A stretch of 64,000 nucleotides of DNA from Bacteroidia bacterium (GTDB taxonomy: Bacteria > Bacteroidota > Bacteroidia > Flavobacteriales > Flavobacteriaceae): positions 434,001 through 498,000 of the forward strand of contig JAUIDI010000002.1 of assembly GCA_030428705.1 (NCBI GenBank). The letters run 5' to 3'. The position numbers were made by a program, and so were the translations under genes. Numbering within the stretch: the stretch's first letter is position 1; each line of letters opens with the position of its first letter. Shown in pieces: positions 1-64,000 of the stretch. The notes under the pieces are model-generated. The model was not told the DNA's origin. It did no database searches and saw nothing but the letters and a program-made list of their open reading frames with translations.

Positions 1-218
1 CTAGCAACTTCAGACTTGGTTCCCTTCACTTTGGCCAAATCTTTATCACGGGAAGAAGCGGCCGCCAATGTCTTGCCTTCAATATCGTCTATCACCTGGG
101 CATAGATTTCGCTATTGCTCCTGAAAACAGCTAATCTTGGGCGTTCGGCGGTTCCTGAAGAAACTTTTCGTATTCTTCTTCGGATCCTATATTTTCTTTG
201 TGTCTTCGACAGTTTCAT
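1..218 (-). CDS. rplR: 50S ribosomal protein L18, C-terminus cut by window edge
   Basis: Not in the ORF track. Reading the minus strand from the ATG at 218-216 gives [20 protein letters not shown] followed by [20 protein letters not shown], the typical basic N-terminus and 5S-rRNA-binding core of L18. About 72 of roughly 117 residues are inside the window; the rest runs off the left edge. It follows rplF by 12 bases, the usual spc-operon order, so rpsE, rpmD, rplO and secY are expected further left (inference). Confidence 0.93.
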
Positions 219-230
219 AATACTATAATA

Positions 231-773
231 TTAAGCGGATTTACCTGCTTTTCTCCTTAATTGTTCACCGACAAACTTCACACCTTTTCCTTTGTAAGGC
301 TCCGGTTTACGGAACGATCTGATTTTCGCCGCGATGTGACCTACCAATTGCTTGTCATGCGATGTAAGCTTTATCGTCGGGTTCTTTCCTTTTTCGGAAG
401 TAGTCTCGACCTTTACTTCTGGGGCAAGTTCGAAAACTATATTGTGCGAAAAACCAAGTGCCAAGTCCAACTTCTGTCCTTGGTTACTGGCCCTATAACC
501 AACACCTACCAACTCTAGTTCCTTAGTCCATCCTTTTGAGACACCTTCGACCATATTCGAAAGCAAAGATCTATAAAGACCATGTTTTGCCTTATGCTCC
601 TTAGAATCGGATGGACGGGACACAACGGCTTCTCCATCCTCTATTTTAATGGAAACCCCTGAATATTCTTGGGTCAACTCACCCAACTTACCCTTGACCG
701 TAACCATGTTCTCTTGGACATCTATGGTTACGCCCTCTGGAATCGTTATTGGATTATTACCTATTCTAGACAT
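231..773 (-). CDS. rplF: 50S ribosomal protein L6
   Basis: 180 residues, full length for L6, which sits near the factor-binding site of the large subunit. It starts MSRIGNNPITIPEGV and ends with the conserved block EPYKGKGVKFVGEQLRRKAGKSA, matching the L6 signature near the C-terminus (PEPYKGKG). The two L6 repeats are visible as N- and C-terminal halves. It lies between rpsH and rplR in the spc part of the superoperon. No anomaly seen. Confidence 0.98.
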   Translation of the reverse strand: MSRIGNNPITIPEGVTIDVQENMVTVKGKLGELTQEYSGVSIKIEDGEAVVSRPSDSKEHKAKHGLYRSLLSNMVEGVSKGWTKELELVGVGYRASNQGQKLDLALGFSHNIVFELAPEVKVETTSEKGKNPTIKLTSHDKQLVGHIAAKIRSFRKPEPYKGKGVKFVGEQLRRKAGKSA

Positions 774-792
774 TTTCTATCGCTTTATTGTA

Positions 793-1191
793 TTAATAGA
801 CGTAGCACAACACTTCGCCGCCAACATTCTCGTTCTTGGCCTGCTTGCTGGTCATTACACCATGAGAGGTCGATACGATCGCTATACCCAATCCGTTCAA
901 AACTCTTGGCAAATCACTTGAACCGGCGTACTTGCGCAATCCGGGTCTACTCACTCGCTGCAATTTTTTTATAACAGGTTCTTTGGTCAACCTATCATAC
1001 TTAAGGGCGATCTTGATCTTTTCCTGAACCTTGTCATCTTCAAACTTATAACTCAAGATATAGCCTTGATCGAACAATATCTTCGTTATCTCTTTTTTTA
1101 CACCGGAAGCAGGTATTTCGACTACCCTATGGCCGGCACGGCTGGCATTTCGAATTCTTGTTAAATAATCTGCTATAGTATCTGTTACCAT
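793..1191 (-). CDS. rpsH: 30S ribosomal protein S8
   Basis: 132 residues. The N-terminus MVTDTIADYLTRIRNA and the C-terminal block VSTSHGVMTSKQAKNENVGGEVLCYVY are the classic S8 ends. S8 binds the central domain of 16S rRNA and in E. coli is the translational repressor of the spc operon; whether that feedback exists here cannot be told from the sequence. It is separated from rpsN by 66 bases, one of the longer gaps in this packed operon. Confidence 0.98.
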   Translation of the reverse strand: MVTDTIADYLTRIRNASRAGHRVVEIPASGVKKEITKILFDQGYILSYKFEDDKVQEKIKIALKYDRLTKEPVIKKLQRVSRPGLRKYAGSSDLPRVLNGLGIAIVSTSHGVMTSKQAKNENVGGEVLCYVY

Positions 1192-1257
1192 TTCTATTCT
1201 GTTTTGGAATCGGTTTCCGGCTTTTTCAAGCCAGACCTAAAACCAGTTTATAATTAA

Positions 1258-1527
1258 TTACCAGCTCGCTTTTTTAACTCCGGGAATCAATCCTTTATTG
1301 GCCATTTCCCTGAACATTACCCTAGAAATACCGAAAGTTCTCATATACCCCTTTGGTCTTCCTGTCAGCTTGCACCTATTGTGCATACGAACCGGAGAGG
1401 CATTTTTTGGCAGTTTCTGTAACGCTTCATAGTCACCGGCCTCTTTCAAAGCCTTTCTCTTCTCAGCGTATTTAGCTACAGTTCTCGCCCTTTTTCTTTC
1501 GCGGGCCTTCATTGATTCTTTAGCCAT
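1258..1527 (-). CDS. rpsN: 30S ribosomal protein S14, zinc-free (C-minus) type
   Basis: 89 residues, [20 protein letters not shown] onwards, ending [12 protein letters not shown]. The signature region [23 protein letters not shown] is present. It has the longer length of the zinc-independent form and lacks the two CxxC pairs of the short zinc-ribbon form (only one Cys). It ends the L5-S14 pair; its start lies one base after the rplE stop, so the two are probably translationally coupled. Confidence 0.97.
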
Positions 1528-1528
1528 G

Positions 1529-2080
1529 TTATTTCTTTTTAAACGGTAATCCTAGTTCTGTTAATAATGACTTTGCTTCCTTATCGGTATTTGCCGAGGT
1601 CACAAACGTTATATCCATACCATTGATTCGATTGATCTTATCGATGTTTATCTCCGGGAAGATGATCTGCTCGGTTACACCAAGGCTATAATTGCCTCTT
1701 CCATCAAAACCTGTTGCACGTATTCCTTGAAAATCGCGTACCCTTGGCAAAGCACTGGTGACCAATCTATCCAAGAATTCATACATTCTCTCTCCACGCA
1801 ATGTGACTTTCGCTCCAATAGGCATTCCCTTACGCAACTTGAAAGCGGCAACGTCTTTTTTGGACATCGTAGGTATGGCTTTTTGTCCCGTTATCATAGT
1901 CAATTCGTCAACCGCATGGTCAATAAGTTTCTTATCGGCAACCGCAGCCCCAACACCTCTACTAACTACAATTTTTTCCAATTTAGGGACTTCCATTACG
2001 TTTTTGTAACCGAACTCCTCTTTCAACGCATTGACAACGCGCTCACTATATTCTTTCTTCAATCTTGCAACGTAAGCCAT
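1529..2080 (-). CDS. rplE: 50S ribosomal protein L5
   Basis: 183 residues. Conserved L5 stretches include [39 protein letters not shown] and [21 protein letters not shown]5 binds 5S rRNA and contacts the P-site tRNA. It follows rplX with a two-base gap and precedes rpsN with a one-base gap, as in the canonical spc order. Confidence 0.98.
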
Positions 2081-2082
2081 AA

Positions 2083-2397
2083 CTATATTACTTCATTGGA
2101 TTTTCTTGAAACTCTGACTTTTTTACCGTCACGCATTTCGAACCCTACCCTTGTGGTTTCTCCTGATTTAGAATCGATCAACGCCAAGTTCGAGATATGA
2201 ATCGGAGCTTCCTTTTTTGTAATGCCTCCCTGTGGGTTTTTAGCACTGGGCTTCTCATGTTTCGAAACCATATTGGCACCTTCGACAATCGCCTTGTTCT
2301 TGGCTATGTCGACCTTTATGATCTTGCCCTCGGTGCCTTTATGGTCACCGGCTATGATCCGTACGGTATCTCCTGTTTTAATTTTCAACTTTTTCAT
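2083..2397 (-). CDS. rplX: 50S ribosomal protein L24
   Basis: The track ORF begins 13 residues upstream ([13 protein letters not shown]), inside the end of rplN. The family start is the ATG at 2397, giving [21 protein letters not shown] with the KOW motif ([17 protein letters not shown]) at the N-terminus, 104 residues. L24 is an assembly initiator of the 50S subunit. With this start, rplN and rplX are separated by 10 bases, consistent with neighbouring gaps. Confidence 0.96.
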
Positions 2398-2407
2398 TAT
2401 AGCTCTT

Positions 2408-2776
2408 TTAAAGTACCTCAGGGGCCAATGAAACAATTTTCATGAACTGCTTATCACGAAGCTCCCTGGCTACGGGTCCAAAAACACGCGTTCCTCTCAT
2501 TTCGCCCGTCGGATTCAACAAAACACAGGCATTATCATCGAAACGGATGTAAGAACCGTCAGGTCTTCTAACTTCTTTTTTTGTGCGAACAACAACCGCG
2601 GTCGATACAGCTCCTTTCTTGATACCTCCATTAGGCGTAGCCTCCTTTACGGAAACAACTATCTTATCGCCAATGGAAGCATATCTTCTTTTTGTACCTC
2701 CAAGCACACGAATGGTCAAAACCTCTTTTGCCCCTGTGTTATCCGCTACCTTTAACCTTGATTCTTGCTGTAACAT
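2408..2776 (-). CDS. rplN: 50S ribosomal protein L14
   Basis: 122 residues, exactly the family length. It starts [20 protein letters not shown] and contains the L14 signature region ([20 protein letters not shown]) and the end [14 protein letters not shown]14 lies at the subunit interface and contacts 16S rRNA. It sits between rpsQ and rplX with short gaps. Confidence 0.98.
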
Positions 2777-2778
2777 AA

Positions 2779-3039
2779 TTATTTAGCTCTTTCTAAGATT
2801 TCCACCAACCTCCAACACTTGGTCTTGCTCAAAGGCCTGGTCTCCATTATTTTAACGGTATCGCCTTCATTGCAGTCGTTCTTTTCATCGTGCGCTACAT
2901 ATTTCTTCGTTTTCAAGACGAACTTACCGTACATAGGGTGCTTCACACGCTTTACCTCTGCAACGACAATGGATTTCTCCATTTTATTGCTGGTAACGAC
3001 CCCAATTCTTTCCTTTCTTAAGTTTCTCTTTTCTTCCAT
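2779..3039 (-). CDS. rpsQ: 30S ribosomal protein S17
   Basis: 86 residues. The block [21 protein letters not shown] and the signature [20 protein letters not shown] identify S17, which binds 16S rRNA as an OB fold during early 30S assembly. It stands two bases upstream of the rplN start and 13 bases after rpmC, the standard S10-to-spc junction. Confidence 0.98.
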
Positions 3040-3052
3040 AAAGCAGAACCAG

Positions 3053-3244
3053 TTATTGGTTTTCCCTATTTGTTAATTCTGTTGCCAATCGAGCGACCGT
3101 TCTTCTAACCTTTCTGATTTGAAGCGGATTCTCCAATGGGGTTACGAAATGGGCCATTTTTAAATCGGCATGCTGTTTTTTATACTCGGCAAGCTTTTGA
3201 GTTATTTCCTCGACCGACAATTCTTTGATCTCCTTGTTTTTCAT
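3053..3244 (-). CDS. rpmC: 50S ribosomal protein L29
   Basis: 63 residues, a small helical protein beginning [20 protein letters not shown] and ending with the conserved [17 protein letters not shown] helix. L29 lies at the exit of the polypeptide tunnel next to L23 and helps form the docking site for trigger factor and SRP. It follows rplP after a 12-base gap. Confidence 0.97.
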
Positions 3245-3256
3245 GATTCCCGATTA

Positions 3257-3682
3257 TTAATCCTCACCAGTATAATCCCTAGCAACTATAAATTTTGTTT
3301 TGACGGGCAGTTTCTGAGCCGCCAATCTCAATGCTTCTTTTGCAATGTCTATATTCACACCCGCAACCTCGAACATAATTCTACCAGGTTTTACTACGGC
3401 CACGAAATACTCAGGTGCTCCCTTACCTTTACCCATACGTACCTCCAATGGTTTCTTGGTAATCGGTTTGTCGGGGAATATTTTGATCCACAATTGACCT
3501 TCCCTCTTCATATATCTCGTAGCGGCAATACGTGCGGCTTCGATCTGACGTGATGTCAAGAAGGCCGAATCCAAAGATTTTATACCAAACATACCGTTTG
3601 AAAGCAAATGACCTCTTCCGGAATTACCCTTCATTCGGCCTTTCTGCATTTTACGAAACTTGGTTCTTTTCGGTTGTAACAT
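3257..3682 (-). CDS. rplP: 50S ribosomal protein L16
   Basis: 141 residues. [19 protein letters not shown] is the canonical N-terminus, and [20 protein letters not shown] carries the second L16 signature. L16 organises the A-site region of 23S rRNA. The length is slightly above the 136-138 usual in Proteobacteria. It is between rpsC and rpmC as expected. Confidence 0.98.
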
Positions 3683-3701
3683 TGCTAAACTTCTTTTCTA
3701 A

Positions 3702-4424
3702 TTATTTTCTGCGGCGTGGTTTTCTTCCACCATCACCTCGTTTGTCACCTTTTCCTCCTTGGCCCTTGGTCATACCGACCAATGGTGAAAGCTCTCGCTT
3801 ACCGTAAACCTCACCCTTCATGATCCACACTTTAATACCCAACTTACCATAGGTAGTCTGAGCTTCTTGCAGTGCATAATCAATATCGGCCCTAAAGGTA
3901 GAAAGTGGAATACGACCATCTTTATACGATTCAGAACGTGCCATCTCGGCTCCATTCAAACGCCCCGAAATCTGAATCTTGATTCCTTCTGCATTCATGC
4001 GCATTGCAGCGGCAATTGCCATTTTTATGGCTCTACGGAAGGAAATCCTGCTCTCGATTTGACGCGCGACACTAGCGGCCACCAAATTGGCATCCAATTC
4101 AGGTCTCTTGATCTCATAAATATTGATCTGAACTTCTTTGCCCGTAATTTTCTTAAGCTCTTCCTTAAGCTTATCAACTTCTTGCCCACCTTTACCAATA
4201 ATGATTCCCGGTCTTGCCGTTGTCACGGTAACGGTAATCAATTTCAAGGTTCGCTCGATAATCACCCTGGAAACGCTGGCCTTTGCCAAACGTGCATGGA
4301 TGTATTTACGGATTTTATCGTCCTCAGCTAGTTTGTCGCCATAATCATTGCCTCCGTACCAGTTAGACTCCCATCCCCTGATGATTCCAAGACGATTTCC
4401 TATCGGATTTGTTTTTTGTCCCAT
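3702..4424 (-). CDS. rpsC: 30S ribosomal protein S3
   Basis: 240 residues. The N-terminus [20 protein letters not shown] is diagnostic, the KH-domain loop is [14 protein letters not shown], and the C-terminal S3 domain includes [21 protein letters not shown]3 lines the mRNA entry channel. The C-terminal tail is very basic ([18 protein letters not shown]), as in other Bacteroidota. The start is one base after the rplV stop. Confidence 0.98.
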
Positions 4425-4425
4425 T

Positions 4426-4833
4426 CTAGCTTTCTATATTATTGTTAGATCCCAAGACCAAGGTTACATGGTTGGAACGCTTTCTAATTCTATGTGCACG
4501 ACCCTGCGGAGCCGGTCTCAATCTTTTCAACATGGTTCCACCGTCAACCCGGATTTCCTTGATATAAAGATCCGCATCCTCTACATTGGCATCTTCGTTC
4601 TTTGCTTGCCAATTGGCAATGGCACTCAACAAAAGCTTTTCCAATCTTCTAGAGGCCTCTTTCGAATCGAATTTCAAGATTGCCAAGGCCTTTTCTACTT
4701 GTGCACCTCTGATCAAATCGGCGACCAATCTCATTTTTCTTGGCGAAGTCGGGCAGTTGTTCAGTTTGGCAAACGCCATTTGCTGTTTCTCCGCCTTGAT
4801 TCTTTCGGCCATTTGTCTTTTTCGAACTCCCAT
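4426..4833 (-). CDS. rplV: 50S ribosomal protein L22
   Basis: 135 residues. The core [19 protein letters not shown] and the beta-hairpin loop region [20 protein letters not shown] are typical L22; the hairpin lines the exit tunnel and is where macrolide-resistance changes arise. The N-terminus carries an extra basic segment ([18 protein letters not shown]). Three bases separate it from rpsS. Confidence 0.98.
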
Positions 4834-4836
4834 AGC

Positions 4837-5115
4837 TTACTTTTTACCTTTATTCTTTGCCCCGGCGTGACCCCTAAAAGATCGCGTCGGTGAAAATTCG
4901 CCCAATTTATGCCCCACCATGTTCTCCGTAACAAAAACAGGCACAAATTGCCTACCGTTGTGTACGGCGATGGTCAAGCCTACGAAATCAGGTGTTATCA
5001 TTGATGCCCTAGACCATGTCTTGATGACGCTTTTCTTACCAGATGATGCATTTTGCTGGATTTTCTTTTCCAGACTATAGTGAACGTAAGGTCCTTTTTT
5101 TAGTGAACGTGCCAT
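4837..5115 (-). CDS. rpsS: 30S ribosomal protein S19
   Basis: 92 residues. [19 protein letters not shown] and the signature [24 protein letters not shown] with the end [18 protein letters not shown] identify S19, a head protein that pairs with S13 near the A site. It lies 13 bases downstream of rplB. Confidence 0.98.
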
Positions 5116-5128
5116 TTCTTTCTACTTT

Positions 5129-5953
5129 TTATTTCTTTCTACGTTCTAATATATATCTGTTGGTATTCTTCGTCTTTGATCGGGTTCTATACCCTTTTGC
5201 AGGAATACCGTTTCTAGACCTAGGATGACCTCCGGAAGCCCTTCCTTCACCACCTCCCATTGGGTGATCCACAGGGTTCATGGCAACCGGTCTCGTCCTC
5301 GGCCTTCTACCCAACCATCTGCTTCTACCCGCTTTACCGGAAACCAATAACTGGTGATCGGAATTGGAAATGGCGCCAATAGTCGCCATACAGGCCGAAA
5401 GAATCAATCTGGTTTCCCCTGATGGCATTTTTACCGTAGCGAACTTGCCCTCTTTTGCCATAAGCTGTGCAAAAGTACCGGCACTCCTTGCCATTACAGC
5501 TCCTTGTCCGGGACGTAATTCAATGCAGGAGATAATGGTTCCCAAAGGAATTTCGCTAAGCGGAAGCGCATTACCAATTTCTGGTGTTGCGTTCGCTCCC
5601 GACGATACCTTTTGGCCGACTTGTAGGCCATTTTGGGCGACTATATATCTTTTTTCACCATCTTCATATTTCAACAAGGCGATAAAACCCGTTCTATTGG
5701 GATCGTACTGAATCGACTCGACGGTAGCCGCAACCTCTTGCTTGTCCCTCTTGAAGTCAATAATACGATACCTTCTTTTGTGACCTCCACCTTTCTGGCG
5801 CATGGTCATCTTTCCTTGACTGTTTCTACCTCCGGACTTTTTTAACGGAGCGAGCAAGCTCTTCTCCGGCTTATCAGTAGTAATCGCGTCAAATCCGTTT
5901 ACTACTCTAAAACGCTGTCCAGGAGTGACTGGTTTTAATTTTCTAACTGACAT
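5129..5953 (-). CDS. rplB: 50S ribosomal protein L2
   Basis: 274 residues. It starts [18 protein letters not shown] and carries the C-terminal signature [20 protein letters not shown], close to the peptidyl-transferase centre. The His of VDHP, functionally important in E. coli L2, is kept; the second His of the E. coli HPHGGG motif is Met here, which I believe is common in Bacteroidota (recollection, not checked). It sits between rplW and rpsS. Confidence 0.98.
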
Positions 5954-5962
5954 TTGTCGTCT

Positions 5963-6253
5963 TTATAGATTGCTGTAAAAATCAATACTATCTCCTTCCG
6001 CCACATCGACTATTGCCTTTTTGATGGCGTTGGTCTTACCGTGTTGCACACCAGTCTTGGTATATCGCGACTTTCTGGTAGGACCATAATTCATTGTTCG
6101 TACTTTCTTGACCGATACCCCATAGGTCGCCTCGACGGCATCCTTTATTTGGATCTTGTTCGCCCTTGGATCGACCTCAAAACCATAACGATTGTACAAC
6201 TCGCTATCAGCGGTCATCTTTTCGGTTATAATAGGCTTTATCAACACATTCAT
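5963..6253 (-). CDS. rplW: 50S ribosomal protein L23
   Basis: 96 residues beginning MNVLIKPIITEKMTADSELY, with the conserved RANKIQIKDAVEATYGVSVKKVRTMN core. L23 is at the tunnel exit and is the main contact of trigger factor and SRP. It follows rplD after six bases and precedes rplB after nine. Confidence 0.98.
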   Translation of the reverse strand: MNVLIKPIITEKMTADSELYNRYGFEVDPRANKIQIKDAVEATYGVSVKKVRTMNYGPTRKSRYTKTGVQHGKTNAIKKAIVDVAEGDSIDFYSNL

Positions 6254-6259
6254 GGTTCT

Positions 6260-6889
6260 CTATTTTGTTAGGTTCGATTCCAATCCTTCCAAAGCACCTT
6301 CCAACAAAACAATATTATTGGCATTCAGTATTTTGTAAGTATTTAATTCTGAGCTAGTTATAACTTCGGAACGCTTCAAATTTCGCGAAGACAAATATAC
6401 ACCATTATTTGAATCGCCCAAGACAAACAAAGATTTTTTATTTTCGAGTCCCAACGACTTCAAAACACCAACAAAATCCTTGGTTTTGGGTGTATCAAAA
6501 TCAAAGTCCTCAACGACCAAAATCGCCTTCTCTTTTGACTTGATGCTCAATGCGGATTTACGGGCCAATCGTTTCACATTCTTGTTCAATTTTTGGCTAT
6601 AATCCTTAGGTCTTGGTCCGAATATTCGTCCTCCACCCCTAAAAACCGGTGACTTGATACTACCGGCACGCGCCGTACCCGTACCTTTTTGTTTTTTAAT
6701 CTTTCGTGTACTTCCGGCAATCTCACCACGTTCCTTAGACTTGTGGGTTCCCTGTCTTTGATGCGCCAAATATTGCTTAACGTCCAAATACACCGCATGA
6801 TTATTTGGCTCGATTGCGAAAACAGCATCAGAAAGGTCGGCCTTTCTACCTGTCTCTTTTCCTTTGATATCTAAAACTGCTACTTTCAT
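6260..6889 (-). CDS. rplD: 50S ribosomal protein L4
   Basis: About 209 residues. The track starts at a GTG at 6898 (MAIMKVAV), but the ATG at 6889-6887 overlaps the rplC stop by one base (TAATG) and gives the family-typical start [17 protein letters not shown] prefer it. Diagnostic blocks are RGGGRIFGPRPKDYSQKLNKN and KKQKGTGTARAG, the tunnel-lining loop. L4 is an rRNA-binding assembly protein and in E. coli the autoregulator of the S10 operon; no equivalent leader is proven here. Confidence 0.96.
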   Translation of the reverse strand: MKVAVLDIKGKETGRKADLSDAVFAIEPNNHAVYLDVKQYLAHQRQGTHKSKERGEIAGSTRKIKKQKGTGTARAGSIKSPVFRGGGRIFGPRPKDYSQKLNKNVKRLARKSALSIKSKEKAILVVEDFDFDTPKTKDFVGVLKSLGLENKKSLFVLGDSNNGVYLSSRNLKRSEVITSSELNTYKILNANNIVLLEGALEGLESNLTK

Positions 6890-7512
6890 TATTGCCACCT
6901 TTGTATCGTTACGTATGCATTTTTATGGCCAGGAACGCATCCTTTGACAACCAAAATATTCTTCTCTGGCACAACTTTCAAAACCCTGAGGTTCTGTACG
7001 GTAACGCGTTCTCCACCCATACGGCCGGCCATACGCATTCCCTTGAACACTCGCGATGGATCAGATCCCGCACCGATCGATCCAGGGGCACGTAAACGGT
7101 TGTGCTGGCCGTGGGTCGATTGACCTACACCGCCAAAACCATGTCTTTTTACAACCCCTTGAAAACCTTTCCCTTTCGAGGTGCCGACCACGTCGACGAA
7201 TTCTCCTTCTACAAAAATGTCGACACCCAAGGTATCGCCTAACTTGTAATCACCTTCAAAACCTTGGAATTCAACGACTTTTTTCTTAGGAGACGTACCT
7301 GCTTTTTTAAAGTGGCCACTTTCGGCCTTGTTCGCACGTTTCTCTGCCTTGTCATCGAAACCAAGCTGAAGGGCACTGTACCCATCAACTTCTTCGGTTC
7401 TGACTTGGGTAATTACGCATGGGCCGGCTTCTATGACGGTACATGGAACGTTCTTTCCATTTTCGTCAAAAATGCTGGTCATGCCTACTTTTTTTCCTAT
7501 TAACCCAGACAT
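6889..7512 (-). CDS. rplC: 50S ribosomal protein L3
   Basis: 207 residues. [20 protein letters not shown] is the standard start, and [20 protein letters not shown] with [20 protein letters not shown] is the peptidyl-transferase-proximal signature loop containing the conserved Gln methylated in E. coli. A 163-base gap precedes the gene, which is unusual inside this superoperon. Its stop overlaps the rplD start by one base. Confidence 0.98.
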
Positions 7513-7675
7513 ATTTAATTTATATTAATTAGTATTCAATTGTACTCTAAACTTGTTGACAAAAAAACAGGGCCAAAAACAATTCAACCCCGAATTTATT
7601 TTTGTTACCGTTTTTCCTTCGCACGCAGCTCCGGACATGTCTTTTAATTCAAAATTCCTAATCCAGAATTCTGAA
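7513..7675. other. 163-base non-coding gap between rpsJ and rplC
   Basis: The longest gap within the ribosomal superoperon. On the minus strand it has an AT-rich run just before the rplC ATG and, next to the rpsJ stop, EcoRI-like AATTC words (AATTCAAAATTC, CAGAATTCTG) resembling the degenerate intergenic text at 58385. No ORF or convincing -33/-7 promoter on the coding strand is seen. It could hold an mRNA leader controlling rplC onward, or just an inserted intergenic remnant. Confidence 0.5.
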
Positions 7676-7981
7676 TTATACTTTTATCTCGACCTCGACC
7701 CCACTTGGAAGCTCCAACTTCATCAAGGCATCAATCGTCTTCGATGAGGAACTATATATGTCCAAAAGCCTTTTATATGAACTTAACTGGAATTGTTCCC
7801 TTGATTTTTTGTTTACGTGCGGAGACCGCAAGACCGTAAAAATCTTCTTATGCGTCGGCAATGGAATCGGACCAGTTACTACCGCTCCGGTTGTTTTTAC
7901 CGTTTTTACGATCTTCTCCGCAGATTTATCCACCAAATTGTGATCGTAAGATTTTAATTTTATCCTGATTTTTTGACTCAT
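7676..7981 (-). CDS. rpsJ: 30S ribosomal protein S10 (NusE)
   Basis: 101 residues, [20 protein letters not shown] with the signature [26 protein letters not shown]10 is a 30S head protein and also the NusE antitermination factor. It starts 11 bases downstream of the fusA stop, so the str and S10 parts are joined directly, with no tuf gene between them. Confidence 0.98.
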
Positions 7982-7992
7982 CTTTCTTAAAA

Positions 7993-10122
7993 TTAAGCGG
8001 TTACGCCTTTGGCGGCCTTAATTACTTCTTCGGCAATATTAGATGGTGTTTCCGCATAATGCGAAAATTCCATGGTCGAGGTGGCCCTACCCGAAGACAG
8101 GGTTCTCAATGAAGTCACATAACCGAACATTTCAGATAATGGCACTTCACCTTTAATGACCTTAGATCCGGCCCTATCGCTCATATTAGAAATTGTTCCT
8201 CTTCGTCTGTTCAAATCCCCGACGATATCACCCATATTCTCTTCGGGCGTAAGAACCTCTATTTTCATAATGGGTTCCATAAGCACGGCACGAGCTGCCC
8301 GGGCCGCTTCTTTGTATCCCAATTTTGCTGCAAGTTCGAAAGATAAAGAATCGGAATCCACAGCGTGAAACGAACCATCCTTCAAGGTAACTTTCATGCT
8401 GTCCATTTCAAAACCAGCCAAAGGACCATTTTTCATGGCTTCCTTGAATCCTTTTTCAACAGACGGTATGAATTCCTTAGGAATATTACCCCCCTTAATC
8501 TCATTGACGAATTCAAGCCCAGTACTTGTCTCTTCGCTGGCCGGTTCCATGGTAAATACGATATCGGCAAACTTACCTCTACCACCGGACTGTTTCTTAT
8601 AAACCTCTCTATGGTCGGCAGATTGCGTAATCGCCTCTTTGTATTCCACTTGAGGCTGACCTTGGTTCACTTCTACTTTGAATTCACGTCGAAGTCGGTC
8701 TACAATGATATCCAAATGCAGCTCGCCCATACCAGAAATAATGGTCTGACCGGAAGCTTCATCGGTTTTTACCTGGAAAGTTGGATCTTCTTCAGCCAAC
8801 TTGGCAAGTGCCATTCCCAGTTTATCGACATCGGCCTTGGTCTTAGGCTCCACAGCGATACCGATAACCGGATCTGGAAAATTCATACTCTCCAATACTA
8901 TAGGATGTTTCTCGGAAGAAAGTGTATCCCCAGTTTTAATATCCTTGAATCCGACTGCAGCACCAATATCACCCGCCTCGATAAATTCGATTGCGTTCTG
9001 CTTGTTGGCGTGCATCTGATAGATTCTTGAAATACGCTCCTTATTACCTGAACGGTTGTTCAGCACATAGGAACCTGCATCCAAGCGACCTGAGTACGCC
9101 CTAAAAAATGCCAATCGCCCGACAAAGGGATCCGTAGCAATTTTAAATGCCAATGCGGAAAAGGGCTCTTTGGGGTCCGGTTTTCTAGAAACTTCCTGTT
9201 CCGTATCCGGATTAACACCAACAATAGCCTCTTTATCCAAAGGCGAAGGCAAATATCTTACAACGGCATCCAATAAAAATTGAACACCTTTATTCTTAAA
9301 TGAAGAACCACATATCATTGGTATAATCGCACGATCCATTACGGCGGCCCTAAGCGCTGCATGGACCTCTTCTTCGGTAATCGAATCCTCGTCCTCAAAG
9401 AACTTCTCCATCAATTGTTCATCGTACTCCGCTACGGCTTCGATCAATGCTGCGCGATATTCTTTGACTTCAGCTTCCATTTCTACAGGAATATCGATAA
9501 CGTCGAAAGTAGAACCGAAGTTCTCATCATGCCAAACGATTGCCCTGTTCTTTGCCAAATCTACGATTCCCTTAAAGTCGGCTTCTTCACCGATCGGCAA
9601 AACAATAGGCACGGCATTCGACCCTAACATTTCTTTTACCTGATTACAGACCATCAAGAAATTCGAACCTTGCCTATCCATTTTATTTACGAAACCAATT
9701 CTAGGCACTTTGTAGTTGTCGGCAAGCCTCCAGTTCGTTTCCGACTGGGGTTCAACACCGTCAACGGCACTAAAAAGGAACACCAATCCGTCAAGAACCC
9801 TTAACGAACGGTTTACCTCAACAGTAAAATCAACGTGCCCTGGGGTATCGATAATATTAAAGTGGTATCCTTTTGCATCAGCGGTCGGTTTCCCGTTCTC
9901 GGTAGGAAAATGCCATTCACAAGTCGTCGCCGCCGAAGTAATGGTAATACCCCGCTCCTGCTCTTGTTCCATCCAGTCCATAGTAGCGGCACCATCATGA
10001 ACCTCTCCGATTTTATGGCTTACACCCGTATAAAAAAGGATACGCTCTGTAGTTGTGGTCTTACCCGCATCAATATGGGCGGCAATACCTATATTTCTTG
10101 TATATTTTAAATCTCTTGCCAT
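7993..10122 (-). CDS. fusA: Translation elongation factor G
   Basis: 709 residues, full length for the GTPase that drives ribosomal translocation and, with RRF, recycling. G motifs are clear: [19 protein letters not shown] (G1), RGITITSAA (G2), [12 protein letters not shown] (G3) and NKMDRQG (G4). Domain IV carries [11 protein letters not shown] and the end holds [15 protein letters not shown]. The gene sits between rpsG (three-base gap) and rpsJ, the classic str-operon place. Nothing suggests the fusidic-acid-resistant paralogue. Confidence 0.98.
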
Positions 10123-10125
10123 TTC

Positions 10126-10602
10126 TTAAAATCTAAAGTGGGAAAATGCTTTATTCGCCTCTGCCATTTTGTGGGTATCCACTCTTTTCTTCACTGCAGC
10201 ACCTTCTTCTTTTGAAGCCGCCAAAATCTCAGCTGCCAACTTCTGCGACATTCCTTTTTCATTACGCTTGCGTGCATAGCTGATCAACCACTTCATAGCG
10301 GTAGAAATTTTTCTATCCGGACGGATCTGCATCGGAATCTGAAAGGTAGCCCCCCCAACCCTTCTACTTCTTACCTCGACATGGGGCATAACATTTGACA
10401 AAGCATCTTTCCAAAGCTCCAATGCTGTTTTTTCGTCGTCGGTTTTCTTTTCTTCAACAATGTCGATCGCATCGTAAAATATGCTAAAGGCAACTGATTT
10501 CTTCCCGTCCCACATCATCATATTGACAAAACGTGTGACCAATTGGTCGTTAAATCTTGGATCGGGCAATAGTGGCCTCTTTTTCGCCTGTTTTTTTCTC
10601 AT
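10126..10602 (-). CDS. rpsG: 30S ribosomal protein S7
   Basis: 158 residues. [20 protein letters not shown] is the usual start and [18 protein letters not shown] with [21 protein letters not shown] are the S7 signatures. S7 nucleates assembly of the 30S head and binds at the E site. It lies 23 bases after rpsL and three before fusA. Confidence 0.98.
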
Positions 10603-10625
10603 TACTGCTTCTTAAAAAGTTTTAA

Positions 10626-11000
10626 TTACTTCTTTGGGCGTTTTGCACCGTATTTAGATCTTCGCTGAGTCCTACCTGCAACGCCTGCAGTATCTAAAGC
10701 ACCTCTCACGATATGGTATCTAACACCTGGCAAATCTTTCACCCTTCCGCCCCTGACCAATACTATCGAGTGCTCTTGTAGATTGTGGCCCTCACCTGGA
10801 ATATATGCGTTGACTTCCTTTCCATTGGTTAACCTAACCCTAGCAACTTTTCGCATTGCCGAATTTGGTTTTTTGGGAGTAGTGGTATACACCCTTGTGC
10901 AGACCCCCCTCCTTTGAGGGCACGAATCCAAAGCAGCCGATTTACTCTTCTTGGTAATGGTGACTCTTCCTTTTCGTACTAATTGTGAAATTGTTGGCAT
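10626..11000 (-). CDS. rpsL: 30S ribosomal protein S12
   Basis: 124 residues, first gene of the superoperon. [20 protein letters not shown], then [25 protein letters not shown] and [16 protein letters not shown]. The two lysines whose substitution gives streptomycin resistance (in TPKKPNSA and in GRVKDLPG) are wild type. S12 works in decoding at the A site. A Bacteroidota-type promoter stands about 40 bases upstream (see separate entry). Confidence 0.98.
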
Positions 11001-11046
11001 ACTATATTATATGTATAAACAAATACTACCCCTTTTTAAGGGCTGG

Positions 11047-11077
11047 CAAATGTAATACTATTTCACAATAATTCAAA
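11047..11077 (-). promoter_or_regulatory. Promoter of the ribosomal superoperon
   Basis: On the minus strand TTTG (11077-11074), a 19-base spacer and TACATTTG (11054-11047) match the Bacteroidota primary-sigma consensus TTTG / TAnnTTTG at -33/-7 exactly. Transcription would start near 11041, leaving about a 40-base leader before the rpsL ATG. Confidence 0.75.
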
Positions 11078-11350
11078 TCAAGAACGATTAATTTTAAGTG
11101 ATTTTTTTAATCCCCATTCGATTTCTTCTCTTTTCCATCCTCAAAAATCTCTTAAACACCCTTGGTTGAAAGATTACCAAAAATATTTTTGAATTACACT
11201 CATTTAAAAAAACATATTCAATTAATAGTTATTTTTTTTATTTAATTCATAAATAATTAGCCAATTTTTAATAGTATCAATATTACGTCACAAAAAGGAT
11301 TGAGAAAGTTGCATTATTAAAACCCACTCTTAAAGTTTTATTAAAAATCC

Positions 11351-11382
11351 TTTGGATTATTAACACGAATTTTTGATTTTTG
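11351..11382 (+). promoter_or_regulatory. Probable promoter of the SusC/SusD locus
   Basis: TTTG at 11351-11354, a 20-base spacer and GATTTTTG at 11375-11382 (7 of 8 to TAnnTTTG). The predicted start of transcription is about 20 bases before the ATG at 11410. A second, overlapping AATTTTTG at 11368 has a poorer spacing. Confidence 0.45.
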
Positions 11383-11409
11383 CCGATAGCTAATTCAAAT
11401 AATTATAAA

Positions 11410-14400
11410 ATGAGAACAAAATTCAATGGAATCTTAACGCTGCTATTGGCGTTTGTTGTGCAGATGACGTTTGCACAGGAAAAGACGATTACCGGTACGG
11501 TTACCGACCAAGACGGTCTGCCATTGCCTGGTGTAAACATCGTCGTACAGGGTACCACAAGTGGGACCCAAACTGACTTTGACGGAAACTACTCTATTAA
11601 TGGAGAAGTTGGTCAGGTACTCTCTTTCACCTATATAGGTCAAAAAGAGGTACAGGTACCTATAGGTGCCGGTGACACCGTTAATGTACAAATGCAGGAA
11701 GATGCCCAGGCCTTGGAAGAGGTCGTGGTTACTGCTCAGGGTATTAAAAGAGAGAAAAAAGCTCTAGGTTATGCCACTAGTTCCGTAGGTGAAGAGGCTC
11801 TGGAGCAACGAGCAGAAGGTGATGTTGCACGTGTACTTGCAGGTAAGGCATCAGGGGTTCAGATTACCGCAGCCGGTGGTATGTCAGGTTCTGCAACCAG
11901 CGTTACGATTCGTGGTCTAAGTTCATTTAGTGGAAGTAACCAAGCGCTATTTATTGTTGATGGTATTCCTTTTAGTAATGATACCAACAATAACGGCAAT
12001 GACTTCCTTTCTGGTAATACAGGTTCTTCGCGTTTCTTGGATATCGACCCTAACAACATTGCAAACATTGAGGTGTTAAAGGGGTTGGCCGCAACCACAT
12101 TGTATGGTACCTTGGGTAAAAACGGTGTTATTTTGATAACCACCAAGGCCGGTGCTGCCAATGGAGGCGTTAAAAAGAACGAGATTTCCGTCAGTACTTC
12201 GTACTTTGTCAATCAATATGCATCACTTCCTGATTATCAGCAATCGTATGGTGGTGGTTTCGACCAATCTTTCGGATGGTTCTTCAGTAACTGGGGCCCT
12301 AGTTTCGAAGAAGGTGGCACCGCAGGTTGGGGGGCACAACCCGCAATCGACGCAAATGCTACCTTGGAGCACCCATACTCTACAACGGCAATTGCCGCCA
12401 CGAGAGATGCATTTCCGGAACTTCAAGGTGCTAGATATGCATGGAGACCCTACAGCTCGGTAGAGGACTTTTTCGCACCGGGTTACGTAACAAACACCTC
12501 GGTGAACTTCTCTGGGGGCTCGCAAGATGGCAATACAACTTTCAATGCCAACCTGGGACATCTAAACGATGTGGGTTTTACACCTGGAAACCAATTAAAA
12601 AGGGTTAACTTCTCAGTAGGTGGACGCTCAAAGTTGAGCAACAAATTTACCATAACCGGGGCTATGAACTATTCCCGAACCGATTATGATACACCTCCTG
12701 TCTCTGCAAGTAGGGGTAACGGAGGTATCAGTTCAAACTCTATTTATGGTGCTGTTCTCTTTACACCGATCAGTGTAGACTTGATGGGGCTTCCGTATGA
12801 AAACCCCGTGACCGGTGGTAGTGTCTATTATAGAAATGGTAATGACATTATTAACCCCCGTTGGGTAGCCGAACATATCAAATTCAACCAGTTGACCAAT
12901 AGGTTTTACTTCAATACTTCGTTGAACTATGAACTAAGTGAAAACCTTGGAGTGACGTGGAGAACAGGTTTGGATTTCTATACGGAAAGAAACACACAGT
13001 TTTCTGATAAAGGTGGGGTCGAGTTCACCTTCGACATTTTCGGTTTCTTGAATACGTTCGATAACAATAATACCATTTGGGATCATACACTTTCATTTAA
13101 TGGAAATTATGACCTTTCGGAAAAAATAGGCCTTACGTTTAACCTAGGAGCCAATGCACGATCAGATGATTTTGATATACAGGGTGTTGCCAGTACCGGT
13201 CAACTCGTTTATGGTGTAAGAAGGCACTTCAATTATGAGAACCAACTACCCATTCAATTTTCGAGAAAGAGAAACATCGTAGGTGTCTTTGGCGACGTAA
13301 GTTTTGATTACGACAACTACTTATTCTTAAACTTTAGTGCAAGAAGGGACTGGGTATCTAACTTGATTAAAGAAAATCGCAGTTTGACCTATCCTGGTGG
13401 AAGTATCTCATTTTTGCCTACCGCTGCCTTCAGCGGATTGCAATCAGAAAACGGGCTGAACTATCTAAAGTTACGAGCCAGTTATGGTACATCCGCAAAC
13501 TTTCCAACTGACTATCCTACAGTAAGCGGTGTGGATCAGACAACTCAAGTTTCAGGTGGAGCCTTTGGGCCGATAACGACCAACAGCATAAGTAATTTTA
13601 AAGCCAACCCAGACTTAAAACCTGAGTTGTTAAAAGAATTCGAGGTAGGTTTTGAAAGTAAGTTCTGGAAAAATAGGATTTCATTGGACGCCACCTATTA
13701 TGATAGACGTACCGACGACCTGATCGTTTTTGAACCCTTATCGCCATCTACCGGATTTACCATTACTCAGAATAACATTGGTCAGATTAGCAACAAAGGT
13801 ATCGAAGCGGACTTGGGAATCGATTTATTCAGAAGCGAAGATGGCTTTAACTGGAATACCAGTGTCAACTTCTTTACGAATAAGGAAATTGTCGAGGAAC
13901 AAGAGCAAGATATCATCTTCTATTCTGGTAATACGGCATTGTTCATAGGTGCTAATGCCGCTATAAAAGGTGAATCGCTGGGTACCATTGTCGGTACAGC
14001 CTTTTTGCGTGACGAAGCAGGTAATCTGTTAACGAACGATGCAGGTAACTATGTAATCACTGAGTCGGATTTGGATGGCAATGTGCCGATTATCGGTGAT
14101 GCGGTTCCTGATTATACCATGAACTTCATCAATAGTCTTTCATATAAGAATTGGAGTCTAGGTTTCCAGATAAACCACATAAAAGGTGGTGACATCATGT
14201 CAAGTACGATTGCCACTTTGTTGGGTAGGGGCTTGATCGTTGAGACCGAAGATCGTCTCAACACCTATATCCTTCCTGGGGTAAATCAGAATTCGGGACA
14301 GCCTAATGATATTCAGTTGAACAACTCAACTTATTTCTTTAACAACCTATTGTTCGGCCCTGCAGAGGCAAAAATATACGATGCTTCTGTACTCAGGCTG

Positions 14401-14637
14401 CAAGAAGTATCATTAGGATACTCATTGCCTAAGAAAGCTTTGGAAAGAACACCTTTTGGGTCCTTGACCTTTACGTTACAAGGTTTCAACCTTTGGTATG
14501 ATGCCTACAACACTCCTGATGGGGCCAACTTCGACCCCAACGTTGCAGGTGTCGGTGTGGGTAATGGACGTGGTTTCGATTTCTTGAACGGACCAAGTAC
14601 CAGAAGATATGGTATGAGCGTAAAGATGACATTTTAA
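11410..14637 (+). CDS. SusC/RagA-family TonB-dependent outer-membrane receptor
   Basis: 1075 residues from the ATG at 11410. The track begins ten residues earlier, but MRTKFNGILTLLLAFVVQMTFAQ is a clean signal peptide. After it come a CarboxypepD_reg domain (about 24-108, TGTVTDQDGLPLPGVNIVV), the DEVVV-like linker (LEEVVVTAQG), the TonB plug (about 115-240, LAGKASGVQI and IRGLSSFSGSN) and a beta-barrel ending in Phe (YGMSVKMTF). It imports a ligand across the outer membrane using TonB energy, with the SusD partner as lid. It is co-oriented with the next two genes and reads as one transcript to the terminator at 17.3 kb. Substrate unknown. Confidence 0.95.
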   Translation: MRTKFNGILTLLLAFVVQMTFAQEKTITGTVTDQDGLPLPGVNIVVQGTTSGTQTDFDGNYSINGEVGQVLSFTYIGQKEVQVPIGAGDTVNVQMQEDAQALEEVVVTAQGIKREKKALGYATSSVGEEALEQRAEGDVARVLAGKASGVQITAAGGMSGSATSVTIRGLSSFSGSNQALFIVDGIPFSNDTNNNGNDFLSGNTGSSRFLDIDPNNIANIEVLKGLAATTLYGTLGKNGVILITTKAGAANGGVKKNEISVSTSYFVNQYASLPDYQQSYGGGFDQSFGWFFSNWGPSFEEGGTAGWGAQPAIDANATLEHPYSTTAIAATRDAFPELQGARYAWRPYSSVEDFFAPGYVTNTSVNFSGGSQDGNTTFNANLGHLNDVGFTPGNQLKRVNFSVGGRSKLSNKFTITGAMNYSRTDYDTPPVSASRGNGGISSNSIYGAVLFTPISVDLMGLPYENPVTGGSVYYRNGNDIINPRWVAEHIKFNQLTNRFYFNTSLNYELSENLGVTWRTGLDFYTERNTQFSDKGGVEFTFDIFGFLNTFDNNNTIWDHTLSFNGNYDLSEKIGLTFNLGANARSDDFDIQGVASTGQLVYGVRRHFNYENQLPIQFSRKRNIVGVFGDVSFDYDNYLFLNFSARRDWVSNLIKENRSLTYPGGSISFLPTAAFSGLQSENGLNYLKLRASYGTSANFPTDYPTVSGVDQTTQVSGGAFGPITTNSISNFKANPDLKPELLKEFEVGFESKFWKNRISLDATYYDRRTDDLIVFEPLSPSTGFTITQNNIGQISNKGIEADLGIDLFRSEDGFNWNTSVNFFTNKEIVEEQEQDIIFYSGNTALFIGANAAIKGESLGTIVGTAFLRDEAGNLLTNDAGNYVITESDLDGNVPIIGDAVPDYTMNFINSLSYKNWSLGFQINHIKGGDIMSSTIATLLGRGLIVETEDRLNTYILPGVNQNSGQPNDIQLNNSTYFFNNLLFGPAEAKIYDASVLRLQEVSLGYSLPKKALERTPFGSLTFTLQGFNLWYDAYNTPDGANFDPNVAGVGVGNGRGFDFLNGPSTRRYGMSVKMTF

Positions 14638-14666
14638 AAAGTTGCTAATTAAAAAGTAAAGCTATT

Positions 14667-16313
14667 ATGAAAAAAATAATAAAATACGTACTGGTGGTAT
14701 TTTTAGCGGGAAGTTTTTTGAATTCCTGTGATACCACAGATCTTGACCTTAGGGACAACCCTAATATTCTTACTAGCGGTGACCCTAACCTTTTGCTGAA
14801 TTCTATGCAATTGGCCTATAGAACCAATATGGCGACATTTAACAACATTGGTGGTGCCTTGACAAGGATTCATTTTATGGGCGGCAGGGATTATTTCAAC
14901 AACTATCCTGGTGCCACTTTGAACGGTGTGTGGAGTAATACTTATAGTAATCTTTTTGCGAACCTTCAGGCAATAGAAGCGGTAAATGCTGAATCAGACA
15001 TTAATTACGATTTTCACGTAGCCATGGGTAAAACTATGCAGGCACATACTTTGCTTTTGTTGGTCGATTTCTTAGGATCCGCGGCCTATACTGAAGCAGT
15101 CAATCCCTTGGAGTTTGCCGCGCCTAATCTTGACGATGGCGCATCAGTCTATCAAGCAGCCCTTGGTCTGTTAGATGAAGCCGAAGCCTTAATGAGCACC
15201 AATCCAAGTGCATCGGGCGCAACGGATTTCTTCTACGGAGGAGATGCCGCAAAATGGATAAAAGCCATAAACAGTATTCGTCTAAAAGCTTATGTTACCA
15301 CAAATGATGCTGCTGGATTCAATGCGGTAATCGCTGGAAATAATTTCATTAGCAGCTCTGATGATGACCTTCAGTTTGAATATGGTACTAGCGAACTTCA
15401 GCCAGACACACGTCATCCTGATTTCGCCAATGATTATACCCCCAGCGGAGCGAATATTTATCATTCAAACTGGACCATGGAAACCATGTTGTTGAAAGAC
15501 GACCCACGTATTCGCTATTACTTCTACCGGCAGGTGAACGGTACCCCTGGGGCCAATGATATAGATGGAAATGCCGTAGACCCTGATGAGGAACTTCTTG
15601 CATGTTCATTGGTGGTACCCCCACAACATTATCAAGATGGTGGCTACACCTTTTGTAGCGTCGATAATGGCTATTGGGGCCGGTCACATGGTAACGATGA
15701 AGGTACACCTCCAGATGGTTTTCAAAGAACTGCTTCGGGAGTTTACCCCGCAGGTGGTCGTTTTGATGATAATAGCTTTGATGTTGTAGGCCTAGGTCTA
15801 GGTGGGGGCGGTGCAGGTATCGAGCCAATAATACTGGCCTCTACTATCGATTTTTGGAGGGGCGATATGGCTACAAGCGATGCCGACAAAGCGGCCTTCA
15901 TGCAGGCCGGTATGGAAAAATCGATAGCTAAAGTACAGACTTTCGGTGCCTTGGATGCCTCGGCCGATAAATCGTTCGAGCCAAGTGAGAGCGATGTTAC
16001 CGCCTACGTTGATGGTATTGTTGCCGATTTCAACACTGCAACCGGAGATGATAAGGAAAACATCTTTGCGGAGCAATATTGGATAGCACTTTATGGTGGA
16101 GCTGCAGAGTCCTTCAATTACTATAGGAAGACCGGTTATCCAACAACGCTTCTTCCCAGCTGGGAACCAAATCCAGGGCCGTTTCCAAGATCATTCTTGA
16201 TACCGCAGAACGAGGTAGTAACGAACCCGAATTTGACGCAGAAAACTACGCTTACCGAGCAAGTATTTTGGGATACTAATCCGGCAAGTCCGGCCTTCCC
16301 GCCAGCGAATTAA
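14667..16313 (+). CDS. SusD/RagB-like nutrient-binding outer-membrane lipoprotein
   Basis: 548 residues with a lipoprotein signal (MKKIIKYVLVVFLAGSFLNSC, Cys as the lipidated residue) 29 bases after the SusC gene. The C-terminal block EQYWIALYGGAAESFNYYRKTGYP is the hallmark of the SusD-like 2 subfamily, in which the conserved E..N..RRTGYP segment is near the end. It would cap the SusC barrel on the cell surface and bind ligand. The subfamily is often found without polysaccharide-degrading enzymes, as here, so the ligand need not be a glycan (inference). Confidence 0.92.
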   Translation: MKKIIKYVLVVFLAGSFLNSCDTTDLDLRDNPNILTSGDPNLLLNSMQLAYRTNMATFNNIGGALTRIHFMGGRDYFNNYPGATLNGVWSNTYSNLFANLQAIEAVNAESDINYDFHVAMGKTMQAHTLLLLVDFLGSAAYTEAVNPLEFAAPNLDDGASVYQAALGLLDEAEALMSTNPSASGATDFFYGGDAAKWIKAINSIRLKAYVTTNDAAGFNAVIAGNNFISSSDDDLQFEYGTSELQPDTRHPDFANDYTPSGANIYHSNWTMETMLLKDDPRIRYYFYRQVNGTPGANDIDGNAVDPDEELLACSLVVPPQHYQDGGYTFCSVDNGYWGRSHGNDEGTPPDGFQRTASGVYPAGGRFDDNSFDVVGLGLGGGGAGIEPIILASTIDFWRGDMATSDADKAAFMQAGMEKSIAKVQTFGALDASADKSFEPSESDVTAYVDGIVADFNTATGDDKENIFAEQYWIALYGGAAESFNYYRKTGYPTTLLPSWEPNPGPFPRSFLIPQNEVVTNPNLTQKTTLTEQVFWDTNPASPAFPPAN

Positions 16314-16333
16314 TAAACTAAAAAAAAGAGACA

Positions 16334-17272
16334 ATGAAAATTAACTATAAAATTTTTACGGTACTTGCTTTAACATCGCTCTTGTTCACGGCTTGCGATG
16401 AGGGAGATGCCGTCGTAGATGACGTAACCGCCAATACCTTGAGAGGAGCGGTCTTAAGAACGATCAGTGTCAATTCTAATGAGTTGCCAATCGGTGATGC
16501 AAGCGGTAATTTCTCAGCGGATTTTGAGGTACAAGGTGGAGAAGCCGGTGAATTGGTTTCCGCGATTGATGTGTTTGTAAGTTTTATTGATAATAGTCCA
16601 TCAAACGGCCCTGGTGACGTTGGCGAAAGCTTGGTAGAGACCATAGATGCTTCTACCTTCGCTATGGGAGATAGAGGTGTGCCAACTTTTTCGTATGCCA
16701 TTACACTGCCTCAATTATTGGGTGCGACAGGTGTTGCCGAAGATGCCCTAGATGGTAGCGATCAGTTCAGAATTCGTTTTGAGCTTGTCTTGACTGATGG
16801 CAGAAGATATTCTTTTGCCCAAAATTCAGGTACTTTGACAGGTTCATACTATAGTTCGCCATTTTTATACTCAGCGACCATTGTATGCCCTCCTAAGGCA
16901 CCGACTCCCGGTGATTGGGTCGTGAATATGACCGATTCTTATGGCGATGGTTGGCAGACGGATGCCGGACTGGGAGGTTCTGGTATTACCATTACTTTAG
17001 ACGATGGTACCGTAATAGAAGTTGGAATGTGTTCTCCTTATCCCGGTGGTGCCGGAACTTTCTTAGGAGGATCTGATTGTACTCCTAATGGGGGGTCGAG
17101 TGCCTCTGCCACCGTTACAATACCTACAGGCACACAATCGGCCGACTGGTATTTCCCCGGGGATAACTACGGAGAGATAGGCTTCGAAATTGTTACACCT
17201 AACGGAAATGTGGTTGGCGGCTACGAAGGAGTAGAGGCTGGACCGATAACCATCGATTTCTGTAAGGATTAA
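16334..17272 (+). CDS. Surface lipoprotein of unknown function with DSYGDGW motif
   Basis: 312 residues, lipoprotein signal MKINYKIFTVLALTSLLFTAC. The N-terminal two thirds (about 40-190) look like an Ig-like beta domain rich in D, S, G and V. The last third (about 195-312) begins with NMTDSYGDGWQTDAGLGGSG, a motif seen in extracellular beta domains, contains Cys pairs and ends ITIDFCKD. It follows the SusD gene by 20 bases and precedes a terminator, so it is the third member of the SusCD transcript and may be an accessory surface binder (inference, similar in position to SusE/F). I do not recognise a named family. Confidence 0.8.
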   Translation: MKINYKIFTVLALTSLLFTACDEGDAVVDDVTANTLRGAVLRTISVNSNELPIGDASGNFSADFEVQGGEAGELVSAIDVFVSFIDNSPSNGPGDVGESLVETIDASTFAMGDRGVPTFSYAITLPQLLGATGVAEDALDGSDQFRIRFELVLTDGRRYSFAQNSGTLTGSYYSSPFLYSATIVCPPKAPTPGDWVVNMTDSYGDGWQTDAGLGGSGITITLDDGTVIEVGMCSPYPGGAGTFLGGSDCTPNGGSSASATVTIPTGTQSADWYFPGDNYGEIGFEIVTPNGNVVGGYEGVEAGPITIDFCKD

Positions 17273-17324
17273 TGACAAAAGAAACCTTTCATTTGTCATT
17301 AATAATAATTCTCAAATAATTTTG

Positions 17325-17357
17325 AAAGCCACCTCCTTATAGAGGTGGCTTTTTTTT
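17325..17357 (+). terminator. Rho-independent terminator of the SusCD operon
   Basis: Ten-base stem AAGCCACCTC / GAGGTGGCTT with a six-base loop, followed by a run of eight T. It is 53 bases after the stop of the third gene. Confidence 0.9.
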
Positions 17358-17496
17358 ATGCTTTTTCCTTTTTTAAATTTTGGTAATTTAGAGTACTATT
17401 TCGAGCACTTGCTATTTGACCCCTAGGATGATTATATCAAGGAAATCAGTAAAGGTTTTACTTTAGTATGACCAAGTTGAATATTAAAAAATTGCA

Positions 17497-18858
17497 ATGA
17501 TAAGATTCGGTTATTTTCTTCCCATAATAAGGCTCTTTTTGGCCTTGCCATTTGTGTTTGGGCTGCAATCGTGTTCAGAGGATGAAACCCCTGAGGTTAT
17601 TCCTGAAACCATAGTCGAAAATGACTCCATTCCCGAAAACAATGTAGAGGAAGAACCTGATTTGACCTCTATGGGAAATGTTGAAGTGTTGAATGCGGAA
17701 AAAGTTGATGATAATTACATTCTCGTTAATGATGCGGCTTCCAATCGGGTATATTTAATGGATAAAGAAGCACTTTTATTACATGAATGGAGCCTTACGA
17801 ATAATATTGGCAACGATGTATTTCTTTTACCCGATGGAAAACTCTTGGCGTCGCTCGAAGCCGATGAACCCAAGATAATTTTAGGTGGCAAAGGCGGTAA
17901 GTTGCAATTCGTGTCCCCGGACGGAACTGTGGAATGGAATTATATCTATTCTTCTTCGGAAGAAGAAACACACCATGATGCAGAATTACTACCGAACGGC
18001 AACGTTCTGGCGATGGTATGGAAAAGGCATCCTACGGAAGCAGCAACTCAGGCAGGATTCATGCTTGAGGTAGAACTCTTTGTTGAATCCATAATCGAAG
18101 TCAATCCTACAACTGATGAAATAGTTTGGGAATGGAATTCTTGGGACCATTTAATTCAAGAGCATGATGATACAAAGGAAAATTATGGTTTGGTTTCAGA
18201 ACATCCCGAACTTATTGATATTAACTATGTTCCGAATTCAGAGGGTTCAGCCGAGGTCCAAGGTGATATAATGCACGCCAATGCCATTGCTTATGACGAA
18301 GTAAATGATGTAATCTTTCTGAGTGCCAATTTTTATTCAGAGGTCTGGGTAATCGACCACAGCACTACGACCGAGGAAGCCGCTCTTCACAGCGGCGGAA
18401 ACTATGGTAAAGGTGGTGATTTGATTTATCGCTTCGGAAATCCAGATGCCTATCAAAATCCTGAAGGTACACGTCTATTTTACAACAATCATTTTCCCAA
18501 TTTACTAAAAGGTGAAAATCAAGGTAAAATGCTTATTTTTTCAAATGGAAAAGGTTTTGATCAATCCACGGTTTATGAGTTGGAGCTTCCAACGGATTAT
18601 AATCTACTGACAAATATCGATAATGAACTTGAAGTAACTTGGTCTTTTACAGATCCTGACCTCTATTCGGCCAAGGTCTCGGGGGCCGTACCGCTTCCCA
18701 ACGGAAATATTCTGATTACCGAAGGTGATTTCGGATTCTGGGAGGTTACCCGAGAAAAAGAGGTTGTCTGGAAATTCAATGCCGAAGGTTTCTTTTGGAG
18801 GGGTTACTCATACCCAAAGAATGCTCCCGAAATAGAGCAACTAGGACTTTCGGACTAA
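17497..18858 (+). CDS. Arylsulfotransferase-like (ASST superfamily) lipoprotein
   Basis: 453 residues, signal peptide ending in a lipobox-like FGLQSC. The body is a beta-propeller with repeated LPNGN/LPDGK turns. The pattern THHDAELLPNGNVL (His159-His160-Asp161), then MHANAI (His260) and NNHFPNLL matches the family in which conserved His residues surround the active site of PAPS-independent aryl sulfotransferases. The family transfers sulfate between phenolic compounds in the periplasm or at the surface; activity of this member is inference. It lies after the SusCD terminator and 45 bases before the VCBS gene, so it is probably a second transcript of the same locus. Confidence 0.75.
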   Translation: MIRFGYFLPIIRLFLALPFVFGLQSCSEDETPEVIPETIVENDSIPENNVEEEPDLTSMGNVEVLNAEKVDDNYILVNDAASNRVYLMDKEALLLHEWSLTNNIGNDVFLLPDGKLLASLEADEPKIILGGKGGKLQFVSPDGTVEWNYIYSSSEEETHHDAELLPNGNVLAMVWKRHPTEAATQAGFMLEVELFVESIIEVNPTTDEIVWEWNSWDHLIQEHDDTKENYGLVSEHPELIDINYVPNSEGSAEVQGDIMHANAIAYDEVNDVIFLSANFYSEVWVIDHSTTTEEAALHSGGNYGKGGDLIYRFGNPDAYQNPEGTRLFYNNHFPNLLKGENQGKMLIFSNGKGFDQSTVYELELPTDYNLLTNIDNELEVTWSFTDPDLYSAKVSGAVPLPNGNILITEGDFGFWEVTREKEVVWKFNAEGFFWRGYSYPKNAPEIEQLGLSD

Positions 18859-18903
18859 AACCTTAATATCGAAAATCATAGGTTCAATTAAGTTTTGTGA
18901 TTA

Positions 18904-21900
18904 ATGAAAAGGCTACGGTTATATTTATTGATATCCTTCTTTACACTCATCTCATGTAAAAGTGATTTGAAGGAAAAAGAATCGTCGGAGGCACAAAAAG
19001 GAAATGAAAAATCAAGTCAATCCAAGATTTTTGAAAAAATTGGAAGCGAACACAGTAAGATAAACTTCGCAAATTCGATAAAAGAAAATCTAGAAACACT
19101 TGAAAACCTGTTTAGTTTTGATTACTTCTATAATGGTGCCGGCGTAGGAGTTGAAGACCTCAACAATGATGGTTTATTGGATATCTTTTTTTGTGGCAAC
19201 CAGGTCGACAATAAACTTTATATCAATCAGGGAAACTTAGTTTTTAAGGATATTTCAGAAGAGGCCGGGATCAATGTCGGCAAAAAATGGTCGAACGGGG
19301 TAACCTTCGTCGACATTAACGATGACGGGCTCAAAGACATCTATGTTTCACAAGGAGGGCCCAATCAACGCCTCAGTAGAAAAAATCTCTTGTTCATCAA
19401 CAATGGCCCCTCGCCCGACTCCGGTCAAATAAGCTTTACCGAAAAAGCATCCGATTATGGGCTTATGGATATGGGCATTACAACACAATCAGCATTTTTT
19501 GATTACGACAATGACGGTGATCTAGATTGTGTTGTAATGAATGAAAATGAGATTTACGGGGTCGACCCCATAAATTTTTACAATTTGGTGTCGCAAAATG
19601 TAGAAGCGCAACATTTCAACAGTTCACGCCTATACCGTAACGATAAGGGAAAATTTGTAGATGTCACCAAAAATGCGGGTTTAGAGCGCCCGATTTTTGG
19701 ATTGGGACTTTGCGTAAGTGATATAAATAAAGACGGGTTTCTAGATATCTATATTGCCAGCGACTATTACATACCTGACGTGCTATATGTGAATAATGGT
19801 AACGGCACGTTCTCGGATCGTATAAAGGATTATACGCAGCAGATTTCATACTATGGTATGGGAATCGATATAGCCGATATAAACAAGGATTCCAGAGAAG
19901 ATATATTTGTTCTTGATATGTCTTCGAGCGATCATATCAGGTCAAAAACCTTAATGGCTTCCATGAATACCGGTAGATTCAATTATTTGGTAAACGAAGC
20001 CGGTTTCCACTATCAATACATGTACAATTCATTGCAATTGAACATCGGTAACAACAAGTTTAACAATATCTCACAACTAACGAATATGGCAAATACCGAT
20101 TGGAGCTGGTCGGTACTGATGACGGATTATGATCACGATGAGGATGCCGATGTCTTTATCACCAACGGTTATCGAAGATATGCCCTTGATAACGACCTTC
20201 AGAACAGGGTATATGAAATACAGAAAAAGTACGGTAAGAACGTACCGGTCGAAATTAAAAAACAGTTGTATGAATCGATGCCCTCGGAAAAATTGGCCAA
20301 TGTACTCTATCAAAATAATGGCGGATTGAGCTTTAAAACAAATGCCCAAGAATGGGGGTTAGAAGACTATTCCTTTAGCAATGGGGCGGCCCAAGGCGAC
20401 TTGGACAATGATGGCGATTTAGACTTGGTCGTCAACAATATGGACGAAAAGGCATTCCTATATAAAAACTTGACTTCGGAAAGAAATGCCGGCAATTATC
20501 TCAGAGTAAAGACCGTTGGCAAAACTTCAGAGCCCTTTGCGAAAATCAAGGTTTCATATGACGGCAAATCACAATTTATCGAACAGAAAAGGGTACGTGG
20601 GTACATGTCGGCCCAAGAAAACACTTCGCACTTTGGCTTGGGAAATACAACTAACATCGATACCGTTACCGTGGAGTGGTTGGATGGCAGAATAGAGAAA
20701 AAAACCAATGTCAAGCCTAATACAACGGTTCGATTTGATATTGAGAATGCGAAGAACCCAATACACGCGAATGAACATGACGAGCCTATTTTTGTTCAAA
20801 TGGAAGCCCAGAATTTCGGGCTCGATTTTGTACATCGAGAGAATTTCTACGATGATTTTGAAACTGAAATTTTGCTACCCTATAAACAATCTACCTTTGG
20901 TCCTTACATCTCAAAGGGAGATGTTAATGGTGATGGGTTAGAGGACATTTTTGTTGGAGGCGCCTCCGGTCAGGCCGCAAGTCTTTATCTACAGGAAAGT
21001 GATGGTTTCAAGAAACAAAAAACCGATGCCTTTGAAGAAGACATGGGCTTCGAGGACATGGAATCTATCTTCTTCGATTTGGATGGGGACAAAGATCTAG
21101 ATCTATACGTCGTAAGCGGCGGCAGTGAGTTCGCCGAGAATTCTTCCTTTTATCAAGATCGTATTTATTTGAACGACGGGTCGGGCGTTTTTACCAGACA
21201 CAAAGAGCCTGTATTGCAATCCTTTCCAAAAAGTGGCAAGACAGTGGCAATCATTGATTTTGATAAAGATGGAGACAGTGATTTATTGGTGGGCAATCGA
21301 ACAATCCCGAAAAGATATCCACAGTATAGTCCATCGGTACTTTATGAAAATGACAATGGGGTACTAAAGAATGTTACTGCAGAAATTGTGCCCGAATTGG
21401 AGAATTTCGGAGTTGTCAATAGTATTCTGGCCACTGATTTCGATAATGATGGATGGCAGGATTTTATAGCCGTGGGAGAATGGACCCCAATTGGGTTCTT
21501 CAAGAACCGTAATGGAAAACTAAACTTAATTTCCGATTCAGATTCAGATGTTCTAAAATCCAAAGGATGGTGGTTCTCAATCGACGAAACCGATATTAAT
21601 AATGATGGCCTTAAAGATTATATTGTTGGAAATGTGGGCCTAAATCTTAAGTTCAAGGCCAGCAAGAAAAAACCCTTCAAAATATATTCCAATGATTTTG
21701 ACGGCAATGGCACAAACGATGTAGTACTGAGCAAACAGTACAAAGGAGAATATGTGCCGGTACGCGGCAGGGAGTGTTCCTCGCAGCAGATGCCTTTCAT
21801 AAAGGAAAAATTCGGCACTTATTCTGAATTCGCCAATGCCACCCTTGTTGATATTTACGGTGAAGAATTATCCAAATCCTATGAGGAAGAAGTAACTGAG

Positions 21901-22272
21901 TTCCAATCATTGCTTTTGTTAAATCAGGGTAATGGTAGTTTTGAAAGTAGTCCACTTCCCATTCAAGCGCAACAATTTCCGATTATGGGAAGTGTCTTTG
22001 CCGATATCAACAAAGATGGCTTTTCAGACTGTATTGTTGCCGGTAACATCTACGAAACTGAAGTGGAAACCCCGCGACTAGATGCAATATCAGGAGAGAT
22101 ACTGCTTTCAAACGGAAAAGACGGATTTACAGTAATGGACCATATTACTTCAGGCTTGTATTTGCAAGGCAATACCAAGGACATTGTTTTGCTCGGTTTC
22201 AAGAATGGACCCTTGCTGTTACAATCACGAAATGACGATCGTTTAAATGCTTACAAATTCGGTCGAAATTAA
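18904..22272 (+). CDS. CRTAC1-like VCBS/FG-GAP repeat lipoprotein with ASPIC/UnbV domain
   Basis: 1122 residues with lipoprotein signal MKRLRLYLLISFFTLISC. About fourteen calcium-binding FG-GAP/VCBS blades with DxNxDGxxD loops are visible, e.g. VEDLNNDGLLDIFF, DINDDGLKDIYVSQG, DYDNDGDLDCVVMN and DFDNDGWQDFIAVGEW. They lie in two sets separated by an ASPIC/UnbV domain at roughly 530-605 (RGYMSAQENTSHFGLGNTTN). The two sets probably form two seven-bladed propellers. Such proteins often accompany SusC/SusD pairs in Bacteroidota; their biochemical role is not established. The gene follows the arylsulfotransferase-like gene closely. Confidence 0.88.
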   Translation: MKRLRLYLLISFFTLISCKSDLKEKESSEAQKGNEKSSQSKIFEKIGSEHSKINFANSIKENLETLENLFSFDYFYNGAGVGVEDLNNDGLLDIFFCGNQVDNKLYINQGNLVFKDISEEAGINVGKKWSNGVTFVDINDDGLKDIYVSQGGPNQRLSRKNLLFINNGPSPDSGQISFTEKASDYGLMDMGITTQSAFFDYDNDGDLDCVVMNENEIYGVDPINFYNLVSQNVEAQHFNSSRLYRNDKGKFVDVTKNAGLERPIFGLGLCVSDINKDGFLDIYIASDYYIPDVLYVNNGNGTFSDRIKDYTQQISYYGMGIDIADINKDSREDIFVLDMSSSDHIRSKTLMASMNTGRFNYLVNEAGFHYQYMYNSLQLNIGNNKFNNISQLTNMANTDWSWSVLMTDYDHDEDADVFITNGYRRYALDNDLQNRVYEIQKKYGKNVPVEIKKQLYESMPSEKLANVLYQNNGGLSFKTNAQEWGLEDYSFSNGAAQGDLDNDGDLDLVVNNMDEKAFLYKNLTSERNAGNYLRVKTVGKTSEPFAKIKVSYDGKSQFIEQKRVRGYMSAQENTSHFGLGNTTNIDTVTVEWLDGRIEKKTNVKPNTTVRFDIENAKNPIHANEHDEPIFVQMEAQNFGLDFVHRENFYDDFETEILLPYKQSTFGPYISKGDVNGDGLEDIFVGGASGQAASLYLQESDGFKKQKTDAFEEDMGFEDMESIFFDLDGDKDLDLYVVSGGSEFAENSSFYQDRIYLNDGSGVFTRHKEPVLQSFPKSGKTVAIIDFDKDGDSDLLVGNRTIPKRYPQYSPSVLYENDNGVLKNVTAEIVPELENFGVVNSILATDFDNDGWQDFIAVGEWTPIGFFKNRNGKLNLISDSDSDVLKSKGWWFSIDETDINNDGLKDYIVGNVGLNLKFKASKKKPFKIYSNDFDGNGTNDVVLSKQYKGEYVPVRGRECSSQQMPFIKEKFGTYSEFANATLVDIYGEELSKSYEEEVTEFQSLLLLNQGNGSFESSPLPIQAQQFPIMGSVFADINKDGFSDCIVAGNIYETEVETPRLDAISGEILLSNGKDGFTVMDHITSGLYLQGNTKDIVLLGFKNGPLLLQSRNDDRLNAYKFGRN

Positions 22273-22279
22273 CTAATAA

Positions 22280-22313
22280 TTGGACCCTAACCGTTTAAAA
22301 ATCATTATTTTTG
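22280..22313 (+). promoter_or_regulatory. Probable promoter of the 22336 gene
   Basis: TTG at 22280-22282, 23-base spacer and an exact TATTTTTG (TAnnTTTG) at 22306-22313, with the ATG 22 bases further on. Confidence 0.5.
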
Positions 22314-22335
22314 TTAAGAACATAAATTTATAATT

Positions 22336-23076
22336 ATGAAAAAGATTTTTGGTGCACTGATGATATTCGGTGCATGCAGTTTAGGCTTAGCTCAGTACGC
22401 GGGTCAGGCATCAACAACAATGTCGGCTGGAGGTGGACAAGGAGCAACAGGTCAGATTTATGATCTTATGGGTCCTATAAGCGAACGAAACGCCAAAACG
22501 GCAGAGAAATATGTTGATTTTCAAGGTTCACCCTATGTTTCGAATACGTTTTTACCTACCACCATGTACTATGGCGTTGAAAATGTAGGTCGAATTTTTT
22601 ATCGGCATAATGCCCTTAACGATGAAATTGAAATCAGACAGACCAATTCGGACGAAGAGCCATTAAAAAGTTTATCAAGGGATAAAGAAGTTGGTATACT
22701 TGTAGACGGCAAAAGATTGAGTTTTAAAACATTTGTAACCTCAAAAAAGAAGACCCTTAACGGATACCTTTTGAATTTAATGGATGGAGAAACCTACAAA
22801 TTGTACAAAAGAACGCATGTCAAGTTCACGGAAGGAAAACCTGCCGCCAACTCATTCGTAAAAGCCGTACCAAGCAGGTTTAGTCAGTTCACAGAGTATT
22901 ATTTGCAAAAAGAAGGTGTGAACCGAATAGATGAGATTTCGCAAAAGAACAGCAAATTGTTAAAACTTGTCGAAGGTTCAAAAAAAGAAGAGCTTAAGAA
23001 TTATTTAAAGGAAAATAAATTGAATATCAAAAACGAAGCGGATTTGATCAAAGCTGTTGAGTTTTTGAATCAATAA
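22336..23076 (+). CDS. Secreted protein of unknown function
   Basis: 246 residues. The signal peptide is MKKIFGALMIFGACSLGLAQ (cleavage after an AxA-like SLGLAQ; the Cys is not in a lipobox). The mature part starts with a Gly/Ala/Thr-rich stretch. From about residue 60 it looks like a small beta domain (YYGVENVGRIFYRHNALNDE) and it ends in a Lys/Asn-rich helical tail (KLLKLVEGSKKEELKNYLKE). It has its own promoter and terminator, so it is monocistronic. I do not recognise the family. Confidence 0.8.
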   Translation: MKKIFGALMIFGACSLGLAQYAGQASTTMSAGGGQGATGQIYDLMGPISERNAKTAEKYVDFQGSPYVSNTFLPTTMYYGVENVGRIFYRHNALNDEIEIRQTNSDEEPLKSLSRDKEVGILVDGKRLSFKTFVTSKKKTLNGYLLNLMDGETYKLYKRTHVKFTEGKPAANSFVKAVPSRFSQFTEYYLQKEGVNRIDEISQKNSKLLKLVEGSKKEELKNYLKENKLNIKNEADLIKAVEFLNQ

Positions 23077-23099
23077 GAGTTAAATACTTTTTTTGAATG

Positions 23100-23130
23100 A
23101 AACCATCCCATAATTATGGGATGGTTTTTA
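23100..23130 (+). terminator. Terminator after the 22336 gene
   Basis: Arms AACCATCCCAT and ATGGGATGGTT around an AATT centre give a fully palindromic stem followed by a T-rich run. It lies just upstream of the rlmB -7 element. Confidence 0.85.
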
Positions 23131-23133
23131 TTT

Positions 23134-23141
23134 TATCTTTA
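23134..23141 (+). promoter_or_regulatory. -7-like element four bases before the rlmB ATG
   Basis: TATCTTTA (7 of 8 to TAnnTTTG), then ACCC, then ATG at 23146. If used, transcription starts at or next to the start codon, giving a leaderless or near-leaderless mRNA. Confidence 0.5.
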
Positions 23142-23145
23142 ACCC

Positions 23146-23889
23146 ATGCAAAAGGTTACGCAGATTTATGGAATCAGAGCCGTTATAGAGGCCATCAACA
23201 GTGGGGAAACTATTGAAAAAGTTTTTATCCAAAAGGGACTCAAGGGTGATTTGTCGAAAGAACTTGAAAGTGTATTGAGAAAAAACGGCGTCAATACCTC
23301 GTACGTACCTTTCGAAAAGTTGAACCGCCTGACAAACAACAATCATCAAGGCGTCGTGGCCAATATTTCCCCAATTGCTTTCCACACGATTGAAGAACTT
23401 GTCGAAAAATTGATGGCCGACGATAAAAAAAAGCCTCTTTTTTTGCTTCTGGACCAACTGTCGGATGTACGTAATTTCGGAGCGATAATCCGCACTGCGG
23501 AGTGCTGTGGCGTAGATGGGATAATAATCCAAAAGAAAGGTTCGGCACCGGTAACATCGGACACGATAAAGACTTCGGCAGGGGCCGCTTTCAAAGTTCC
23601 CATTGCCAAAGTCGACCATATCAAAGATGCGGTTTTCTATCTTCAAGCTTCACAAATTTCTGTAGTAGCCGCCACCGAAAAAACGGAAGACACCCTCTAC
23701 GAAATTGATTTCAAAGGCCCATGCGCCATAGTCATGGGATCGGAGGACAGAGGAATATCTCCGTCAATTTTAAAAACAGTCGATCATCGTGCAAAAATTC
23801 CCCTGTTCGGTACTATCGGATCACTGAACGTTTCGGTAGCCTGCGGTATATTCCTCTATGAAGTGGTGCGGCAAAGATCAGGTTCTTAG
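23146..23889 (+). CDS. rlmB: 23S rRNA (guanosine-2'-O)-methyltransferase RlmB / TrmH family
   Basis: 247 residues. An N-terminal SpoU substrate-binding domain (IYGIRAVIEAINSGETIEKV, about 1-80) is followed by the SPOUT knot fold with its three motifs: LDQLSDVRNFGAIIRTAE, IVMGSEDRGIS and PLFGTIGSLNVSVACGIFLYE. Enzymes of this type use SAM to 2'-O-methylate a guanosine in the large-subunit rRNA. The name rlmB is by family resemblance; other TrmH-family rRNA methylases cannot be excluded. Converges with the rhomboid gene. Confidence 0.88.
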   Translation: MQKVTQIYGIRAVIEAINSGETIEKVFIQKGLKGDLSKELESVLRKNGVNTSYVPFEKLNRLTNNNHQGVVANISPIAFHTIEELVEKLMADDKKKPLFLLLDQLSDVRNFGAIIRTAECCGVDGIIIQKKGSAPVTSDTIKTSAGAAFKVPIAKVDHIKDAVFYLQASQISVVAATEKTEDTLYEIDFKGPCAIVMGSEDRGISPSILKTVDHRAKIPLFGTIGSLNVSVACGIFLYEVVRQRSGS

Positions 23890-23943
23890 CAAGTTGTTGA
23901 TGTCAAACCTGTAATACATTGTTGTTTACGAATACCGCCCCAC

Positions 23944-24678
23944 CTACTCTCCTTCTTCATTTTTCTCTTTAAAGTGATAGGTAATCTTAAGTGTATCGGA
24001 ATCTTGTTTTTCAGGTTGCCTATCTATAAAGTTTCCATCTTCATCGAACTGTTGTAAAAAAGCATCGTTTTCTTCGTCAAAATCCTCACGCTCCCAATCG
24101 AATTTCTTGCCAACCGGAATTTTGGTCTTTACAAAAATGGCCAGTATGATTCCCGCTACAAAACCGCCCAAATGACCTTCCCACGAAATTTCATCTTTAA
24201 CCGGAAAAATATACCAGAGTAAGCTTCCATAGATGAATACCACCATCATCGACAAGGCGACCAACCGATAATATTTGGTAAAAATACCTTTAAAAAAAAT
24301 GAAGCTGGCCAAAAGATAGATAACCCCACTGGCACCTATGTGGAATGAAGGTCTCCCTATGGCCCAAGTGATAAGTCCAGAAATCAATATGCCCCAAACG
24401 AGAACCTTTAGGGCAATCTCGCGATAGAAATAGAACAATGAAGCCAGCAAAATGGCCAAAGGAATGGTATTGTTATACAAATGTGCCAGCGAGCCATGTA
24501 TAAACGGACTCAGAAAAACCCCTTTCAGGCCAGAAAATGTTCGTGGTTCGATTCCCAGGGAATTGAAATTTACCTGAAAACGCAATTCGACCCAAAAAAC
24601 GATCCAGATCAGCAACACCGCCGCCAAAGGCACGATTACGACCGAGTTTGAAAACCTGAAATAATGTTTCTCCGACAT
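23944..24678 (-). CDS. Rhomboid-family intramembrane serine protease
   Basis: 244 residues with about six membrane helices. The catalytic dyad is visible as GASG (Ser117) and SWEGHLGGF (His169), and the HGSLAHLYNN segment supplies the helix-2 His/Asn of the oxyanion region. These proteases cut single-pass membrane proteins within the bilayer. A hydrophilic, strongly acidic tail of about 55 residues (DEENDAFLQQFDEDGNF) follows the last helix and should face the cytoplasm. Divergent from rarA. Confidence 0.9.
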   Translation of the reverse strand: MSEKHYFRFSNSVVIVPLAAVLLIWIVFWVELRFQVNFNSLGIEPRTFSGLKGVFLSPFIHGSLAHLYNNTIPLAILLASLFYFYREIALKVLVWGILISGLITWAIGRPSFHIGASGVIYLLASFIFFKGIFTKYYRLVALSMMVVFIYGSLLWYIFPVKDEISWEGHLGGFVAGIILAIFVKTKIPVGKKFDWEREDFDEENDAFLQQFDEDGNFIDRQPEKQDSDTLKITYHFKEKNEEGE

Positions 24679-24682
24679 TACC

Positions 24683-24690
24683 TAAAATTA
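24683..24690 (-). promoter_or_regulatory. -7-like element four bases before the rhomboid ATG
   Basis: Minus-strand TAATTTTA, four bases (GGTA), then the ATG at 24678. Same geometry as the rlmB, rarA and radC starts. Confidence 0.45.
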
Positions 24691-24778
24691 GCAATAAGTC
24701 GGCCATAACTGTATAAGCGGTAAGATTGTCATGGAAAAAAGAGGAGTATCCTTTCAAACCGATTTGGGTCGAATATTC

Positions 24779-24786
24779 TATTTTTG
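24779..24786 (+). promoter_or_regulatory. -7 element four bases before the rarA ATG
   Basis: Exact TATTTTTG followed by CATT and the ATG at 24791. Its position also decides the rarA start: the track start at 24731 lies upstream of this promoter element. Confidence 0.55.
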
Positions 24787-24790
24787 CATT

Positions 24791-26068
24791 ATGAACGAAC
24801 CCCTTGCAGAACGTATCAGGCCCAAAACATTGGCCGATTATATTAGCCAAAACCATTTGGTCGGCAAGCACGGTTCGCTGACCCATCAAATCAAAAAGGG
24901 AATTATTCCCTCCCTGATATTTTGGGGGCCACCGGGCACCGGAAAAACAACTTTGGCCCATATTATCTCAAATGAAAGCGAACGCCCCTTTTACGCATTG
25001 AGCGCAATAAATAGTGGCGTAAAAGATGTTCGTGATGTTATTGAAAAAGCGAAACAGAGTGGAGGCCTTTTCACGTCGAAAAACCCGATTCTGTTCATCG
25101 ATGAGATACATCGTTTCAGTAAATCGCAGCAAGACTCGCTCTTGGGAGCCGTTGAAAAAGGTTGGGTCACCCTTATAGGCGCTACTACCGAAAATCCCAG
25201 TTTTGAGGTGATTCCGGCCCTATTGTCGCGTTGTCAGGTATATGTTCTGAACCCTTTCGGAAAAGAAGACCTTGAAGCCCTGCTCGACCGTGCGATGAAA
25301 CAAGACGTTTTACTCAAGTCCAAAAACATCAAACTTAAGGAGACCGAAGCTTTACTGCGACTTTCTGGTGGGGATGGTAGAAAATTGCTAAACATCTTCG
25401 AACTGATCGTCAACGCCGAAGAGACCGATAACGTTACGATAACCGATAAGTCGGTCCTTGAAAAGATCCAAAAGAATACGGTACTCTATGATAAAACCGG
25501 AGAGCAGCACTATGATATCATTTCGGCCTTTATTAAATCAATTCGTGGCAGTGACCCAAATGGGGCCGTCTATTGGCTGGCCAGAATGATAGAGGGTGGC
25601 GAAGATGTCAAGTTCATTGCGCGACGGATGCTTATTTCCGCTTCAGAGGATATCGGATTGGCAAACCCAACCGCCTTGGTCATAGCCAATACTACATTTC
25701 AGGCAGTCACTACCATAGGATACCCGGAAGCACGGATCATACTAAGCCAATGTGCCATCTATCTTGCCACTTCGCCCAAAAGCAATGCCAGTTACATGGC
25801 TATCGGTAAAGCGCAACAAACTGTCAACCAGACTGGAGACCTATCGGTGCCGTTACGCCTGCGCAACGCACCTTCAAAACTGATGAAGGACCTGGGTTAT
25901 GGCAAAGACTATAAATACGCCCACGATTTTGAAAACAACTTTGTTATCGAGGAATTTCTTCCAGAGGAAATATCAGGTACCGTTTTTTACGAACCTGGAA
26001 ATAACCAAAGGGAAAGGGCCATCAAAGACTTTCTGGAAAATCGCTGGAAAGACAAGTATGGTGGTTGA
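24791..26068 (+). CDS. rarA: Replication-associated recombination protein A (MgsA/WRNIP1-type AAA ATPase)
   Basis: 425 residues from the ATG at 24791 (MNEPLAERIRPKTLADYISQ); the 20 extra residues in the track do not resemble the family. Walker A is WGPPGTGKTTLAH, Walker B FIDEIHRFSKSQQD, and sensor-1 GATTENPSFEV, with the clamp-loader-like C-terminal domain (GSDPNGAVYWLARMIEGGED) behind. The protein acts at stalled replication forks with SSB and RecA. Next to it the reading runs into a non-coding stretch with degenerate repeat text. Confidence 0.95.
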   Translation: MNEPLAERIRPKTLADYISQNHLVGKHGSLTHQIKKGIIPSLIFWGPPGTGKTTLAHIISNESERPFYALSAINSGVKDVRDVIEKAKQSGGLFTSKNPILFIDEIHRFSKSQQDSLLGAVEKGWVTLIGATTENPSFEVIPALLSRCQVYVLNPFGKEDLEALLDRAMKQDVLLKSKNIKLKETEALLRLSGGDGRKLLNIFELIVNAEETDNVTITDKSVLEKIQKNTVLYDKTGEQHYDIISAFIKSIRGSDPNGAVYWLARMIEGGEDVKFIARRMLISASEDIGLANPTALVIANTTFQAVTTIGYPEARIILSQCAIYLATSPKSNASYMAIGKAQQTVNQTGDLSVPLRLRNAPSKLMKDLGYGKDYKYAHDFENNFVIEEFLPEEISGTVFYEPGNNQRERAIKDFLENRWKDKYGG

Positions 26069-26175
26069 CGGTTTGTAGCTGTTGGCCATTGGCTTTTCGC
26101 TTTTCGTTAATGGCCGGAGGAGATTGATTTGAACTTTGAGTTTGAGTTTGGATTTGAGTTTTGAGCCTGATTTTT
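26069..26175. repeat. Degenerate intergenic repeat text after rarA
   Basis: Contains GCTGTTGGCCATTGGCTTTT and tandem variants of TTTGAGTTTGGATTTGAG, with an inverted pair GGCCATT (26084) / AATGGCC (26109). Similar words in the opposite orientation occur at 49273-49418. Confidence 0.5.
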
Positions 26176-27123
26176 TTAAAACTTGATATTCAGTTCTTCG
26201 GAAACCAATTTTCCCCCATCATAATGCTCAAAATACCATTTTCCATCTTTGGAAAATACCATTCCCTGGCCCGCCACACCCTCGGCCAAGTAGTAATTGG
26301 AAACGGATGTTTTCATGATTTTCAAGAGAATCTTTGGCGTACTATCCACCAGTTGATATCCATTCGGTAGTTCTTGTGCATACAATACCCCGTCGATCTT
26401 TTCTGGGGAATATTCCAAAGCTTGCTCGCTAACATTTTTTATTTCAGAAGATACCGGCTCATAGTTCTGGTACGACTGTTCATTGGTCGTGGCTAACTCT
26501 TCGCTTGCCATATCGACAGTATCGGCCTTTTTATAGTCAGATTCTATCGGCGTTCTGTCTTTATAGCTTTGTCGCTCTACCGTAGACTCTTGGGACACTT
26601 CTTTTTTCGGATAGTTTTTAGCTTCTTCATTTTTTTCTTCCAACTTTTTTACATCACCCTTGAAATTCAAGTTTACCTGATTAGTGTTCTCTTGTTTGGG
26701 TATATAGCTATAACTAAACGAATCGAATGACCTGAAAGCCCCTTTTATGGCTTCCCTATACGCCTCCTTGAAATCCTTCTCCTTGCTTTTACCTTCGACC
26801 GTGGTCATTACGGTTGCCCCGTTACAGTCTTTTAAATGCAGTACGACCTTGGTACTGAACATTGAAGAGCCATCTTCTAAAGAAGTAAGTAGGCCTAAAC
26901 AACGATTACTGTTCAAATCATTCGGCAGGGCGTCATCGTAAACAGCATTATAACCTTTTTGGGTAAAATAATGCTTGACCATGGTACTGGTCTGGTACTG
27001 GTTTTCTTTTTTAAAACCATCAAACTGCTTGGGTACGATAATATATTTATAATCGTTCAATGAGGTTTGACCAAGTGCCATAAAACTTCCTATTAGGAAT
27101 ATTGCCGCAAAATAATTTTTCAT
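26176..27123 (-). CDS. Secreted protein of unknown function
   Basis: 315 residues with signal peptide MKNYFAAIFLIGSFMALGQ. The N-terminal part (about 20-145, YIIVPKQFDGFKKENQYQTS) is a globular alpha/beta-like domain. The middle (about 150-240) is low-complexity, charged and rich in E, K, S and N. The end is a short beta-rich domain (EGVAGQGMVFSKDGKWYFEH). No family name recognised; the layout suggests two domains on a flexible linker in the periplasm. Its own promoter was not identified. Confidence 0.8.
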   Translation of the reverse strand: MKNYFAAIFLIGSFMALGQTSLNDYKYIIVPKQFDGFKKENQYQTSTMVKHYFTQKGYNAVYDDALPNDLNSNRCLGLLTSLEDGSSMFSTKVVLHLKDCNGATVMTTVEGKSKEKDFKEAYREAIKGAFRSFDSFSYSYIPKQENTNQVNLNFKGDVKKLEEKNEEAKNYPKKEVSQESTVERQSYKDRTPIESDYKKADTVDMASEELATTNEQSYQNYEPVSSEIKNVSEQALEYSPEKIDGVLYAQELPNGYQLVDSTPKILLKIMKTSVSNYYLAEGVAGQGMVFSKDGKWYFEHYDGGKLVSEELNIKF

Positions 27124-27214
27124 TTTAGCCTACATATTGGGGTTGCAATTCGGTATTGACCAAAAAACATGCCTATTTTGATTTGGTATAGTGATTGTCC
27201 CTAAAAAGTGGGGG

Positions 27215-28648
27215 TCAATTTTTACTTCCCCAAGATATGATATTTATTCCCAACTGAAAAGAAGCGTACCTACTGGCCGCAAGGTTGCGGTAAGCCAGCA
27301 AATTATCAGCCATCAGGTATAGATTCACAGGGCCGGCCTGCAGATTTAACCCCAACCCGATATTGGTCTTGGAGAACTTATCTATGGTATAGGTCGTCTT
27401 GACCGCCATAAAATTGCCAAACCTTCTTTGGTAAAAGGCAGAAAGGGCCATTTGGGGGCCTCTGGGCCTATTGATCGCATAAAGCTGGCCGCCAAGTCCG
27501 TTGACATATTTTGCGCGGTTCCTATTTCTGCTTGCCGGCGTAATACCGCAGTCGCAATCCGCTTGAGATTGTATAGGTTCCCCAAAGTTATACCGAAGTG
27601 AAGCGTACAATTTGGTCGGCCGAAAGGTCAAATAGCTTTTTTCGTCAATCTCAAAAGGAATCAATTCCTCCACCTCGTCAACGAGTTCTTGCCAGAAATC
27701 ATTATCCGGATCCAACAAGTCCTGGGGAAGAATCTCAATGCCCTCTACCGTGGCCTCGCCGTTTAGGGTGTATGTTCTGATATCGTTCGCGTGATAAATG
27801 AAACCGAGATCAAGTAAGCTGGCCGTAAATACGGTCTGCTCATTGAGATCATACGAAAGGCCAAGGTCTAGACCAAGCCCTAAATCGCCTCCGAAAAAAC
27901 CTCTTTTTAAGATCGTTCCTACCAGATTACCTTCTTTTTCGGCATCCCAAACAGCGTTCAGACCCGAAGTGCGCATGCGCATATCGGCGACCAAAGTACT
28001 CGCCAATAAATTGTTCTGTCCTTCGGTAGTAACAAAATATCCCTTGTTTTGGGTCGAATGAAAGTTGATGATGCCCGAGTAAATTTTGGCCCTGATGCCC
28101 CCCGTCAACTTGCCCCCCATTCGTTTGTTGATCCCGAAATGAAAAACATTGACGATTTCACCACGGGTCTTTAGGTCACCGAGATCATATTTTCTATTCA
28201 ACATACCTGCATTTCCCTCAAAACCCAAAAAAGCATAATCTTGAAACCAGTACCCAATGGCATCACCTTCGTTATAAATACCGAAAGAATAGAAATTATC
28301 GGGATTTTTACCGCGGAATCCTACATTCAACAATTCTAATTGATAAGTACCGCTCAGTTCATCCCTTGTATCCATTCCGTGAATGATACGATCACGGAAT
28401 TTATCATTGATATCCAGGCCGTCGTCGGCAAAAATATCATTGACCGAAACGCCACTTGAACCTGCCTGAAAAGAAATACCCGACAAGCCTGGAAAACCCC
28501 CATACCATTTAAAATCGGTCTGGGCACCGGGATTTATCATCAACGATTGCGGAATCTCGGTAAAATCATAAAGTACCTGTTTGTTCTGTGCATGCACAAA
28601 AAGCCCAGCCAACAAAAAGGCACCGTATATAATTTTGGTCATTTTCAT
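27215..28648 (-). CDS. DUF5723-like outer-membrane beta-barrel protein
   Basis: 477 residues, signal peptide MKMTKIIYGAFLLAGLFVHAQ. The mature part is rich in alternating hydrophobic/aromatic strands and Gly (GGDLGLGLDLGLSYDLNEQT, GNFMAVKTTYTIDKFSKTN), ends in a barrel-like way and has the NPGAQTDFKWYGGFPG opening typical of the family (name from memory, role unknown). Its ATG overlaps the stop of the upstream lipoprotein gene by four bases (ATGA), so the two are translationally coupled and probably work together. Confidence 0.8.
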   Translation of the reverse strand: MKMTKIIYGAFLLAGLFVHAQNKQVLYDFTEIPQSLMINPGAQTDFKWYGGFPGLSGISFQAGSSGVSVNDIFADDGLDINDKFRDRIIHGMDTRDELSGTYQLELLNVGFRGKNPDNFYSFGIYNEGDAIGYWFQDYAFLGFEGNAGMLNRKYDLGDLKTRGEIVNVFHFGINKRMGGKLTGGIRAKIYSGIINFHSTQNKGYFVTTEGQNNLLASTLVADMRMRTSGLNAVWDAEKEGNLVGTILKRGFFGGDLGLGLDLGLSYDLNEQTVFTASLLDLGFIYHANDIRTYTLNGEATVEGIEILPQDLLDPDNDFWQELVDEVEELIPFEIDEKSYLTFRPTKLYASLRYNFGEPIQSQADCDCGITPASRNRNRAKYVNGLGGQLYAINRPRGPQMALSAFYQRRFGNFMAVKTTYTIDKFSKTNIGLGLNLQAGPVNLYLMADNLLAYRNLAASRYASFQLGINIISWGSKN

Positions 28649-29193
28649 TTTAGCCTAAGCCTGAATTCAGCGGAAGATTTTAAGGTAATCTTGGCATCGG
28701 GTATTCCGGAAGTGCTTGTATTATCGCCATTGTTTTGTGCGGTTACCCTAAAATTAGAGGTGTTCGTTATAATATCAATGGGTCGTCCGCCATTGCCATA
28801 TTGAATCTCACGACGATCTATAGCCGTTGGTGCCGGGTCAATGGTAAAAACTTCGGTATCCAGGACATTACCGGCATCATCGGTGAACTCGACCGTAATT
28901 TCCAATTCTTTGCTCGTGGTATTTTCTATTTCATAGGTTATGGTTCCGTCGATAACCCGATCGGCGAATATATTGGTGGCAAAAGCATCGAAATTAAAGT
29001 TCTGGGTGATGACGTTGACCCCTGTAATAGCATTAATATATAGTTCGGGAGCCTCAATGTATAAAATACTTGCCTCGTACGAAGGCGTAATACTCAAATC
29101 GTCATACTGATCGAAATCTTGTTTATCGACACAGTTACAGCATAGTATGAGCAGCAGGAATGTAGTAGGAATATTTCTTAAAATCCGCTTCAT
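28645..29193 (-). CDS. Lipoprotein of unknown function
   Basis: 182 residues, signal MKRILRNIPTTFLLLILCCNC with a plausible lipidated Cys. The mature region shows beta-strand patterning and a middle segment (ITYEIENTTSKELEITVEFT) that reads like an Ig-like fold. No named family. Coupled by a four-base overlap to the downstream barrel protein, suggesting a lipoprotein-barrel pair in the outer membrane (inference). Confidence 0.8.
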   Translation of the reverse strand: MKRILRNIPTTFLLLILCCNCVDKQDFDQYDDLSITPSYEASILYIEAPELYINAITGVNVITQNFNFDAFATNIFADRVIDGTITYEIENTTSKELEITVEFTDDAGNVLDTEVFTIDPAPTAIDRREIQYGNGGRPIDIITNTSNFRVTAQNNGDNTSTSGIPDAKITLKSSAEFRLRLK

Positions 29194-29255
29194 AGCAAAA
29201 ACCTTTCACGGCCACTTTTATTTTCAATGACCCTAGTGTTTCTGCATATATAACT

Positions 29256-29945
29256 CTACAAAAAGGTTTTTATTTCACTCAAATCGGTTATGATTTGGCA
29301 ATATTCGTGATAGGGATCGTTATGGGCGTTAAAATGCAAGGCGTGAAAACCGACTGCTTGGGCACCCATTATATCCGCCTCAAGATTATCGCCTATCATG
29401 AGTGATTTTTGGGGAGTTGCCCCAGCTTTTTCCAAAGCCAATTCAAAAATGATAGGATTCGGTTTTTTTGCCCCGGCCATTTCAGAATTCACAACTTGGT
29501 CGAAATACTCCCGAATATTCGAATTTTGTAGTTTTTTTTCCTGTATTTCCTGAAATCCGTTGGTAATGATGTGTAGCTTGTAGTTCGGACTTAAATATTG
29601 CAGAATTTCCCTGGTATGTGGAAAAACATGATCGAAAGAGGATAAATGTCTGATGTATTCGTTGGCCAATAAGTCTATCGTTTCATCCGAAATGGAATAA
29701 TCTAGGCGGTTAAATACCGTTTTTAACCGTTGGTAGCGAAGTTCGGCTTTGCTGATCTTTTCCTCGCGATACAGTTTCCAAAAGGAAAGGTTGGTAGGAA
29801 CGTATATCTCCAGAAAGGCATTAAGGTCAACGCCAATGTTATTCTCGTCAAAAATTTTTTCAAAGGTCAGAGATGAATTCTTTTCAAAATCCCATAAGGT
29901 ATGGTCCAAATCGAAAAAAATATCGGTAACGACTCCTCTATACAT
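29256..29945 (-). CDS. YjjG-type HAD pyrimidine nucleotidase
   Basis: 229 residues. HAD motifs: FFDLDHTLWDF (nucleophile Asp), IITNGF (motif II Thr), K in GAKKPNPIIF (motif III) and MIGDNLEADIMGAQ (motif IV). The cap domain lies between about 20 and 90. YjjG-type enzymes dephosphorylate non-canonical pyrimidine nucleotides such as 5-fluoro-dUMP and protect the nucleotide pool. Its start overlaps the end of the deacetylase-like gene by eight bases. Confidence 0.88.
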   Translation of the reverse strand: MYRGVVTDIFFDLDHTLWDFEKNSSLTFEKIFDENNIGVDLNAFLEIYVPTNLSFWKLYREEKISKAELRYQRLKTVFNRLDYSISDETIDLLANEYIRHLSSFDHVFPHTREILQYLSPNYKLHIITNGFQEIQEKKLQNSNIREYFDQVVNSEMAGAKKPNPIIFELALEKAGATPQKSLMIGDNLEADIMGAQAVGFHALHFNAHNDPYHEYCQIITDLSEIKTFL

Positions 29946-31233
29946 TATATCGTCTTATAACACCTGAATACACATCCTTCCAGTCGATTTTATGGTCACC
30001 GCCCAATAATTCGTTTGAAAAAACGGTCACGAACTTACCGTTTACTTTTTTTATCCGGCGATACAGCAAATCGATTTTTTCGAATAACGCCTCCTTGCTC
30101 TTAAAATTGGTCAACGCATAATCATGAATGGCAAATGGATGTACCCGAATCGGTTGTCGCGCCTCAAGATTAATATCATAAAAATGGAACGGGTAACTTG
30201 TACCGGCGCGGAAACCCAACTCGTGGGTGTAGCCCATGGTATAGTCGTCCGAAAATTCCGCATCCACCAACTCACGATAGGTATCAGGGGCATCGACCCG
30301 ATTATACCGCATTCTACAATTGTTTATGGGTCGGTTGATTACATTCGACAGTCCATTTTTTTCATTCTTCAAAAGGGCAAGATCATCGAACGAACTGTAC
30401 GATGCCGCTAATCCCACAACACTGTAATCGGCAATGTATTTGATAAGAAACCTGAACTTATTGTGGTTCGGCGAAACATTTTTATCATAGGTAGAATATG
30501 TGGCGAATTGAAAAAAGAACAGGCTTTTGGTATTGTTTTGTTTATGCTGACCGACCAACCACTCGAAATTATCATAGGGATCCTTGCTTGAATCGAACCA
30601 TACCGTCACACGGCGCGCGACCCGTTTTAACTTGAAATTGCCAAGATCCAATAGAAATCCTCCCAAACTTCTGGTGAAACCTCTATGCGCATAGCAGTGG
30701 GAGGTCGTCACGTCGATGATAGAGGTATAAGAATAAGTTCTCTTTTTATGTATTAGTTCAGGAAATCGACTTTTCAAGGCCTCCAGCAACTTCGTTACCC
30801 AAATATCCACGACCGGTAATTGCAAAAAGTCATTTTGATAGGCTATACTGTCTTTTGGTGAAAATCGGCCATGGATATCCTTTACATGGGGCAAATATTC
30901 TTCATACCGACTCAAAAGATAAAAACTCGCCGAGAAAATATCATAGGGAATATTACTTCGCTCGCCCGTTACAAAGAAACAGGGCACCTCATCCCAATGC
31001 CCCACTGTAACTTGAAGGTCATTGATTCCTTGTTCGAATAAAAGATCGTTACTGCGTACGAAGAATTCATTCTGAAGTGGTTGTTTCGTATAGGTTATTT
31101 TCGGACCCGAATGCTTGATAAAATCTTCCACTTTGGTCGAAAATGTCAGTTCAATACCCAGCATACGCGAAAAAATGTGCTTCATGATATAGCTGAAGCG
31201 GGGCGTAATTTTATGGGTATAGACTAGTAACAT
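29938..31233 (-). CDS. Polysaccharide deacetylase-like protein
   Basis: 431 residues from the ATG at 31233, which overlaps the radC stop (TGATG); the track start at 31236 is a TTG. After an N-terminal domain of about 140 residues (LLVYTHKITPRFSYIMKHI) comes a NodB-like region: TSIIDVTTSHCYAHRGFTR, LKKxxxx VGLAASYSSFDD and TMGYTHELGFRAGTSYPFHF. The usual catalytic Asp-Asp pair appears as a single Asp in IIDVTTS, so activity is uncertain. It resembles flavobacterial proteins annotated as polysaccharide deacetylases of unknown substrate. Confidence 0.7.
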   Translation of the reverse strand: MLLVYTHKITPRFSYIMKHIFSRMLGIELTFSTKVEDFIKHSGPKITYTKQPLQNEFFVRSNDLLFEQGINDLQVTVGHWDEVPCFFVTGERSNIPYDIFSASFYLLSRYEEYLPHVKDIHGRFSPKDSIAYQNDFLQLPVVDIWVTKLLEALKSRFPELIHKKRTYSYTSIIDVTTSHCYAHRGFTRSLGGFLLDLGNFKLKRVARRVTVWFDSSKDPYDNFEWLVGQHKQNNTKSLFFFQFATYSTYDKNVSPNHNKFRFLIKYIADYSVVGLAASYSSFDDLALLKNEKNGLSNVINRPINNCRMRYNRVDAPDTYRELVDAEFSDDYTMGYTHELGFRAGTSYPFHFYDINLEARQPIRVHPFAIHDYALTNFKSKEALFEKIDLLYRRIKKVNGKFVTVFSNELLGGDHKIDWKDVYSGVIRRYNV

Positions 31234-31931
31234 CAAAGCATTGTGTTATCGGCAAAACTAAAATAATCCTTTTGGGTAATGATTAGATGGTCCAAAACTT
31301 TTATATCAAGGGCCGCGGCCGCCGACCTTAACTTTTCCGTTACTCTTTTGTCCTCGGTACTTGGTTTTAATGTACCCGATGGGTGGTTATGTGCCAAAAT
31401 CAATCCTACCGCTCCCAATTCAAGGGCTTGCCTCATAACTATGCGAACATCGACCAAAGTGCCCGTAAGGCCTCCTTTGCTCAATTGGTTCGTCTGCAAT
31501 ATCTTATTGGCATTGTTCAGATACACGATCCAGAATTCTTCATGGGGCAACTCGCCAATTATCGGTCTCAAAAGTTCAAATGCATCGCGACTGCTCGAAA
31601 TTTTGGCGATTTTGGACTCGCCAGCTCCCCTCCTTCGTCGGCCTATTTCCAAGGCCGCGGCAATGGTAACCGCCTTGGCCTCGCCTATTCCCTTAAACTG
31701 CATCAATTGTCTAATGGAAAGTTTGCCCAACTCGTTCAAATCGTTGTCGACCGAGGCAAGAATTCGTTTTGAAAGCTCGACAGCACTTTCGTTGCGACTT
31801 CCCGAGCCTATGAGTATGGCAATCAGTTCGGCATCGGACAGGACCGACTTTCCTTTGCGGACCAATTTTTCCCTTGGCTTGTCATCGTCGGACCAATGCT
31901 TGATGGAGAAAGAAGCCGTTTTTTCGTGCAT
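31233..31931 (-). CDS. radC: RadC/YeeS-type JAMM protein
   Basis: 232 residues: an N-terminal HhH-like UPF0758 domain (GKSVLSDAELIAILIGSGSR, QFKGIGEAKAVTIAAALEI) and a C-terminal JAB/MPN domain with the JAMM metal motif LAHNHPSGTLKPSTEDKRVT. Despite the name, a role in DNA repair is not established for the family. The gene heads a three-gene minus-strand group with overlapping starts (radC, deacetylase-like, HAD). Confidence 0.92.
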   Translation of the reverse strand: MHEKTASFSIKHWSDDDKPREKLVRKGKSVLSDAELIAILIGSGSRNESAVELSKRILASVDNDLNELGKLSIRQLMQFKGIGEAKAVTIAAALEIGRRRRGAGESKIAKISSSRDAFELLRPIIGELPHEEFWIVYLNNANKILQTNQLSKGGLTGTLVDVRIVMRQALELGAVGLILAHNHPSGTLKPSTEDKRVTEKLRSAAAALDIKVLDHLIITQKDYFSFADNTML

Positions 31932-31935
31932 TCGC

Positions 31936-31943
31936 TAAAGATA
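31936..31943 (-). promoter_or_regulatory. -7-like element four bases before the radC ATG
   Basis: Minus-strand TATCTTTA, GCGA, then the ATG at 31931. Same spacing as rlmB, rarA and the rhomboid gene. Confidence 0.5.
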
Positions 31944-31968
31944 ACAAAGAACTCTTTTATGCGTCAGT

Positions 31969-32002
31969 TTTGTCGTAAATTTCGGAACCGAAATTAATTT
32001 CA
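31969..32002 (+). promoter_or_regulatory. Probable promoter of the PaiB-like gene with internal operator palindrome
   Basis: TTTG at 31969-31972 and TAATTTCA at 31995-32002 with a 22-base spacer. Within the spacer lies the perfect inverted repeat AATTTCGGAACCGAAATT (31978-31995, eight-base arms), exactly where a repressor would block polymerase. Confidence 0.45.
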
Positions 32003-32007
32003 GTACA

Positions 32008-32631
32008 ATGAAATACCCACCAAAACATCACCAAGAGACAAGTTTTGAAAATGTACTTGAAGTGGTCAAAAATTACCCCTTTGCCACTTTGATCACGGTA
32101 CAAGAAGATGCACCTCTTATTACCCATATTCCAATGGTTTACGAAACGGATGGAAGCAAGTACGGAAAATTGGTGGCCCATATCGACAAATTCAATCCGC
32201 AGGTCAGGACTTTGACCGATGGGGCGCTTACAACTTCTGTTTTCCAAGGTCCCGATTGTTATATTTCCCCAGCCACCTACAGTACCAAACAGTTGCCTAC
32301 CTGGAACTACATTTTCGCCCATTTAAAAGGAAAAGTAAAGTTGTTGAAAGACAAAGAGGCGGTTAAAAGAACGATGGTGCGAATGACTTCATTTTTGGAG
32401 GGAAGCAATCCAAGATTTTCGCTTTCACTCGATAATCCCAGAATGGATGCCCTTGTCGATTACATCATCGGATTCGAAATTGAGATTACCCAATGGGAAG
32501 GAAAATTCAAGTTCTCACAGGACAAACACCCGCGAGATCAACAACTGGCCAAGGCCGAACTCATCAAAAGCCAAAAAAAGGACGTTTCGGAATTCGTGGA
32601 GCGAATTTTCGAAAACCATAAAAATGCTTAA
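32008..32631 (+). CDS. PaiB-family FMN-binding protein / negative regulator
   Basis: 207 residues, close to the family length. MKYPPKHHQETSFENVLEVV, YPFATLITVQEDAPLITHIP and SPATYSTKQLPTWNYIFAHLKG are family-typical, the last containing the conserved W-N-Y. In Bacillus PaiB was described as a repressor of sporulation and protease genes; structurally it is a split-barrel flavin-binding protein. Its function in Bacteroidota is unknown. The palindrome between its -33 and -7 elements is consistent with repression of the gene. Confidence 0.85.
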   Translation: MKYPPKHHQETSFENVLEVVKNYPFATLITVQEDAPLITHIPMVYETDGSKYGKLVAHIDKFNPQVRTLTDGALTTSVFQGPDCYISPATYSTKQLPTWNYIFAHLKGKVKLLKDKEAVKRTMVRMTSFLEGSNPRFSLSLDNPRMDALVDYIIGFEIEITQWEGKFKFSQDKHPRDQQLAKAELIKSQKKDVSEFVERIFENHKNA

Positions 32632-32828
32632 AAACCGGGTTTGTAATCCGCTGTAGCGTTCAAATCCTCGTCAGGAAGTACTTCAGGATGTTCGATATGC
32701 TCACGGGTATCATTGACCGATCTCGATTCTTCAAGAATCACATTCGACATGCCCAACATAAAGGCTATCAAAATAAGTGACATCCTCCGTCGCCACCAAA
32801 ACCATATTTTCTTGAACAAAACGTTCAT
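32628..32828 (-). CDS. Small single-span membrane protein, hypothetical
   Basis: 66 residues. A basic N-terminus (MNVLFKKIWFWWRRR) precedes one hydrophobic segment (MSLILIAFMLGMSNVILEE) and an acidic C-terminal tail (EHIEHPEVLPDEDLNA), the layout of a small inner-membrane protein with an inside-positive N-terminus. It converges with the PaiB-like gene and overlaps its end by four bases. I have the impression of similar small proteins in other Flavobacteriaceae but cannot verify it. Confidence 0.5.
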   Translation of the reverse strand: MNVLFKKIWFWWRRRMSLILIAFMLGMSNVILEESRSVNDTREHIEHPEVLPDEDLNATADYKPGF

Positions 32829-32913
32829 ATGCGTGCTTAAATTCCATGAATAGGCTACAATTTACGTACCCCACTTTGAAAGTCTGACACATTTGCAGGT
32901 ATACTACTCTGAA

Positions 32914-34272
32914 TCAATCCTCTACATTTCGTCTTAGTTCGGCCAGATCCAAGCCACCGTAATTGCCGGAACTCATCATAAGCAATACGGAGTCTTTAAA
33001 ATCTTGCTCGAAAACAAAATCCTTAAAAGCGGGTGCGTCCGTAAAAATCTTGAGGTCGTTTCGTTTGAAGGCCTCCGAAATCTGTGATGGGGTAACTTCC
33101 TTCAGTTTCTTAATGGCAACCGATTCGGGTAGATAGAATACGGCCGTCGTATCCGCGGCATCCAAGGCTCCTCCATATTCCTTTAAAAATTTGGGGTTAA
33201 AGCTACTATAGGTGTGAAGTTCCAAACAGGCAATCAATTTTCTCTCTGGATATTGCTCCTTTACCGCCTTAGTTGTTGCGGCTACTTTACTAGGCGAATG
33301 TGCAAAATCTTTATAAACGATACACGAAGATGATTCAGCAATTTTTTCCAAGCGCTTTGCTGCTCCCTTAAAAGAAGCAATAGCTTCATAAAAATCATCT
33401 TCATCGACCCCAATATTTTGACAGACCCACTTGGCCCCGGCCAGATTGTTCAGGTTATGCTCGCCGAAAACTGCAATGGGCATTGGACCTTCAGGGGTAT
33501 CTAAAAGTGTTTGTCCGTTCACAACCGAATACTCCGGGGTTCGGTAGGGCAATTTTCTAATGGAATTTTCGGAGGCCTCGACCACTTTTTTTACTTCGAG
33601 GTCTTCTTCATTGTAGGTGATACTTCCGCCCTTTACGATACTATCCACAAAAATCTGGAACTGCTCTACATAGTTCTCGAATGTCGGAAAGACGTTGATA
33701 TGATCCCAGGCAATACCGCTCAGCAATGCGATATTGGGTCTGTACAAATGAAATTTCGGACGCCTATCGATGGGCGAAGAGAGATATTCATCACCTTCCA
33801 AAACAATAAAATCGTTCGCTTCGGTCAAATGCACCATGCGGTCAAACCCTTCCAATTGCGCCCCGACCAAATAATCGACTTCGCGATTATGGTAGTTCAA
33901 AACATGCAATATCATAGAGGTAATGGTGGTCTTGCCATGGCTGCCCCCGATGACGACCCGAGTCTTGTTTTTTGATTGTTCGTACAAAAATTCAGGATAC
34001 GAATATATTTTCACACCCAGTTCTTGTGCCTTCAATAATTCGGGATTATCGGGTTTGGCATGCATTCCAAGAATTACAGCGTCTAAATCGGATGTTATCT
34101 TTTCAGGAAACCAGCCAAATTCGTTGGGCAATAATCCTTTGGCAGCTAAGCGCGATTTCGAAGGCTCGAAGATAACATCGTCACTCCCGCTAATCGTATA
34201 CCCTTTGTGCTCAAGTGCCAAGGCCAGATTGTGCATGGCACTACCCCCAATGGCTATAAAATGGATTTTCAT
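32914..34272 (-). CDS. mpl: Mpl murein-tripeptide ligase (MurC-like)
   Basis: 452 residues from the ATG at 34272 (the track start at 34275 is TTG). MKIHFIAIGGSAMHNLALAL is the Rossmann-like N-domain, VVIGGSHGKTTITSMILHV the ATP-binding P-loop, HINVFPTFENYVEQF and GEHNLNNLAGAKW the Mur-ligase middle and C-domains, and KDFAHSPSKVAATTKAV the end motif. Mpl joins recycled L-Ala-gamma-D-Glu-meso-DAP to UDP-MurNAc; MSGSNYGG-like MMSSGNYGGLDL near the C-terminus supports Mpl over MurC. Divergent from the SDR gene. Confidence 0.88.
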   Translation of the reverse strand: MKIHFIAIGGSAMHNLALALEHKGYTISGSDDVIFEPSKSRLAAKGLLPNEFGWFPEKITSDLDAVILGMHAKPDNPELLKAQELGVKIYSYPEFLYEQSKNKTRVVIGGSHGKTTITSMILHVLNYHNREVDYLVGAQLEGFDRMVHLTEANDFIVLEGDEYLSSPIDRRPKFHLYRPNIALLSGIAWDHINVFPTFENYVEQFQIFVDSIVKGGSITYNEEDLEVKKVVEASENSIRKLPYRTPEYSVVNGQTLLDTPEGPMPIAVFGEHNLNNLAGAKWVCQNIGVDEDDFYEAIASFKGAAKRLEKIAESSSCIVYKDFAHSPSKVAATTKAVKEQYPERKLIACLELHTYSSFNPKFLKEYGGALDAADTTAVFYLPESVAIKKLKEVTPSQISEAFKRNDLKIFTDAPAFKDFVFEQDFKDSVLLMMSSGNYGGLDLAELRRNVED

Positions 34273-34289
34273 CAAATCGTTTTAAAGCC

Positions 34290-34297
34290 CAAAGATA
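34290..34297 (-). promoter_or_regulatory. -7 element upstream of mpl
   Basis: Exact TATCTTTG on the minus strand, about 17 bases upstream of the mpl ATG; a TTG lies 24 bases further up, slightly longer than the usual spacing. Confidence 0.5.
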
Positions 34298-34359
34298 GGG
34301 ATTGAACAGGGTATCGAAAACCAATACTTTATGATTATCTTAGTTTGGAAAACCAGAAG

Positions 34360-35145
34360 ATGAACATATCCCTAAAAAATAAAAAAGCCCTTGTCGGCGG
34401 AAGCAGTGGCGGTATTGGAAAAGCGATTGCCGAACAGTTGGCCGAAAGTGGTGCAAGTGTCACCTTGATGGCAAGGAGCGAGGACAAATTGAAAACCATT
34501 GTCTCCGGACTCCCTACCGATCAGGGGCAAAGCCATCAGTTTTTAGTCGTCGATTTTACCGATTTCGAAGAGTATAAAAAAATAATAGCAAAGTATTTCG
34601 AAAATAATTCCTTGGATATTCTCGTGAACAACACGCAAGGCCCTTCCGCCGGCAATGCCTTGGAAAAGCAGACCGAGGATTACCAACAGGCTTTCGAACT
34701 GCTCTTTAAAACGGTCGTTTTTACGACGGAACTGGCTTTGAAACACATGCGACAAAACAAATGGGGGCGAATCATCAATGTGGCCTCGATCTCGGTCAAG
34801 GAACCACTTTCGTATCTAGCACTTTCGAACACTATCCGTGCAGCCGTCGTTACCTGGGCCAAAAGTCTAGCTACCGATGTCGGCAAAGACCAAATTACCG
34901 TGAACAGCATTTTGACCGGTTATTTCGATACGGATCGCATTGCCCAACTCAATGCCAAAAAAGCGGAACAATTGGGTATTCCGCAAAAGGAAGTTCGTAC
35001 GGAAATGGAGTCGAAAGTACCGTTACAGCGCATCGGAGACCCTAGGGAATACGGGTATTTAACGACGTTTTTAGCCTCTGACAAGGCCGCTTATATCACG
35101 GGAACACAGATTCCGATCGACGGGGGACTATTAAAGTCTCTATAA
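34360..35145 (+). CDS. SDR-family oxidoreductase lacking the YxxxK motif
   Basis: 261 residues from the ATG at 34360; the track start at 34345 is TTG. The cofactor loop GGSSGGIGKAIAEQLAESGA is present, NNAG is replaced by NNTQG, and the active-site region reads SISVKEPLSYLALSNTIRAA, so the canonical Tyr-x-x-x-Lys is YLALS, with Ser in place of Lys. The end DPREYGYLTTFLASDKAAYITG is ordinary. Related SDRs with an LSNxxRA segment form a divergent subgroup annotated as 3-oxoacyl-ACP-reductase-like; substrate unknown. Confidence 0.85.
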   Translation: MNISLKNKKALVGGSSGGIGKAIAEQLAESGASVTLMARSEDKLKTIVSGLPTDQGQSHQFLVVDFTDFEEYKKIIAKYFENNSLDILVNNTQGPSAGNALEKQTEDYQQAFELLFKTVVFTTELALKHMRQNKWGRIINVASISVKEPLSYLALSNTIRAAVVTWAKSLATDVGKDQITVNSILTGYFDTDRIAQLNAKKAEQLGIPQKEVRTEMESKVPLQRIGDPREYGYLTTFLASDKAAYITGTQIPIDGGLLKSL

Positions 35146-35185
35146 TACTTTCCCTAATCCAAAACGCCCTTTTACTCGGTTTCGA

Positions 35186-35216
35186 TTGTCATTAAAATTA
35201 ATTGGAATCATATTTG
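35186..35216 (+). promoter_or_regulatory. Probable promoter of the A2M/plug gene
   Basis: TTG at 35186-35188, a 20-base spacer and CATATTTG at 35209-35216 (7 of 8). The ATG pair follows 17-20 bases later. Confidence 0.45.
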
Positions 35217-35232
35217 TGTCGTAAATTTAATT

Positions 35233-38200
35233 ATGATGAAAAACCGAATCGCCTTAATATTCATTATTGGCCTCTGCCTTAGGGTTTCCTCCCAGCAAAT
35301 ATACCCTACGTACTCCAATGCATGGCAAAAAGTCTATATGTATGAAGTGCAGTCATTACCGAAATCAGCATTGGCCGAAGTTGAAAAAATATTTGAACTG
35401 GCCAACAAAGACAATAATGCCCCACAACTGGTAAAGACCCTTATCTACAAGTCAAAATTCGCTTTGACGCTTGAAGAAAACACCCAACTAAAGGTCGTTG
35501 AGACAATTAAACATGAAATCGCACGCACCGAATTTCCGGCCAAAAATGTTCTGGAAAGTGTTTTGGCCAATATTTACTGGCAATATTTTCAACAGAACCG
35601 TTGGAAAATCTATAATCGAACAAAAACCAAAGAAAAGGTACATGCCGAAGATTTCAGAACATGGGACTTGCAGACCCTTTTTCAAGAAGCCCAACTGCAC
35701 TATCAAAATTCATTAGTTGATATTGACAAACTTCAAAAAAGCGATCTACGGGCTTTCAATGCAATATTGACAACGCAAAGGAATTCGAAAAAATATCGCC
35801 CGACCGTTTTTGATTTTTTAGCACACCGCGCCATTGACTTCTATAAAAACGAAGAAGCCGGTCTTACCCGACCTTCGTATAAATTTGAAATCTCAAATTC
35901 AACCCTGTTATGCGGTAATTTAGATTTCTTGGAAACCGAGATCGTTACTAAGGACAGTCTATCACAACACCTCTCGGCGTTGAAATTATACAAAGAGCTA
36001 ACCAAGTTCCACAGCAAGGACAAAGATCCTACTGCATTGATCGATATAACCCTAAATAGATTGGGTTTTGTGAACGCAAATGCAGTTTTCGAGAACAGAC
36101 GGTCAATTTACTTAGGAACACTTTTCGAATTAAAAGAAGCCTATAAAGCCCACGAAGTTAGTACGGAAATCGATTATGTAATAGCTTCTTTTTTAGATGG
36201 GCAGGCCAATGAGTATGTTCCATTGACCAAAACGGAGAACCGCTTTAAAAGAAAAGAAGCAATAAGAATTTGTGAGGAAGCGATTAAAAATTTCCCGAAT
36301 TCGATAGGGTCCGAAAAATGCGAGGCCCTCAAAACCCGAATCGAACAAAAACAATTAAACATACGCATCGAAAAATTCGTTCCGATCAATACACCGTCAA
36401 GAATTCTGGTCAACTACAAAAATCTGGACAAACTTTATTTTAAGGCCTATAAAATTAGTGAAACTCAAAAATCCAGATTTCATAAGATATATAACGACTC
36501 AATCCGTACCGCCTTTGTTTCAAAACTTGAACAGGTAAAAACCTGGCAAGTTTCCTTGACAAACGAGCAGGATTTTCAAAACCATACTACCGAAGTGTTA
36601 CTTCCACCTCTACGACATGGTAATTTTTTGATTGTTGCCACCATGGAAGATGATGTACCGGAAAGTGGTATGATGGCTTTTGGTTTCGCACAAATCACCG
36701 ATTTGGCCTTAGTTCAAAGCAACCAAATTGACAAAAATGTTTACCAAGTAGTTGACCGGAATACAGGTAAACCGATTGCAAAGGCAAGGGTCAACCTAAA
36801 GTCGGAAGTTCGCGGTAACAAATTGAACAAAGATTTCATTACAGATAAAAACGGGCAATTTTCGTTTGAAACAAGTAGGTATCATCATAATGTAATGGTC
36901 ACTGTCAAAACTCAGAACGACAAGGCAATTTTTGGCCAACTTTACATCAACGGGCAAAATAGAAATTTCAGTGAAGACAGTGATGAAGAAATCGTTGTAC
37001 GTCCATTCGTATTTACCGATCGTAGTATTTACCGTCCAGGGCAAACGGTATATTTTAAAGTCATCGCCATAAAAAAACAAGGCAAAAAGACCGAAATACT
37101 CCCAAATGAATATATAGAGGTGATTCTTGAAGACCCCAACGAGCAAGATGTTCAAGAACTGAACATAAAGCTTAACGAATTCGGTTCGGCATCGGGTGAA
37201 TTCGTTTTACCGAGTTCAGGGCTGACGGGAACATACAATATTCTCATCGATGAGAGCTATGAGTACGACAGCCAACTTTACGACGACGATGACAATTATT
37301 ATGGCTTTGAAGACTACTTTGGGCATACCATTTCGGTAGAAGAATATAAGCGCCCTAAGTTCGAAACGAAGTTCGAGCCCGTTACCAACACTTATAGGCT
37401 TAATGATAGTATTACTGTAAAAGGCCGGGCAATGGCTTTTGCCGGGAGTACCGTTTCTGATGCTAAGGTTAGTTATAGGGTCATGCGAACGGCCCAATTT
37501 CCAAGATGGTATCACATATGGCCCGAACCTTCGTTTTCTTCAGATGCCCTGGAAATTGTCCATGGTGAAACTAATACGAATGCTTCTGGTGAATTTGAAA
37601 TCGTGTTTAAGGCTATTCCCGACCTGTCCATTAACGAAGAAAACCAACCCACCTTTAACTACACGGTTTTTGCAGATGTCACCGATTTAAACGGTGAGAC
37701 CCGTAGTTCCGAAACATTGGTCAAAGTTGGTTATCATACGTTAAACGCCACTATTTCAGTTGATGACATGATCGATAAGAAATCTTCCGATCATCACTTG
37801 AAAATCAATACCGAAAATCTGAACGGCGCGTTTGTTGCCACCAAGGGAACGATTAGAATCTTCAAATTGAAAGCCTCCGAAAACCCTTTAAGGGTACGCC
37901 CGTGGCAAGTACCCGATTATCAAAATTTCACCGAAGAAGAGTTTCGAAGACTTTTTCCGCACGATGCCTATACCAACGACGAACATGATGAAACCAAATT
38001 GAAAAAAGGCGAACTCGTCTACGAGAGAACATTCGATACTGAAAAATCAAGAGAATACTCCTTAGGGAATATTAAAAAATGGGTATCAGGACTTTATCTA
38101 TCGGAAATCGAATGCAGCGATAAAAACGGACAAAAAGTTAAGGACGAACAACGCTTTACCGTTTTCGCAACCAAAGAAAAGCAAGTTGCCGACAATAAAT

Positions 38201-41200
38201 TGTTCTTTATAAACACCGACAAGGTGATTTATAAGCATGGCGAAACAGTTGAACTTCAAGTCGGTTCTGCGGCCGAAAATGTTACGGTAACGATCGAGGT
38301 CGAAAAAAAGCAAAAAACAACCTCCACGTATTTTGTGCAGTTGAGCAATGAAACCAAGACGCTCAAAATACCGGTGACCGAAAACGATTCGGGCGGTTTT
38401 GGCATCAAGTATCATTTTGTCTGTTACAATAGCTTTAATGCCGGGCAATTGACGGTCATAGTGCCATACGATTCAAATAGACTTTCTATCGAAACGATGA
38501 CTTTCAGGGACAGACTGCAACCGGGTAGCGAGCAAAAATGGAGTTTCAAAATAAAGAACGACAAAAACGATAGGGTTGCCGCCGAGATTCTCGCCGCCAT
38601 GTACGATGCTTCCTTAGGCGGGTTTAAAACACATAGTTGGGCGTTCGACCCCATCCAATGTTATCAGTATTCATTATTTGGCATCAGCAGTGCCCATTAC
38701 AGTTTTGGAGACGTAGGTTTTACGGTTCGTAATTTGCCAAGGAATAACAAAATACTGCCACAACAATTATATGATCATCTGAACTGGTTCGGTTTTAGTT
38801 TTAACAATAACCAATGGGTTAACCGAAACTATTTGTCAAAGGTTGAAAGGCCGCGTCATGAATCCCGAAGTTCTTACGACAAAACCGTTTCCGGGGTGGT
38901 CACGGATGCCGATAATTTGCCATTGCCCGGTGTAAACGTGTTAATAGAAGGAACGACTTTTGGTACCACTACCGATTTCGACGGTTACTATTCCATCAAT
39001 GTAAAAAGTGACGATAAATTGATTTTTAGTTATATCGGCTTTAACTCGACCGAAGTCGATATAGATGATGGTAAAACCGTGAACGTGCAACTAGAAGAAG
39101 ATACCGCAAGGTTAGATGAAGTCGTTGTGGTCGGATATGCAACGGAAACCAAAAGAGCTATGACCAGTACTGTTACCAGTATCATTTCAGAAGAAATTTC
39201 GGAAGATAATGACATTGGCCAAGTTTTGGCCGGCAAAGTGGCCGGAGTAGAAATTGTTCGGGACGATAGCGTATCGGACGAAGATTCTTCAATTGTTATC
39301 AGAGGGTTAAGTTCAATATCGAATTTGAACAACCCGCTGTTTGTGGTCGATGGCACCATAGTAGAAGATTTTAATATTACCAGTGCCGACGTGCTTGACA
39401 TCAGTATTTTAAAAGATGAAGCCGCTACGGCATTATATGGTGCAAAGGCCGTTAATGGTGTTGTTATTATTTTGACCAGGTCGGGACAAGCCAAACTCGA
39501 TGCCGAACTATCTAAAATTCAGGCACGTAAAAACTTACGGGAAACTGCGTTCTTCTATCCCCATCTTCTAACGGATGAAGATGGTAACGTCAGTTTTGAG
39601 TTTACCGTGCCCGAGGCCTTGACCCGATGGAACCTCCAATTGCTGGCACACACTAAGAATTTGAAATCGACCTCAAAAACCTTATCTGCGGTTACCCAAA
39701 AAGAATTGATGGTCATACCGAACGTACCTCGTTTTTTACGGGAAGGTGATGAAATCGTTATCAGTACCAAAATTGCCAACCTCAGCAGCAAAAAACTATC
39801 GGGCACAGCTCGATTAGAACTCATCGATGCCATTGATGGTAGCGACGTTACGAAACAATTACTAATTTCTCCTTCTTCGGGAGAACCGGAGCGGGTCTTT
39901 ACAGTAGACTCCCTCAATAACACCCAGGTCTCCTGGCGATTGAAAATCGTAGAGGGAATTCAGACCGTGCAATACAAAATCATTGCAAAAGCTGGAGACT
40001 TCAGTGATGGGGAACAAAACCTGCTTCCAGTGTTGATCAATCGCATGTTGGTCACCGAAACCTTGCCGATGTGGGTACGAAGCGACCAGACAAAGACCTT
40101 CACACTCGACAAGTTGAAAAATGTTTCCTCGAAAAGCTTGAAGCATCATAAGTTAGCTTTGGAAATGACCTCGAACCCCGCTTGGTATGCGGTGCAGGCC
40201 CTTCCCTATTTGATGGAATATCCGTATGACTGTAACGAGCAAATCTTTTCAAGATACTATGCCAATAGTTTGGCAAGCCATATCGCCAATTCGAATCCGC
40301 GTATTCAAGAAGTTTTCAATCAATGGCGAAATTCCGATGCACTGTTGAGCGATCTTGAAAAAAACCAAGAACTGAAATCCCTTTTGATCCAAGAAACGCC
40401 CTGGCTTCGCGATGCCCGATCGGAAACCGAGCAGAAAAAGCGTATCGCTCTCTTGTTCGATCTAAACAAGATGAGACATGAGCAACAGAACGCCTTATCC
40501 AAATTAAGGAACAATCAAAAAACCTCCGGAGCTTGGGCCTGGTTTAATGGCGGACCCGACAACCGCTTTATCACGCAACACATCATCACAGGGTTGGGGC
40601 ATTTAAAGAAATTGGCGGTTACATCGAATGCCCCCGAGATGCAATCCGTTATTAAAAAGGCCATTTCGTATTTAGACAATGAATTCGTCAATGAATACGA
40701 GCGTATGAAGCAATATGCCTCGAATATTGACGATGACCATCTAAGCCGAACACAGATCCATTACCTGTATATGCGCAGTTTTTTCAAGGATATTCCTTCG
40801 AGCAAAAAGGTCAAGGAAATTACTGCCTACTATAAAGGCCAAACCCAAAAGTATTGGATGAACAAAGAGTTGTATTCCAAAGGAATGTTGGCCTTGGTTT
40901 TACATAGAATGGACGATTCGACCACTTCCGGCAAAATATTGAGGTCTTTAAAAGAGAACAGCATAACCTCGGAAGAACTTGGTATGTACTGGAAAGCGAA
41001 TACCGCCTCATTGTATTGGTATCAGGCTCCCATAGAAACCCAGGCGTTGCTGATCGAGGCTTTTCAGGAAATTGAAAACGACACCAAAACCGTTGACAAT
41101 CTTAAAATCTGGTTGCTAAAGAATAAACAGACCAATCAGTGGGAAACGACCAAGGCAACGACGGAAGCCGTATACGCCTTATTACTTCAAGGTAGCGATT

Positions 41201-41859
41201 GGCTCTCGGTTACAGATGCGGTCGAGGTCCTCGTTGGAGGCAACAAAATTGAACCTTCAAAATTGGAAAATACGAAGGTCGAGGCCGGTACGGGATATTT
41301 CAAAACCTCATGGAACAGTACCGAAATCACCCCTAAAATGTCGGAAGTACTGATCTCGAAGAAAGGGAAAGGCATCGCTTGGGGAGCATTGTATTGGCAA
41401 TACTTCGAGGATTTGGATAAAATCACATCGGCGGAAACCCCGTTACAGCTGAAGAAAAAATTGTTCCTGAAAAAAATTACGGATACCGGGGAAGAAATTT
41501 CCGAAATCACGGACAAGACCGACTTGAATGTGGGCGATTTGGTTCGTGTGCGAATCGAACTCCGTTCCGACCGGGAAATGGAATTCGTACACATGAAGGA
41601 CATGCGCGCCTCGGGCATGGAACCCATCAACGTATCCTCACAATACAAATGGCAAGACGGACTCGGTTACTACGAAAGTACCAAAGACGCAAGCACCAAT
41701 TTCTTTTTCGATTATCTGCCCAAAGGGGTATTCGTATTCGAATATGACCTACGTGTCAACAATGCAGGGGAGTTCAGCAATGGCATTACCACGATCCAGA
41801 GTATGTATGCCCCCGAATTTAGTAGTCATAGCAAGGGTGTTCGCATAATCGTGAACTAG
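35233..41859 (+). CDS. Alpha-2-macroglobulin family protein with inserted CarboxypepD_reg and TonB-plug domains
   Basis: 2208 residues (start at 35233 or the adjacent ATG at 35236). A signal peptide (KNRIALIFIIGLCLRVSSQ, no good lipobox) precedes a helical region of about 500 residues. Then come macroglobulin domains: FTDRSIYRPGQTVYFKVIAI (MG2 hallmark, about 595) and the beta-rich segments to about 1200. At 1217-1300 sits a CarboxypepD_reg domain (SGVVTDADNLPLPGVNVLIE). At about 1295-1417 sits a SusC-like plug (LDEVVVVGY, LAGKVAGVEI, IRGLSSISNLNNPLFVVDG). The A2M domain resumes (ETAFFYPHLLTDEDGNVSFE, about 1440). The thioester motif YPYDCNEQIF has Cys1667 and Gln1670. The insertion lies where the protease-bait region is expected. 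The family traps proteases in the periplasm; the plug module's role is unknown. Confidence 0.9.
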   Translation: MMKNRIALIFIIGLCLRVSSQQIYPTYSNAWQKVYMYEVQSLPKSALAEVEKIFELANKDNNAPQLVKTLIYKSKFALTLEENTQLKVVETIKHEIARTEFPAKNVLESVLANIYWQYFQQNRWKIYNRTKTKEKVHAEDFRTWDLQTLFQEAQLHYQNSLVDIDKLQKSDLRAFNAILTTQRNSKKYRPTVFDFLAHRAIDFYKNEEAGLTRPSYKFEISNSTLLCGNLDFLETEIVTKDSLSQHLSALKLYKELTKFHSKDKDPTALIDITLNRLGFVNANAVFENRRSIYLGTLFELKEAYKAHEVSTEIDYVIASFLDGQANEYVPLTKTENRFKRKEAIRICEEAIKNFPNSIGSEKCEALKTRIEQKQLNIRIEKFVPINTPSRILVNYKNLDKLYFKAYKISETQKSRFHKIYNDSIRTAFVSKLEQVKTWQVSLTNEQDFQNHTTEVLLPPLRHGNFLIVATMEDDVPESGMMAFGFAQITDLALVQSNQIDKNVYQVVDRNTGKPIAKARVNLKSEVRGNKLNKDFITDKNGQFSFETSRYHHNVMVTVKTQNDKAIFGQLYINGQNRNFSEDSDEEIVVRPFVFTDRSIYRPGQTVYFKVIAIKKQGKKTEILPNEYIEVILEDPNEQDVQELNIKLNEFGSASGEFVLPSSGLTGTYNILIDESYEYDSQLYDDDDNYYGFEDYFGHTISVEEYKRPKFETKFEPVTNTYRLNDSITVKGRAMAFAGSTVSDAKVSYRVMRTAQFPRWYHIWPEPSFSSDALEIVHGETNTNASGEFEIVFKAIPDLSINEENQPTFNYTVFADVTDLNGETRSSETLVKVGYHTLNATISVDDMIDKKSSDHHLKINTENLNGAFVATKGTIRIFKLKASENPLRVRPWQVPDYQNFTEEEFRRLFPHDAYTNDEHDETKLKKGELVYERTFDTEKSREYSLGNIKKWVSGLYLSEIECSDKNGQKVKDEQRFTVFATKEKQVADNKLFFINTDKVIYKHGETVELQVGSAAENVTVTIEVEKKQKTTSTYFVQLSNETKTLKIPVTENDSGGFGIKYHFVCYNSFNAGQLTVIVPYDSNRLSIETMTFRDRLQPGSEQKWSFKIKNDKNDRVAAEILAAMYDASLGGFKTHSWAFDPIQCYQYSLFGISSAHYSFGDVGFTVRNLPRNNKILPQQLYDHLNWFGFSFNNNQWVNRNYLSKVERPRHESRSSYDKTVSGVVTDADNLPLPGVNVLIEGTTFGTTTDFDGYYSINVKSDDKLIFSYIGFNSTEVDIDDGKTVNVQLEEDTARLDEVVVVGYATETKRAMTSTVTSIISEEISEDNDIGQVLAGKVAGVEIVRDDSVSDEDSSIVIRGLSSISNLNNPLFVVDGTIVEDFNITSADVLDISILKDEAATALYGAKAVNGVVIILTRSGQAKLDAELSKIQARKNLRETAFFYPHLLTDEDGNVSFEFTVPEALTRWNLQLLAHTKNLKSTSKTLSAVTQKELMVIPNVPRFLREGDEIVISTKIANLSSKKLSGTARLELIDAIDGSDVTKQLLISPSSGEPERVFTVDSLNNTQVSWRLKIVEGIQTVQYKIIAKAGDFSDGEQNLLPVLINRMLVTETLPMWVRSDQTKTFTLDKLKNVSSKSLKHHKLALEMTSNPAWYAVQALPYLMEYPYDCNEQIFSRYYANSLASHIANSNPRIQEVFNQWRNSDALLSDLEKNQELKSLLIQETPWLRDARSETEQKKRIALLFDLNKMRHEQQNALSKLRNNQKTSGAWAWFNGGPDNRFITQHIITGLGHLKKLAVTSNAPEMQSVIKKAISYLDNEFVNEYERMKQYASNIDDDHLSRTQIHYLYMRSFFKDIPSSKKVKEITAYYKGQTQKYWMNKELYSKGMLALVLHRMDDSTTSGKILRSLKENSITSEELGMYWKANTASLYWYQAPIETQALLIEAFQEIENDTKTVDNLKIWLLKNKQTNQWETTKATTEAVYALLLQGSDWLSVTDAVEVLVGGNKIEPSKLENTKVEAGTGYFKTSWNSTEITPKMSEVLISKKGKGIAWGALYWQYFEDLDKITSAETPLQLKKKLFLKKITDTGEEISEITDKTDLNVGDLVRVRIELRSDREMEFVHMKDMRASGMEPINVSSQYKWQDGLGYYESTKDASTNFFFDYLPKGVFVFEYDLRVNNAGEFSNGITTIQSMYAPEFSSHSKGVRIIVN

Positions 41860-41894
41860 AAAATTTGTAAATTTAATGCGCAGAAGAAATTACC

Positions 41895-41921
41895 GCGCTA
41901 AATGAAAACGGTATTTAGCGC
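41895..41921. other. Hairpin between the A2M/plug gene and the next gene
   Basis: Perfect nine-base arms GCGCTAAAT / ATTTAGCGC around a nine-base loop. No T run follows on either strand, so it is not a typical terminator; it may stabilise or process the mRNA. A further palindrome, TGTTGAACAACA (41962-41973), lies about 30 bases before the next ATG. Confidence 0.6.
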
Positions 41922-42006
41922 AGTCGAAAGAGGGGTTCACTCAATATCGATTTTTACAATGTGTTGAACAACATAGTTTAGAGGTGTACAATTAAAACCA
42001 AAAATT

Positions 42007-42735
42007 ATGAAAAATGCACTACAGATTACCCAATCATGTTCCGAAAAATTTGAGAGCTTTGTCCCGACCCCTAATGGAGGATTTTGCAGTTCATGCGAAA
42101 AAGAAGTAATCGATTCTACAAACATGCCGGAACCTGAGCTAATTGCCAGTTTCAATAATAAGACTACGAATACCCGTGGCCAATTTAAAAACACACAGTT
42201 AAAAACTTATAGAACACCATCCATGAGTAGAAGAAATAATGGCTTTCTTACGCGAAGTATGGCAATGGTAGGGCTTTCATTGTTGAGCCTTGGCAGTGTT
42301 GCCAGCTTGCGGGCACAAGATCTGGCCAATGCAGACGCACCGTTAAAAACTGAAGTAAGTGTTTCGCAAAAACCACTTGATACAAATAGCTTCATAGTGC
42401 AGGAATATACGGTAAAAGGAACCGTACTTGATGAAACGAACGAACCGCTTTCGGGAGTCAATGTTGTTTTGAAAGGAACTGCGGAAGGGGTTGTTACAGA
42501 TCTTGACGGAAAGTTCGAATTTCCCAGAACTTTGGAGGTTGACGATGTTTTGGTTTTTAGTTTTATCGGTTATGAAACCAAAGAATATGTCGTTCCTGAA
42601 AGTAACTTGTCTACCTTGGACATTACAATAACCTTTGATACCGTGGATGTAGAACTTATGGGTGCCGTGGATACCGGAGGTGTTTACAAAACCAAACGCA
42701 ACATTTTCCAAAAATTCCTGGGATTGTTCAAATAA
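42007..42735 (+). CDS. Cys-motif membrane protein with C-terminal CarboxypepD_reg domain
   Basis: 242 residues. The N-terminus ITQSCSEKFESFVPTPNGGF followed by CSSCEKEVIDSTN contains C-x15-C-x2-C, a pattern I know from Bacteroidota proteins that read C..W..M.P...GRFC..C.K.V.DFT and that looks like a small cytoplasmic metal site. One membrane helix (SMAMVGLSLLSLGSVASLRA, about 82-101) follows, then a CarboxypepD_reg domain (VKGTVLDETNEPLSGVNVVL, about 138-220) outside. Its stop overlaps the next ATG by one base. Domain function unknown. Confidence 0.82.
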   Translation: MKNALQITQSCSEKFESFVPTPNGGFCSSCEKEVIDSTNMPEPELIASFNNKTTNTRGQFKNTQLKTYRTPSMSRRNNGFLTRSMAMVGLSLLSLGSVASLRAQDLANADAPLKTEVSVSQKPLDTNSFIVQEYTVKGTVLDETNEPLSGVNVVLKGTAEGVVTDLDGKFEFPRTLEVDDVLVFSFIGYETKEYVVPESNLSTLDITITFDTVDVELMGAVDTGGVYKTKRNIFQKFLGLFK

Positions 42736-43748
42736 TGAAATCAATCTTTCCCCTTTTGCTGCTCGTTAGCCTTCTATGTCACGGTCAGCGTGATGATTTT
42801 ATCAACGTCGATTTTGGAAAAGCGGATAGTATCGCACTTATGCACAAAGGGGAAAGCTTGAGAAACTTACCCATACTGATTCACGGATTAACGGCATCAT
42901 TGGAAACCGATGTCGAAAAATTCAGGGCCATTTATACATGGGTAGGCACGAATATTGAAAATGACTATCATGCCTATGTCAGAACTAGTAAAAAAAGGAA
43001 AAAACATGCCGATGATCGTACCGCCTTTCTTGAATGGAACAAAAGTTTTACCCCCAAGGTTTTCGAAAAGTTAGTGGAACAACGAAAGACGGCCTGTACG
43101 GGCTATGCTTTTTTGATAAAAGAAATGGCCCAAATCGCAGGTCTAGAATGTAAGATTATCGATGGCTACGGACGGACACCGACCTTGATTCTGGATGAAG
43201 AGAGTATTCCGAATCACTCATGGAACGCCATTGAACTTGATGGCAAGTGGTACTTGGCCGATGCGACATGGTCTGCGGGCCTTGTTATATTTGATGAGGG
43301 CGAACCAAGGTTCGAACATGATTATTTTGATGGTTATTTTTTGGCGGACCCGGCCTTGTTCGCAAAAAATCACTACCCCCTTGAAAAGAAGTGGACGTTG
43401 CTATCAAATCCTCCTGGCTTTGATGAATTCATAAAAAGCCCCATCGTGTACAAAGAAGCTTTTGCGTCGAACATCGTACCTGTTCAGCCTAATGAAATGT
43501 TTTTGGAAACCACAAAAAGCAAGCCCATTGAATTTATTTTTGAGACTCCCAAGGATATTAAAAATGAAAATACAATACTAATATTGAACAATGGTAATTC
43601 CGATAAAAGTGTTCACCCCGAAAGCACCTACGAAAAAAGTCAATTACGTTTAAAACATGTTTTTGATAAAACGGGGAAGTTTGACGTTCACATTCAGATG
43701 AACGATACCATTGTGGCCACATATGTTGTTAAAGTCAAGCGAAAATAA
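42735..43748 (+). CDS. Transglutaminase-like / kyphoscoliosis-peptidase-like secreted protein
   Basis: 337 residues, signal peptide MKSIFPLLLLVSLLCHGQ. The transglutaminase-like core spans about 50-190 with Cys121 in KTACTGYAFLIKEM, His161 in IPNHSWNAIELDG and Asp176 in YLADATW, the complete papain-like triad. The C-terminal third is a beta domain (FIFETPKDIKNENTILILNN). It may act as a protease or a cross-linking enzyme in the periplasm. One-base overlap (TAATG) ties it to the Cys-motif gene, and the A2M/plug gene lies just upstream on the same strand. Confidence 0.87.
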   Translation: MKSIFPLLLLVSLLCHGQRDDFINVDFGKADSIALMHKGESLRNLPILIHGLTASLETDVEKFRAIYTWVGTNIENDYHAYVRTSKKRKKHADDRTAFLEWNKSFTPKVFEKLVEQRKTACTGYAFLIKEMAQIAGLECKIIDGYGRTPTLILDEESIPNHSWNAIELDGKWYLADATWSAGLVIFDEGEPRFEHDYFDGYFLADPALFAKNHYPLEKKWTLLSNPPGFDEFIKSPIVYKEAFASNIVPVQPNEMFLETTKSKPIEFIFETPKDIKNENTILILNNGNSDKSVHPESTYEKSQLRLKHVFDKTGKFDVHIQMNDTIVATYVVKVKRK

Positions 43749-43762
43749 CCCTGTTACGATTG

Positions 43763-44290
43763 TTATTTCCTTTTTTTAGGCGGATATTTAGAAAGTACCT
43801 TGTCCACCAGTTCTTTCAACTTTTGTTCCCGAGCAAATGGGGGAAGATTTTCTTTTAACGAACTGGTACTCACGGCCTGCCAAAAAAGCTGGTCCTTTTT
43901 TGCATCGACAAAGTCAAATATAATTTGGCGCTCGAATTTTGAAGTGCCTAATGGGATACCTACCGAAACGCCACCACCTACATTGCTGCCCGTGCCACCG
44001 ACCCCGACCCCGACAGAAGTATTTTGGGGTGTTTGAAAAGACTTACCTTCTATATTGATAAGAAAATCAGGCTCTTCCGAAAAAACAAGACCTTTGGATT
44101 GCAAAGCAATATCCAATGCTTTGAAAAGCCTTTTGTCGTCCAACTCGCCAAGGCCCGTTTCAATGTCGGAATAATAGTTATAAGTGTTGTAGTTGGAAAA
44201 ATCGGTTTCCTTGTCGAAATCATAGTTGACTTTTACGGCATTACAGGAAATGAACAAAAGCAAAAAAAGAACGCGAAGTAGGTTTTGCAT
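43763..44290 (-). CDS. DUF4136-family lipoprotein
   Basis: 175 residues with lipoprotein signal MQNLLRVLFLLLFISC. NYDFDKETDFSNYNTYNYYS at the start of the mature part and a Gly/Val-rich strand pair (VGVGVGGTGSNVGGGVSVGI) are typical of DUF4136, followed by a helical C-terminus. The family is envelope-located and uncharacterised. Converges with the transglutaminase-like gene (14-base gap) and follows obgE on the minus strand. Confidence 0.85.
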   Translation of the reverse strand: MQNLLRVLFLLLFISCNAVKVNYDFDKETDFSNYNTYNYYSDIETGLGELDDKRLFKALDIALQSKGLVFSEEPDFLINIEGKSFQTPQNTSVGVGVGGTGSNVGGGVSVGIPLGTSKFERQIIFDFVDAKKDQLFWQAVSTSSLKENLPPFAREQKLKELVDKVLSKYPPKKRK

Positions 44291-44356
44291 AATAACAGCT
44301 TTCCTCTAAAATAAACAAAAAAACGACCCAAATATCTGAAAACCAGCCTTATTCGA

Positions 44357-45358
44357 TTAACTGTTCAACATGGCCCAAAGTCGGTCCTTCAATTCTTGAA
44401 GTCCGATTTGTGCTACGGAAGAGATAAATATATAGGGTACGTCCTTGAAATCCTTATCCAATTCGACCTGCATTTCATCCATTAGTTCTTCGTCGAGCAT
44501 ATCACATTTTGAGATACAGATCAAACGTTCTTTGTCCAACAGTTCAGGATTATACCTACGTAACTCATCCAACAAAATTTCATATTCCTTACTGATATCC
44601 ATACTATCGGCCGGAATCAAGAACAACAGGGTCGCATTGCGTTCGATATGTCGCAAAAAGTAATGTCCTAGACCCTTCCCTTCGGCCGCACCTTCGATGA
44701 TACCGGGAATATCGGCCATAACGAAACTCTGAAAATCGCGGTGTTGGACAATTCCCAAATTCGGCTTTAACGTGGTAAACTCGTAATCGGCGATTTTGGG
44801 TTTGGCCGAGGTCATCACCGAAAGCAAGGTCGATTTTCCTGCATTGGGAAATCCTACCAAGCCCACATCGGCCAAAACTTTTAGTTCGAGAATAACGTCC
44901 TTTTCTTGACCGGGCACACCGGGTTGTGCATATCTTGGCGTCTGGTTCGTCGATGTCTTAAAATGCCAATTGCCACGGCCGCCCATACCGCCTTCGACAA
45001 TGATCTTTTCTTCTTTGTCCTCGGTAATCTCAAAAATTACCTCATTGGTCTCGGTGCTCCTGATTACGGTGCCAAGGGGTACATCGATATATACATCGGT
45101 ACCATCCGCCCCTGTACTTCGGTTCTTGCTACCATGTTCCGCATGGCCGGCCTTAAAGTGTTTTTTGAACTTGAAGTTGACCAATGTCCACAGGTTTTTA
45201 TTGCCCCTAAAAATAACATGTCCGCCACGTCCGCCATCACCTCCGTCAGGACCTCCTTTGGCTATGTATTTTTCACGGTGCAAATGCGCCGAACCCTTAC
45301 CCCCGTTACCGGATTCGACATGTATTTTAACGTAATCTACAAAGTTGCCCTCTGTCAT
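44357..45358 (-). CDS. obgE: Obg-family GTPase
   Basis: 333 residues. The Gly-rich Obg domain (about 1-158) opens [22 protein letters not shown]; the G domain has [20 protein letters not shown] (G1), [16 protein letters not shown] (G3) and SKCDM (G4). The short length means no C-terminal OCT/TGS extension. Obg couples 50S maturation, nucleotide alarmone status and replication. It lies downstream of the fused hpt-adk gene, the same neighbourhood as adk-obg in other Bacteroidota. Confidence 0.96.
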
Positions 45359-45472
45359 TAAAAAAGTTTACGGTTGGAATTTATACCCTACATGTGGCAA
45401 AAGTACGGAATACGATACAAGCGATTTATCGGAAAGCACAAAACGCCGTAAATACCAAAGGTTCAATACTTG

Positions 45473-45607
45473 TTATCCTATGGAATCGGAAGTAAACACC
45501 CAAATAAAATACCCGATCGTAAACAAAACTAGGATTATTATGGCCGCACAACCTACAAAAAAGCAGCTTTTGAACACTTCTCTCGTACCTATGACCTCTT
45601 CTTTCAT
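45473..45607 (-). CDS. 44-residue single-span membrane peptide, too short for the ORF track
   Basis: ATG at 45607, TAA at 45475-45473. The product is MKEEVIGTREVFKSCFFVGC, then AAIIILVLFTIGYFIWVF and TSDSIG: a soluble N-terminus with one strongly hydrophobic helix of about 25 residues. Codons are normal for the neighbourhood. It lies 114 bases upstream of obgE on the same strand, so it may be part of the obgE transcript. No family recognised; it remains a prediction. Confidence 0.5.
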   Translation of the reverse strand: MKEEVIGTREVFKSCFFVGCAAIIILVLFTIGYFIWVFTSDSIG

Positions 45608-45639
45608 CTGTTCATTTTAATCTATTTTCAAAGGTCAGA

Positions 45640-45690
45640 CCTGCCTTGCCGGCAGGCAGATGTAATTCGCCATCCCGATAGCTATCGGGA
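45640..45690. repeat. Composite palindromic repeat, copy 1
   Basis: Two linked palindromes: CCTGCCTTGCCGGCAGGCAG (45640-45659) and TCCCGATAGCTATCGGGA (45673-45690, perfect). The same two elements in the same order occur at 47403-47492. Resembles REP/BIME-type intergenic repeats. Confidence 0.75.
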
Positions 45691-45724
45691 CATCTCGATG
45701 GGTCAAGATTTATTGTGACCCATT

Positions 45725-46246
45725 TCATACAAGGGCTTTATCAATAACAAAGGTAACCCCCTTTTCTTTGGGCAAGACCCATGAACTGTCGAAATCCTCA
45801 ATTTTTACGGCCCCTAGTTTCTCAAGGGCACGTTGCGAACGAAAGTTTTTCGGGTTTACATAAAAAACGACCTTGTCGAAATGATCCAAGGCGTAGTTGA
45901 CCATCAACTTTTTGATTTCACGGTTGTACAGGCCGCCCCAATGATCACGGCCCAAAAAAGACCAACCGATTTCCACTACACCGTTTTCGGCATCGATAAT
46001 CTTATAGCGCGAACTGCCGATGACCGTACCGTTCTTTTTATCAAGGATGAGCAAAGCTCCTTTCGACGCTAACGACCAATCAAAAAATTGCGTAAAATTT
46101 TCAAGGGTATGGCGATCTTTATTCTGGTGCTGTTCCCAAATCAACGGGTCGGAGGCAACCGCGAACAAAGTATCAAAATCTTCCGCTTTTAAAGGCCTGA
46201 TCAATACAAGATCGTTTTCAAGCGAAGGTTGGCGATCGAAGTTCAT
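45725..46246 (-). CDS. GNAT-family N-acetyltransferase (RimJ/RimL-like)
   Basis: 173 residues. LRPL-like start (LVLIRPLKAEDFDTLFAVAS), the acetyl-CoA region around VIGSSRYKIIDAENGVVEIG and GRDHWGGLYNREIKKLMVNY, and the family end NPKNFRSQRALEKLGAVKIE (Asn-x-x-S-x-x-x-L-x-K-x-G). It may acetylate a protein or small molecule; substrate unknown. It starts 12 bases after the hpt-adk stop, so it is likely in the same transcript. Confidence 0.87.
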   Translation of the reverse strand: MNFDRQPSLENDLVLIRPLKAEDFDTLFAVASDPLIWEQHQNKDRHTLENFTQFFDWSLASKGALLILDKKNGTVIGSSRYKIIDAENGVVEIGWSFLGRDHWGGLYNREIKKLMVNYALDHFDKVVFYVNPKNFRSQRALEKLGAVKIEDFDSSWVLPKEKGVTFVIDKALV

Positions 46247-46258
46247 CTAAAGACAGGT

Positions 46259-47368
46259 TCACAACTCTTCGATGACCTTGGCCAATCGCATGGTAATCTC
46301 ATCAATGGCACCTATGCCGTTTATACTATGGAACTTTCCCTGGGCCTCATAGAAATCTTTCAGGGGAGCCGTTTTTTGGTTATATTCCTCAAAGCGGTTA
46401 CGGATCTTGTCTTCGTCTTGATCGTCGCTACGACCGCTAACCTTTCCGCGCTCCAGCAATCTTTTGATCAATACTTCGTCATTGGCTTCCAAAGCGATGG
46501 TGGCATCGATTTTCATGTTCTTGGTAGCCAAAAATTTATCCAAGGCCTCAGCTTGGGCAGTAGTTCGCGGAAAGCCGTCGAAAATGAATCCACTTGCATC
46601 GGGATTTTTATCTACGGCATCTTCCAACATTTTGATCGTAACCTCATCGGGTACCAGATCACCGTTGTCGATATACGATTTGGCCAACTTGCCCAAATCG
46701 GTGTCGTTCTTCATATTGAACCTGAACAGATCTCCCGTTGAAATGTGTTCCAAGTTGTATTGGTCTTTTAAAAATTGGGCCTGCGTGCCCTTTCCTGCCC
46801 CCGGTTTTCCGAATAGCACAAGATTGATCATATGTTTTTGGTTTAGTTGGTATACTTCCCTTAAGTTTCTGCCGAGTTCCATGTAATCGAGTCCGTAGCC
46901 CACGATAAATCTATCGGGTATCTCGATACCCACGTAATCGATGGTATATTCGCCGTTGTAGATTTCCGATTTGTAGAAAAGGCTGGCGATCTTGAATTCC
47001 TTTACGTTGATGTTCGAGAACATGTGGATCAGTTCTTGAAGCGTGCGGCCGGTATCGATGATATCCTCTAAAATAATCACGCTTCTGCCCTCGATATTCT
47101 CTGATACGTCCAACAAGGTTTCAACGATACCCGTTGAGGTCAGGCCGCCATACGAACTCATTTTCACGAACGACACTTCGCACGGATGCGGATAGGCCTT
47201 TAAAAAATCGGATACGAACATAAAGGCCCCGTTGAGCACACCGACAAAAATCGGGGTTTCGTCCTTATAATCGATAGCAATCTTGTCGGCGAGGTCTTTT
47301 ACGGCCGACAAGATTTCCTTTTCGCTCAAATAAGGCTTAAAATATTTGTCGTGCAGCTTTATCAACAC
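46259..47368 (-). CDS. Fused hypoxanthine phosphoribosyltransferase - adenylate kinase
   Basis: 369 residues. Residues about 1-175 are HPRT: LHDKYFKPYLSEKEI, VGVLNGAFMFVSDF, and the PRPP loop VIILEDIIDTGRTLQEL. Residues about 180-369 are adenylate kinase: LVLFGKPGAGKGTQAQFLKD, ISTGDLFRFNM and FDGFPRTTAQAEALD, with a short LID (RGKVSGRSDDQDEDKIRNRF). One protein would make IMP/GMP from bases and balance ATP/ADP/AMP. No ATG is in reach: the start is GTG (47368) or TTG (47365, giving MIKLHDKYF). Near purK/purE, so purine genes cluster here. Confidence 0.92.
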   Translation of the reverse strand: MLIKLHDKYFKPYLSEKEILSAVKDLADKIAIDYKDETPIFVGVLNGAFMFVSDFLKAYPHPCEVSFVKMSSYGGLTSTGIVETLLDVSENIEGRSVIILEDIIDTGRTLQELIHMFSNINVKEFKIASLFYKSEIYNGEYTIDYVGIEIPDRFIVGYGLDYMELGRNLREVYQLNQKHMINLVLFGKPGAGKGTQAQFLKDQYNLEHISTGDLFRFNMKNDTDLGKLAKSYIDNGDLVPDEVTIKMLEDAVDKNPDASGFIFDGFPRTTAQAEALDKFLATKNMKIDATIALEANDEVLIKRLLERGKVSGRSDDQDEDKIRNRFEEYNQKTAPLKDFYEAQGKFHSINGIGAIDEITMRLAKVIEEL

Positions 47369-47402
47369 TTGGAAATAGTTTTATTCGATAATCGAGATTT
47401 AA

Positions 47403-47492
47403 GCCTGCCTACCGGCAGGCAGATATTCCGAGGTTTGCCCCGAAATCAAAATTCCGTTCCTTTAAATGCCTCGTTCCCGATAGCCATCGGGA
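47403..47492. repeat. Composite palindromic repeat, copy 2
   Basis: GCCTGCCTACCGGCAGGC (47403-47420, seven-base stem) followed by TCCCGATAGCCATCGGGA (47475-47492, seven-base arms). Same components as copy 1 at 45640 but with a longer spacer. It lies in the presumed 5' leader of hpt-adk. Confidence 0.75.
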
Positions 47493-47518
47493 TGCCCCGA
47501 AGTAATTTACAAGGATGG

Positions 47519-47526
47519 CAAATATA
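47519..47526 (-). promoter_or_regulatory. Possible -7 element for hpt-adk
   Basis: Exact TATATTTG on the minus strand, about 150 bases upstream of the coding start. If used, the palindromic repeat copy 2 lies in the transcribed leader. No clear -33 element. Confidence 0.35.
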
Positions 47527-47579
47527 CCAATTTGATTTCTCTTTTGGCCGAGTACGCAACGGGTTTTAAGATTTAGGCG

Positions 47580-47587
47580 TATTTTTG
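47580..47587 (+). promoter_or_regulatory. -7 element of purKE
   Basis: Exact TATTTTTG, 36 bases before the purK ATG. No good -33 element at the usual distance. Divergent from the hpt-adk element at 47519. Confidence 0.45.
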
Positions 47588-47623
47588 CCGTGCGACCCTT
47601 AAAACAGGGGAAAGTAAATTACA

Positions 47624-48784
47624 ATGGAATACTTTTCTTCGGATTTTACATTAGGGATTTTAGGCGGCGGACAATTGGGCAAAATGCTGTTGAACGAGAC
47701 CCGGAAATGGGATATCCACACGAAGGTCATGGATGCCTCCGACGAGGCTCCTTGCAAGATTGCCTGTAACGAATTCATAAAAGGAAGCCTTCTCGATTTC
47801 GATGCTGTGTACGATTTCGGAAAGAATGTCGATGTGCTGACCATAGAAATAGAGAGCGTGGACCTTGACGCCCTTGAAAAACTGGAGGAGGAAGGAAAAA
47901 AAGTTTATCCGCCCACCAAAGCGCTACGAACCATTCAGAACAAGGCCAAGCAAAAGTTGTTCTATGTGGATAATGGAATTCCCACTGCCGAGTTTCATCG
48001 GTTCGCTTATAAAAGCGAGATTGCCGATAGCGTACATAATGGGGGATTGGAATTTCCGTTTATTTGGAAGGCCGCCCAATTCGGGTACGATGGTCAGGGC
48101 GTAAAGGTCGTTCGCAAATTGGAGGACCTTGAAGGATTGCCCGCCGGGGAATGCATTGCCGAAGAAATGGTTAATTTCAAGAACGAATTGGCCGTAATCG
48201 TGGCCAGAAATGTCAGTGGCGAGGTAAAGACCTATCCGGTGGTCGAGATGGAGTTCCATCCGGAAGCAAATCAGGTCGAGTATGTAATCTGTCCCGCACG
48301 GATTGATGAAAAAATCGCTGAACAAGCACAGGAAGTTGCCTTGAAAGTATCCGAAAAAATTCAACATGTCGGGTTGTTAGCGGTCGAGATGTTCCAGACC
48401 CAAGATGATAAAATATTGGTCAACGAAGTTGCTCCCCGGCCCCATAACAGCGGTCATTATAGCATCGAGGCCAGTTATACCAACCAATTTGAACAACATC
48501 TCCGCGCGATATTGGACCTTCCGTTAGGAAATACCGATAGCAAAGTAGCCGGAATCATGGTAAATTTGGTGGGAGCCGAAGGCCATACTGGCGAGGTAGT
48601 CTATGAAAACATTGAGGAAATTCTCAAAATGGATGGTGTTACACCTCACATTTATGGAAAGAAACAGACCCGTCCCTTTCGAAAAATGGGACATGTGACC
48701 ATCGTGAACGAAAATATTTCCGAAGCAAGAAGAATTGCACAACAAGTCAAGGAAAGAATTAAAGTGAAAAGTAATCAGTTATGA
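47624..48784 (+). CDS. purK: N5-carboxyaminoimidazole ribonucleotide synthase
   Basis: 386 residues, ATP-grasp fold. FTLGILGGGQLGKMLLNETR at the N-terminus, WKAAQFGYDGQGVKVVRKLE and VNEVAPRPHNSGHYSIEASY are the PurK signatures. It makes N5-CAIR from AIR, ATP and bicarbonate in purine synthesis; PurE then rearranges it. Overlaps the purE start by four bases (ATGA), so translation is coupled. Confidence 0.97.
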   Translation: MEYFSSDFTLGILGGGQLGKMLLNETRKWDIHTKVMDASDEAPCKIACNEFIKGSLLDFDAVYDFGKNVDVLTIEIESVDLDALEKLEEEGKKVYPPTKALRTIQNKAKQKLFYVDNGIPTAEFHRFAYKSEIADSVHNGGLEFPFIWKAAQFGYDGQGVKVVRKLEDLEGLPAGECIAEEMVNFKNELAVIVARNVSGEVKTYPVVEMEFHPEANQVEYVICPARIDEKIAEQAQEVALKVSEKIQHVGLLAVEMFQTQDDKILVNEVAPRPHNSGHYSIEASYTNQFEQHLRAILDLPLGNTDSKVAGIMVNLVGAEGHTGEVVYENIEEILKMDGVTPHIYGKKQTRPFRKMGHVTIVNENISEARRIAQQVKERIKVKSNQL

Positions 48785-49272
48785 GCAAAGTAGCCATAGT
48801 CATGGGGAGCACCAGCGACCTTCCCGTCATGCAAGATGCCATCGATGTTTTAAAAGGCTTCGATATCGAGGTCGAGGTCGATATCGTATCAGCACATCGC
48901 ACGCCCGAAAAACTTTTCGATTTCAGTAAAAATGCACACATAAACGGTTATGCCGTAATCATTGCCGGAGCAGGGGGTGCGGCACACCTACCGGGAATGG
49001 TGGCCTCGATGTCTCCTTTGCCCGTTATCGGTGTACCCGTAAAAAGTAGTAATTCTATCGATGGATGGGATTCCGTGCTTTCCATCCTGCAAATGCCGGG
49101 CGGTGTACCCGTCGCAACCGTTGCGTTGAACGGAGCCAAAAATGCAGGAATACTTGCGGCCCAAATCATCGGAAGTTCGGACAAATGTGTTTTGGATAAA
49201 ATCATTCTTTACAAAGAGGGATTAAAGCAAAAGGTAATCGAAGGAGCAAAAAAAGTGAACAGTAAAAAGTGA
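48781..49272 (+). CDS. purE: N5-CAIR mutase, class I PurE
   Basis: 163 residues. VAIVMGSTSDLPVMQDAIDV, SAHRTPEKLFDFS and GAGGAAHLPGMVASMSPLPVIGVPV are the conserved class I PurE motifs, including the catalytic SAHR His. It follows purK with a four-base overlap. The 3' end and the following bases contain repeated GTGAACAGT words. Confidence 0.97.
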   Translation: MSKVAIVMGSTSDLPVMQDAIDVLKGFDIEVEVDIVSAHRTPEKLFDFSKNAHINGYAVIIAGAGGAAHLPGMVASMSPLPVIGVPVKSSNSIDGWDSVLSILQMPGGVPVATVALNGAKNAGILAAQIIGSSDKCVLDKIILYKEGLKQKVIEGAKKVNSKK

Positions 49273-49418
49273 ACAGTTGACAGTCGATAGTGAACAAACA
49301 ACCATTAACTAGCAACCAAATTCCAAATCTCAAATCATAAATTCCAAAAGCCAATAGCTAACAGCCAAAAGCCGTAAACCACTAGCGATAAACAAGCAAC
49401 GAACAACCATCCAAAAAC
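49273..49418. repeat. Degenerate intergenic repeat text after purE
   Basis: GC-poor text made of variants of CAACAACCATTAACT, AAATCTCAAATCATAAATTC and GCCAATAGCTAACAGCCAAAAG. The last is the approximate reverse complement of the words at 26078-26096. No ORF; no terminator seen. Confidence 0.5.
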
Positions 49419-51440
49419 ATGAACCCCTTATTGACCCCATTCGACACCGCACCTTTTTCACAAATCAAGAACGAGCATTTTAAACCCGCGTTTCTTCAAA
49501 CAATGGAAGATGCCCGCGCCGAAATCGATGCCATAACGGATAATCAGGAGGCACCGACGTTCAAGAACACGATCGAGGCCTTGGAGTTTTCAGGTCGACA
49601 ATTGGATCGAATATCCAGCGTATTTTTCAATCTGAACTCCGCCGAGACCAATGAGGAAATCCAGAAAATAGCACAAGAAGTTTCACCTTTGCTTTCAGAA
49701 TTCAGTAACGATATTACCCTGAACGAAAAGTTGTTTGAAAGGATAAAAACGGTCTACGAACAAGAGGAAGATCTGAATCTCTCCGTAGAACAGCATACAC
49801 TTTTGGACAAAAAATACAAAAGCTTTAGTCGCAACGGTGCGAACCTGCCGGAAGATAAAAAGAAACGTCTGCGGGAAATCGATGCCGAGCTTTCGAAACT
49901 GAAACTGAAGTTCGGTGAGAACGTTCTGGCCGAGACCAACAAATACGAAATGCACCTGACCGATGAAAACGATCTTGAAGGACTGCCCGATGGTGCAAAA
50001 GAGGCGGCCGCACAATTGGCGAAGTCAAAAGACAAAGAGGGTTGGTCGATTACACTGGATTACCCCAGTTATATCCCCTTTATGAAATATGCCAAGAATC
50101 GGGAACTGCGTAAAGAACTTTCGTTGGCTTTCGGAAGCAAGGGTTTTCATGGGGATGATCTCGACAATCAGGAAAATGTGCTGAAAATCGCCAAACTGCG
50201 CCATGAACGAGCCAATCTTTTGGGCTATAAGACCCATGCTCATTTTGTCTTGGAAGAACGCATGGCCGAGGCCCCTGAAAAAGTCCATTCGTTTTTGAAC
50301 GAACTGCTCGAAAAGGCAAAGCCCGCCGCCGAACGGGAGTTCAAACAACTATCGGCTTATGCAAAAGAGCTCGATGGCTTGGAAAAACTTGAAAAATGGG
50401 ACGGCAGCTATTATTCCGAAAAACTCAAGCAGCAATTATTTGACCTTGACGATGAGTTGTTAAAACCCTATTTCAAGCTCGAGAACGTAATCGATGGGGT
50501 TTTCAAAGTAGCCGAAAAACTGTTCGGACTACGATTCGAGGAAGTTTTCGATATCGAAAAATATTACGAAGAGGTAAAAACCTTCCGGGTCTATGATACC
50601 GATAAAAACTTCATCGCATTGTTCTATGCCGATTTCCATCCCCGAAAAGGGAAAAGGGGCGGCGCTTGGATGACTTCCTTTAAACCCCAGTACAAAAAGG
50701 ATGGAGAAAATGTACGCCCGCATATCTCGAACGTCTGCAATTTTACGCCTTCCACCGAAACAAAACCTTCCCTCTTGACATTCAATGAAGTTACGACCTT
50801 GTTCCATGAGTTCGGGCATGGTCTGCATGGTATGTTGGCCGATACCACCTACCCTAGCCTTTCGGGAACCTCAGTCTATTGGGATTTTGTGGAACTACCG
50901 AGCCAGGTCATGGAAAACTGGTGCTACGAAAAAGAAGCATTGGAGCTTTTTGCAAGGCACTATGAAACTGGGGAACCCATCCCTATGGAACTGGTACAAA
51001 AAATCAAGGAATCGGCCACCTTTCAAGAAGGCATGGCGACCCTCCGCCAACTAAGTTTCGGATTATTGGATATGTCTTGGCACGGAGTCGATCCGTCACG
51101 AATAGAGGATGTCAAAAAACACGAAACCCAGGTCTTTGAAGGTACCCAACTATATCCCGATACGCCGGAAACTTGTATGAGCACCGCTTTCGCCCATATT
51201 TTTCAGGGTGGTTACTCCTCAGGCTATTACAGTTATAAATGGGCCGAGGTGCTCGATGCCGATGCCTTTGCCTATTTTAAGGAAAAAGGGATTTTCAACA
51301 AAGAGATTGCCACAAAATTTAAGGAAAATGTTCTGTCGAAAGGAGGCACCGAAAAACCGATGGTACTCTATAAACGTTTCCGTGGGGCTGAACCTAAAAT
51401 CGAAGCCCTGTTGGAACGAGCCGGATTGTCGAAAGAATAA
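49419..51440 (+). CDS. M3-family oligopeptidase (Dcp / oligopeptidase A type)
   Basis: 673 residues, soluble and without a signal peptide. Zinc motif TLFHEFGHGLHGML with His463, Glu464 and His467, and the third ligand region in WDFVELPSQVMENWCYEK (Glu). The N-terminus MNPLLTPFDTAPFSQIKNEH resembles the Dcp/PrlC group. It degrades short peptides in the cytoplasm. Gene symbol left open because Dcp and PrlC types cannot be told apart by eye. Confidence 0.93.
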   Translation: MNPLLTPFDTAPFSQIKNEHFKPAFLQTMEDARAEIDAITDNQEAPTFKNTIEALEFSGRQLDRISSVFFNLNSAETNEEIQKIAQEVSPLLSEFSNDITLNEKLFERIKTVYEQEEDLNLSVEQHTLLDKKYKSFSRNGANLPEDKKKRLREIDAELSKLKLKFGENVLAETNKYEMHLTDENDLEGLPDGAKEAAAQLAKSKDKEGWSITLDYPSYIPFMKYAKNRELRKELSLAFGSKGFHGDDLDNQENVLKIAKLRHERANLLGYKTHAHFVLEERMAEAPEKVHSFLNELLEKAKPAAEREFKQLSAYAKELDGLEKLEKWDGSYYSEKLKQQLFDLDDELLKPYFKLENVIDGVFKVAEKLFGLRFEEVFDIEKYYEEVKTFRVYDTDKNFIALFYADFHPRKGKRGGAWMTSFKPQYKKDGENVRPHISNVCNFTPSTETKPSLLTFNEVTTLFHEFGHGLHGMLADTTYPSLSGTSVYWDFVELPSQVMENWCYEKEALELFARHYETGEPIPMELVQKIKESATFQEGMATLRQLSFGLLDMSWHGVDPSRIEDVKKHETQVFEGTQLYPDTPETCMSTAFAHIFQGGYSSGYYSYKWAEVLDADAFAYFKEKGIFNKEIATKFKENVLSKGGTEKPMVLYKRFRGAEPKIEALLERAGLSKE

Positions 51441-51508
51441 AAAATAATCCTAATAACATCTTATTAATACGAAATAGTCATTATTTTAAGAAATTTTTAT
51501 ATTATTTC

Positions 51509-51614
51509 GTAATCTTTTGCAAAAGATTACACGTATATATATCACATAAGTAGGTTGGGAGATTCTCAAGTCTCCTATACAAAATTAAGAGGGCGTGGGG
51601 GCGCCCTCTTTTTT
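51509..51614 (+). ncRNA. Possible small RNA or structured 3' region ending in a terminator
   Basis: After the peptidase stop lies a perfect 22-base palindrome (GTAATCTTTTG plus its reverse complement, 51509-51530). Next comes a stem GGAGA / TCTCC (51558-51575), then a strong terminator. No ORF of note. The palindrome could be a regulator site at a promoter for a roughly 80-base RNA, or the whole may be a peptidase mRNA tail. Confidence 0.3.
51587..51614 (+). terminator. Rho-independent terminator
   Basis: Nine-base stem AAGAGGGCG / CGCCCTCTT with a TGGGGG loop, then a run of T. It ends the transcript from the M3 peptidase gene or the possible small RNA. Confidence 0.9.
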
Positions 51615-51707
51615 GGTTTGCAATTCTTTTGTAAAGTAATCGTGAAAAAATGGAAAACCATTTCCCTTTTTAAGCCTTTATGCTTTTCTTCACGAAAAAT
51701 TTGGACT

Positions 51708-52229
51708 ATGACTTTATTTGTCGATATGGACGAGGTGATTGCCGATACCTACAATGCACATATTGAAATCTATAATCGTGATTTCAAAGGCAATTTAAAG
51801 GTAGAAGATTGTTTAGGTTCCGAAGTATGGCAAAATGTAGTCGAGGAGCATCAACAGAGTGTCCGCGACCATGCGCGCACCCGCGGATTTTTTCGTGGTC
51901 TAAAACCGATGGTCGATAGCCAAAAGGTGCTAAAACAACTTTCTGAAAAATACGAGGTCTATATTGCCACGGCGGCAACACAGTTTCCGAATTCACTTGA
52001 AGAAAAATCCGAATGGCTTGACGAGCATTTCCCTTTTATCCCTTGGCAAAAAAGAATTCTTTGCGGCGATAAGCATATTCTTAAAGGAGACGTTCTGATC
52101 GATGACCGCACCTATAATTTAGAAGGTTTTGATGGAAGATGCCTTCTTTTCACTTCTCCACACAATATCAATACCAATGGTTTTGAACGGGTCGAAAATT
52201 GGCAAGAAGTGGCGGATAAATTGCTATAA
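51708..52229 (+). CDS. 5'(3')-deoxyribonucleotidase (NT5C-like HAD protein)
   Basis: 173 residues from the ATG at 51708; the track start (51555) runs through the terminator and is wrong. MTLFVDMDEVIADTYNAHIE holds the HAD nucleophile Asp (DMDEV), IATAATQFPNS is motif II and VLIDDRTYNLEGFDGRCLLF motif IV. It removes phosphate from deoxynucleoside monophosphates. AAAATTTG stands four bases before the ATG (AA instead of TA). Confidence 0.9.
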   Translation: MTLFVDMDEVIADTYNAHIEIYNRDFKGNLKVEDCLGSEVWQNVVEEHQQSVRDHARTRGFFRGLKPMVDSQKVLKQLSEKYEVYIATAATQFPNSLEEKSEWLDEHFPFIPWQKRILCGDKHILKGDVLIDDRTYNLEGFDGRCLLFTSPHNINTNGFERVENWQEVADKLL

Positions 52230-52279
52230 AAACCCGCCAGCTGTACGAAATTGTGGTAGCCTAGGTCAAACTTGTTGAC

Positions 52280-52690
52280 TTACCCGATACCTTTTACAAC
52301 TATTTTCGGGTTTACCCTTTTTAGATGGTCGATAAATGCAATCTTATCTTTTGGGGAAACCAAAACAATGTTCGATCGGTCATAAAAAATCTCAAGACGA
52401 TCAAATGATGTGGCCGGGGCACTTATGGGGTTATTGGTTCCCGTTATACTGTCGATCGTTTTGATATCGATTCTTTTATGGAGAATAAAACCGCTTTTTA
52501 TTTCGAGTATATTACCGTTTACGGTATAGTACGTATTCAAAAAAAGATGTACCGAAAACACCAAGGCCATAAAAATTACCATGGTCCCTAACCAAGCATT
52601 GTGATAAATTGAAAGAATCATGGCTGCGCCGAGTATTCCAAAAACGAAAATGGCCAGCCCCATTCCTATTTTGGACCTATATATGGTCAT
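52280..52690 (-). CDS. Membrane protein with bacterial PH-like domain
   Basis: 136 residues from the ATG at 52690 (MTIYRSKIGMGLAIFVFGIL); the track start at 52702 is TTG. Two hydrophobic helices (about 8-30 and 36-54) are followed by a beta-rich domain (VNGNILEIKSGFILHKRIDI, LVSPKDKIAFIDHLKRVNP) resembling the bacterial PH domain. Function unknown. Close behind the rhodanese-like gene, in the same direction. Confidence 0.75.
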   Translation of the reverse strand: MTIYRSKIGMGLAIFVFGILGAAMILSIYHNAWLGTMVIFMALVFSVHLFLNTYYTVNGNILEIKSGFILHKRIDIKTIDSITGTNNPISAPATSFDRLEIFYDRSNIVLVSPKDKIAFIDHLKRVNPKIVVKGIG

Positions 52691-52704
52691 AGAACCATTC
52701 AATG

Positions 52705-53064
52705 TTAATCGGGAGTGGCCCCCTTCCAGGCATCATAGCCCCCCTCCAAATTGACCACATTGGTATAGCCTAAAGTTTTGAGCCTTTCCTGAGCCTTTGC
52801 ACTCCGGCCTCCCATCTTGCAATACACGTAGATTGTCTTATCCTTCGGAATTTTTTCGAACTGCTGGATAAAGGTCTCATCAAACCAGTCGATGTTCAAC
52901 GCATTGTCCAAATGCCCCGCGTTATATTCCTCGGGTGTACGAACATCTACCAATATCCCATTTTCTATATCATTCTGTGAAAATTCTGTGATAGGTTTTG
53001 ACGTACTTTGGGCACATCCCAAAGTCAATAAACAAAATATCAATAAACTAACGATCGACTTCAT
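52705..53064 (-). CDS. Rhodanese-like lipoprotein
   Basis: 119 residues with lipoprotein signal MKSIVSLLIFCLLTLGC. The rhodanese domain (about 30-115) has GILVDVRTPEEYNAGHLDNA and the active-site loop YVYCKMGGRSAKAQERL with the catalytic Cys. Such proteins handle sulfane sulfur; a periplasmic or outer-membrane place follows from the signal. A TATCTTTG promoter element stands 17 bases upstream, sharing the short region with the sigma-factor gene. Confidence 0.9.
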   Translation of the reverse strand: MKSIVSLLIFCLLTLGCAQSTSKPITEFSQNDIENGILVDVRTPEEYNAGHLDNALNIDWFDETFIQQFEKIPKDKTIYVYCKMGGRSAKAQERLKTLGYTNVVNLEGGYDAWKGATPD

Positions 53065-53081
53065 AGGTATAAAGATTTAAC

Positions 53082-53089
53082 CAAAGATA
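53082..53089 (-). promoter_or_regulatory. -7 element of the rhodanese-like gene
   Basis: Exact TATCTTTG on the minus strand, 17 bases upstream of the ATG at 53064 and only eight bases from the sigma-factor ATG on the other strand. No clear -33 element. Confidence 0.5.
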
Positions 53090-53096
53090 ATAAATT

Positions 53097-53744
53097 ATGA
53101 TGGCCAGAAAATTTGAACGACCCGACAGAAACATGAAGGTAGTTAAACCAAATTCAATTACTTTTGATATGCATGAAAAAAATATGACGGCGCACCAATT
53201 AAATCCGGACACTTGGGTAGATTCGTATGCGGACTATCTCTTCAATTACGCCATCGCGCGCGTTAGCGATACCGAAATTGCCAAAGATTTGGTACAGGAG
53301 ACTTTTTTCGCTGGATTGAAATCAGCCAAGAACTATAAAGGAGATGCCGCCGAGCGAACATGGTTAATAGCCATTCTGAAGCGAAAGGTTATCGATTATT
53401 ATCGCAAAATCAATTCTAAAAAGGGAAAGGCCGAGGTGCGGGTCAACTATAGTTCGAACGGTGATAGTGATGGTGACTGGATAGAAGAGCAGGTCGCCGA
53501 CCCATTTAGTTCGTTTGAAAATGACAGCTTGGAAAATGAAGAGCTCGGCGTTGCCATATATGACTGTATCGCGCAATTACCTCAAAAACAATCGTTGGTC
53601 TTTACGATGAAAACAATCCGAGGAATGAGCACAGAGGATATTTGTAATGAACTTGATATTAACCCGTCTAATCTTTGGGTTATGATCCATCGCGCCAGAA
53701 CCACGTTGATGGGATGCCTTAATCAAAATTGGTTTAATCTATGA
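53097..53744 (+). CDS. ECF-type RNA polymerase sigma factor
   Basis: 215 residues as drawn. Region 2 reads SYADYLFNYAIARVSDTEIA, KDLVQETFFAGLKSAKNYKG and AERTWLIAILKRKVIDYYRK; region 4 reads IAQLPQKQSLVFTMKTIRGM and STEDICNELDINPSNLWVMI. The first 35 residues are atypical, so a later Met (residue 13, 25 or 30) may be the true start. It directs polymerase to a stress- or signal-specific promoter set. Its stop overlaps the next gene by four bases (ATGA). Confidence 0.92.
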   Translation: MMARKFERPDRNMKVVKPNSITFDMHEKNMTAHQLNPDTWVDSYADYLFNYAIARVSDTEIAKDLVQETFFAGLKSAKNYKGDAAERTWLIAILKRKVIDYYRKINSKKGKAEVRVNYSSNGDSDGDWIEEQVADPFSSFENDSLENEELGVAIYDCIAQLPQKQSLVFTMKTIRGMSTEDICNELDINPSNLWVMIHRARTTLMGCLNQNWFNL

Positions 53745-53968
53745 TTTCCTGTGAGGAGGCAGCTACGATCTGCAACAAAACACAATACAAGGAGGCTTCT
53801 TTTTCAGAAAAAATCCAATTGAAGTTACATTTACTCTTTTGTAGTACTTGCGCCATGTTCTCTAAAAAAAATGCCAAATTGACCAATCTATGCCAAAAGG
53901 CAAACCTTCAAAACTTGACTGAAAAGGAAAAATTGAAGATGAAACAAGAGATACGGAAAAAAATCTAA
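53741..53968 (+). CDS. Small soluble ZAS-like protein, probable anti-sigma factor
   Basis: 75 residues. LKLHLLFCSTCAMFSKKNAK contains His-x3-Cys-x2-Cys, the zinc-binding anti-sigma (ZAS) motif, and further Cys occur near the N-terminus (MISCEEAATIC). Translationally coupled (ATGA overlap) to the ECF sigma gene, which fits an anti-sigma partner. Unlike most, it has no membrane helix. The role is inference from motif and position. Confidence 0.72.
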   Translation: MISCEEAATICNKTQYKEASFSEKIQLKLHLLFCSTCAMFSKKNAKLTNLCQKANLQNLTEKEKLKMKQEIRKKI

Positions 53969-54789
53969 AAATAGTGTTCTAAATACAAAATCACCCCCCA
54001 CCAGAGTATAGGAATTGATTCTACCCAAAAAGAGACAAAGTATTTGGAACGCTCTTTTTTAACATAGAAAAGGGCAAAGCCCAACATCAAACTTAATACA
54101 GCCTTCCCCAATATTTCATTCAACATTAATTCGTCTTTCAAAAAAGTCATTGTATAAAAAAGCAAAGTGACAATGACCCCGACCTTCTTTGTTTTCATGA
54201 TACCTATTCGCTGAGGCAATGTGTATAAATCAAAGTCGTCATATTTCAGGTCACGTATTTCAAAGGGAATCATGAGTATCAGCACGAGCAAAAAACGCTG
54301 TATCAATTCGACCCAAACATCCCAATTCATGATTTTATTTGCTTCGATAGCCGGAAGCATAACGGTCGTCAATGACCACACCAAACCCACCAAAAAAATT
54401 TTTAACAGCCCACGACTGCGAAGATTTCTGCCCTGGGGCATAACGGGCAAAGCATAAAGCCCTGTCAAGACTAAAATGGCGCCAATACCCAACCATGTTT
54501 TGTAATTAAAAAAACAGGCGTGATACAGGGCAGCTATCAGTGCCGCAAAACTCGCAATTTGAATATCCTTATGGTATCGATTGGATACAAGTATATACTT
54601 TTTCGACTCAACACCGTATTTTATGAAATTATAACAGGCGATCGTACCGAAAAAAAGATAATATGATAAGTGAGTGTCCATTTCAATTTTTAAAATGATA
54701 TAGGTGATTTGAACCAATGCAAATACCGCCAATGCCACATGTACGCTGGCATCTAGATAGAAATTAAAAAGGCGTACGGGCAACTTCAT
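53965..54789 (-). CDS. UbiA-superfamily-like polytopic membrane protein
   Basis: 274 residues with about eight hydrophobic helices. The segment IPFEIRDLKYDDFDLYTLPQRIG resembles the second Asp-rich motif of UbiA prenyltransferases (R-D-x-x-x-D-D), and LYALPVMPQGRNLRSRGLLK the loop before it. The first Asp-rich motif (N-D-x-x-D) is not clear; CYNFIKYGVESKKYI occupies that place. Substrate unknown. Converges with the ZAS-like gene with a four-base overlap. Confidence 0.65.
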   Translation of the reverse strand: MKLPVRLFNFYLDASVHVALAVFALVQITYIILKIEMDTHLSYYLFFGTIACYNFIKYGVESKKYILVSNRYHKDIQIASFAALIAALYHACFFNYKTWLGIGAILVLTGLYALPVMPQGRNLRSRGLLKIFLVGLVWSLTTVMLPAIEANKIMNWDVWVELIQRFLLVLILMIPFEIRDLKYDDFDLYTLPQRIGIMKTKKVGVIVTLLFYTMTFLKDELMLNEILGKAVLSLMLGFALFYVKKERSKYFVSFWVESIPILWWGVILYLEHYF

Positions 54790-54887
54790 GAATCAAAAGT
54801 AGCCAAACTGTTCATAACCCTGTTTTTCGGTTAAAAACTTTAGGTCGAAGGAGTATTAAAAGAGGGTATTTTGCGGTAATAAATCGC

Positions 54888-54895
54888 TAATTTTG
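54888..54895 (+). promoter_or_regulatory. -7 element of gcvP
   Basis: Exact TAATTTTG; the true ATG (54929) is 33 bases further. It overlaps the track's TTG start at 54893, which argues against that start. Confidence 0.5.
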
Positions 54896-54928
54896 TCCAC
54901 CTTATTTCAACAACTTAGCATTCATTTC

Positions 54929-57784
54929 ATGACGACAGAAGTATTTGCCAAACGCCATATCGGAATTCAAGAAAATGATCTGGAGACAATGTACGGGACA
55001 ATCGGTGTCGAAACTTTGGACCAACTTATTTCGGAAACTATTCCCGACGACATCCGGCTCAAAAATAGTCTAGATTTACCGGAAGCCATGAGCGAACATG
55101 AATTTCTGTCGCATATTCAAGAATTGGCGGAAAAGAACAAGGTTTTTAAGTCATATATCGGTCTTGGGTATCATGAAAGTATTACTCCATCGGTCATCAA
55201 GCGCAATATTCTTGAAAACCCGGGATGGTACACGGCCTATACGCCCTACCAAGCTGAAATCGCCCAAGGTCGTTTGGAGGCGCTTTTGAATTTTCAGACT
55301 ATGGTGAGCGATCTAACCGGAATGGAACTGGCCAACGCTTCGCTTTTGGATGAAAGTACGGCTGCTGCCGAAGCCATGTCGATGTTATTCGATGTTCGAA
55401 GCCGCGATCAAAAAAAGAACGGGGTCGTAAAATTCTTTGTTTCCGAGGAAATACTTCCACAAACACTTTCGCTTTTACAAACGCGATCAACCCCCTTGGG
55501 AATCGAGTTGGTCGTGGGTAACCATGAAGAATTCACATTTGGTGCCGACTTCTTTGGAGCCATTTTGCAGTACCCTGGAAAATATGGCCAACTTCATGAT
55601 TATACTGAATTTGTCACTAAAGCCAAGGACAACGATATTAAAGTAGCCGTCGCGGCCGATATTTTAAGCTTGGTACTATTGAAAGCTCCCGGGGAGTTCG
55701 GGGTCGATGTTGTTATAGGCAGTACGCAACGTTTCGGCATTCCGTTGGGCTATGGCGGTCCACATGCCGCATTTTTTGCCACGAAAGAAGCATACAAAAG
55801 AAGTATTCCAGGTCGTATTATAGGTGTTACCAAAGATATGGATGGAAAACGTGCGCTTCGCATGGCGCTCCAGACCCGTGAGCAACATATCAAGCGCGAC
55901 AAGGCAACTTCGAATATTTGCACATCGCAAGTACTATTGGCGGTAATGGCGGGCATGTATGCCGTTTATCATGGCCCAAAAGGACTAAAATATATTGCCG
56001 AAAAGGTGCATCGTAAAACACGGTCAATAAGCCAATCGGTGGAAAGTCTAGGATTCAAACAATTGAACACTTCATTTTTCGACACCGTAAAGTTTCAAGT
56101 TTCCGACACGGATAAACTGAAATCGCTGGCCGAGGCCAAAGAAATTAACCTTAACTATGTCGATAAGCATACGGTTACGCTATCATTGAACGAAGCGATG
56201 GGCGAAAAAGACATAAAGGCCTTGATTGCTTGTTTCGCTGCGCTGGAAGACACAAATAAAGATGATATACCTACGCAATCCAATGCGGATGTAATACCAG
56301 ATTCGTTAAAAAGAAATACGCCCTTTTTGGAAAACGAGGTTTTCAATTCGTACCACTCGGAAACCGAACTGATGCGCTATATCAAAAAACTGGAGCGTAA
56401 AGACCTGTCTTTGAACCACTCCATGATTTCTTTGGGTAGCTGCACGATGAAATTGAACGCCGCTACCGAAATGCTACCGTTGAGCATGGCACGTTGGGCG
56501 AATATCCATCCTTTTGTTCCTTTGGATCAAGTCGAAGGGTATCAAACCGTGCTAAACGAACTGGCCAAAGATTTAAGTACAATTACCGGATTTGCAGAAA
56601 CCTCGTTGCAACCCAATTCAGGGGCGCAAGGTGAATATGCAGGACTTATGGTCATTCGCGCCTATCACGAATCGCGAAACCAAGGTCATCGAAATATCTG
56701 TATCATACCTGCTTCGGCCCATGGTACCAATCCTGCATCCGCTGTCATGGCGGGTATGCAAGTAGTTGTGACCAAGACCGACGAAAAAGGAAATATCGAT
56801 GTCGCCGATCTCGAGGAAAAGGTTATACACCATTCCGATAATCTGGCGGCATTGATGGTCACCTATCCATCGACCCATGGCGTGTTCGAATCCTCTATCA
56901 AACACATCACCAAATTAATCCACGACCATGGAGGGCAAGTCTATATGGATGGAGCGAATATGAACGCGCAGGTCGGTTTGACCAATCCTGCAACGATCGG
57001 GGCCGACGTATGCCACTTAAACCTTCATAAAACCTTTGCCATACCCCATGGTGGCGGCGGACCTGGGGTGGGCCCGATTTGCGTAGCGGAACAACTGGTT
57101 CCCTTCCTTCCCGGCAATCCGATTATCAAAACAGGGGGAGATAAAGCGATAACAGCCATTTCCGCAGCTCCATGGGGGAGTTCACTGGTCTGTTTGATTT
57201 CCTACGGATACATTAAAATGCTGGGTGAAGAAGGATTGACCCAGTCTACCAAGATTGCCATTTTAAACGCAAATTACGTTAAAGAACGGTTGAACGGTAA
57301 GTTCGATGTTCTCTATTCCGGGGAACGAGGTAGGGCGGCACACGAAATGATCGTTGACTGCAGGCCTTTCAAACAAAATGGTATCGAGGTTACCGATATT
57401 GCGAAACGGCTTATGGACTATGGTTTTCATGCTCCCACAGTCTCATTTCCGGTAGCGGGCACCTTGATGATCGAGCCGACCGAAAGTGAAAGTCTTAGCG
57501 AATTGGACAGGTTCTGCGATGCCATGCTGTCCATTAGGGAGGAAATTTATACCGCCTCGCCCGACAACCCGAACAATGTCCTGAAAAACGCACCGCATAC
57601 TATGGACATGGTTACCGATGATACTTGGAATTTTCCATATAGCAGGCAACAAGGGGCATTTCCCCTACCCTATGTATTCCAGAATAAGTTCTGGCCTTCG
57701 GTCCGTAGGGTCGATGATGCCTATGGCGACCGTAATTTAATCTGTAGTTGTGCCCCTATCGAAGCTTATGCCGAAGTAGAATAA
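54929..57784 (+). CDS. gcvP: Glycine dehydrogenase (decarboxylating), P-protein
   Basis: 951 residues from the ATG at 54929 (MTTEVFAKRHIGIQENDLE). It is the single-chain form joining both homologous halves. The N half has SYIGLGYHESITPSVIKRNI and TPYQAEIAQGRLEALLNFQT; the C half has the PLP-binding Lys701 in LNLHKTFAIPHGGGGPGVGP. With GcvT, GcvH and Lpd it splits glycine into CO2, NH3 and a one-carbon unit; those partners are not in the window. It stands alone on the plus strand. Confidence 0.97.
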   Translation: MTTEVFAKRHIGIQENDLETMYGTIGVETLDQLISETIPDDIRLKNSLDLPEAMSEHEFLSHIQELAEKNKVFKSYIGLGYHESITPSVIKRNILENPGWYTAYTPYQAEIAQGRLEALLNFQTMVSDLTGMELANASLLDESTAAAEAMSMLFDVRSRDQKKNGVVKFFVSEEILPQTLSLLQTRSTPLGIELVVGNHEEFTFGADFFGAILQYPGKYGQLHDYTEFVTKAKDNDIKVAVAADILSLVLLKAPGEFGVDVVIGSTQRFGIPLGYGGPHAAFFATKEAYKRSIPGRIIGVTKDMDGKRALRMALQTREQHIKRDKATSNICTSQVLLAVMAGMYAVYHGPKGLKYIAEKVHRKTRSISQSVESLGFKQLNTSFFDTVKFQVSDTDKLKSLAEAKEINLNYVDKHTVTLSLNEAMGEKDIKALIACFAALEDTNKDDIPTQSNADVIPDSLKRNTPFLENEVFNSYHSETELMRYIKKLERKDLSLNHSMISLGSCTMKLNAATEMLPLSMARWANIHPFVPLDQVEGYQTVLNELAKDLSTITGFAETSLQPNSGAQGEYAGLMVIRAYHESRNQGHRNICIIPASAHGTNPASAVMAGMQVVVTKTDEKGNIDVADLEEKVIHHSDNLAALMVTYPSTHGVFESSIKHITKLIHDHGGQVYMDGANMNAQVGLTNPATIGADVCHLNLHKTFAIPHGGGGPGVGPICVAEQLVPFLPGNPIIKTGGDKAITAISAAPWGSSLVCLISYGYIKMLGEEGLTQSTKIAILNANYVKERLNGKFDVLYSGERGRAAHEMIVDCRPFKQNGIEVTDIAKRLMDYGFHAPTVSFPVAGTLMIEPTESESLSELDRFCDAMLSIREEIYTASPDNPNNVLKNAPHTMDMVTDDTWNFPYSRQQGAFPLPYVFQNKFWPSVRRVDDAYGDRNLICSCAPIEAYAEVE

Positions 57785-57860
57785 AAAGCCGAAAGTTTCA
57801 GGTTTCAAATTTCGGTTTGTTTAACTTCGAACAAGAAACCTTGAACCAGAAACCAGATCG

Positions 57861-58388
57861 ATGTACGAAAAGACCTATCCGAGCAAACGTTTTCAACAAA
57901 CGCTATCTTTTCTTAAAAAACATATCGCCACCGATGAACCTATTTTAGATTTAGGAATTGAGAATCCATTTTCCGAAATCATGAAGAAAGAAGGTTTTTT
58001 GGTCGAAAATACAACTGGAGAAGATTTGGATATCGACTTTTCAGTTGTACAAAATTCAGATGCCGAGGTGGTGACCGCGTTTGAGATTTTCGAACATCTT
58101 TTGGCTCCTTTCAATGTCCTAAAGGAAATCAAAGCCGACAAACTTGTGGCCAGTATTCCTTTAAGCTTATGGTTCGCCACCGCCTACAAAAGCAAGACCG
58201 ATCCATGGGACAGGCATTACCATGAATTCGAAGATTGGCAATTCGATTGGCTGCTCGAAAAATCCGGATGGGAAATCAAAGATCGGTTAAAGTTTACCAA
58301 CCCGATTAAAAAAATAGGTATCAGACCTTTGCTGCGAAGTTTTACGCCCAGATATTATATTGTTTACGCAACGCGAAAAAATTCATAA
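57861..58388 (+). CDS. SAM-dependent methyltransferase-like protein
   Basis: 175 residues. PILDLGIENPFSEIMKKEGF occupies the place of methyltransferase motif I but lacks the usual G-x-G-x-G, and VTAFEIFEHLLAPFNVLKEI matches the post-II region of class I enzymes. HYHEFEDWQFDWLLEKSGW is typical of methyltransferase-11-type ends. Substrate unknown. Precedes the glycosyltransferase by 26 bases, so they may share a job in envelope glycan synthesis (inference). Confidence 0.72.
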   Translation: MYEKTYPSKRFQQTLSFLKKHIATDEPILDLGIENPFSEIMKKEGFLVENTTGEDLDIDFSVVQNSDAEVVTAFEIFEHLLAPFNVLKEIKADKLVASIPLSLWFATAYKSKTDPWDRHYHEFEDWQFDWLLEKSGWEIKDRLKFTNPIKKIGIRPLLRSFTPRYYIVYATRKNS

Positions 58389-58414
58389 TTCCGAATTCAA
58401 ATTTTGAATTCATA

Positions 58415-59266
58415 ATGAAATACTACATAGTCATTCCCGCGCATAACGAGGAAGCCTTCTTGGCCGATACACTGAACTCGGTCTTAAGGCAAACGCTACA
58501 ACCGCAAAAAGTAATCGTGATCAATGACAATTCTACCGATGGTACGGAAAGAATAATCGATGAATTCTTGATCTTGAATCCGGTTATGGACAAGTTGAAC
58601 ACTACTTCCTCTACGGCCCACATGCCCGGAAGCAAGGTCATAAACGCTTTTAACAAAGGACTCGAATCCCTTGATGACGATTTCGGGTTTATAGTCAAGC
58701 TTGATGCGGACGTCATCCTTCCCGACAATTATTTCGAGAAAATAGCCTATGTCTTCAAGGGAAATCCTAAAGTAGGAATAGCAGGTGGGTTCATCTATGA
58801 ACTGGACAAAAACGGCAATTGGAAATTGAACCATCCGATGGACAAAAACCATGTACGTGGGGCCTTCAAAGCATATTCAAAAAGCTGTTTCGAAGCGATC
58901 GGGGGTTTGAAACCCGCAATGGGTTGGGACACCGTAGATGAACTTTTGGCCCAGTATCATGATTTTGAGATTTTCACGGACGATAGCTTAATAGTAAAAC
59001 ATCTACGCCCTACAGGTAACAATTACAATAAGAGGGCCAAATTACTTCAGGGCAAGGCTATGTATGGCATGCGCTACGGATTTATGATTACGCTGATCGC
59101 TTCTTTAAAGATGGCTTGGAAACAACGAAAACGCAAGGCTTTCATAGACAATATGTACGGTTACCTAAGGGCAAAAAAAGACCAGGAACCTTTTTTGGTC
59201 TCTAAAAACGAAGGTAAGTTTATTCGCGACCTGCGTTGGAACAATATTAAAAGAAAGCTGTTATAA
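58415..59266 (+). CDS. Family 2 glycosyltransferase
   Basis: 283 residues. GT-A fold signs: YYIVIPAHNEEAFLADTLNS, VIVINDNSTDGTERIIDEF, and the metal motif VKLDADVILPDNYFEKIAYV (DxD). No membrane helix apart from a weak hydrophobic patch near 225-240. It adds a sugar from a nucleotide donor to an unknown acceptor, probably lipid- or polysaccharide-linked. Ends at a bidirectional terminator shared with the OmpH gene. Confidence 0.9.
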   Translation: MKYYIVIPAHNEEAFLADTLNSVLRQTLQPQKVIVINDNSTDGTERIIDEFLILNPVMDKLNTTSSTAHMPGSKVINAFNKGLESLDDDFGFIVKLDADVILPDNYFEKIAYVFKGNPKVGIAGGFIYELDKNGNWKLNHPMDKNHVRGAFKAYSKSCFEAIGGLKPAMGWDTVDELLAQYHDFEIFTDDSLIVKHLRPTGNNYNKRAKLLQGKAMYGMRYGFMITLIASLKMAWKQRKRKAFIDNMYGYLRAKKDQEPFLVSKNEGKFIRDLRWNNIKRKLL

Positions 59267-59267
59267 C

Positions 59268-59295
59268 AAAAAACCCCGCCAAAGCGGGGTTTTTA
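59268..59295. terminator. Bidirectional terminator between the glycosyltransferase and OmpH genes
   Basis: AAACCCCGC / GCGGGGTTT, CAAA loop, with A and T runs at both ends, so it can work on both strands. Confidence 0.92.
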
Positions 59296-59312
59296 TTCTC
59301 ATTTAGAAGGGA

Positions 59313-59822
59313 TTATAGACCCAATTCTTTTTTAACATCGGCTAACAGGTCCTTGCCCTTGGCCACAATCAAACCGGTACCCGGTTGTGCATCGATAACA
59401 TAGTCAAAACCTTGCGCTGCAGCCACTTTTTCAATAGCGGCTTTTGCCTTTTCGGATATGGGCGCAAACAACTCTTGCTGTTTTTTCTGCATTTCTTGTT
59501 GGGCGTTTTGCTGAAACTCGCCTATACTTTTTTCGAATCCTTGTAACTCTTCGGCCCGTTTCTTGTTCTCCTCTTCGGTCTTCGAAGGAGCCTCGTTTTG
59601 ATATAAAGTCACTTTATTTCTTAGTTCTGTCATCGAACTTTCTATATCGGCACTATAAGTCTCCTGCAATTTTTTTAATTCTGCCTCAGCTGATTTCATC
59701 TCAGGCATTGCGGCCAACAATTGGGTCACATCAATATGCGCGACCTTACTCTGGGCCTTGACAAAACCGGTAGCGGCTACAAATAGAACTAGGGCTACGG
59801 TTATTTTCTTTACTTGTTTCAT
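59313..59822 (-). CDS. OmpH/Skp-family periplasmic chaperone (second copy)
   Basis: 169 residues, signal peptide MKQVKKITVALVLFVAATGF with cleavage after VKA. VAHIDVTQLLAAMPEMKSAE and the long coiled coil (LKKLQETYSADIESSMTEL) are OmpH/Skp-like, with the small beta domain formed by both ends. It carries unfolded outer-membrane proteins in the periplasm to BamA. Last gene of the uppS-bamA-ompH-ompH set, facing the terminator at 59268. Confidence 0.92.
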   Translation of the reverse strand: MKQVKKITVALVLFVAATGFVKAQSKVAHIDVTQLLAAMPEMKSAEAELKKLQETYSADIESSMTELRNKVTLYQNEAPSKTEEENKKRAEELQGFEKSIGEFQQNAQQEMQKKQQELFAPISEKAKAAIEKVAAAQGFDYVIDAQPGTGLIVAKGKDLLADVKKELGL

Positions 59823-59929
59823 GAGTGTTTAATTAATATTTGAGTTTTATTTTTTATTCGTTACACGTTTATTGGATTAATGGTCGACATTAAAAGTGTC
59901 GTATTCGTACAATTTTTCAATGCTTACCA

Positions 59930-60772
59930 CTAGTTAATACTATCTTTTGCTACTTCTTCTTTTTCTTGTTTCTTGGCATTTTTTTTGGCCTCGCGTTCTT
60001 CTAACAATTTTTTTCTTCGTGCCTCATAGGCCTTCTTACGTTCTTCACGCGCTTTCAATTGCTCGGCCCTTTTTTCTTCCGCCGTTTTCTCCCTTGCCTC
60101 TTGCGCCTGCTGTGCTTTCTCTTGGCGCTCCAGTAAGGCATCGGACGGGGTATCGGCCTCCTCTATTTCATCTCCTTCAAAGTCCTCCAGACTGTTTCTT
60201 GTATTCGCTTTTTTTCTAGGTGCACTTACTTTTCTTGTTCGTGCTATTCCCCTTAAAATGATATCGCTTATATCATGTCTTTTTTCGGAGTACAACATTA
60301 CGACATCCGCCGATTTATCAAAAATAAAATCATACTTTTTATTGGCCCCTATTTTCTGTACTTCGTTGAATACCTGATCTTGGATCGGTTGAATCAACCT
60401 GCGCTTCTGTAGCACCAAATCACCCTGAGGTCCGAATCGATCTTGTTGATACCCGATCATTTCTTTTTCAAGGATCTGTATTTCTTCTTCCCTCTCACTG
60501 ATCAATTCGTCGGTCAGCAACACTTTTTCGGCCATAAGATCTTTCTTCATCTGGTCTATGACACTCTGTTGCTGCTCGATCTCCACTTTCCATTTTTGCA
60601 CCTTATCGGCCAATTGCTCACTGGCATCGCGATATTCTTCGACATTCTCCAATATATATTCCATATCGACATAGGCTATTCGAACGCCTCTCGCCTGTGC
60701 AAGGGCGTACGTTGAAAAAAGTACTATCCCGAAAAATAAAAGAACGTTTGATTTTGTCTTTACAAGTTTCAT
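59930..60772 (-). CDS. OmpH/Skp-family chaperone with long charged tail (first copy)
   Basis: 280 residues from the ATG at 60772 (the track start at 60775 is GTG). Signal peptide MKLVKTKSNVLLFFGIVLF with YALA cleavage. The OmpH core (RIAYVDMEYILENVEEYRDA, coiled coil, then KKYDFIFDKSADVVMLYSEK) is about 165 residues, and behind it is a low-complexity Lys/Glu/Arg/Ala tail (about 185-280). The tail has no known function. It follows bamA by 87 bases and precedes the second OmpH gene by 107. Confidence 0.9.
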   Translation of the reverse strand: MKLVKTKSNVLLFFGIVLFSTYALAQARGVRIAYVDMEYILENVEEYRDASEQLADKVQKWKVEIEQQQSVIDQMKKDLMAEKVLLTDELISEREEEIQILEKEMIGYQQDRFGPQGDLVLQKRRLIQPIQDQVFNEVQKIGANKKYDFIFDKSADVVMLYSEKRHDISDIILRGIARTRKVSAPRKKANTRNSLEDFEGDEIEEADTPSDALLERQEKAQQAQEAREKTAEEKRAEQLKAREERKKAYEARRKKLLEEREAKKNAKKQEKEEVAKDSIN

Positions 60773-60859
60773 CACTAAATCGTTTTATCCAATAGAAAAT
60801 ATCGTGCCAAAAATACTAAAACCTTTATAATGAAGTAATTAGCCTGACACAATTTTTTT

Positions 60860-63472
60860 TTAAAACTGTTGGCCGATTATGAAGTGTGTTTCCCATCCGT
60901 GCGCCCCTGTGTCTTGGCCCGTGTTATCGGGATCGAAGCCGTATCCGAAATCGATTCCCAATAAACCAAATGCCGGCATAAAAATACGTAGCCCCACACC
61001 AGCCGATCGTTTAACTTCAAACGGATTAAATTCCTGAAAATTGTTGAAAGCATTGCCCGCTTCTAGAAAAGAGAGCATATAAATTGAGGCCGAAGGCTTT
61101 AAGGTTAATGGATATCGCAGTTCTAAGGAAAATTTATTATAGACCAAACCTCCCTCTTGTCTTCCCGTCAAAGGGTCAATAGGAGTCAACGATTGATTTT
61201 CATAACCCCGCAGTTGAATAACGTCACGGCCGTCTAAAGTGAAATTGCCAAGACCATCACCACCAACAAAGAAACGTTCAAAAGGCACATCGCCGACATC
61301 GTGATTGTAGGCACCTAAAAATCCAAATTCGGCATTGGTACGCAATACTAAAGATTTATCGTCTCGGCCGGCCAAAGTATTGTACCAATCTCCCTTAAAA
61401 TTAATCTTATAGTATTCCAACCATTTGAATCTTTCTTCTTCAAGCTTTTCACGTTGGCTATTCAATATAGATACTCTTGGGTCAGTCTGGTCCAAATCCC
61501 TGATTTCTTCCAACAGGGCACTACTCTCATCGCGAATCGCCTTGAAATCCTTATTGCTGAACAAGGAGTAAGGCGGCGTGAGTTTTGCGGTTATCGAAAA
61601 ATTCGAACCACCTCTCGGGAAAATACGTCCTCCCAATGTAGCGTTTCTGGATACCCCCAAGGTATAGGTAAAAGAATTGGATTTTCCATTACCAAAACTA
61701 AAGAGGCCTATGTTGTAGTTCTTAAAATCATATAATTGATAGCCCAATGAGTGGGATATGGTGAAATAGTCATCAGGCCATTGTACCCTTTTGGCGAGTC
61801 CTGCGGATACCCCGGTTATCGAAAACTGACGCGACTTGTCAATATTACGCGTCGCAAAATCATAAGAGAATTGCTGCGTTCGCGAAACGGAAAGATTAAA
61901 ACGTACCGGTTTTACACCGCCCAACCAAGGTTCTGAAAAATTAAGGCTATAGACCCTAAAGGTACGGCTTGCCTGCAAACGTAAGGCAAATGTTTGCCCA
62001 TCACCCATCGGCACCGGTTTGTACGCCTCGCCCTTGAAAAGGTTTTGAATCGAAAAATTGCTGAAGGAAAGACCAAGAGTACCGATAAAACCGCCGCCAC
62101 CATAACCACCTTGCAATTCTATTTGGCTCGAACCGGCCTCGACCAAACTATAATTGATATCTACGGTTCCCTCGTTTGGATTAGCATTACCGACCTCGGG
62201 TTTGATATTTTCCGCATCAAAAAAGCCAAGTTGCCCCAATTCACGGATACTTCTTATGATATCGGACTTGTTGTACTTTTGGCCCGGCCGTGTACGCAGT
62301 TCCCTAAAAATGACATGGTCATTGGTCTTGTCGTTGCCACTTACCGTAATATGATTCAAGAAGGTCTCCTTACCCTCAATTATTCGAATCTCGAAATTAA
62401 TCGTATCGTTCTCGGCAGAGACCTCAACCGGATTGATACTTGAGAACAAATACCCGTTATTTTGGTACGCATTGGTCAAATCGAATGCATCGGGATCCGA
62501 ATCATCGGCGACGCGCTCACGCAATAATACGCCATTGTACGTATCACCCTTTTTAATACCCAATATGGCTGCCAACTCGCGATCCGTATATACAGTATTG
62601 CCCACAAAATCGATATCGCCAAAATAGTATTTGTTGCCCTCTTCGACCTTGATCTTGATATCTATATTGTTATCATCTACCTTGATGATCGTATCTGAAA
62701 GCACCCGGGCGTCCCGATAACCATTTTCAGCATATTTGTCCACTAAAAGGCCGAGGTCGTTATCATAATCATCACGAATGAACTTTGATTTTTTCCAAAA
62801 CCTTCCGAATCTTTTCTCTTTGGTCTTTTTCATGGCCTTGCGCAGCTTCTTGGCCTTTATCTTTTCGTTGCCTTCAAAGATGATATCGTGAATCTTGACC
62901 TTATCCCCTTTCTTGATATTGATTACCATATTTTGGGTATTGTCCCCCACGGTATCTTTGGCGGTAACTATATTGACCTGGGCATTTAAATACCCTTGCT
63001 TCTTGTATTTGTTTTGAAGGTAGTTTTTAGAATTGGCGATAAGGCTCTGTGTAATCTTCTTTCCTTTTTTAAGATCGGTATCTTTCAGAAGTTCATCAAC
63101 CTTGCGTTCTTTAACGCCATATACAGTAACATTCGATAATGTCGGGCGTTCCAAAATATTCAGTTCAAGAAAAATGTTCTCCCCCTGAATATCGGTAATA
63201 AAAAATTTGATATCGGAGAACAACTCAAGACCCCAGAGTTTGTTTATGACCTCACTTATCTGATCTCCGGGCACGGTAATGGGTTGACCGACCCTAAGAC
63301 CCGTATACGTTTTGACCGTCTGCTCATTATAACTTTGGAGACCGGTCACTTCCAAGCCACCTAAAATATACTTTTTGCCGTCCTCATAAGAGAAGTCTTG
63401 AGCTAAAGTAAAGGTGGTAGTTAAGAGTAGTAGAAGAATAAATAAAGGTTCTAGCGGAATGAACCTTTTCAT
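60860..63472 (-). CDS. bamA: Outer-membrane assembly factor BamA (Omp85)
   Basis: 870 residues from the ATG at 63472, which gives a signal peptide (MKRFIPLEPLFILLLLLTTT); the track's earlier start at 63505 overlaps uppS. About five POTRA domains fill residues 25-450 (YILGGLEVTGLQSYNEQTV, KIHDIIFEGNEKIKAKKLR and more), and then a 16-strand barrel with the L6 loop (V/L-R-G-F/Y) as VIQLRGYENQS and a C-terminal Phe (FIIGQQF). It inserts beta-barrel proteins into the outer membrane. It follows uppS by four bases, as in many Bacteroidota. Confidence 0.96.
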   Translation of the reverse strand: MKRFIPLEPLFILLLLLTTTFTLAQDFSYEDGKKYILGGLEVTGLQSYNEQTVKTYTGLRVGQPITVPGDQISEVINKLWGLELFSDIKFFITDIQGENIFLELNILERPTLSNVTVYGVKERKVDELLKDTDLKKGKKITQSLIANSKNYLQNKYKKQGYLNAQVNIVTAKDTVGDNTQNMVINIKKGDKVKIHDIIFEGNEKIKAKKLRKAMKKTKEKRFGRFWKKSKFIRDDYDNDLGLLVDKYAENGYRDARVLSDTIIKVDDNNIDIKIKVEEGNKYYFGDIDFVGNTVYTDRELAAILGIKKGDTYNGVLLRERVADDSDPDAFDLTNAYQNNGYLFSSINPVEVSAENDTINFEIRIIEGKETFLNHITVSGNDKTNDHVIFRELRTRPGQKYNKSDIIRSIRELGQLGFFDAENIKPEVGNANPNEGTVDINYSLVEAGSSQIELQGGYGGGGFIGTLGLSFSNFSIQNLFKGEAYKPVPMGDGQTFALRLQASRTFRVYSLNFSEPWLGGVKPVRFNLSVSRTQQFSYDFATRNIDKSRQFSITGVSAGLAKRVQWPDDYFTISHSLGYQLYDFKNYNIGLFSFGNGKSNSFTYTLGVSRNATLGGRIFPRGGSNFSITAKLTPPYSLFSNKDFKAIRDESSALLEEIRDLDQTDPRVSILNSQREKLEEERFKWLEYYKINFKGDWYNTLAGRDDKSLVLRTNAEFGFLGAYNHDVGDVPFERFFVGGDGLGNFTLDGRDVIQLRGYENQSLTPIDPLTGRQEGGLVYNKFSLELRYPLTLKPSASIYMLSFLEAGNAFNNFQEFNPFEVKRSAGVGLRIFMPAFGLLGIDFGYGFDPDNTGQDTGAHGWETHFIIGQQF

Positions 63473-63476
63473 AACG

Positions 63477-64000
63477 CTAGTTGAGTTGTTCGCTAGTTTT
63501 TCCAAATCGTCGTTCTCTGTTCTGGTAATTCTTAATGGCCTCCACTAAATGGTGTTCTGTAAAATCGGGCCAAAATACCTCAATAAAATATAGTTCGGCG
63601 TACGCTATCTGCCAAAGCAAAAAATTGCTGATCCTATGCTCTCCACTGGTTCGGATCAACAAATCTACATCTGGCAAATTGCGCGTGTAAAGATGGTTAT
63701 TAATAATGGTTTCATCAATACTTTCGGGCGAAATTATATTATTTTTAACTTTGCTGGAAATCAATCGAATGGCGGTCTTCAGTTCTTCTCTTGAGCCGTA
63801 ATTAAGGGCAAGTGTCAAGGTCAATCCTGTGTTATGTTTCGTCTTTTCCTTTACCTCTTCAAGTTCACGCAGGGCTTTTTTGGGTAGCAAGGTAATATCC
63901 CCTATCGTATTTAAGCGAACGTTATTATCGACGAGAGTTTTTAGTTCTTTCCGTAGTGAAGACACCAATATGTTCATCAGGGTGTCGACTTCCAATTTGG
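63477..64000 (-). CDS. uppS: Isoprenyl transferase (undecaprenyl diphosphate synthase), N-terminus cut by window edge
   Basis: About 174 C-terminal residues of a roughly 245-residue enzyme. The reading continues to the window edge as ...KLEVDTLMNILVSSLRKELK; the track's Met is a TTG inside this. TLALNYGSREELKTAIRLI and DLLIRTSGEHRISNFLLWQI with AYAELYFIEVFWPDFTEHHL are the cis-prenyltransferase signatures. It makes the C55 lipid carrier for peptidoglycan and other glycans. It heads bamA and the two OmpH genes. Confidence 0.95.
   Translation of the reverse strand, partial: KLEVDTLMNILVSSLRKELKTLVDNNVRLNTIGDITLLPKKALRELEEVKEKTKHNTGLTLTLALNYGSREELKTAIRLISSKVKNNIISPESIDETIINNHLYTRNLPDVDLLIRTSGEHRISNFLLWQIAYAELYFIEVFWPDFTEHHLVEAIKNYQNRERRFGKTSEQLN

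Follow-up and report, generated by a model that had tools for sequence, protein, structure and literature searches.

A SusC-derived module in the hypervariable bait region of a Flavobacteriaceae alpha-2-macroglobulin, a candidate integrated decoy for proteases

A type I alpha-2-macroglobulin (A2M) encoded in the window (the whole 64,000-nucleotide stretch of contig JAUIDI010000002.1 analysed here) carries a SusC-derived module in its bait region. Judged by sequence comparison, this loop is a hypervariable mosaic across the family, assembled from SusC and LptD and in rare cases from GldJ or from an Oar-like TonB receptor, and the rest of the trap, including the thioester, is mostly conserved. 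We propose that the loop serves as an integrated decoy for proteases that attack the cell's own outer-membrane proteins, a reading to which we give a probability of about one half, and we infer that such proteases would be trapped. A protease attacking periplasm-exposed parts of these proteins would also cut the matching bait sequence, the cut would cause the A2M to collapse, and the thioester thereby exposed would capture the protease; the bait would diversify because of changes in the proteases or in what they target. Integrated decoys also occur in plant NLR immune receptors, where the sensor includes a copy of the self protein under attack, but this is an analogy only, the proteins being unrelated and the window protein a protease trap. 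In type I A2Ms, bait cleavage is known to free the thioester so that the protease is trapped (PMC4498604), SusC plugs are able to exit their barrel, whereupon proteases clip them in vitro (PMC7782687), and the protease selectivity of human A2M can be altered by engineering its bait sequence (PMC8267569). If baits do copy attacked proteins, then bait sequence would read out which envelope proteins are targeted. It would point to proteases that clip TonB receptors, LptD and the gliding/T9SS lipoprotein GldJ, and would provide a bacterial parallel to the plant decoys, in which the relation of bait sequence to protease specificity could be tested directly.

The open reading frame extends from an ATG at 35233 to a stop codon ending at 41859 on the forward strand, where its domains and the two downstream neighbours described below also lie, and encodes 2208 residues. 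Its domains follow the type I order of MG2, bait-region domain, A2M/MG7 and MG10. Pfam places MG2 at residues 592–672 (37006–37248), the A2M_BRD bait-region domain (PF07703) at residues 993–1118 (38209–38586) and the C-terminal macroglobulin domain bMG10 at residues 2073–2195 (41449–41817). The A2M domain (PF00207, MG7; Pfam residues 1438–1525) together with the preceding ETAFFYPHL motif occupies 39541–39807, and the thioester motif CNEQ is intact at residues 1667–1670 (40231–40242). The first-pass annotation had described a full bacterial A2M with an intact thioester, and both the Pfam domains and the sequence bear this out. A CxEQ thioester is kept in 88/104 and 79/80 relatives in two sets. 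It is lost, with the rest of the protein kept, in orthologs L074, L084, L085, L098, L096 and 11 more, some of which have SusC-type baits. Residues 1–22 (35233–35298) form a signal peptide of the Sec/SPI type with QQ around the presumed cut, in keeping with the Q-rule for Bacteroidetes signal peptides (PMC5837995). NCBIfam returned no T9SS tail match, no lipobox was apparent by eye, and the protein is probably periplasmic.

The closest described systems are ECAM/YfhM of E. coli and Sa-A2M of Salmonella, with which the window protein shares the ring of MG domains, the bait-region domain, CxEQ, MG10, the signal peptide and the bait slot (PMC4498604). The ECAM bait, however, is a largely disordered loop of which 20 residues (923–942) are unseen in the cleaved structure, whereas the window bait spans 307 residues and includes the SusC module. 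Type II A2Ms (MagD/YfaS) belong to the same superfamily and are also periplasmic protease traps (PMC5764988), but they are devoid of the thioester that is intact here. The same genome encodes a second A2M-like ORF of 1844 residues with an MG2 domain (G000 C9:166076, L323).

A conserved anchor, MYDASLG (residues 1123–1129; 38599–38619), immediately precedes the bait segment (38620–39540); in the orthologs the variable segment is the stretch between MYDASLD and ETAFF. Orthologs without a SusC N-terminal domain (CTD) have baits of approximately 120–240 residues, against 307 here. The module itself covers residues 1217–1420, between the bait-region domain and MG7, confirming the earlier placement of the insertion before ETAFFYPHL in the bait position. 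It consists of a SusC-type N-terminal extension or CarboxypepD_reg domain, the CTD (residues 1217–1299; 38881–39129; CarbopepD_reg_2 at 1219–1299, 78 bits), a TonB box, LDEVVVVGY (residues 1294–1302; 39112–39138), and a TonB-receptor plug domain without a barrel (residues 1307–1410; 39151–39462; Pfam Plug, 42 bits). The NCBIfam SusC/RagA profile TIGR04056 matches residues 1217–1421 with 233 bits over profile positions 1–209 of 981 only, and because the match stops there the module has no transmembrane beta-barrel. CTD, TonB box and plug are thus held in common with SusC/RagA transporters, but these possess a barrel whereas the window module is barrel-less and embedded inside an A2M. Its DEVVVV box is the motif that is functional in SusC Bt1763 (VDEVVV; PMC7782687), and the solved structure best matching residues 1216–1419 is a SusC homolog (8aa4, E 1e-35).

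In a predicted model of residues 880–1548 (overall mean pLDDT 63), the CTD is well folded (pLDDT 85–92) and superposes on the solved SusC NTE domain 9hfj with an rmsd of 1.0 Å and a TM score of 0.85. Outside the CTD the model matches A2M and complement structures, including that of Salmonella A2M (4u48). The plug scores below 50 in its first half and 57–69 in its second, the TonB box and first plug half are predicted to be disordered, and folding of the plug on its own is weakly predicted. The proposal of a complete CarboxypepD_reg domain, DEVVVVGY linker and barrel-less plug stands for the sequence, with this reservation on the fold of the plug. Structure prediction had been suggested as a check on the bait position, and the model agrees with the bait slot; its quality is modest, so domain order and the orthologs are the main evidence for the position. 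A model of a short-bait relative (pLDDT 54) was too poor for use.

The fusion is not an assembly artefact: many independent genomes have it at this very position, and the GC content of the module (0.42) equals that of the whole gene. The identical architecture in many genomes led us to reject both an assembly chimera and a one-off fusion. Recent capture from a known SusC was likewise rejected: the module is 40–48% identical to the closest SusCs of its own genome, with no near-identical donor. Elsewhere in the window, at 11380–16313, a SusC-like ORF (1085 residues, plug match at ~11473) is followed by a 548-residue ORF in the SusD position.

Searches with the module-free core as query found orthologs in 53/101 family genomes and 158/345 class genomes. 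Neither of the two same-genus species has the module, and one of them keeps only NALEGTVSGV, a plug-like remnant; on the core tree the window protein has a branch of 0.34, against 0.13–0.14 for these relatives. In the genus of G321, a different one, the A2M is encoded by 53 of 150 genomes. The SusC profile matches 26 of the 27 baits delimited there, and in 16 of these the module is complete; the remaining bait, L210, shows plug sequence by eye. By these comparisons the SusC-module fusion is not a single event, nor is it a constant feature of the orthologs. The expectation that similar architectures exist in other Bacteroidota was correct. Absence from close relatives, which had been held to indicate a one-off recombination, is indeed seen within the genus (two species), but the recurrence of the fusion throughout the family contradicts the one-off itself. 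None of the papers searched mentions an A2M with a plug domain or A2Ms with Bacteroidetes TonB receptors. By motif, SusC- or LptD-derived sequence is present in 126 of 155 Flavobacteriaceae baits against 10 of 45 from other families of the class; the SusC content can be a whole module, a CTD with its TonB box, or short peptides whose order often departs from the native one.

In close species pairs with full modules, dN/dS is 0.11–0.39 in the module against 0.04–0.11 in the core, so that on codon comparison the full module is under purifying selection, about threefold relaxed or faster than its flanks. Presence or absence of the CTD-containing module changes at least 16 times on the core tree, and a single origin is not rejected by the module tree (AU p 0.77). 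Taken together, these two results make an old capture, many times lost and rewritten, or exchanged between lineages, the simplest history.

SusC is not the only donor. Two recurrent bait motifs derive from LptD, with 71, 71 and 63% identity over 32–35 residues to the genome's own LptD in three genomes, and the matched segment lies around the start of the LptD_2 domain (PF19838, 563 bits). Four own-genome pairs score 96–169 against shuffle maxima of 57–73, a fifth scores 67 against 61, and in three of six pairs the genome's own LptD ranks first among eleven. A piece of GldJ is present in one bait (NDFNYYRGN and NFRDGD; score 94 against a shuffle maximum of 65; donor identified by TIGR03524, 936 bits) and a related peptide occurs in a second, L294. 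Six of eight GldJ matrix matches were chance matches to a conserved NWFGFYFG strand and were rejected, leaving L294 and L318. A bait from a distant family holds the segment just before the plug of its own genome's Oar-like TonB receptor (92 against 70), the only donor recovered for 13 baits without recognised motifs. Whole-genome searches of 24 genomes (E <0.001) with bait pieces picked by eye hit only the A2M itself, LptD and GldJ, and no cytoplasmic donor; some of the donors were traced by following recurrent motifs. All donors found are outer-membrane-associated. Baits L266, L292, L310, L312 and L099 share a motif similar to [ED]W[TAN]P[KQ]N, for which no donor was found in the genomes of the first four. 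TSP3-like DxDGVxD motifs occur in baits L101, L103 and L139 (3/104 baits, 0/1218 non-bait segments), perhaps from an OmpA-type source, but these pattern-scan counts are too thin for an OmpA donor to be claimed.

These donors bear on the possibility that a disordered bait loop simply tolerates any gene fragment, with the abundant SusC genes as the commonest source. We regard such neutral insertion as unlikely, although it is the least improbable of the alternatives. It fits the number of SusC genes, the lack of the module in both same-genus relatives and its changes between presence and absence on the core tree, but not a module dN/dS well below 1, nor the use of LptD and GldJ, which are not large gene families, the lack of cytoplasmic donors in the 24 genomes, or the Oar-like donor in another family.

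The SusC content was quantified by scoring 200 distinct baits with position-specific matrices built from 41 SusCs, each bait's own shuffles serving as the reference (p<=0.002); these baits are related by descent, so the counts are descriptive rather than independent events, and several of the later ones pool genomes from different collections. Matches were found to the TonB box in 89 baits, LxGKVAG in 62, IRGxxS in 42, YGxxANGV in 37 and the CTD in 44, against 0–2 for reversed matrices. Among 1218 non-bait segments of 140 residues from the same proteins, the TonB box matched 2, LxGKVAG 4 and IRGxxS 2, an enrichment of approximately 70- to 160-fold (26/22/16% of short baits against 0.16–0.33% of segments). 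The plug motif precedes the TonB box in 19 of 21 short baits, the inverse of the native order, which is kept in 21 of 22 CTD-containing baits; linear sequence, not plug fold, is therefore what is retained. Simple decay of one module is insufficient, since it would not invert the order and the LptD and GldJ pieces need other sources.

With the TonB box as the commonest motif, intact in the window and homologous to one functional in SusC (PMC7782687), TonB might be supposed to grip the bait, so that the A2M is either moored to the energised motor of the inner membrane or armed mechanically, and the independent appearance in another family of an Oar-like receptor's segment from just before the plug would fit as well. 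Yet of the 136 baits in which donor sequence was recognised, 38 have plug motifs in the absence of a TonB box and 6 contain LptD alone; docking by TonB or plug leaves these unexplained, LptD and GldJ sequence has no TonB box, and we consider this explanation improbable, ranking it after neutral insertion. The first-pass annotation had also raised a trap docked on a TonB receptor by its own plug; a fixed docking role for a folded plug is not supported in that form, as ortholog loops hold the module, only a CTD with TonB box, short scrambled SusC peptides, LptD or GldJ segments, or nothing recognisable. Least likely is a quality-control sensor whose bait mimics outer-membrane assembly clients, the cell's own envelope proteases or chaperones acting on the A2M if SusC or LptD is damaged or unassembled: SusC and LptD alike are barrels of the outer membrane whose N-terminal parts lie in the periplasm, and a tandem array of four CTD proteins without barrels, carrying TPR-like repeats and weak matches to DUF2135, is encoded in the genome, but GldJ is a lipoprotein, not a barrel, and no known stress pathway link was found in the A2M neighbourhood.

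The integrated-decoy reading accounts together for the choice of donors, the indifference to fold and order and the fast turnover, and is supported by the bait-slot position, by own-genome donors that are all outer-membrane-associated and by a module that is constrained yet fast. Against it weigh the baits with no SusC or LptD motif (29/155 in Flavobacteriaceae, 35/45 in other families), the absence of CxEQ from 4 of 48 own-family proteins whose baits carry donor motifs, and the prominence of the TonB box, which TonB docking also predicts. Of the two readings suggested earlier, a trap with a plug-like bait is the one that the comparative evidence favours; loop contents vary between orthologs, and the common denominator is sequence from the cell's own outer-membrane-associated proteins, not the plug. 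The SusC NTE, TonB box and plug, the LptD N-terminal domain and GldJ all face the periplasm. Flavobacteriaceae A2Ms may, more tentatively, keep rebuilding their bait from periplasm-facing self segments as a trap for any envelope-attacking protease, whether from competitors, predators, phages or hosts, which we hold to be possible rather than probable.

Gene order around the A2M is conserved in the closest named relatives (71 with both flanks), with an Mpl-like ligase upstream in 45/71 and DUF4136 and Obg downstream in 45/71 and 41/71. No PBP1C gene was recognised among the scanned neighbours of the window A2M. Directly downstream are a 242-residue, probably membrane-anchored protein with a Cys-rich N-terminus, a likely TM segment and a CTD (42007–42735), and a transglutaminase-like protein with a signal peptide (42735–43748), each near the A2M in 15/71 relatives. 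The four tandem CTD ORFs of the same genome (G000 C15:511333-517108; L169, L170, L166, L164) combine the CTD with TPR-like repeats; one has a Plug match above cut-off and two have weak DUF2135 (YfaP) matches, and by domain content they are a second kind of barrel-less CTD/plug fusion. In a further genome, three tandem A2M paralogs (G033 C1:488883-504671; L090, L091) have baits that differ from one another.

Follow-up and report, generated by a model that had tools for sequence, protein, structure and literature searches.

A putative soluble ZAS-type anti-sigma factor paired with an ECF sigma factor in the Flavobacteriaceae: a candidate cytoplasmic zinc/thiol switch

Within the window, by which we mean the whole 64,000-nucleotide stretch of Flavobacteriaceae DNA analyzed here, an ECF sigma gene runs directly into a gene for a 75-residue protein, and the two almost certainly represent a Bacteroidota branch of the soluble ZAS anti-sigma switches known from Neisseria, Haemophilus, and Streptomyces. 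We consider it likely that they form a soluble class I ZAS anti-sigma/ECF pair working as a cytoplasmic zinc/thiol switch that is released by oxidants. The sequences themselves establish that the pair exists and is widely conserved, where the ligands lie, which fold is predicted, and that the smaller partner lacks a membrane helix. No Bacteroidota member of this system is described in the literature that we searched, and we found no experiment on one. To the known systems, our analysis adds their breadth in this phylum, a corrected start and promoter for the sigma gene, a lineage-specific cysteine (C11), and natural variants without H30 and C37. A soluble thiol/zinc pair that occurs across most genera of a large marine family makes a good candidate for a general response to oxidants in that family.

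An ECF sigma gene and its short, soluble partner

The long version of the sigma ORF lies at 53097-53744 on the forward strand and overlaps the small ORF (53741-53968, forward strand) through the ATGA at 53741-53744, an arrangement already described in the first-pass annotation. Sigma-70 regions 2 and 4 are recognized in the sigma ORF (Pfam Sigma70_r2 and r4, E about 1e-12), and the highest-scoring NCBIfam family is TIGR02943, whose cut-off of 162.2 bits the ORF does not reach (130.8 bits). The cysteines and the histidine of the small protein are C4, C11, H30, C34, C37, and C51. Direct reading of the sequence places the HxxxCxxC motif, as HLLFCSTC, at residues 30-37 (53828-53851, forward strand), and 25 residues separate C4 from H30, in agreement with the ZAS pattern C/H-X23-26-H-X3-C-X2-C. 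Both this motif and the two N-terminal cysteines (C4 and C11) had been noticed earlier and are present as claimed; by ligand position, the protein would be of the C-first type.

Its assignment as a soluble ZAS-type anti-sigma factor draws on a family score, on conservation, and on an AlphaFold model. Residues 1-45 align with profile positions 1-45 of the NCBIfam family NF052368 (antisigmaE) and score 46.9 bits, just short of the cut-off of 50, and the same profile matches 23 of 24 relatives at an E-value of 0.01 or better; as judged by profile score, the protein of the window is a close relative of this family and formally outside it. Pfam zf-HC2 (PF13490) has no match in the small protein, the only zf-HC2 domain of the genome being encoded at another locus, and a PDB sequence search returned nothing relevant, with no match to RsrA-type entries beyond the motif. 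The AlphaFold model, built with 24 family sequences, has a pLDDT of 92.9 and predicts a four-helix bundle (helices 4-15, 21-33, 35-53, and 61-74). The 13 best PDB fold matches of this model are all anti-sigma domains (RsiW, MucA, RslA, and ChrR); each is weak alone, with an E-value of 1 or more (best E 1.3), but we regard the agreement among them as telling.

A membrane helix had been said to be missing from the partner, and hydropathy bears this out: the maximum 19-residue Kyte-Doolittle mean is 0.72, and none of 96 relatives has a membrane-type hydrophobic segment by the same measure (all at or below 1.6). FecR-type and other membrane-anchored anti-sigma partners of Bacteroidota carry a membrane helix and often stand beside TonB receptors. 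The present protein resembles FecR-type partners in being encoded next to an ECF sigma gene, but is soluble and lies in a purE, M3 peptidase, and gcvP neighborhood. The first-pass annotation had set it apart from the usual membrane-bound Bacteroidota anti-sigma factors, and within its own genome it does stand apart. Sigma region 4 exceeds the Pfam cut-off at 25 loci of the genome, and for 21 of these a simple scan identified the following downstream ORF; most ECF partners in the genome have a likely membrane segment, and the only one of the 21 shorter than 100 residues is the 75-residue protein, which has no hydrophobic segment. The only other ZAS partner, encoded directly after another ECF sigma gene (locus L143, G000 contig 14, about 170050-171000), is 266 residues long and has a likely membrane helix, with a hydrophobic segment near residue 95. 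In a published survey, a class I anti-sigma domain was found beside only 6% of Bacteroidetes ECF factors.

The small protein is present in 81 of 101 Flavobacteriaceae genomes, each from a different genus, and a phylum-wide profile search located it, with weaker scores, in 43 of 297 genomes, other classes included. Together, the family and phylum loci yielded 96 anti-sigma sequences, on which our conservation counts are based. A sigma homolog adjoins the small protein on the same strand in 95 of the 96 loci, and from this conserved position beside a sigma gene we take the small ORF to be more than a chance reading frame. A large genus within the family (g102) departs from the general distribution: 15 of its 17 sampled genomes have no match to the small protein, and the remaining two have a diverged relative only, without C11.

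Conservation of the predicted ligands and natural variants

The first-pass annotation had made its reading depend on conservation of the His/Cys residues in orthologs. The counts do not refute that reading but bear it out only in part: C4 and C34 are almost invariant (94 and 95 of the 96 copies, respectively), whereas H30 (84 copies) and C37 (85 copies) are lost together in 11 of the 96. C11, an additional thiol in predicted helix I, is kept in 76 copies: almost every copy belonging to the sigma lineage typical of the family has it, mostly within a CDKxQY motif, while all 16 diverged copies, two of them from Flavobacteriaceae, lack it. Every copy that lacks C11 keeps H30, C34, and C37.

The reduced sites follow a single pattern. 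Eleven of the 96 copies, from eleven genera, carry R30 and T37, always together and usually with W33; C11 and C34 remain in every one of them and C4 in ten, so that these variants retain the pair equivalent to C11 and C41 of RsrA. Because eleven genera lack H30 and C37, canonical zinc binding cannot be a requirement in every member of the family. On the sigma tree, the R30/T37 state needs six changes, which suggests repeated loss of H30 and C37; an AU test on a quick tree did not reject a single R30/T37 clade (p 0.08). We tentatively raise the possibility, to which we give less than even weight, that in some genera the protein is a disulfide-only switch without the canonical zinc site (H30R and C37T, with C4, C11, and C34 kept). 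If true, such variants would separate thiol sensing from zinc within one protein family. The variants lacking H30 and C37 also allow a direct test of what zinc does in such switches, with no need for designed mutants.

One further copy (L036:3432-3650) is isolated: it has no sigma neighbor and is the second copy in its genome, the first being part of a normal pair. It carries R4, F30, and S34, and is possibly a decaying paralog or one with a new role.

The proposed switch and its alternatives

Three characterized systems resemble the pair. MseR (NMB2145) of Neisseria meningitidis is likewise a small soluble anti-sigma factor encoded directly after its sigma gene, and its ligands C4, H30, C34, and C37 have residue numbers identical to those found here, whereas the Flavobacteriaceae copies have C11, in the CDKxQY motif, as an additional conserved cysteine. 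The cysteines of MseR are needed for its activity and H30 is not; in meningococci treated with peroxide, diamide, or singlet oxygen, transcript levels of rpoE and msrA/msrB are unchanged. The ZAS anti-sigma factor HrsE of Haemophilus influenzae, with 67 residues, is similarly short and cytoplasmic and shares a transcript with its sigma gene; it co-purifies with RpoE2 and abolishes RpoE2 activity, and hypochlorite (HOCl) raises rpoE2 expression in that organism. RsrA, the SigR partner in Streptomyces coelicolor, shares the CHCC zinc site, its ligands C11, H37, C41, and C44 being the present C4, H30, C34, and C37 shifted by 7, and its first-position cysteine is required for redox sensing; RsrA has 105 residues and seven cysteines, whereas the present protein has 75 residues.

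From MseR, HrsE, and RsrA, we infer sigma binding, zinc binding, a disulfide trigger, and the class of signal for the present pair. In the switch that we propose, the sigma and anti-sigma genes would form one operon, and the reduced anti-sigma factor, with zinc on C4, H30, C34, and C37, would keep the sigma factor from RNA polymerase. Under disulfide stress, or with hypochlorite or a similar oxidant, C4 would be joined to C34 or C37, possibly with the involvement of C11; zinc would then leave, helix I would be pinned, and the freed sigma factor would transcribe a stress regulon. Several observations weigh against this proposal, among them the unchanged transcript levels in meningococci, the NF052368 score just below cut-off, the missing zf-HC2 match, the reduced sites in eleven genera, and the lack of a recognizable ECF-type promoter at the msr genes of this genome.

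Some of the same observations could be read differently. The zinc and cysteines might be structural, with release of the sigma factor brought about, for example, by proteolysis, by a partner protein, or by turnover of the anti-sigma factor. Other class I anti-sigma factors, RsiW for example, carry the motif yet bind their sigma factors independently of zinc, mixed zinc and non-zinc groups exist and were read by their authors as pointing to a structural role, and the joint loss of H30 and C37 in 11 genera that retain the pair fits such an account. However, the most conserved candidate ligands are C4 and C34, precisely the thiols of an RsrA-type disulfide, the two persist together in 10 of the 11 reduced-site copies, and the small protein has no extra sensing domain; we therefore judge a purely structural role rather unlikely. 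It is less probable still that the protein senses zinc or another metal, inhibiting when zinc is plentiful, releasing when it is short, and so controlling metal uptake. While the CHCC site is predicted, by position, to bind zinc, the zinc ligands are lost in 11 genera, no metal transport genes occur in the conserved neighborhood (40 loci), and the characterized relatives RsrA and HrsE are tied to oxidants rather than to metal supply.

The missing Pfam match and the NCBIfam score below cut-off would also suit a small zinc protein of another kind that is co-transcribed with the sigma gene by chance and is no anti-sigma factor at all. Against this stand an almost unbroken association with a single sigma lineage (95 of 96 loci), the fold matches to anti-sigma domains, the match to an NCBIfam anti-sigma family, and ligand numbering identical to that of MseR, and we consider this the most improbable of the readings. 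The oxidant-released zinc/thiol switch is the one that we favor.

Start, promoter, and neighborhood of the sigma gene

The sigma gene probably starts at the ATG at 53184, rather than at 53097, and would thus span 53184-53744 on the forward strand and encode 186 residues, beginning at residue 30 of the long ORF. We prefer this start because (i) homology to most relatives begins around residue 28-30 of the long ORF, (ii) a conserved -7 box points there, and (iii) substitutions in codons 1-29 do not follow the pattern of coding DNA. An open extension upstream of the ATG at 53184 is common to the window and seven relatives and has little codon periodicity: in these eight sequences, differences at codon positions 1, 2, and 3 amount to 0.42/0.32/0.46 in the disputed extension (53097-53183, forward strand), compared with 0.17/0.06/0.50 in the true coding part of the sigma gene. 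The extension is therefore probably promoter and leader DNA, not coding sequence. The long start at 53097 is disfavored on these grounds, yet position 2 is mildly conserved in the extension and the seven relatives share a similar open one.

Within the long ORF, at 53159-53166 on the forward strand and 17 nucleotides upstream of the preferred ATG, lies TACTTTTG, which fits TAnnTTTG, the -7 box of housekeeping promoters in Bacteroidota; promoter mapping in Flavobacterium psychrophilum gave this as the -7 consensus of sigma-A (PMC9723704). When 67 loci are aligned at the ATG that matches residue 30, TAnnTTTG occurs at most 75 nucleotides upstream of it in 57, with 3.3 expected from mononucleotide shuffles, and mostly ends 16-27 nucleotides before it; no -33 element stands out in the 67-locus upstream alignment. 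A housekeeping-type promoter seems to drive the operon. Upstream of the sigma gene we recognized no autoregulatory promoter of the ECF type, although no motif is established for this sigma factor and a second promoter of that type may be present. Autoregulation of the meningococcal kind is not evident: the MseR-sigmaE system is autoregulated, whereas the present sigma gene has a housekeeping-type box.

A link to methionine sulfoxide reductase, as in Neisseria and Haemophilus, was considered and set aside. While HrsE is linked to msrAB and hypochlorite, the genome of the window encodes MsrA and MsrB domains, two of each, all of them away from the pair, and no GAAC...CGT-type promoter was recognized in the 220 bases upstream of its msr genes.

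On the other side of the sigma gene, a divergent gene at 52705-53064 on the reverse strand encodes a rhodanese-like lipoprotein (Pfam Rhodanese, 5e-24). With the sigma start at 53184, the region between the two genes measures about 119 bases (53065-53183), in place of the 32 bases first reported, and it holds a second, minus-strand match to TAnnTTTG, TATCTTTG at 53082-53089, which is a candidate -7 box of the rhodanese gene and is retained in several close relatives. The first-pass annotation had taken this neighbor as a hint of a sulfur or redox theme. We do not follow it in this, since the neighbor belongs mainly to one lineage, the divergent genes have separate housekeeping-type boxes, and the spacer is longer than supposed. 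Of 95 loci, only 15 have a rhodanese gene near the pair; 12 of these 15 belong to the window's own lineage of 13 genomes, and one of the 15 is a weak match in another part of its locus. Where flanks are short, a few rhodanese genes at a greater distance may have been missed. Among the closest named loci (Maribacter and relatives), the gene is found in 16 of 19. The rhodanese neighbor is thus probably not a functional part of the switch.

The conserved surroundings are of a housekeeping kind, as read in 40 longer loci, 39 of which have a sigma hit, with gene names taken from translations: purE and an M3 peptidase gene lie upstream, and a convergent membrane protein gene and gcvP lie downstream, with no obvious regulatory target among these neighborhood genes. 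The convergent membrane protein, encoded in the window at 53965-54789 on the reverse strand, has no Pfam match; 36 of the 40 loci have it at this place, with the anti-sigma gene on one side and gcvP on the other. Elsewhere in the window, a single 369-residue ORF at 46259-47368 on the reverse strand looks, from its translation read by eye, like a fusion of hypoxanthine phosphoribosyltransferase and adenylate kinase.
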